Origin: Burkholderiales bacterium RIFCSPHIGHO2_12_FULL_61_11
GTDB lineage: Bacteria > Pseudomonadota > Gammaproteobacteria > Burkholderiales > Burkholderiaceae_C
Length of the DNA stretch: 13,052 nucleotides
Direction of reading: 5' to 3'
NCBI GenBank assembly: GCA_001770785.1
Contig: MERZ01000377.1
Span: 3,544-16,595, forward strand
Part shown: positions 1 through 13,052 of the stretch, one piece after another
How positions within the stretch are numbered: the stretch's first letter is position 1
Layout: each line of letters opens with the position of its first letter
The notes under the pieces: model-generated
What the model was told of the DNA's origin: nothing
Databases searched by the model: none
The model's input: only the letters and a program-made list of their open reading frames with translations
Position numbers and translations under genes: made by a program

Positions 1-1
1 G

Positions 2-1411
2 GGCGAGAGCATCAAGACCGTGATCCGCGAGAACGCCGGCGCCATGCAGCCGGGCAATGTCTATGTGCTGAATGACCCGTATCACGGCGGCACGCATTTG
101 CCCGACATTACTGTGATCACGCCGGTCTACCTGGGCAGCGCGGACACACCGACGTTTTATGTTGGCTCGCGCGGCCACCATGCCGACATCGGCGGCACCA
201 CGCCGGGCTCGATGCCGCCGTTTTCCACGCGCATCGAGGAGGAGGGCGTGCAGATCAACAACTTCCTGCTGGTGGATCGTGGTGTGTTGCGCGAAGCCGA
301 GATGATTGCGCTGCTGAAAAGCGGCCAGTACCCGAGCCGCAATCCGCAGCAGAACATGGCCGACTTGAAGGCGCAGATCGCCGCCAATGAAAAGGGCGTG
401 CAGGAGCTGCGCAAGATGGTCGAGCACTTCAGCCAGGGCGTGGTGCTGGCCTACATGGGCCATGTGCAGGACAACGCCGAAGAGTCGGTGCGCCGGGTGA
501 TTGCATTAATTGGGGTCAGATTCCAATTATCGGAGGCTAAGCGCCAGGCAACCATGAAGGAGACAAATAATTGGAATCTGACCCCAATTAATGCCTTTGC
601 CTTGCCGCTGGACAACGGCGCGCAGATCAAGGTCGCGGTTCGCGTGGACACGCAAAGCCGCAGCGCCGAGATCGACTTCGCCGGCACCTCGGCGCAGCAG
701 AGCAACAACTTCAATGCGCCAACGGCGGTGTGCATGGCGGTGGTGCTGTATGTGTTCCGCACGCTGGTGGACGACGACATTCCACTCAACGCCGGTTGCC
801 TGAAACCGCTCAAGGTCATCATTCCTGCCGGCTCGATGTTGAACCCGAACCCGCCTGCTTCGGTGGTAGCGGGGAACGTGGAAACGTCGAGCTGCATCAC
901 CAATGCGCTTTATGGTGCGCTGGGCGTGATGGCGGCCAGCCAGTGCACCATGAACAACTTCACCTTCGGTAACGAGCGTTACCAGTATTACGAAACCCTC
1001 TCGGGCGGATCGGGGGCGGGTGAAGGCTTCAATGGCACATCGGTCGTGCAAACCCACATGACCAACTCGCGCCTGACCGACCCCGAGGTGCTGGAGTTCC
1101 GCTTTCCGGTGCGGCTGGAGAGTTACGAAATTCGCCAGAACTCGGGCGGTGCCGGGCGCTGGGTCGGCGGCAACGGCGGCGTGCGGCGCGTGAAGTTTCT
1201 GGAGCCTATGACCGCCAGCATATTGTCCAACGGCCGCAAGCAGGGCGCTTTTGGCATGGCCGGCGGCGAGCCGGGGCAGGTGGGGCGCAACCTTGTCGTG
1301 CGGGCCAGTGGCCAGATCGAAGAACTCGATCACATCGGCCAGGCCGAGATGCAGCCGGGAGATGTATTCGAGATTCACACGCCGGGTGGTGGCGGTTTTG
1401 GAAAGCCCTGA
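2..1411 (+). CDS. 5-oxoprolinase / hydantoinase B family protein, 3' part (5' end outside window)
   Basis: This is the C-terminal (HyuB-like) half of an ATP-dependent 5-oxoprolinase, which opens 5-oxo-L-proline to glutamate, or a stand-alone hydantoinase B subunit; both are cytoplasmic. The frame is open from the first bases, so the gene begins upstream. Seen in the product: [14 protein letters not shown] near residue 24, then [55 protein letters not shown], and a glycine-rich end ([10 protein letters not shown]). The wording resembles the large OPLAH-type enzyme more than small HyuB proteins, so an N-terminal HyuA-like half may lie upstream. Oddity: residues about 168-198 are not family sequence but the translation of the palindromic element at 503-594. 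The frame stays open, so the protein may still be made, but activity with about 29 extra residues is unproven. It converges on the permease gene. Confidence 0.9.
503..594. mobile_element. 92-bp palindromic mini-element (RAYT/REP- or MITE-like) inside the oxoprolinase gene
   Basis: Two perfect 28-nt inverted arms, 503-530 and 567-594, enclose a 36-nt centre (531-566). The arms contain TTGGGGTCAGATTCCAATTA and its complement. From memory, arms with GGGGTCAGA cores flank REP-associated tyrosine transposase (RAYT, Y1_Tnp) genes in many proteobacteria, so this is probably a non-autonomous deletion derivative; no transposase is present. No target duplication is evident. The hosting frame reads through it, giving LIGVRFQL at the left and NWNLTPIN at the right; the opposite strand gives the same two peptides because of the symmetry. 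Compared with the remembered family pattern (VI-x-ALxDG-x-F-x-LPLDNGA), the element seems to replace a few native codons just before FALPLDNGA. Confidence 0.85.
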
Positions 1412-1419
1412 GTCTTTAT

Positions 1420-1483
1420 GATTTGCAAAAAAAAGGCGCATTTTAGAGGGCGCAAACAGCAGCTATTAGTTCTATAGCAAATC
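1420..1483. repeat. AT-rich intergenic repeat between convergent genes, with GCTA-N6-TAATAGCT copy A
   Basis: This gap between the convergent oxoprolinase and permease genes is bounded by GATTTGC (1420-1426) and GCAAATC (1477-1483), a 7-bp inverted pair that runs into the permease stop codon. Inside are an A8 run (1427-1434) and, on the minus strand, GCTATAGAACTAATAGCT (1478-1461). The latter shares its form with copies at 3674-3691 and 9447-9464. The spot is where a bidirectional terminator would be expected, but I see no GC-rich stem followed by a T-run, so I do not call one. Confidence 0.5.
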
Positions 1484-2558
1484 AGAAAAATGTCAGCGCA
1501 AGCCAGGCGAAGCCTGCGGCCATCGGCAAGGTTGCGACCCATGACAGCAGGACGTTGCGCAGCGCGCCCCAGTTGAGCGTATCGGCACCCGCGCCGACAC
1601 CGATGATGGCACCCACCGACACATGGGTGGTGGAGACCGGCAAACCGAATTGGCTGGCACCCAGCACGAGGGTGGCCGTGATCAGGTTGGCGGACAGCCC
1701 TTGCGTGGGATCCATGCGGGTGACGCGCCGGCTCATGGTTTCGGCCACGCGCCGCGCAAACAGCAGGCCACCGAGCGCCATCACGACCGCGATCAGCGCG
1801 ATCGACAACTGGGCCTGTAGCAGATGCGCCGCGACCAGAAGCGCGGCGAGTTTGGGCGTGTCGTTCACGGCGCGCGCAAAGCAGATCAGGCCAGCCGACA
1901 GGATATGCAGGTGGTCCTGCACGCGGGCAATGGAAAAGCGAGCGCGGGGCTGCGCCAGTCTGTCGCATGTTGCATCGTCGGCGATGAGCAGCTGTGGCGT
2001 AGCGAGACTCAACAGTGTGCCACCCGGCAACGCAAGGCCTGCTTGCGGCGGCAGCACGCAGGCGCAGTCCTTCGCGGTGGGCCGCAGGCGCAGCAAACGG
2101 TAGGCAACAAGCCCCAGCAATGCCGCCACCACGGGGCTGAACAGCAAGGGCAGCAAAAAGGAATTTCCCAGTTGCGTGAACTGTACTTCGTCGGGGCTGG
2201 CCGCCCATCCGGCACCGATGAGGCCGCCGATCAAGGCATGTGTGGTTGAAATTGGCAAGCCGACCCGGGTGGCGATGATCACCGTGAGGGCCGCGCCGAT
2301 GCCCACGCTCAGGATGAATTGCGGGGCGCTCACGATGGCCTGCGGCAGCAGGCCCTTGCCGGAAAATTGCTGCGCCAGGCCGCTGGCAAGAAACAGTGAC
2401 AGCAAGCTGCCCGCAAGCGTTGCGAGCGTGGCCAGCAGCAGCGCCTGACGGTAGCCGAGCGACTCTGATCCCCAGACGGTGGCAAAGCCCTTGAAATTGT
2501 CATTCGCGCCGTTGCCGAAAGCCAGAAACAGTGCGACGGCGATCAGCAGGTATTCCAT
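1482..2558 (-). CDS. pit: PiT-family inorganic phosphate (phosphate/arsenate-type anion) permease
   Basis: This is an integral inner-membrane carrier of the PiT family, which moves phosphate with a cation; arsenate is a known phosphate mimic for such carriers. The 358-residue protein shows the internal duplication typical of the family. The N-terminal half has GNGANDNFKG (15-24) and GLPISTTHA (100-108). The C-terminal half has the weaker VNDTPK (231-236) and GLPVSTTHV (305-313). Most of the chain is hydrophobic, with a polar linker around 160-210. It is shorter than E. coli PitA (about 500 residues), as are many PiT permeases. It starts 19 nt after the arsM stop and is the last gene of the arsenic operon, so uptake of phosphate/arsenate or export of an arsenic compound is a reasonable guess. 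Substrate and direction cannot be read from the sequence. The GTA/ATG region has no strong Shine-Dalgarno sequence. Confidence 0.9.
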   Translation of the reverse strand: MEYLLIAVALFLAFGNGANDNFKGFATVWGSESLGYRQALLLATLATLAGSLLSLFLASGLAQQFSGKGLLPQAIVSAPQFILSVGIGAALTVIIATRVGLPISTTHALIGGLIGAGWAASPDEVQFTQLGNSFLLPLLFSPVVAALLGLVAYRLLRLRPTAKDCACVLPPQAGLALPGGTLLSLATPQLLIADDATCDRLAQPRARFSIARVQDHLHILSAGLICFARAVNDTPKLAALLVAAHLLQAQLSIALIAVVMALGGLLFARRVAETMSRRVTRMDPTQGLSANLITATLVLGASQFGLPVSTTHVSVGAIIGVGAGADTLNWGALRNVLLSWVATLPMAAGFAWLALTFF

Positions 2559-2577
2559 GGAATTTTCCCGCTAAGAA

Positions 2578-3648
2578 TCAGCAGCAGGCGCCCGGCCCGC
2601 AGTCGCCGGGCGCGGCGCCTTGCGGCCCATCAAACGGCAAACTGCTGCCGCAGCCTTCAAAAATGCCGTAATGCGTGTCGAAGTTGCCGATGAAGCTGAA
2701 GTGCGGCGCAAAGCGCGTGCCGTGCAGCATGTGCCAGGTGTTGCCGCAGACCGGAAACACCTTGCCGGCCTGCATGTCGTGGTGCTTGTCGAGCACAAAA
2801 CGGCCCGGTTGCTCGGGAATGGTGCCGCGGTAGATCACGGCCTGGCCGAAGTCTTCGCAGGCCGATTCCAGCGCGGCCAGCTTGAACAGTCGATAGGTGG
2901 CCGAGAAAAAGCGCAGGTTGCCGGTGCGCGCGGCGAGTTGCGGGTCGGTGATGTCCAGCGGCCGGTCTTCCAGCAGGCGCGGATCGGCAAAGCCGTGGCG
3001 CTGGGCCAGGCGAATAAAGTCTTTCCAGTAGAGCGCGCCGCCCAGGCATTCGCCGTAAAGCACGGGGTCGTTGCGCACGGCCACGGGAACGCGGCGATCG
3101 GCGTACACGTCGGAAAAGTAAAACTCGCCGCCGGGCTTGAGCAGGCGCTGCACGCCGGCCAGCACGGCGTCCTTGTCGGGCGAGAGGTTGACGACACAGT
3201 TGGAGACGATCACGTCAAAGCTGGCGGGCTCCAGCCCCAGCTCATCGAGCCGCTCGATGTAGCCGTGCAGAAACTGCACATTGCTGTAGCCGAACACTTC
3301 GGCATGGTGGGCCTGGTGCGCTCTGGCCACGGCCAACTGCTCGTCGGTCATGTCAACGCCGACCACTTGCCCGCTGCGGCCAACAAGTTGCGCCAGCGCA
3401 TACACGTCGCGGCCCGAGCCGCAACCCAGATCGAGCACGCGGCAGCCTTCAAGCAGCGGCGGGCAGACCAGGCCGCAGCCGTAGTAGCGCGCCAGCACTT
3501 CGGGGTGGATGCGCGCAAGCAGCGGCTTGAGCCATTCGGGCATGGCGCTGGCGTCGCAGCAGGCGCTGGTCTTGAGATCAGCGCTGCCCTGCAACTGGTG
3601 GCCGTAGTAGTTCTGGACGAGGTTGTGGGTGGTGGTTTCGGTGTGCAT
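2578..3648 (-). CDS. arsM: Arsenite S-adenosylmethionine methyltransferase (ArsM)
   Basis: This cytoplasmic SAM-dependent enzyme methylates trivalent arsenic to mono- and dimethyl forms. Numbering from the chosen ATG at 3648 (356 aa), it shows a Cys pair C30-C31, YYGCGLVCP with C58 and C62, SAM motif I LDLGCGSGRD (72-81), VVGVDMT (95-101), SNCVVNLSPDK with C151, LKPGGEFYFSDVY (170-182) and GECLGGALYW with C201. C151 and C201 sit where the arsenic-binding cysteines of ArsM proteins are expected. The C-terminus is Cys/Gly-rich and ends CC, as in long bacterial ArsM proteins. The frame is open to an ATG at 3702, but GAAAGG lies 7 nt before the 3648 ATG, and the upstream codons overlap an AT-rich dispersed repeat, so 3648 is preferred. 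It is fifth in the operon and follows a repeat-bearing gap after the DUF2064 gene. Other small-molecule methyltransferases are less likely given the Cys pattern and the ArsS neighbour. Confidence 0.9.
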   Translation of the reverse strand: MHTETTTHNLVQNYYGHQLQGSADLKTSACCDASAMPEWLKPLLARIHPEVLARYYGCGLVCPPLLEGCRVLDLGCGSGRDVYALAQLVGRSGQVVGVDMTDEQLAVARAHQAHHAEVFGYSNVQFLHGYIERLDELGLEPASFDVIVSNCVVNLSPDKDAVLAGVQRLLKPGGEFYFSDVYADRRVPVAVRNDPVLYGECLGGALYWKDFIRLAQRHGFADPRLLEDRPLDITDPQLAARTGNLRFFSATYRLFKLAALESACEDFGQAVIYRGTIPEQPGRFVLDKHHDMQAGKVFPVCGNTWHMLHGTRFAPHFSFIGNFDTHYGIFEGCGSSLPFDGPQGAAPGDCGPGACC

Positions 3649-3660
3649 ATTGGAACCTTT
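3646..3660 (-). promoter_or_regulatory. arsM: Shine-Dalgarno and start codon of arsM
   Basis: On the minus strand GAAAGG is followed by 7 nt and then ATG at 3648-3646. This site decides the start against the upstream in-frame ATG at 3702, which has no comparable ribosome-binding sequence. Confidence 0.7.
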
Positions 3661-3673
3661 CAAAATCTTGAGT

Positions 3674-3691
3674 GCTACTGAATTAATAGCT
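3674..3691 (+). repeat. GCTA-N6-TAATAGCT dispersed motif, copy B
   Basis: GCTACTGAATTAATAGCT lies in the gap upstream of arsM and is followed by a T-run on the plus strand. It has the same GCTA, six-base spacer, TAATAGCT layout as the copies at 1461-1478 (minus) and 9447-9464 (plus). It looks like one of the small AT-rich repeats scattered through Comamonadaceae genomes (family assignment from memory). Confidence 0.5.
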
Positions 3692-3720
3692 ATTTTTTCC
3701 ATGTTTATTGGCCTTCTCAG

Positions 3721-3812
3721 GTAGGTCGGGTTAGCCGAAGGCGTAACCCGACATCCCCGGGGCGCGCAATCGCCGATGTCGGCTTACGCCCGCAAAGGCT
3801 AACCCGACCTAC
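3721..3812. repeat. Nested inverted repeat between the DUF2064 gene and arsM
   Basis: The outer arms are perfect: GTAGGTCGGGTTAGCC (3721-3736) and its complement (3797-3812). The inner arms GGCGTAACCCGACAT (3740-3754) and ATGTCGGCTTACGCC (3776-3790) pair with one mismatch. Each half is also a smaller hairpin (GTCGGGTTA against TAACCCGAC), so the 92 nt can fold as one long stem or two short ones. Sequences built on TAGGTCGGGTTA/TAACCCGACCTA are, as far as I recall, widespread REP-like repeats in beta- and gammaproteobacteria. The right arm overlaps the end of the DUF2064 gene and provides its stop codon (TAG, 3801-3799). In the operon transcript it could act as a stability or attenuation element before arsM. 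Confidence 0.8.
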
Positions 3813-4452
3813 GCGAGATGAGAAGTCCTGAGTCGTTTCGAAAATTGATGGGCAGCTGCGCCAGGTCGGCGGGCTCGTCGATGTCGTGCAGCGGCAAGCC
3901 TTGCCACACCCGCAGACTGAGCGCTGCCATGCGGCGCAGCGTCTCGGCGGCCACCGTGGACGTGCTCCAGCGCATCTGCGTGAAAACCTCGGGGCAGGGC
4001 GCTTTCAGACCGATCAGCACATAGCCGCCATCGGTGGCGGGAACCAGCACCGCGTCATGGGTTTGAAGCTGAGCGGCTGCCTCGGTGAGTCGCGCGGCCG
4101 TCAGCGCCGGGCAGTCGGTGCCGATGAGCAGCACGGGTTGCTGATGCTTGGTGGTGACGCGGTGCACGGCCCTGGCCATGCGCTGGCCCAGGTCGCCTTC
4201 GCCCTGGGCGGTGCGCAGTACGGCATCGGGCAGGTCGACGCCGCGCCAGGCCCGGTCTTGCGGCGCCGGAGTCATGCACAACTCGACCGGGCCAATCTGG
4301 GCGGCCAGCGCCTGCTGCAGCGCGTGGCTGAGCATGCTGCGCGCCAGCGCGGCCGCGCCCTGAGCGCCCAGCGCCGGGATCAGCCGGGTCTTGACCGCGC
4401 CTGCCTGTGGCGCCTTGGCAAAGAGCACGAGCCGGGGTCTGTTCAGGGTCAT
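3799..4452 (-). CDS. DUF2064 / TIGR04282-type (arsenosugar-associated) transferase
   Basis: This soluble protein belongs to the DUF2064 family, with a nucleotidyltransferase/GT-A-like fold, and to the subfamily first named rSAM/selenodomain-associated transferase 1, now linked to arsenosugar clusters. It shows FAKAPQAGAVKTRL (11-24, the phosphate-binding-type loop), GDLGQRM (86-92), IGTDCPAL (110-117, putative metal site), ATDGGYVLIGL (139-149) and DIDEPADL near the end. The start is uncertain. A GTG at 4467 overlaps the GT2 stop by 4 nt, and ATGs lie at 4458 and 4452. GAAGG sits 8 nt before 4452, which I prefer (217 aa). The last four residues and the stop come from the inverted repeat at 3797-3812, so the native C-terminus may have been altered. 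The likely role is activation or transfer of a sugar phosphate; the substrate is unproven. Confidence 0.85.
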   Translation of the reverse strand: MTLNRPRLVLFAKAPQAGAVKTRLIPALGAQGAAALARSMLSHALQQALAAQIGPVELCMTPAPQDRAWRGVDLPDAVLRTAQGEGDLGQRMARAVHRVTTKHQQPVLLIGTDCPALTAARLTEAAAQLQTHDAVLVPATDGGYVLIGLKAPCPEVFTQMRWSTSTVAAETLRRMAALSLRVWQGLPLHDIDEPADLAQLPINFRNDSGLLISRRSG

Positions 4453-4463
4453 GTGCATTGCCT

Positions 4464-5147
4464 TCACCGATAAAGTTCTGCCAGCCGCTCAGGGGCCGCG
4501 CCGCGCCAGTAGGCCAGGCGCAGCCGCCACATCAGCACCAGGGTAGACCACACGCCGCGGCTTTCCCAGCGCCGGCCCGAGGTGACGACGCACGCGCGCA
4601 GGCAGGCCGGGCGCGACAGCTTGAGCAAGCGCGCGGACAGCTCGATGTCTTCCATCAGCGGCTGGGCCGGAAAGCCGCCGACCGCGTCAAAGGCGGCGTG
4701 CGTCATGAACATGGCCTGGTCGCCGGTGGCGATGCCAGACCAGCGCGAGCGCACGTTCATGAACGCGGCAATCACGCGCAGGAGCCTTGGCTTGCCCGCA
4801 ATGCGCACGTCAAAACGGCCCCAGACTTCCGGGCCGGCAGCCAGCGCATGCTGAATCAGGATGTCGGCGTCGCCCGGCAGCGCGCTGTCGGCATGCAGAA
4901 ACAGCAGCACCGCGCCGCTGGCCTGCTGCGCCCCTGCGTTCATTTGCAGCGCCCGCCCGCGCGCTGCGCTGATGACCTGCGCGCCACCGGCCAGCGCGCG
5001 CGCGACGGTGTCATCGGCGCTGCCGCCATCGGCCACCAGCAGTTGCGCGCCGCGCGCCAGCAGCGGGGCCAGCGTCTGCAGGGCGGCATCGATGCCCGCC
5101 GCTTCGTTCAGCGCGGGCATGACGATGGTGAGCGTCGGTGCGGTCAT
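4464..5147 (-). CDS. GT2-family (TIGR04283-type, arsenosugar-associated) glycosyltransferase
   Basis: This 227-residue GT-A fold glycosyltransferase is of the subfamily known as rSAM/selenodomain-associated transferase 2, a standard partner of ArsS. Seen in the product: VMPALNEAAGI (9-19), the nucleotide-sugar motif DGGSADDT (40-47), RGRALQMNAGA (63-73, typical of this subgroup), the metal-binding HAD in place of DXD (85-87), GDQ (142-144) and the catalytic-type MEDIELSARL (165-174). No long membrane segment is evident. The ATG at 5147 lies only 3 nt after the arsS stop, and the gene's stop overlaps a possible GTG start of the DUF2064 gene, so translational coupling is likely. It is expected to join an arsenic-bearing ribosyl unit to an acceptor such as glycerol or a lipid headgroup. 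Donor and acceptor are inferred from context only. Confidence 0.88.
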   Translation of the reverse strand: MTAPTLTIVMPALNEAAGIDAALQTLAPLLARGAQLLVADGGSADDTVARALAGGAQVISAARGRALQMNAGAQQASGAVLLFLHADSALPGDADILIQHALAAGPEVWGRFDVRIAGKPRLLRVIAAFMNVRSRWSGIATGDQAMFMTHAAFDAVGGFPAQPLMEDIELSARLLKLSRPACLRACVVTSGRRWESRGVWSTLVLMWRLRLAYWRGAAPERLAELYR

Positions 5148-5150
5148 GGC

Positions 5151-6113
5151 TCAATGCTCCAGCGCGCCGCCGCAGCTGCTGCCCTGGCCGGCGGTGCAGC
5201 CAAAGCAGTGGCCGGCCACACGGATGGGTTGCTCGTCCAGGCCGGATTTGAGCAGATCGCGCAGGTGGCGGCGCAGGCCAGAGGTGCCGAGCGGCAGGCC
5301 GAGCTGCTGGTTGAAATCGCAATCAGACAGCCAGCCCTGCCAGTCCACGCTGACGGTGCTGCGGCACATCACGCCGGGCAGGTTTTGCGCCTGAAAACTG
5401 CTCTTGAGCAAGTCCATGTAGCTGTCAAAAGCGCCCTTGGACACCAGCGTCGAGCCAAAGCGCTGGATCGGCATGTTGGTCAGCGCAAACAGCTCGTTAA
5501 AGACGATGCCGAAATGCTGGGACAACTCGCGTTTGTAGTCGGCCTGCAGCTTTTTCTGCTCGGGCGGCAGCGACGCGCCTTGCGGGTTGTAGACCAGGTT
5601 CAGCACCAGGCCCGACTCTTCATGGCCGTAACCCAAGGCGTTAAGTTGCTGCAACGCGGCAATGCTCTTGTCAAACACGCCGTCGCCGCGCTGCCTGTCG
5701 ACGTTGACCGCCGAATAGCAGGGCATGGATGCAACCACCTCGACCCGCTGCGCGGCCAGAAACTCGGCCAGCCCTTGCTGCCCGGGCTCAGACAATATCG
5801 TGAGGTTGCAGCGGTCGATCACGCGCACGCCTTGCGCCCGCACCGCACGCACCAGATCCCGAAAACCCTGGTGCAACTCGGGCGCGCCGCCGGTCAGGTC
5901 CAGCGTGCCCAGCCCGCGCGCCGCCAGCACCTGCGGAATCAGCGCCAGCGTGGCATCGTCCATCATCTCGGTGCGGTTCGGCCCGGCATTGACATGGCAG
6001 TGCACGCAACTCTGGTTGCACTTGTAGCCCAGGTTGACTTGCAAGGTGTCCAGGCGCGCACGCCGGATCGCGGGGAAGCGGGTTTGCTCCAGCAGGGGCA
6101 GGGTGTCGTGCAT
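5151..6113 (-). CDS. arsS: Arsenosugar biosynthesis radical SAM protein ArsS
   Basis: This radical SAM enzyme of the TIGR04167/DUF3641 type has been linked to forming 5'-deoxy-5'-dimethylarsinoyl-adenosine from dimethylarsenic and SAM. The 320-residue protein has the [4Fe-4S]/SAM motif C32-x3-C36-x2-C39 in NLGYKCNQSCVHCHVNAGP, followed by LTGGAPELHQGFR (73-85). The C-terminal Cys-rich module HCFGCTAGQGSSCGG (302-316) has C303, C306 and C314. Some family members carry selenocysteine in this module; here the codons are ordinary Cys and no internal TGA is read. The length is normal for the family. The ATG at 6113 lies 22 nt after the phosphorylase stop, has no clear Shine-Dalgarno sequence, and is followed by a run typical of the family start. 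It is the best diagnostic marker for the operon's function. Confidence 0.93.
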   Translation of the reverse strand: MHDTLPLLEQTRFPAIRRARLDTLQVNLGYKCNQSCVHCHVNAGPNRTEMMDDATLALIPQVLAARGLGTLDLTGGAPELHQGFRDLVRAVRAQGVRVIDRCNLTILSEPGQQGLAEFLAAQRVEVVASMPCYSAVNVDRQRGDGVFDKSIAALQQLNALGYGHEESGLVLNLVYNPQGASLPPEQKKLQADYKRELSQHFGIVFNELFALTNMPIQRFGSTLVSKGAFDSYMDLLKSSFQAQNLPGVMCRSTVSVDWQGWLSDCDFNQQLGLPLGTSGLRRHLRDLLKSGLDEQPIRVAGHCFGCTAGQGSSCGGALEH

Positions 6114-6135
6114 GAGGATTTATTCGTTTTGAAAA

Positions 6136-7014
6136 TTAGTTGAGCAGCACGGCCAGCCGCGCGCGCACCTCGGGCGCCATGGCGTCGGGCTGGGTGACCA
6201 GCGCGTTTTTGAGCGCGCTGTGCGCCTCGCTCCCGGGTGGTTCGGCCCCCAGCAGGCGGATGGCCTCGGCCACCACTTGCTGCGCACGGCCCGCATTTTT
6301 CAGCAGATTGGCCAGCGCCATATTGGCGCTGACATTCGCCTCGCGCGGGTGCCAGCAGTCGTAGTCGGTCACCAGGGCCAGCGTGGTGTAGGCGATTTGC
6401 GCCTCGCGCGCCAGTTTGGCCTCTGGCATGTTGGTCATGCCGATCACGTCCGCGCCCATGCCGCGGTACCAGTTGGATTCGGCCAGGCTGGAAAACTGCG
6501 GGCCTTCGATGCAGACATAGGTGCCGCTTTCGTGCAGCGTCACGCCATGGTCTGGGGCATGTGCGGCGAGCACGCTGCGCACGGCGCGCGCCAGCACCGC
6601 GGCCGTCGCCGGGCACACCGGCTGCGCCATCGACACATGGGCCACGGCGCCCTGGCCGAAAAAGCTGCTCTCGCGGCGCTGGGTCAGGTCGATGAACTGG
6701 TCGGGCAGCGCCATGTCGAGCGGCTTGAAATCTTCTCGCAGCGAGCCCACGGCTGACACCGACAGCAGGTAACGCACGCCGAGCTGCTTCATGGCGTGGA
6801 GGTTGGCGCGGTAGGGCACTTCGCCGGGCAGCAGGCGGTGGCTACGGCCGTGCCTGGCCAGAAATGCCACCGGCACGCCGTGCACGCGGCCCGTCAGCAG
6901 CACGTCGGAGGGCGCGCCAAAAGGCGTGCTCATCAGCTGCTCCTGCGCGTCTTGCAGCGCATCCATCTGGTAGAGGCCGCTGCCTCCGATGATGCCGACC
7001 AGTGCCTGGGTCAT
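6136..7014 (-). CDS. mtnP: MTAP-type 6-aminopurine nucleoside phosphorylase
   Basis: This trimeric-type purine nucleoside phosphorylase/MTAP family enzyme cleaves 5'-modified adenosines with phosphate to adenine and a 5-modified ribose-1-phosphate. With the ATG at 7014 it has 292 residues, normal for the family. It shows GIIGGSGLY (7-15), the phosphate-site RHGRSH (54-59), GTYVCIEGPQFSS (164-176), GMTNMPEAKLARE (192-204) and TDYDCW (216-221). The two Asp residues of TDYDCW mark adenine-type substrates, unlike thioinosine phosphorylases, which lack them. The frame is open to 7077, but homology begins at MTQALVGIIGG, and AAGAAAG lies 8 nt before the 7014 ATG. It is the first gene of the minus-strand operon. 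Ordinary methylthioadenosine salvage is the default role; its position before arsS suggests action on the arsenic-adenosine product. The two roles are not exclusive. Confidence 0.9.
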   Translation of the reverse strand: MTQALVGIIGGSGLYQMDALQDAQEQLMSTPFGAPSDVLLTGRVHGVPVAFLARHGRSHRLLPGEVPYRANLHAMKQLGVRYLLSVSAVGSLREDFKPLDMALPDQFIDLTQRRESSFFGQGAVAHVSMAQPVCPATAAVLARAVRSVLAAHAPDHGVTLHESGTYVCIEGPQFSSLAESNWYRGMGADVIGMTNMPEAKLAREAQIAYTTLALVTDYDCWHPREANVSANMALANLLKNAGRAQQVVAEAIRLLGAEPPGSEAHSALKNALVTQPDAMAPEVRARLAVLLN

Positions 7015-7237
7015 GTTTGTGGCTTTCTTGTTAAAGTTAAATGGACAGAGTTCCCGAATATTGGCAGGTTCCGTCACCCGTTGAAACTTTAGGCGCTTTG
7101 GGCTGCATTGCGCCAGCTTTGCCGTTGACCAATTGGTCGCTGGCGCTGGCTATTTCTTACAGCGCGAAGCAAACTAGAGTTGTAAGAATCCCGGTCGCCA
7201 TCCGACTTATTCTGAAGAATAACCAACAAGGCTCTTA
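7015..7237. promoter_or_regulatory. Divergent promoter/operator region between the arsenic operon and the TVP38-flavoprotein gene
   Basis: This 223-nt gap between divergent starts holds three dyads: a perfect 12-bp palindrome GACCAATTGGTC (7127-7138) that overlaps a possible -35 TTGACC (7125-7130); an 8-bp pair TTCTTACA (7154-7161) and TGTAAGAA (7181-7188) spaced by 19 nt; and TTATTCTGAAGAATAA (7207-7222), a 6-4-6 dyad just upstream of the start. No convincing full sigma-70 promoter is seen in either direction. The short frame that crosses this gap on the plus strand has no coding look. Which regulator binds is unknown, and no arsR-like gene is in the window. Confidence 0.45.
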
Positions 7238-9400
7238 GTGAATTCACGCAAACTCCTTATCGCCGCGCTCCTGCTGGCAGGATTCGGCGCTTTTTTTGCG
7301 CTCGACCTGGGCCGCTATTTCAGCCTGGCGTTCATCAAGGACAGTCAGGCCTCTTTCGCGGCGCTATTTGAGCAGAGGCCTGGATTAGTGCTGCTGGTCT
7401 TTTTTGCGGGCTACGTGGCCATTACCGCGCTGTCCTTGCCGGGCGCGGCCATCATGACGCTGGCGGCGGGCGCAATTTTTGGTCTGGTCTGGGGCACCGT
7501 GGTGGTGTCATTTGCCTCGACCCTGGGGGCCACGCTGGCCATGCTGGCGGCACGCTACCTGCTCCAGGGCGCGGTTCAGGCGCGCTTCGGCCCGCGCCTG
7601 GCCGAGGTAAACAAGGGTATCGAGAAGGAAGGGGCGTATTACCTGTTCACGCTGCGGCTGATTCCCGTGGTGCCGTTTTTTGCGCTCAACCTGCTCATGG
7701 GCCTGACGCCCATCAAGACCTGGACTTATTTTTGGGTCAGCCAGGTCGGCATGTTTGCCGGCACCGTGGTTTATGTGAACGCGGGCACGCAGTTGGCGAA
7801 AATCGATTCGCTTCAATCCATCCTCTCGCCGGGGCTGATCGGCTCGTTTGTGATGCTCGGGTTGCTGCCGCTGATCACTAAAAAGGCGCTGGGTTTTTTC
7901 AAACGCCGCAAGGTGTATGCGCGCTGGAACGCGGTGCGGCCGGCCCGTTTTGATCGTAATCTGGTCGTGATCGGTGCGGGCGCGGGCGGACTGGTCTCGG
8001 CTTACATTGCCGCGGTGGTCAAGGCCAAGGTCACGCTGGTGGAAGCCCATAAGATGGGCGGCGACTGCCTGAACTACGGCTGCGTGCCCTCCAAGGCGCT
8101 GATTCGCAGCGCCAAACTCGCTCATCAGATGAAGCATGGGTCCCACTACGGGCTGGCCGACAGTTCGCCGGCCTTCAGTTTCAAGGCGGTGATGCAGCGC
8201 GTGCAAGCGGTGATCCGCACCGTTGCGCCGCACGACAGCGTGGCGCGTTACACCGCCCTGGGTGTCGAAGTTCTTCAGGGCCATGCCCGCATCGTGAACC
8301 CGTGGACGGTGGAAATTGCGCTGAACGATGGCGGCACACAGCTTCTGACTACGCGCAGCATCGTGATTGCGGCGGGCGCGCAGCCCTTCGTTCCGCCGCT
8401 GCCGGGGCTGGAAGAAACCGGCTACGTCACCAGCGACACGCTGTGGGACGAATTTGCCCGGCTCGACGAAGTGCCGCGCCGCCTGGTGGTGCTGGGTGGC
8501 GGCCCCATCGGCTGCGAACTGGCGCAGAGCTTTGCCCGGCTGGGCGCGCAGGTCACGCAGGTTGAAATGGCGCCGCGCATCATGATTCGCGAGGACGAGG
8601 AAGTCTCGGCGCTGGCCTGCAAGGCGCTTGAGGCCGATGGCGTCAGTGTACTCACGGACCACAAGGCCTTGCGCTGCGACAGGACGGGAGATGTAAAAAC
8701 GCTGGTGGTGGCGCATCAGGGCAGCGAAAAGCGCATTGAATTTGACCAGCTCATCTGCGCCGTCGGCCGCGTGGCGCGCCTGACGGGCTACGGGCTGGAA
8801 GCGCTCGGCATCCCGGCGCAGCGCACGGTGGAAACCAACGAGTATTTGCAAACCATTTACCCGAATATCTACGCGGCCGGTGACGTGGCGGGGCCCTACC
8901 AGTTCACCCATGTGGCGGCGCACCAGGCCTGGTATGCGGCGGTCAACGCGCTGTTTGGCGATGTCAAAAAATTCAAGGTGGACTACTCGGTGATTCCCTG
9001 GACCACCTTCATAGACCCGGAGGTTGCGCGCGTCGGCCTGAACGAGCAGGAGGCGAAGGAAAAAGGCGTTGCCTGCGAAGTCACGAAATACGGCATGGAC
9101 GAGCTGGACCGCGCCATTGCCGATAGCGAGGCGCAGGGTTTTGTGAAAGTGCTCACCGTGCCGGGCAAGGACCGGATTTTGGGTGTCACGATTGTCGGCA
9201 GCCATGCCGGTGAGCTGCTGGCCGAGTATGTGCTGGCGATGCGGCACGGTTTGGGGCTGAACAAGATTCTCTCGACCATCCACACCTACCCGACGCTGGC
9301 AGAGGCCAACAAGTACGCCGCTGGCGAATGGAAGCGTGCGCACCAGCCCAGGCGCCTGCTCGAATGGGCGCGCAAATACCACGACTGGAAACGGGCTTGA
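7238..9400 (+). CDS. TVP38/TMEM64 membrane domain fused to a MerA/Lpd-like FAD-dependent disulfide oxidoreductase
   Basis: This 720-residue two-part protein has an N-terminal TVP38/TMEM64 (DedA superfamily) membrane domain, about residues 5-220. Hydrophobic stretches lie near 5-24, 50-105, 140-155, 163-182 and 198-215, and LRLIPVVPFFALNLLMGL (139-156) is a core motif. Residues 240-720 are a complete pyridine nucleotide-disulfide oxidoreductase with FAD loop VVIGAGAGGL (243-252), redox-active C277-LNYG-C282, NAD(P) loop GGGPIGCELA, second FAD motif AAGDVAGPYQ, and C-terminal HTYPTLAEAN with the H682/E689 dyad. There is no HMA domain and no C-terminal Cys pair, so it is not a true mercuric reductase. 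The GTG start at 7238 has AAGG 6 nt upstream. It is divergent from the arsenic operon. A quinone-, thiol- or arsenical-directed reductase held at the membrane is possible; the substrate is unknown. Confidence 0.92.
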   Translation: MNSRKLLIAALLLAGFGAFFALDLGRYFSLAFIKDSQASFAALFEQRPGLVLLVFFAGYVAITALSLPGAAIMTLAAGAIFGLVWGTVVVSFASTLGATLAMLAARYLLQGAVQARFGPRLAEVNKGIEKEGAYYLFTLRLIPVVPFFALNLLMGLTPIKTWTYFWVSQVGMFAGTVVYVNAGTQLAKIDSLQSILSPGLIGSFVMLGLLPLITKKALGFFKRRKVYARWNAVRPARFDRNLVVIGAGAGGLVSAYIAAVVKAKVTLVEAHKMGGDCLNYGCVPSKALIRSAKLAHQMKHGSHYGLADSSPAFSFKAVMQRVQAVIRTVAPHDSVARYTALGVEVLQGHARIVNPWTVEIALNDGGTQLLTTRSIVIAAGAQPFVPPLPGLEETGYVTSDTLWDEFARLDEVPRRLVVLGGGPIGCELAQSFARLGAQVTQVEMAPRIMIREDEEVSALACKALEADGVSVLTDHKALRCDRTGDVKTLVVAHQGSEKRIEFDQLICAVGRVARLTGYGLEALGIPAQRTVETNEYLQTIYPNIYAAGDVAGPYQFTHVAAHQAWYAAVNALFGDVKKFKVDYSVIPWTTFIDPEVARVGLNEQEAKEKGVACEVTKYGMDELDRAIADSEAQGFVKVLTVPGKDRILGVTIVGSHAGELLAEYVLAMRHGLGLNKILSTIHTYPTLAEANKYAAGEWKRAHQPRRLLEWARKYHDWKRA

Positions 9401-9401
9401 G

Positions 9402-10205
9402 ATGATGCGGCATCGCCGGGAGCTGGCTCATTCCCACCGCCTAAGCGCTATTAGATTAATAGCTTCTTGCGCATTGTGCGCGGTGCTTACAGGCACGTTT
9501 TGCCAAAATTTAGCGCCACTCGAAGCAAAACCATCCGCGCTGGCCCTGACGCCATTTTCGTCGGCCAGCGGCGGCGAGCCGCCCGCGCCTTGGCGGGCGG
9601 TCGGCCTGCCGGGCGGCAAGATACCCGTGACCCAATTCGACATTACCGAACTGGACGGCCGCAAGGTGCTGCGGGTGGAGGCGTCAAAGTCGTACGGCAA
9701 TTTGGTGCATCCGTTGCCGCCTGCCGTGCCGGATTCGGAGCTGCGACTGCGCTGGCGCTGGCGGCTGGACCAGCCGCTGACAGGCGCCGACCTGCGCCGC
9801 CGCGAAGGAGACGACAGCCCGCTCAAGGTCTGCGCACTGTTCGACGCGCCGCTGGAAAAACTGGGGTTCATCGAGCGCAACCGGCTGCGCCTGGCACGCT
9901 CGGTCAGCGGCGAAAACCTGCCCGCTGCCACACTGTGTTACTTGTGGGACGCCAGGCTGGCGAGCGGAACCTTGCTTTCCAACGCCTACACCTCGCGGGT
10001 ACGCTTCATCATTGTTGACAGCGGCGCGCAGCGTCTGGGCCAGTGGGTCACGCACTCACGCGATCTGGTCGCCGATTTTCGCCGTGCCTTTGGCCAGGAG
10101 AGAGCCACCGTGCCGCCGCTGCAGTCGGTGCTGATTGGCGCGGATGCCGACAACACCGGCGGTCATAGCCTGGGCTATGTCGGCGACCTTACCCTGTCAC
10201 CCTGA
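9402..10205 (+). CDS. Exported DUF3047 domain protein
   Basis: The product is 267 residues from the ATG at 9402, one base after the stop of the preceding flavoprotein gene, so the two are probably co-transcribed and coupled; a second ATG at 9405 is equally possible. The N-terminus is basic (MMRHRRELAHSHRL) and then hydrophobic (about 16-34, AIRLIASCALCAVLTGTF), consistent with a Sec signal peptide. I do not see a clear lipobox. The rest matches the DUF3047 pattern from memory: DGRKVLRVEASKSYGNLVHPL, LRWRWRLDQPLTGADL, DDSPLKVCALFD, PAATLCYLWD, NAYTSRVRFI and IGADADNTGG near the end. Function is unknown; a periplasmic, beta-rich binding or structural role is only a guess. Codons 16-21 are formed by a dispersed 18-nt repeat. 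Confidence 0.85.
   Translation: MMRHRRELAHSHRLSAIRLIASCALCAVLTGTFCQNLAPLEAKPSALALTPFSSASGGEPPAPWRAVGLPGGKIPVTQFDITELDGRKVLRVEASKSYGNLVHPLPPAVPDSELRLRWRWRLDQPLTGADLRRREGDDSPLKVCALFDAPLEKLGFIERNRLRLARSVSGENLPAATLCYLWDARLASGTLLSNAYTSRVRFIIVDSGAQRLGQWVTHSRDLVADFRRAFGQERATVPPLQSVLIGADADNTGGHSLGYVGDLTLSP
9447..9464 (+). repeat. GCTA-N6-TAATAGCT dispersed motif, copy C, inside coding sequence
   Basis: GCTATTAGATTAATAGCT contains the perfect 7-3-7 dyad GCTATTA-GAT-TAATAGC and continues into TCTTGCGCA. It lies in the signal-peptide region of the DUF3047 gene and is read as A-I-R-L-I-A. The other two copies (1461-1478 minus, 3674-3691 plus) are intergenic. Confidence 0.5.
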
Positions 10206-10249
10206 CGTTTCGGCTGAGCTCAAGACACGCGACCGGGCCGGGCGCTGCT

Positions 10250-11290
10250 TTACGCGGCCATGGCCTTGTCGGCTTCGGTGGTGAACGAGTCGGCAAAAAA
10301 CTCTTCGGCCGGCAGGCCCGCCAGCGCGCTGTACTCGTCGCGGGCTGATTCCACCACCACCGGCGCGCCGCAGGCATAAACCTGGAACGTCGAGAGGTCG
10401 TGGAAATCTTCAAGCACGGCTCTGTGAACAAAGCCGGTGCGCCCGCTCCAGCCGTCTTCGGGCAAGGCATCGGAGACGACCGGAATGTATTTCAGGTTGG
10501 GCATTTCGGCCACCCTGGCCAGCACCCAGTCATGCATGTACAGGTCAGCCGGTCGGCGGCCGCCCCAATACAGCACGGCAGGGCGCGTGATGCCTTTGAA
10601 CTGCATGTGCTCGATCAGCGCCTTGATGGGCGCAAAGCCCGTGCCGGAAGCCAGCAGCACCATCGGCTTGCTGCTGTCCTCGCGCAGAAAGAAGCTGCCG
10701 TAAGGCCCTTCAATCCGCATAATTTCCTTCTCCTTCATCGCACCGAACACATGCTCGGTGAATTTGCCGCCCGGCATGTGACGAATGTGCAATTCCAGGC
10801 TCGGGTTGTCGGCCAGGGTATGCGGCGCGTTGGCCATGGAGTAGGCGCGGCGCGCGCCGTCACGCAGCAGAAATTCCACGTATTGACCGGCGTGGTACTT
10901 GAACACGTCGCTGGCGGGCAGCTGCAGGCGAAGCACCATCACGTCGTGCGAGGCGCGCACCAGGCTGCTTACACGCACCGGCATTTTCTTGACGGGAAAG
11001 GCGCTCTCATCGGTGACCTGACGCGATTCGATGACCACGTCGCTGTGCGCCATGCCGCAGCAGGTCAGAATAAAACCGCTGGCTTCTTCCTCGGGCGACA
11101 AGGCCTTGAGCTGGTGCACGCCAAGGGTCACGCTGCCTTCGAGCAGTTTGCACTTGCAGGAACCGCAGGCGCCGTCCTTGCAGCCATACGGCAAGCCAAT
11201 GCCCTGGCGAATGGCTGCTGCCAGCACGGCTTCGTCCTGATCGACGCTAAATGTCCTGCCGCTGGGTTGCACGATCACGTTGAAGCTCAT
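10250..11290 (-). CDS. 2Fe-2S ferredoxin-type NAD(P)H reductase (CDP-6-deoxy-delta-3,4-glucoseen reductase-like)
   Basis: This cytoplasmic electron-transfer flavoprotein has 346 residues. It has an N-terminal plant-type [2Fe-2S] domain (C37, C42 and C45 in YGCKDGACGSCKC, with the fourth ligand in LTCCGM at C77/C78). Next come an FAD-binding barrel (HAGQYVEF 133-140, RAYSMANAP 148-156) and an NAD(P) domain (LASGTGFAPIKA 213-224, YWGGRRPADLY, and YACGAPVVVESAR near the C-terminus). The order matches phenol hydroxylase P5/AscD-like reductases. Burkholderiales genomes commonly carry such a gene under the AscD name without any ascarylose pathway, so the true partner is unknown. The start at 11290 has AAGGA 8 nt upstream; a longer open frame to 11329 lacks family sequence. 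It is divergent from the SDR gene and convergent with the DUF3047 gene. Confidence 0.9.
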   Translation of the reverse strand: MSFNVIVQPSGRTFSVDQDEAVLAAAIRQGIGLPYGCKDGACGSCKCKLLEGSVTLGVHQLKALSPEEEASGFILTCCGMAHSDVVIESRQVTDESAFPVKKMPVRVSSLVRASHDVMVLRLQLPASDVFKYHAGQYVEFLLRDGARRAYSMANAPHTLADNPSLELHIRHMPGGKFTEHVFGAMKEKEIMRIEGPYGSFFLREDSSKPMVLLASGTGFAPIKALIEHMQFKGITRPAVLYWGGRRPADLYMHDWVLARVAEMPNLKYIPVVSDALPEDGWSGRTGFVHRAVLEDFHDLSTFQVYACGAPVVVESARDEYSALAGLPAEEFFADSFTTEADKAMAA

Positions 11291-11364
11291 AGTCGGTATC
11301 CTTGGGGGTTCTGTTGCTCGATTTATCATTTAGCCAGGCTGCATTTTTCCAGCGAGTTCCAATT

Positions 11365-12288
11365 TTGCCTTCAAACCTATACCCCCTTGGCGCCTTGCCT
11401 TTTCGTTTCCGCCGCGCGCGCGTTTTGATCGTCGGCTGCGGCGATGTCGGCCTGCGCGTGGCCCGGCAGTTGCCGGCCCGGATCAAGCTGCTGGCCCTGA
11501 CCTCGTCCGCCGAACGCGTGCCGGCCTTGCGTGCGCAGGGCATCACGCCCTTGCAAGGCAATCTGGATGACCGCGCCAGCTTGCGCCGGCTGGCCGGGCT
11601 GGCAACCCGCGTGGTGCATCTGGCGCCGCCCCCCAGCCACGACCCCGATTGGCGCAGCGATCCCCGCACGCTGGCGCTGCTGCGCGCCCTGCGCCTGCGC
11701 AGCCTGCCAGACTCGCTGGTCTATGGCTCGACCAGCGGGGTTTATGGCGACTGCGCTGGCGACTGGGTGAGCGAAACCCGGCGCGTCAATCCCGACACGC
11801 CGCGCGCCCAGCGCCGCGTGCATGCAGAAAGCCTGCTGCGCCTGTTTGGGCGCGCCACCGGCACGCGGGTGCACATCCTGCGCATTCCGGGCATTTATGC
11901 CCCTGACCGCGAAGGCGGAACGCCGCGCGGGCGGCTGCTCAAGGGCACGTCCGTGCTGCGGGCGCAAGACGACGTGTACACCAACCATATTCATGCCGAC
12001 GACTTGGCCCGGGCCTGCCTGGCCGCCCTGTGGCGTGGCAAGCCGCAACGCATCACCCATGCCAGCGACGACACGCAACTGCTGATGGGCGACTACTTTG
12101 ACCTGGCCGCCGACCTCTACCAGTTGCCAAGGCCGACACGGCTGCCGCGCAGCACCGCGCAGGAGCAGTTGCCACTGATGCTGCTGAGCTTCATGGGCGA
12201 GTCACGGCGGCTCGAGAACCAGCGGCTGAAAAAGGAGCTCAAGCTGGTGCTGCGTTACCCGACGGTGGAGGCGGGTTTGCGCGCCTGA
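11365..12288 (+). CDS. SDR-family NAD(P)-dependent epimerase/dehydratase-like protein (YeeZ-type)
   Basis: This Rossmann-fold extended SDR-like protein shows VLIVGCGDVGLRVA near the N-terminus (GxGxxG at 24-29 from the chosen start), YGSTSGVYGDCAGDWVSE, RIPGIYAPDR and NHIHADDLARACLAAL, the layout of E. coli YeeZ-like nucleoside-diphosphate-sugar epimerase homologues. The usual YxxxK catalytic motif is not evident, so catalysis is doubtful. No ATG precedes the Rossmann motif in frame. TTG codons at 11302, 11365 and 11395 are candidates. I prefer 11365 (308 aa), with AGCGAG upstream, but this is uncertain. The gene starts 74 nt from the divergent reductase start, and this pairing is, from memory, common in Burkholderiales. 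The physiological substrate is unknown. Confidence 0.82.
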   Translation: MPSNLYPLGALPFRFRRARVLIVGCGDVGLRVARQLPARIKLLALTSSAERVPALRAQGITPLQGNLDDRASLRRLAGLATRVVHLAPPPSHDPDWRSDPRTLALLRALRLRSLPDSLVYGSTSGVYGDCAGDWVSETRRVNPDTPRAQRRVHAESLLRLFGRATGTRVHILRIPGIYAPDREGGTPRGRLLKGTSVLRAQDDVYTNHIHADDLARACLAALWRGKPQRITHASDDTQLLMGDYFDLAADLYQLPRPTRLPRSTAQEQLPLMLLSFMGESRRLENQRLKKELKLVLRYPTVEAGLRA

Positions 12289-12434
12289 GGCGGCTCCGAG
12301 GGCGGGGTGACGGTGGATTGATGGGCCCCGTTAATGATTTCGATCAAACATTTGAGCTGTTGTAATGGTTAGTCTTCTCCTGAATGCGCCATTGCGAATA
12401 TTGAACCGGATTCCTGAACACCACAGAGAAAATC
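12289..12434. other. Intergenic gap before the lipoprotein gene
   Basis: These 146 nt, clearly more AT-rich in the second half, follow the SDR stop. I see no strong hairpin-plus-T-run terminator and no convincing -35/-10 pair. A promoter for the downstream lipoprotein gene is expected here. A GAGA stretch lies a few bases before the ATG at 12435 and is the only ribosome-binding candidate. Confidence 0.4.
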
Positions 12435-13052
12435 ATGAAACTTCATCGCCTCATCGTCGGTCTTTGCTTGGCTGCGTTATTTAGTGCCTGTGGCGGTGGC
12501 GGTAGTGACTCAACGCCAGCCACCGGACCGGTCACTTCGACACTGTCGTTTCCGCTGAAAAGCGCCTACAGCACACTCGTTGCCAATGGGTATACAAAGA
12601 GCTATGACGTTTCTGGATCCTGCAAAGGCTTCGCGAGCGAGATAACCGCTCCGGCCACAGGCGGGCAAACCTTTGAGGGAGTGACGGTGCCGTGGTCAAC
12701 AGCACTGACATTGACAATCAGCTTGACCACCTGCACACCGCCATCAATCACTGCAACCGTCACCGCCTACTATGACAACGACTACACGCCACTGGGTTTC
12801 AGCTCGAACGGTGTCCATAGCGTTTACCTGCCGACGCCCAGCATCCCGCCATCCATCATGGTCGGTGATACCGGCACTATCGGCACCGCAACCAATTTCA
12901 CGGACAGCAGCAAAATCACTCGGGCGGGGAAGACGGTGGTCAGCTATGTGGTCGAGCCGGACACGGCCAGCACCGCCATTGTGAATCTGATTTTCAAGAC
13001 CTTTGACACCTCAGATAATCTGACAAGCACAGAGCAAGACCGCTACAGAATT
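12435..13052 (+). CDS. Putative lipoprotein of unknown function (3' end outside window)
   Basis: An open frame of 206 codons runs from the ATG at 12435 to the window edge without a stop. The N-terminus MKLHRLIVGLCLAALFSAC is a lipoprotein signal peptide: short basic start, hydrophobic core, lipobox FSAC with the acylated Cys at 19, followed by a GGGGSDS linker typical of outer-membrane lipoproteins in Comamonadaceae. The mature part is rich in Thr, Ser, Ala and Pro (for example TLTISLTTCTPPSITATVTAYY) and looks like extended beta-structure. Two Cys in the region (SGSCKGF and LTTCTPP) could form a disulfide. I do not recognise the family. Base composition is less GC-rich than in the neighbouring genes, which may hint at different origin or weak expression. 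Confidence 0.75.
   Translation, partial: MKLHRLIVGLCLAALFSACGGGGSDSTPATGPVTSTLSFPLKSAYSTLVANGYTKSYDVSGSCKGFASEITAPATGGQTFEGVTVPWSTALTLTISLTTCTPPSITATVTAYYDNDYTPLGFSSNGVHSVYLPTPSIPPSIMVGDTGTIGTATNFTDSSKITRAGKTVVSYVVEPDTASTAIVNLIFKTFDTSDNLTSTEQDRYRI

What the first reader, a model, noticed from the sequence alone, without database searches (positions are those of the whole stretch)
1482..7014. Compact arsenosugar-type organoarsenical biosynthesis operon in a betaproteobacterium
Phosphorylase, ArsS, GT2 (TIGR04283 type), DUF2064 (TIGR04282 type), ArsM and PiT lie on one strand in series, most with tiny gaps or overlaps. ArsM and ArsS are the two experimentally linked early enzymes of arsenosugar formation in cyanobacteria. 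Here nearly all steps expected from arsenite to a coupled arsenosugar are in one transcription unit. The operon lacks the usual resistance genes (arsR, arsC, acr3), which points to synthesis rather than simple detoxification.
Basis: partly seen in the sequence, partly recalled or inferred. Interest (0 to 1): 0.75.

Follow-up and report, generated by a model that had tools for sequence, protein, structure and literature searches.

The report
Arsenosugar-making operon with its own importer
A bacterium related to Polaromonas carries one row of genes that looks able to take up arsenic, methylate it, attach it to a ribose and couple that sugar to something else, and comparison of genomes points to candidate enzymes for the steps after the two known ones.

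Summary
Six genes lie in series on the minus strand: MTAP-type phosphorylase, ArsS, GT2 (TIGR04283), DUF2064 (TIGR04282), ArsM, PiT. Five pass a specific curated cut-off; ArsM passes none of the ArsM models but keeps four arsenic-methyltransferase cysteines. That ArsS/ArsM clusters make arsenosugars is prior knowledge. New here: (1) The phosphorylase belongs to a clade apart from methionine-salvage MTAPs. The ArsS-type clades occur in 13 of 16 ArsS+ and 1 of 134 ArsS- Burkholderiaceae, and no mtnA was found in the host. It is the best candidate for removing adenine from the arsenic nucleoside. (2) DUF2064, named a glycosyltransferase in NCBIfam, has a nucleotidyltransferase fold and motifs. 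Phosphorylase, nucleotidyltransferase and GT2 would form a classical sugar-activation route. (3) In relatives the operon carries phosphate-type importers of three unrelated families (PiT, PstSCAB, PhnDE); close relatives of them are in 8 of 16 ArsS+ and 0 of 134 ArsS- genomes. I read them as arsenate uptake, or else phosphate supply under arsenic. (4) The system extends to the divergent VTT-FAD and DUF3047 genes. No chemistry is shown; product, aglycone and transported ion are inferred.

The parts
6136..7014 (-). ArsS-associated MTAP-type phosphorylase (candidate arsenonucleoside phosphorylase); a longer start at 7077 is possible
   Evidence: TIGR01694 301.0 bits, cut-off 274.85; nearest solved structure 4glf RsfP, E 6.4e-112; in clade ArsS_main, support 97/96
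5151..6113 (-). ArsS radical SAM enzyme, CxxxCxxC at C32/C36/C39
   Evidence: TIGR04167 454.3 bits, cut-off 300; these cysteines plus C132, C250, C265, C303, C306, C314 kept in 122 of 122 aligned copies, duplicates included
4464..5147 (-). GT2 glycosyltransferase, TIGR04283
   Evidence: 258.8 bits, cut-off 182; model pLDDT 95.9, nearest folds PcManGT, WrtF fucosyltransferase, and further down glucosyl-3-phosphoglycerate synthase
3799..4452 (-). DUF2064/TIGR04282, nucleotidyltransferase-fold protein (start 4467 GTG also possible)
   Evidence: 215.6 bits, cut-off 134; model pLDDT 94.7; nearest folds 3cgx, MM2497 2i5e, Rv2983 6bwh, 3-phosphoglycerate guanylyltransferase 7p97; motif residues at 95% or more of 76
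3715..3818 (.). inverted repeat (22-base arms, 91% complementary, 60 between) between DUF2064 and arsM; overlaps the DUF2064 stop
2578..3648 (-). ArsM arsenite methyltransferase (start 3702 also possible)
   Evidence: 5evj E 5.9e-103, 4fr0 E 1.7e-89; four cysteines 37 of 37; below NCBIfam cut-offs
1482..2558 (-). PiT-type transporter of the ArsS-operon kind, with CAC (165-167) and C198
   Evidence: PF01384 223.5 bits; full-length matches in 2 of 150 Burkholderiaceae, both in ArsS operons; another PiT of the host on C340
7238..9400 (+). TVP38/VTT membrane domain fused to an FAD disulphide-reductase-type domain, divergent; belongs to the system
   Evidence: PF09335, PF07992, PF02852; inside the ArsS operon in L037, L041, L143, L156
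9336..10205 (+). DUF3047 protein, probably also part of the system (this longest ORF overlaps the gene before it; the true start is likely further in)
   Evidence: PF11249 198 bits; in the ArsS operon of L037, L041, L143, L156

Best explanation
It is an arsenosugar operon. Route: PiT brings in arsenate (inferred). It is reduced by enzymes not in the operon; the FAD reductase next door may supply electrons (weak inference). ArsM methylates As(III) to dimethylarsenic (family function). ArsS adds a 5'-deoxyadenosyl group, giving 5'-deoxy-5'-dimethylarsinoyl-adenosine (family function, shown by others for ArsS). The ArsS-type phosphorylase cleaves off adenine with phosphate, leaving 5-deoxy-5-dimethylarsinoyl-ribose-1-phosphate (inferred). 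DUF2064 joins this to a nucleotide, or instead activates a three-carbon phosphate acceptor (inferred from fold). GT2 transfers the arsenoribose to an acceptor, perhaps a glycerol- or 3-phosphoglycerate-type molecule (weakly inferred). The locus looks like two modules, phosphorylase-ArsS-GT2-DUF2064 and ArsM-importer; ArsM-PstSCAB stands apart from ArsS in two relatives.
For: Families and order. ArsS cysteines 122 of 122, ArsM cysteines 37 of 37. In 150 Burkholderiaceae genomes ArsS is over the cut-off in 16; MTAP at E 1e-40 is in 15 of 16 ArsS+ and 7 of 134 ArsS- (Fisher 1.6e-14); the ArsS-type clades in 13 of 16 and 1 of 134 (Fisher 4.2e-15). The nine mtnA-clade MTAPs each lie within 1 kb of mtnA; none of the 14 ArsS-type ones is near mtnA, and no mtnA was found in the host. 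The ArsS main clade reaches G226 (f12), G269 (f24) and Marinobacterium. Positions matched to human V233 and V236 are Ala in 38 and 41 of 41 main-clade rows, Val in 8 of 9 and Ile/Val in 9 of 9 mtnA-clade rows (PMC5738077 passages). G011 has GT2, DUF2064, PhnD, PhnE, an ABC ATPase, a phosphatase-like gene and MTAP in one row, with ArsS elsewhere. DUF2064 fold. Importers: in 17 of 120 ArsS loci plus the window (L038 and L144 are one genome); 8 of 16 ArsS+ and 0 of 134 ArsS- genomes (Fisher 2.4e-9).
Against: No biochemistry. 17 of the 80 loci have neither GT2 nor DUF2064 in the stretch held, L005, L028 and L029 among them, so these may lie elsewhere or be dispensable. No MTAP was found in G036, and only the mtnA-linked type in G123 and G133. 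Across the phylum the MTAP link is weaker: 91 of 117 ArsS+ (E 1e-60) against 130 of 281 others (E 1e-50). The second ArsS-linked MTAP clade keeps bulky residues at the two pocket positions. Half of the ArsS+ Burkholderiaceae show none of the three importers by these searches. Pst and Phn operons beside arsenic genes are already known in arsenite-oxidase islands (PMC3834237 passages).
Confidence: 0.6

Rival explanations
1. The phosphorylase is an ordinary MTA or 5'-deoxyadenosine disposal enzyme that protects SAM and radical SAM enzymes; it is near ArsS only for general nucleoside clean-up.
For: It passes the TIGR01694 cut-off; MTAPs act on several 5'-modified adenosines (recalled); two ArsS+ genomes show only the mtnA-linked type and one none.
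Against: Radical SAM-like matches are found in nearly all these genomes (142 of 150 give at least a weak hit to the ArsS model), yet MTAP is in only 22 of 150 and follows ArsS (15 of 16 against 7 of 134). The ArsS-type clades are separate from the mtnA-linked clade and no mtnA was found in the host.
Confidence: 0.25
2. The PiT, Pst and Phn transporters supply phosphate, which arsenate displaces and which the phosphorylase consumes; they do not import arsenic on purpose.
For: Pst and Phn operons sit in arsenite-oxidase islands; the paper mentions both PstS discrimination against arsenate and possible arsenate transport (PMC3834237 passages).
Against: The operon PiT is unlike the other PiT of the host, and the operon types are tied to ArsS genomes; ArsM pairs with PstSCAB in G042 and G081, where no phosphorylase hit lies in the unit.
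Confidence: 0.35
3. The operon makes another organoarsenical (for example an arsenolipid or free arsenoribose) rather than the known glycerol-type arsenosugars.
For: The acceptor of GT2 cannot be read from sequence; GT2 and DUF2064 are missing beside ArsS in some relatives.
Against: The GT2 model resembles glucosyl-3-phosphoglycerate synthase among others, and some related operons hold a phosphatase-like gene, both fitting a phosphorylated three-carbon acceptor.
Confidence: 0.3

Closest known systems
Cyanobacterial ArsM/ArsS arsenosugar pathway (Synechocystis; ArsS studied by Xue et al. 2019 and Cheng et al. 2021, both seen only as cited in PMC8552651 and PMC12159101)
   Same: Same two early enzymes, ArsM and ArsS
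   Different: In the four cyanobacterial loci fetched (L045, L057, L060, L061; 6.5-14.6 kb) ArsM follows ArsS, but no GT2, DUF2064, MTAP, PiT, PstS or PhnD hit lies in the stretch held (one PstB-like ATPase hit in L060)
NCBIfam arsenosugar families TIGR04167, TIGR04282, TIGR04283
   Same: Window proteins pass all three cut-offs; NCBI already names them arsenosugar biosynthesis
   Different: TIGR04282 is named a glycosyltransferase there; fold and motifs here say nucleotidyltransferase. One paper calls the gene fbiD (PMC8801600 passage)
Arsinothricin cluster arsQML of Burkholderia gladioli (PMC8552651, abstract start and passages)
   Same: ArsM with a radical SAM enzyme acting on arsenic
   Different: The radical SAM enzyme is ArsL and the genes lie in an arsenic resistance operon; the passages seen mention no phosphorylase, GT2 or DUF2064
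Arsenite-oxidase gene islands with pst and phn operons (PMC3834237, passages)
   Same: Pst and Phn transporter operons beside arsenic genes
   Different: Linked to aioBA and ars genes; a text search of the paper gave 0 hits for arsM and PiT
RsfP (PDB 4glf; Antarctic soil metagenome; PMC3561333, passages)
   Same: Nearest solved structure of the phosphorylase; the same Ala pair at the two pocket positions in the alignment
   Different: Described as a putative MTAP that binds rhodamine B; its enzymatic activity was left for later work

Membership tests
ArsS, arsenosugar radical SAM (TIGR04167) | Curated score over 300 bits, with CxxxCxxC and the C-terminal DUF3641 domain | tested here: met
   454.3 bits; PF12345 183.9 bits; cysteines 122 of 122
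ArsS, arsenosugar radical SAM (TIGR04167) | Forms the adenosyl-arsenic bond | not testable with these tools
   Needs an enzyme assay; known for the family only from papers as cited
ArsM arsenite methyltransferase | Conserved arsenic-binding cysteines | tested here: met
   Four cysteines in 37 of 37, aligned with cysteines of 4fr0; that these are the catalytic ones is recalled
ArsM arsenite methyltransferase | NCBIfam curated cut-off of an ArsM model | tested here: not met
   NF008823 172.4 of 263; NF040538 133.6 of 500; NF038099 87.7 of 400. The function is argued from solved homologues
TIGR04282 / TIGR04283 | Curated cut-offs | tested here: met
   215.6 over 134 and 258.8 over 182
Nucleotidyltransferase superfamily (CofC/FbiD-like) | Fold and the K.RL, GxDxP, DGG and DxD motif positions | tested here: met
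   that these are NTP and metal sites is recalled
CofC (TIGR03552) | Curated cut-off 105 bits | tested here: not met
   55.8 bits: may work like it, not a member
MTAP (TIGR01694) | Curated cut-off 274.85 bits | tested here: met
   301.0 bits
Methionine-salvage MTAP | Clade with, and linkage to, mtnA | tested here: not met
   Other clade; no mtnA at E 1e-30 in the host, 94% complete
PiT phosphate transporter (PF01384) | Pfam cut-off 33.7 bits | tested here: met
   223.5 bits; substrate not testable
Ars resistance operon | arsR, arsC, arsB or acr3 in the row | tested here: not met
   None among the families shown for ten window proteins; no Acr3 in the genome; ArsB, ArsC, ArsR not sought elsewhere in the genome

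The most novel reading that the evidence does not exclude
The ArsS-type phosphorylase is a dedicated arsenonucleoside phosphorylase; with DUF2064 as nucleotidyltransferase and GT2 as transferase it completes a route through a nucleotide-activated arsenoribose. The cell feeds the route through dedicated arsenate importers recruited from three unrelated phosphate-type transporter families, so that arsenic is taken up on purpose as a building material.
Probability: 0.3. Interest if true: 0.85.

Novelty: new variant of a known kind. Interest (0 to 1): 0.62.

Why it matters
Arsenosugars are among the main arsenic compounds of algae, yet in the papers seen here only ArsM and ArsS are tied to their making; the loss of adenine has been drawn as an unnamed nucleosidase step (PMC10456119 passage). 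This locus and its relatives name candidate genes for deadenylation, activation, coupling and uptake, and named Polaromonas strains carry it. A crystal structure of a close relative of the phosphorylase (4glf) exists for testing substrate fit. If the importers carry arsenate, the usual view that bacteria only keep arsenic out or pump it out would need an exception.

Tried and rejected
Considered and rejected: (a) that PiT is the only, housekeeping phosphate transporter: a different PiT lies on C340, and the operon type has full-length matches in 2 of 150 genomes. (b) That the phosphorylase is the methionine-salvage gene of the host: no mtnA found, other clade. (c) That DUF2064 is a glycosyltransferase: the nearest folds are nucleotidyltransferases. 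(d) That a change in the 5' pocket marks all ArsS-linked phosphorylases: it marks the main clade only. (e) A simple gene caller picked long antisense ORFs; the replacements are still rough, so counts rest on profile hits. (f) Rfam: no match at gathering scores. (g) Papers: no paper held arsenosugar, phosphorylase, glycosyltransferase and gene cluster together, nor arsenosugar, biosynthesis, ArsS and ArsM; arsenosugar with radical SAM gave two. The library is open-licence only, so this is no proof of absence from print; Xue et al. 2019 is not held.

Limits of the controls: the PiT, PstS and PhnD profiles were built from the operon copies, so other types could be missed there; Fisher values ignore relatedness (the 16 ArsS+ genomes bear 16 different genus labels); of the 398-genome phylum sample I fetched neighbourhoods of 25 ArsS+ genomes outside the family only, chosen by hand. 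'ArsS-type' includes the second clade because L139 and L151 show it in ArsS operons and L193 beside GT2 and DUF2064; its member in G059 has no core gene in the 18 kb fetched. Rows dropped: duplicates, L093 and L106 in the pocket count (L093 also has the Ala pair); duplicates and L106 in the tree, with its genome G140 counted as not ArsS-type; fragments of L016 and L034 under 200 residues.
Full report
What is there. The window lies at G000:C377:3544-16595 of a 3.77 Mb draft genome in 416 contigs. Its nearest ArsS relatives in named genomes are from Polaromonas, Rhodoferax and other Comamonadaceae, up to 92% identical. On the minus strand the phosphorylase, ArsS, GT2, DUF2064, ArsM and PiT genes follow each other. 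The one seam is the 96 to 150 bases between DUF2064 and ArsM, where an inverted repeat lies. In G042 and G081 ArsM stands before PstSCAB away from ArsS, so the operon looks like two joined modules.

Is it more than chance. ArsS was used to fetch 80 loci from named genomes (93 found, the best 80 kept). Within 8 kb of ArsS, 61 of 80 have GT2, 55 DUF2064, 41 the FAD oxidoreductase (38 of full VTT-FAD type), 33 MTAP, 31 ArsM, 23 DUF3047. In 40 further loci, chosen by me from ArsS+ genomes, the numbers are 20, 21, 20 (17 of full type), 11, 6 and 13. The VTT-FAD and DUF3047 genes, divergent in the window, lie on the ArsS strand inside its operon in L037, L041, L143 and L156. Against: 17 of the 80 have neither GT2 nor DUF2064 in the stretch held. 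Ten of the 40 (L163, L168-L176) carry a lower-scoring ArsS (338-369 bits in my profile) without GT2 or DUF2064, and L166, L167, L177 and L178 (508-554 bits) also show no partner; TIGR04167 may hold more than one function, or the genes may be scattered.

The phosphorylase. In 150 Burkholderiaceae genomes ArsS passes its cut-off in 16. MTAP at E 1e-40 is in 22: 15 of the 16 ArsS+ and 7 of the 134 ArsS- (Fisher 1.6e-14). A tree of 55 rows gives three groups: ArsS main clade (97/96), a second ArsS-linked clade (100/100), and a group with mtnA neighbours (95/82, with one long-branch member, L107, whose place is unsure) (midpoint root only). The nine MTAPs of the last group each lie within 1 kb of mtnA. 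Counted by clade, the ArsS types are in 13 of 16 and 1 of 134. The exception, G064, has its phosphorylase beside a TIGR04283 GT2 (270.4 bits), a DUF547 gene, a rhodanese and another radical SAM protein distantly like TrsS (104.9 of 490 bits), so it may be a sister system. No mtnA was found in the host genome (94% complete). At the two positions matched to human V233 and V236 the main clade has Ala (38 and 41 of 41), the mtnA group Val (8 of 9) and Ile/Val (9 of 9). A paper on MTAPs says V233 and V236 make hydrophobic contacts to the methylthioribose (PMC5738077 passages). A roomier pocket would suit the dimethylarsinoyl group; this is inference, and the second ArsS-linked clade does not share it (Val 4 of 4, Ile/Val 4 of 4). 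Across the phylum the link is weaker, 91 of 117 ArsS+ against 130 of 281 others, since many Pseudomonadota have MTAP anyway.

DUF2064 and GT2. DUF2064 is named an arsenosugar glycosyltransferase in NCBIfam. Its model (pLDDT 94.7) matches first 3cgx, MM2497 (2i5e, a probable nucleotidyltransferase; CofC by recall), Rv2983 (FbiD by recall) and 3-phospho-D-glycerate guanylyltransferase 7p97. Residues K14, R16, L17, G104, D106, P108, D134, G135, G136, D183 and D185 (domain numbering) are at 95% or more in 76 aligned copies. GT2 (pLDDT 95.9) matches GT2-type enzymes: the mannosyltransferase PcManGT, the GDP-fucose enzyme WrtF and, from rank 18, the UDP-glucose enzyme glucosyl-3-phosphoglycerate synthase. 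Phosphorylase, nucleotidyltransferase and transferase make a complete route from sugar-1-phosphate to glycoside. The nearest nucleotidyltransferases act on three-carbon phosphates, so DUF2064 could instead activate the acceptor.

The importers. After ArsM, DUF2064 or ArsS, relatives carry PiT (L007, L016, L017, L042, L043, L146; before ArsM in L072), PstSCAB or its start (L005, L020, L026, L037, L156), or PhnD with PhnE (L004, L035, L038, L144, L145; L038 and L144 share contig length and hits and are taken as one genome). In 1.92 Mb of 156 ArsS records, duplicates included, every PiT, PstS or PhnD hit was on the ArsS strand and within 7 kb of it; the profiles were built from these copies, so other types could be missed. 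In the 150 genomes the window-type PiT is full length in 2, L004-type PhnD at 70% identity or more in 5, L005-type PstS at 59% or more in 2. Together that is 8 of 16 ArsS+ and 0 of 134 ArsS- (Fisher 2.4e-9); the identity limits were set after seeing the hits. Weaker matches in ArsS- genomes: G101 (41%), G139 (38%, partial), G005, G044, G052 (33-44%). In G006 and G042 the PhnD, and in G042 and G081 the PstS, are not at the ArsS locus. The operon PiT has a CAC motif and C198, kept in 4 of 4 copies aligned; the other PiT of the host lacks them. Whether the load is arsenate or phosphate is open: Pst and Phn operons are known in arsenite-oxidase islands (PMC3834237 passages).

What is known and what is not. 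ArsS and ArsM as the first arsenosugar steps are known (PMC8552651 and PMC12159101 passages). Removal of adenine has been drawn as a nucleosidase step, no gene being named in the passage seen (PMC10456119). In the ten searches made I saw no paper giving a gene for it; the library is open-licence only. Hence: known kind of cluster, new variant and new candidate parts.

Noticed in passing
window 503-594: A perfect inverted repeat (28-base arms, 36 between) sits inside the Hydantoinase_B ORF 20-1411 (PF02538, 529 bits) and keeps its frame open; looks like an inserted mobile repeat.
   Followed up: partly
L199 4262-9782 (G064): Locus of a genome without ArsS over the cut-off, with ArsS-type phosphorylase, TIGR04283 GT2, DUF547, rhodanese and a different radical SAM protein distantly like TrsS: possibly a sister pathway with another bond former.
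   Followed up: partly
L035, L067, L141, L145, L151, L159 and others; e.g. L067:4522-5565: A family near ArsS with metallophosphatase-like motifs by eye (Pfam Metallophos E 0.0067, below cut-off, for the L067 copy; no match for the L151 copy); found within 8 kb of ArsS in 12 of 80 and 4 of 40 loci. Could be a phosphatase finishing the arsenosugar.
   Followed up: partly
window 1482-2558: Cysteines CAC (165-167) and C198 in the operon PiT, absent from the other PiT of the host; possible As(III) sensing.
   Followed up: partly
L028 7416-8018, L029 9000-9638: In two relatives a glutathione peroxidase gene follows ArsS where GT2 and DUF2064 would be.
   Followed up: no
L016 (CP087965.1): PiT, phosphorylase, GT2, VTT-FAD and the SelD-N-like gene all appear split into frames there, which suggests sequencing error or decay of the region; described only.
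   Followed up: no
L163, L168-L176: TIGR04167 members with lower scores and no GT2 or DUF2064 beside them; the family may hold a second function.
   Followed up: no
L014 2796-3950; also L041, L143, L151: A TIGR03169 (N-terminal-to-SelD type) FAD oxidoreductase (329.9 bits, cut-off 310) recurs near the cluster, in 23 of 80 loci.
   Followed up: partly
L053 6574-7413 and 16 other loci, mostly named as Hyphomicrobiales or other Alphaproteobacteria: A DUF3750 gene lies near ArsS in 17 of the 80 loci.
   Followed up: no
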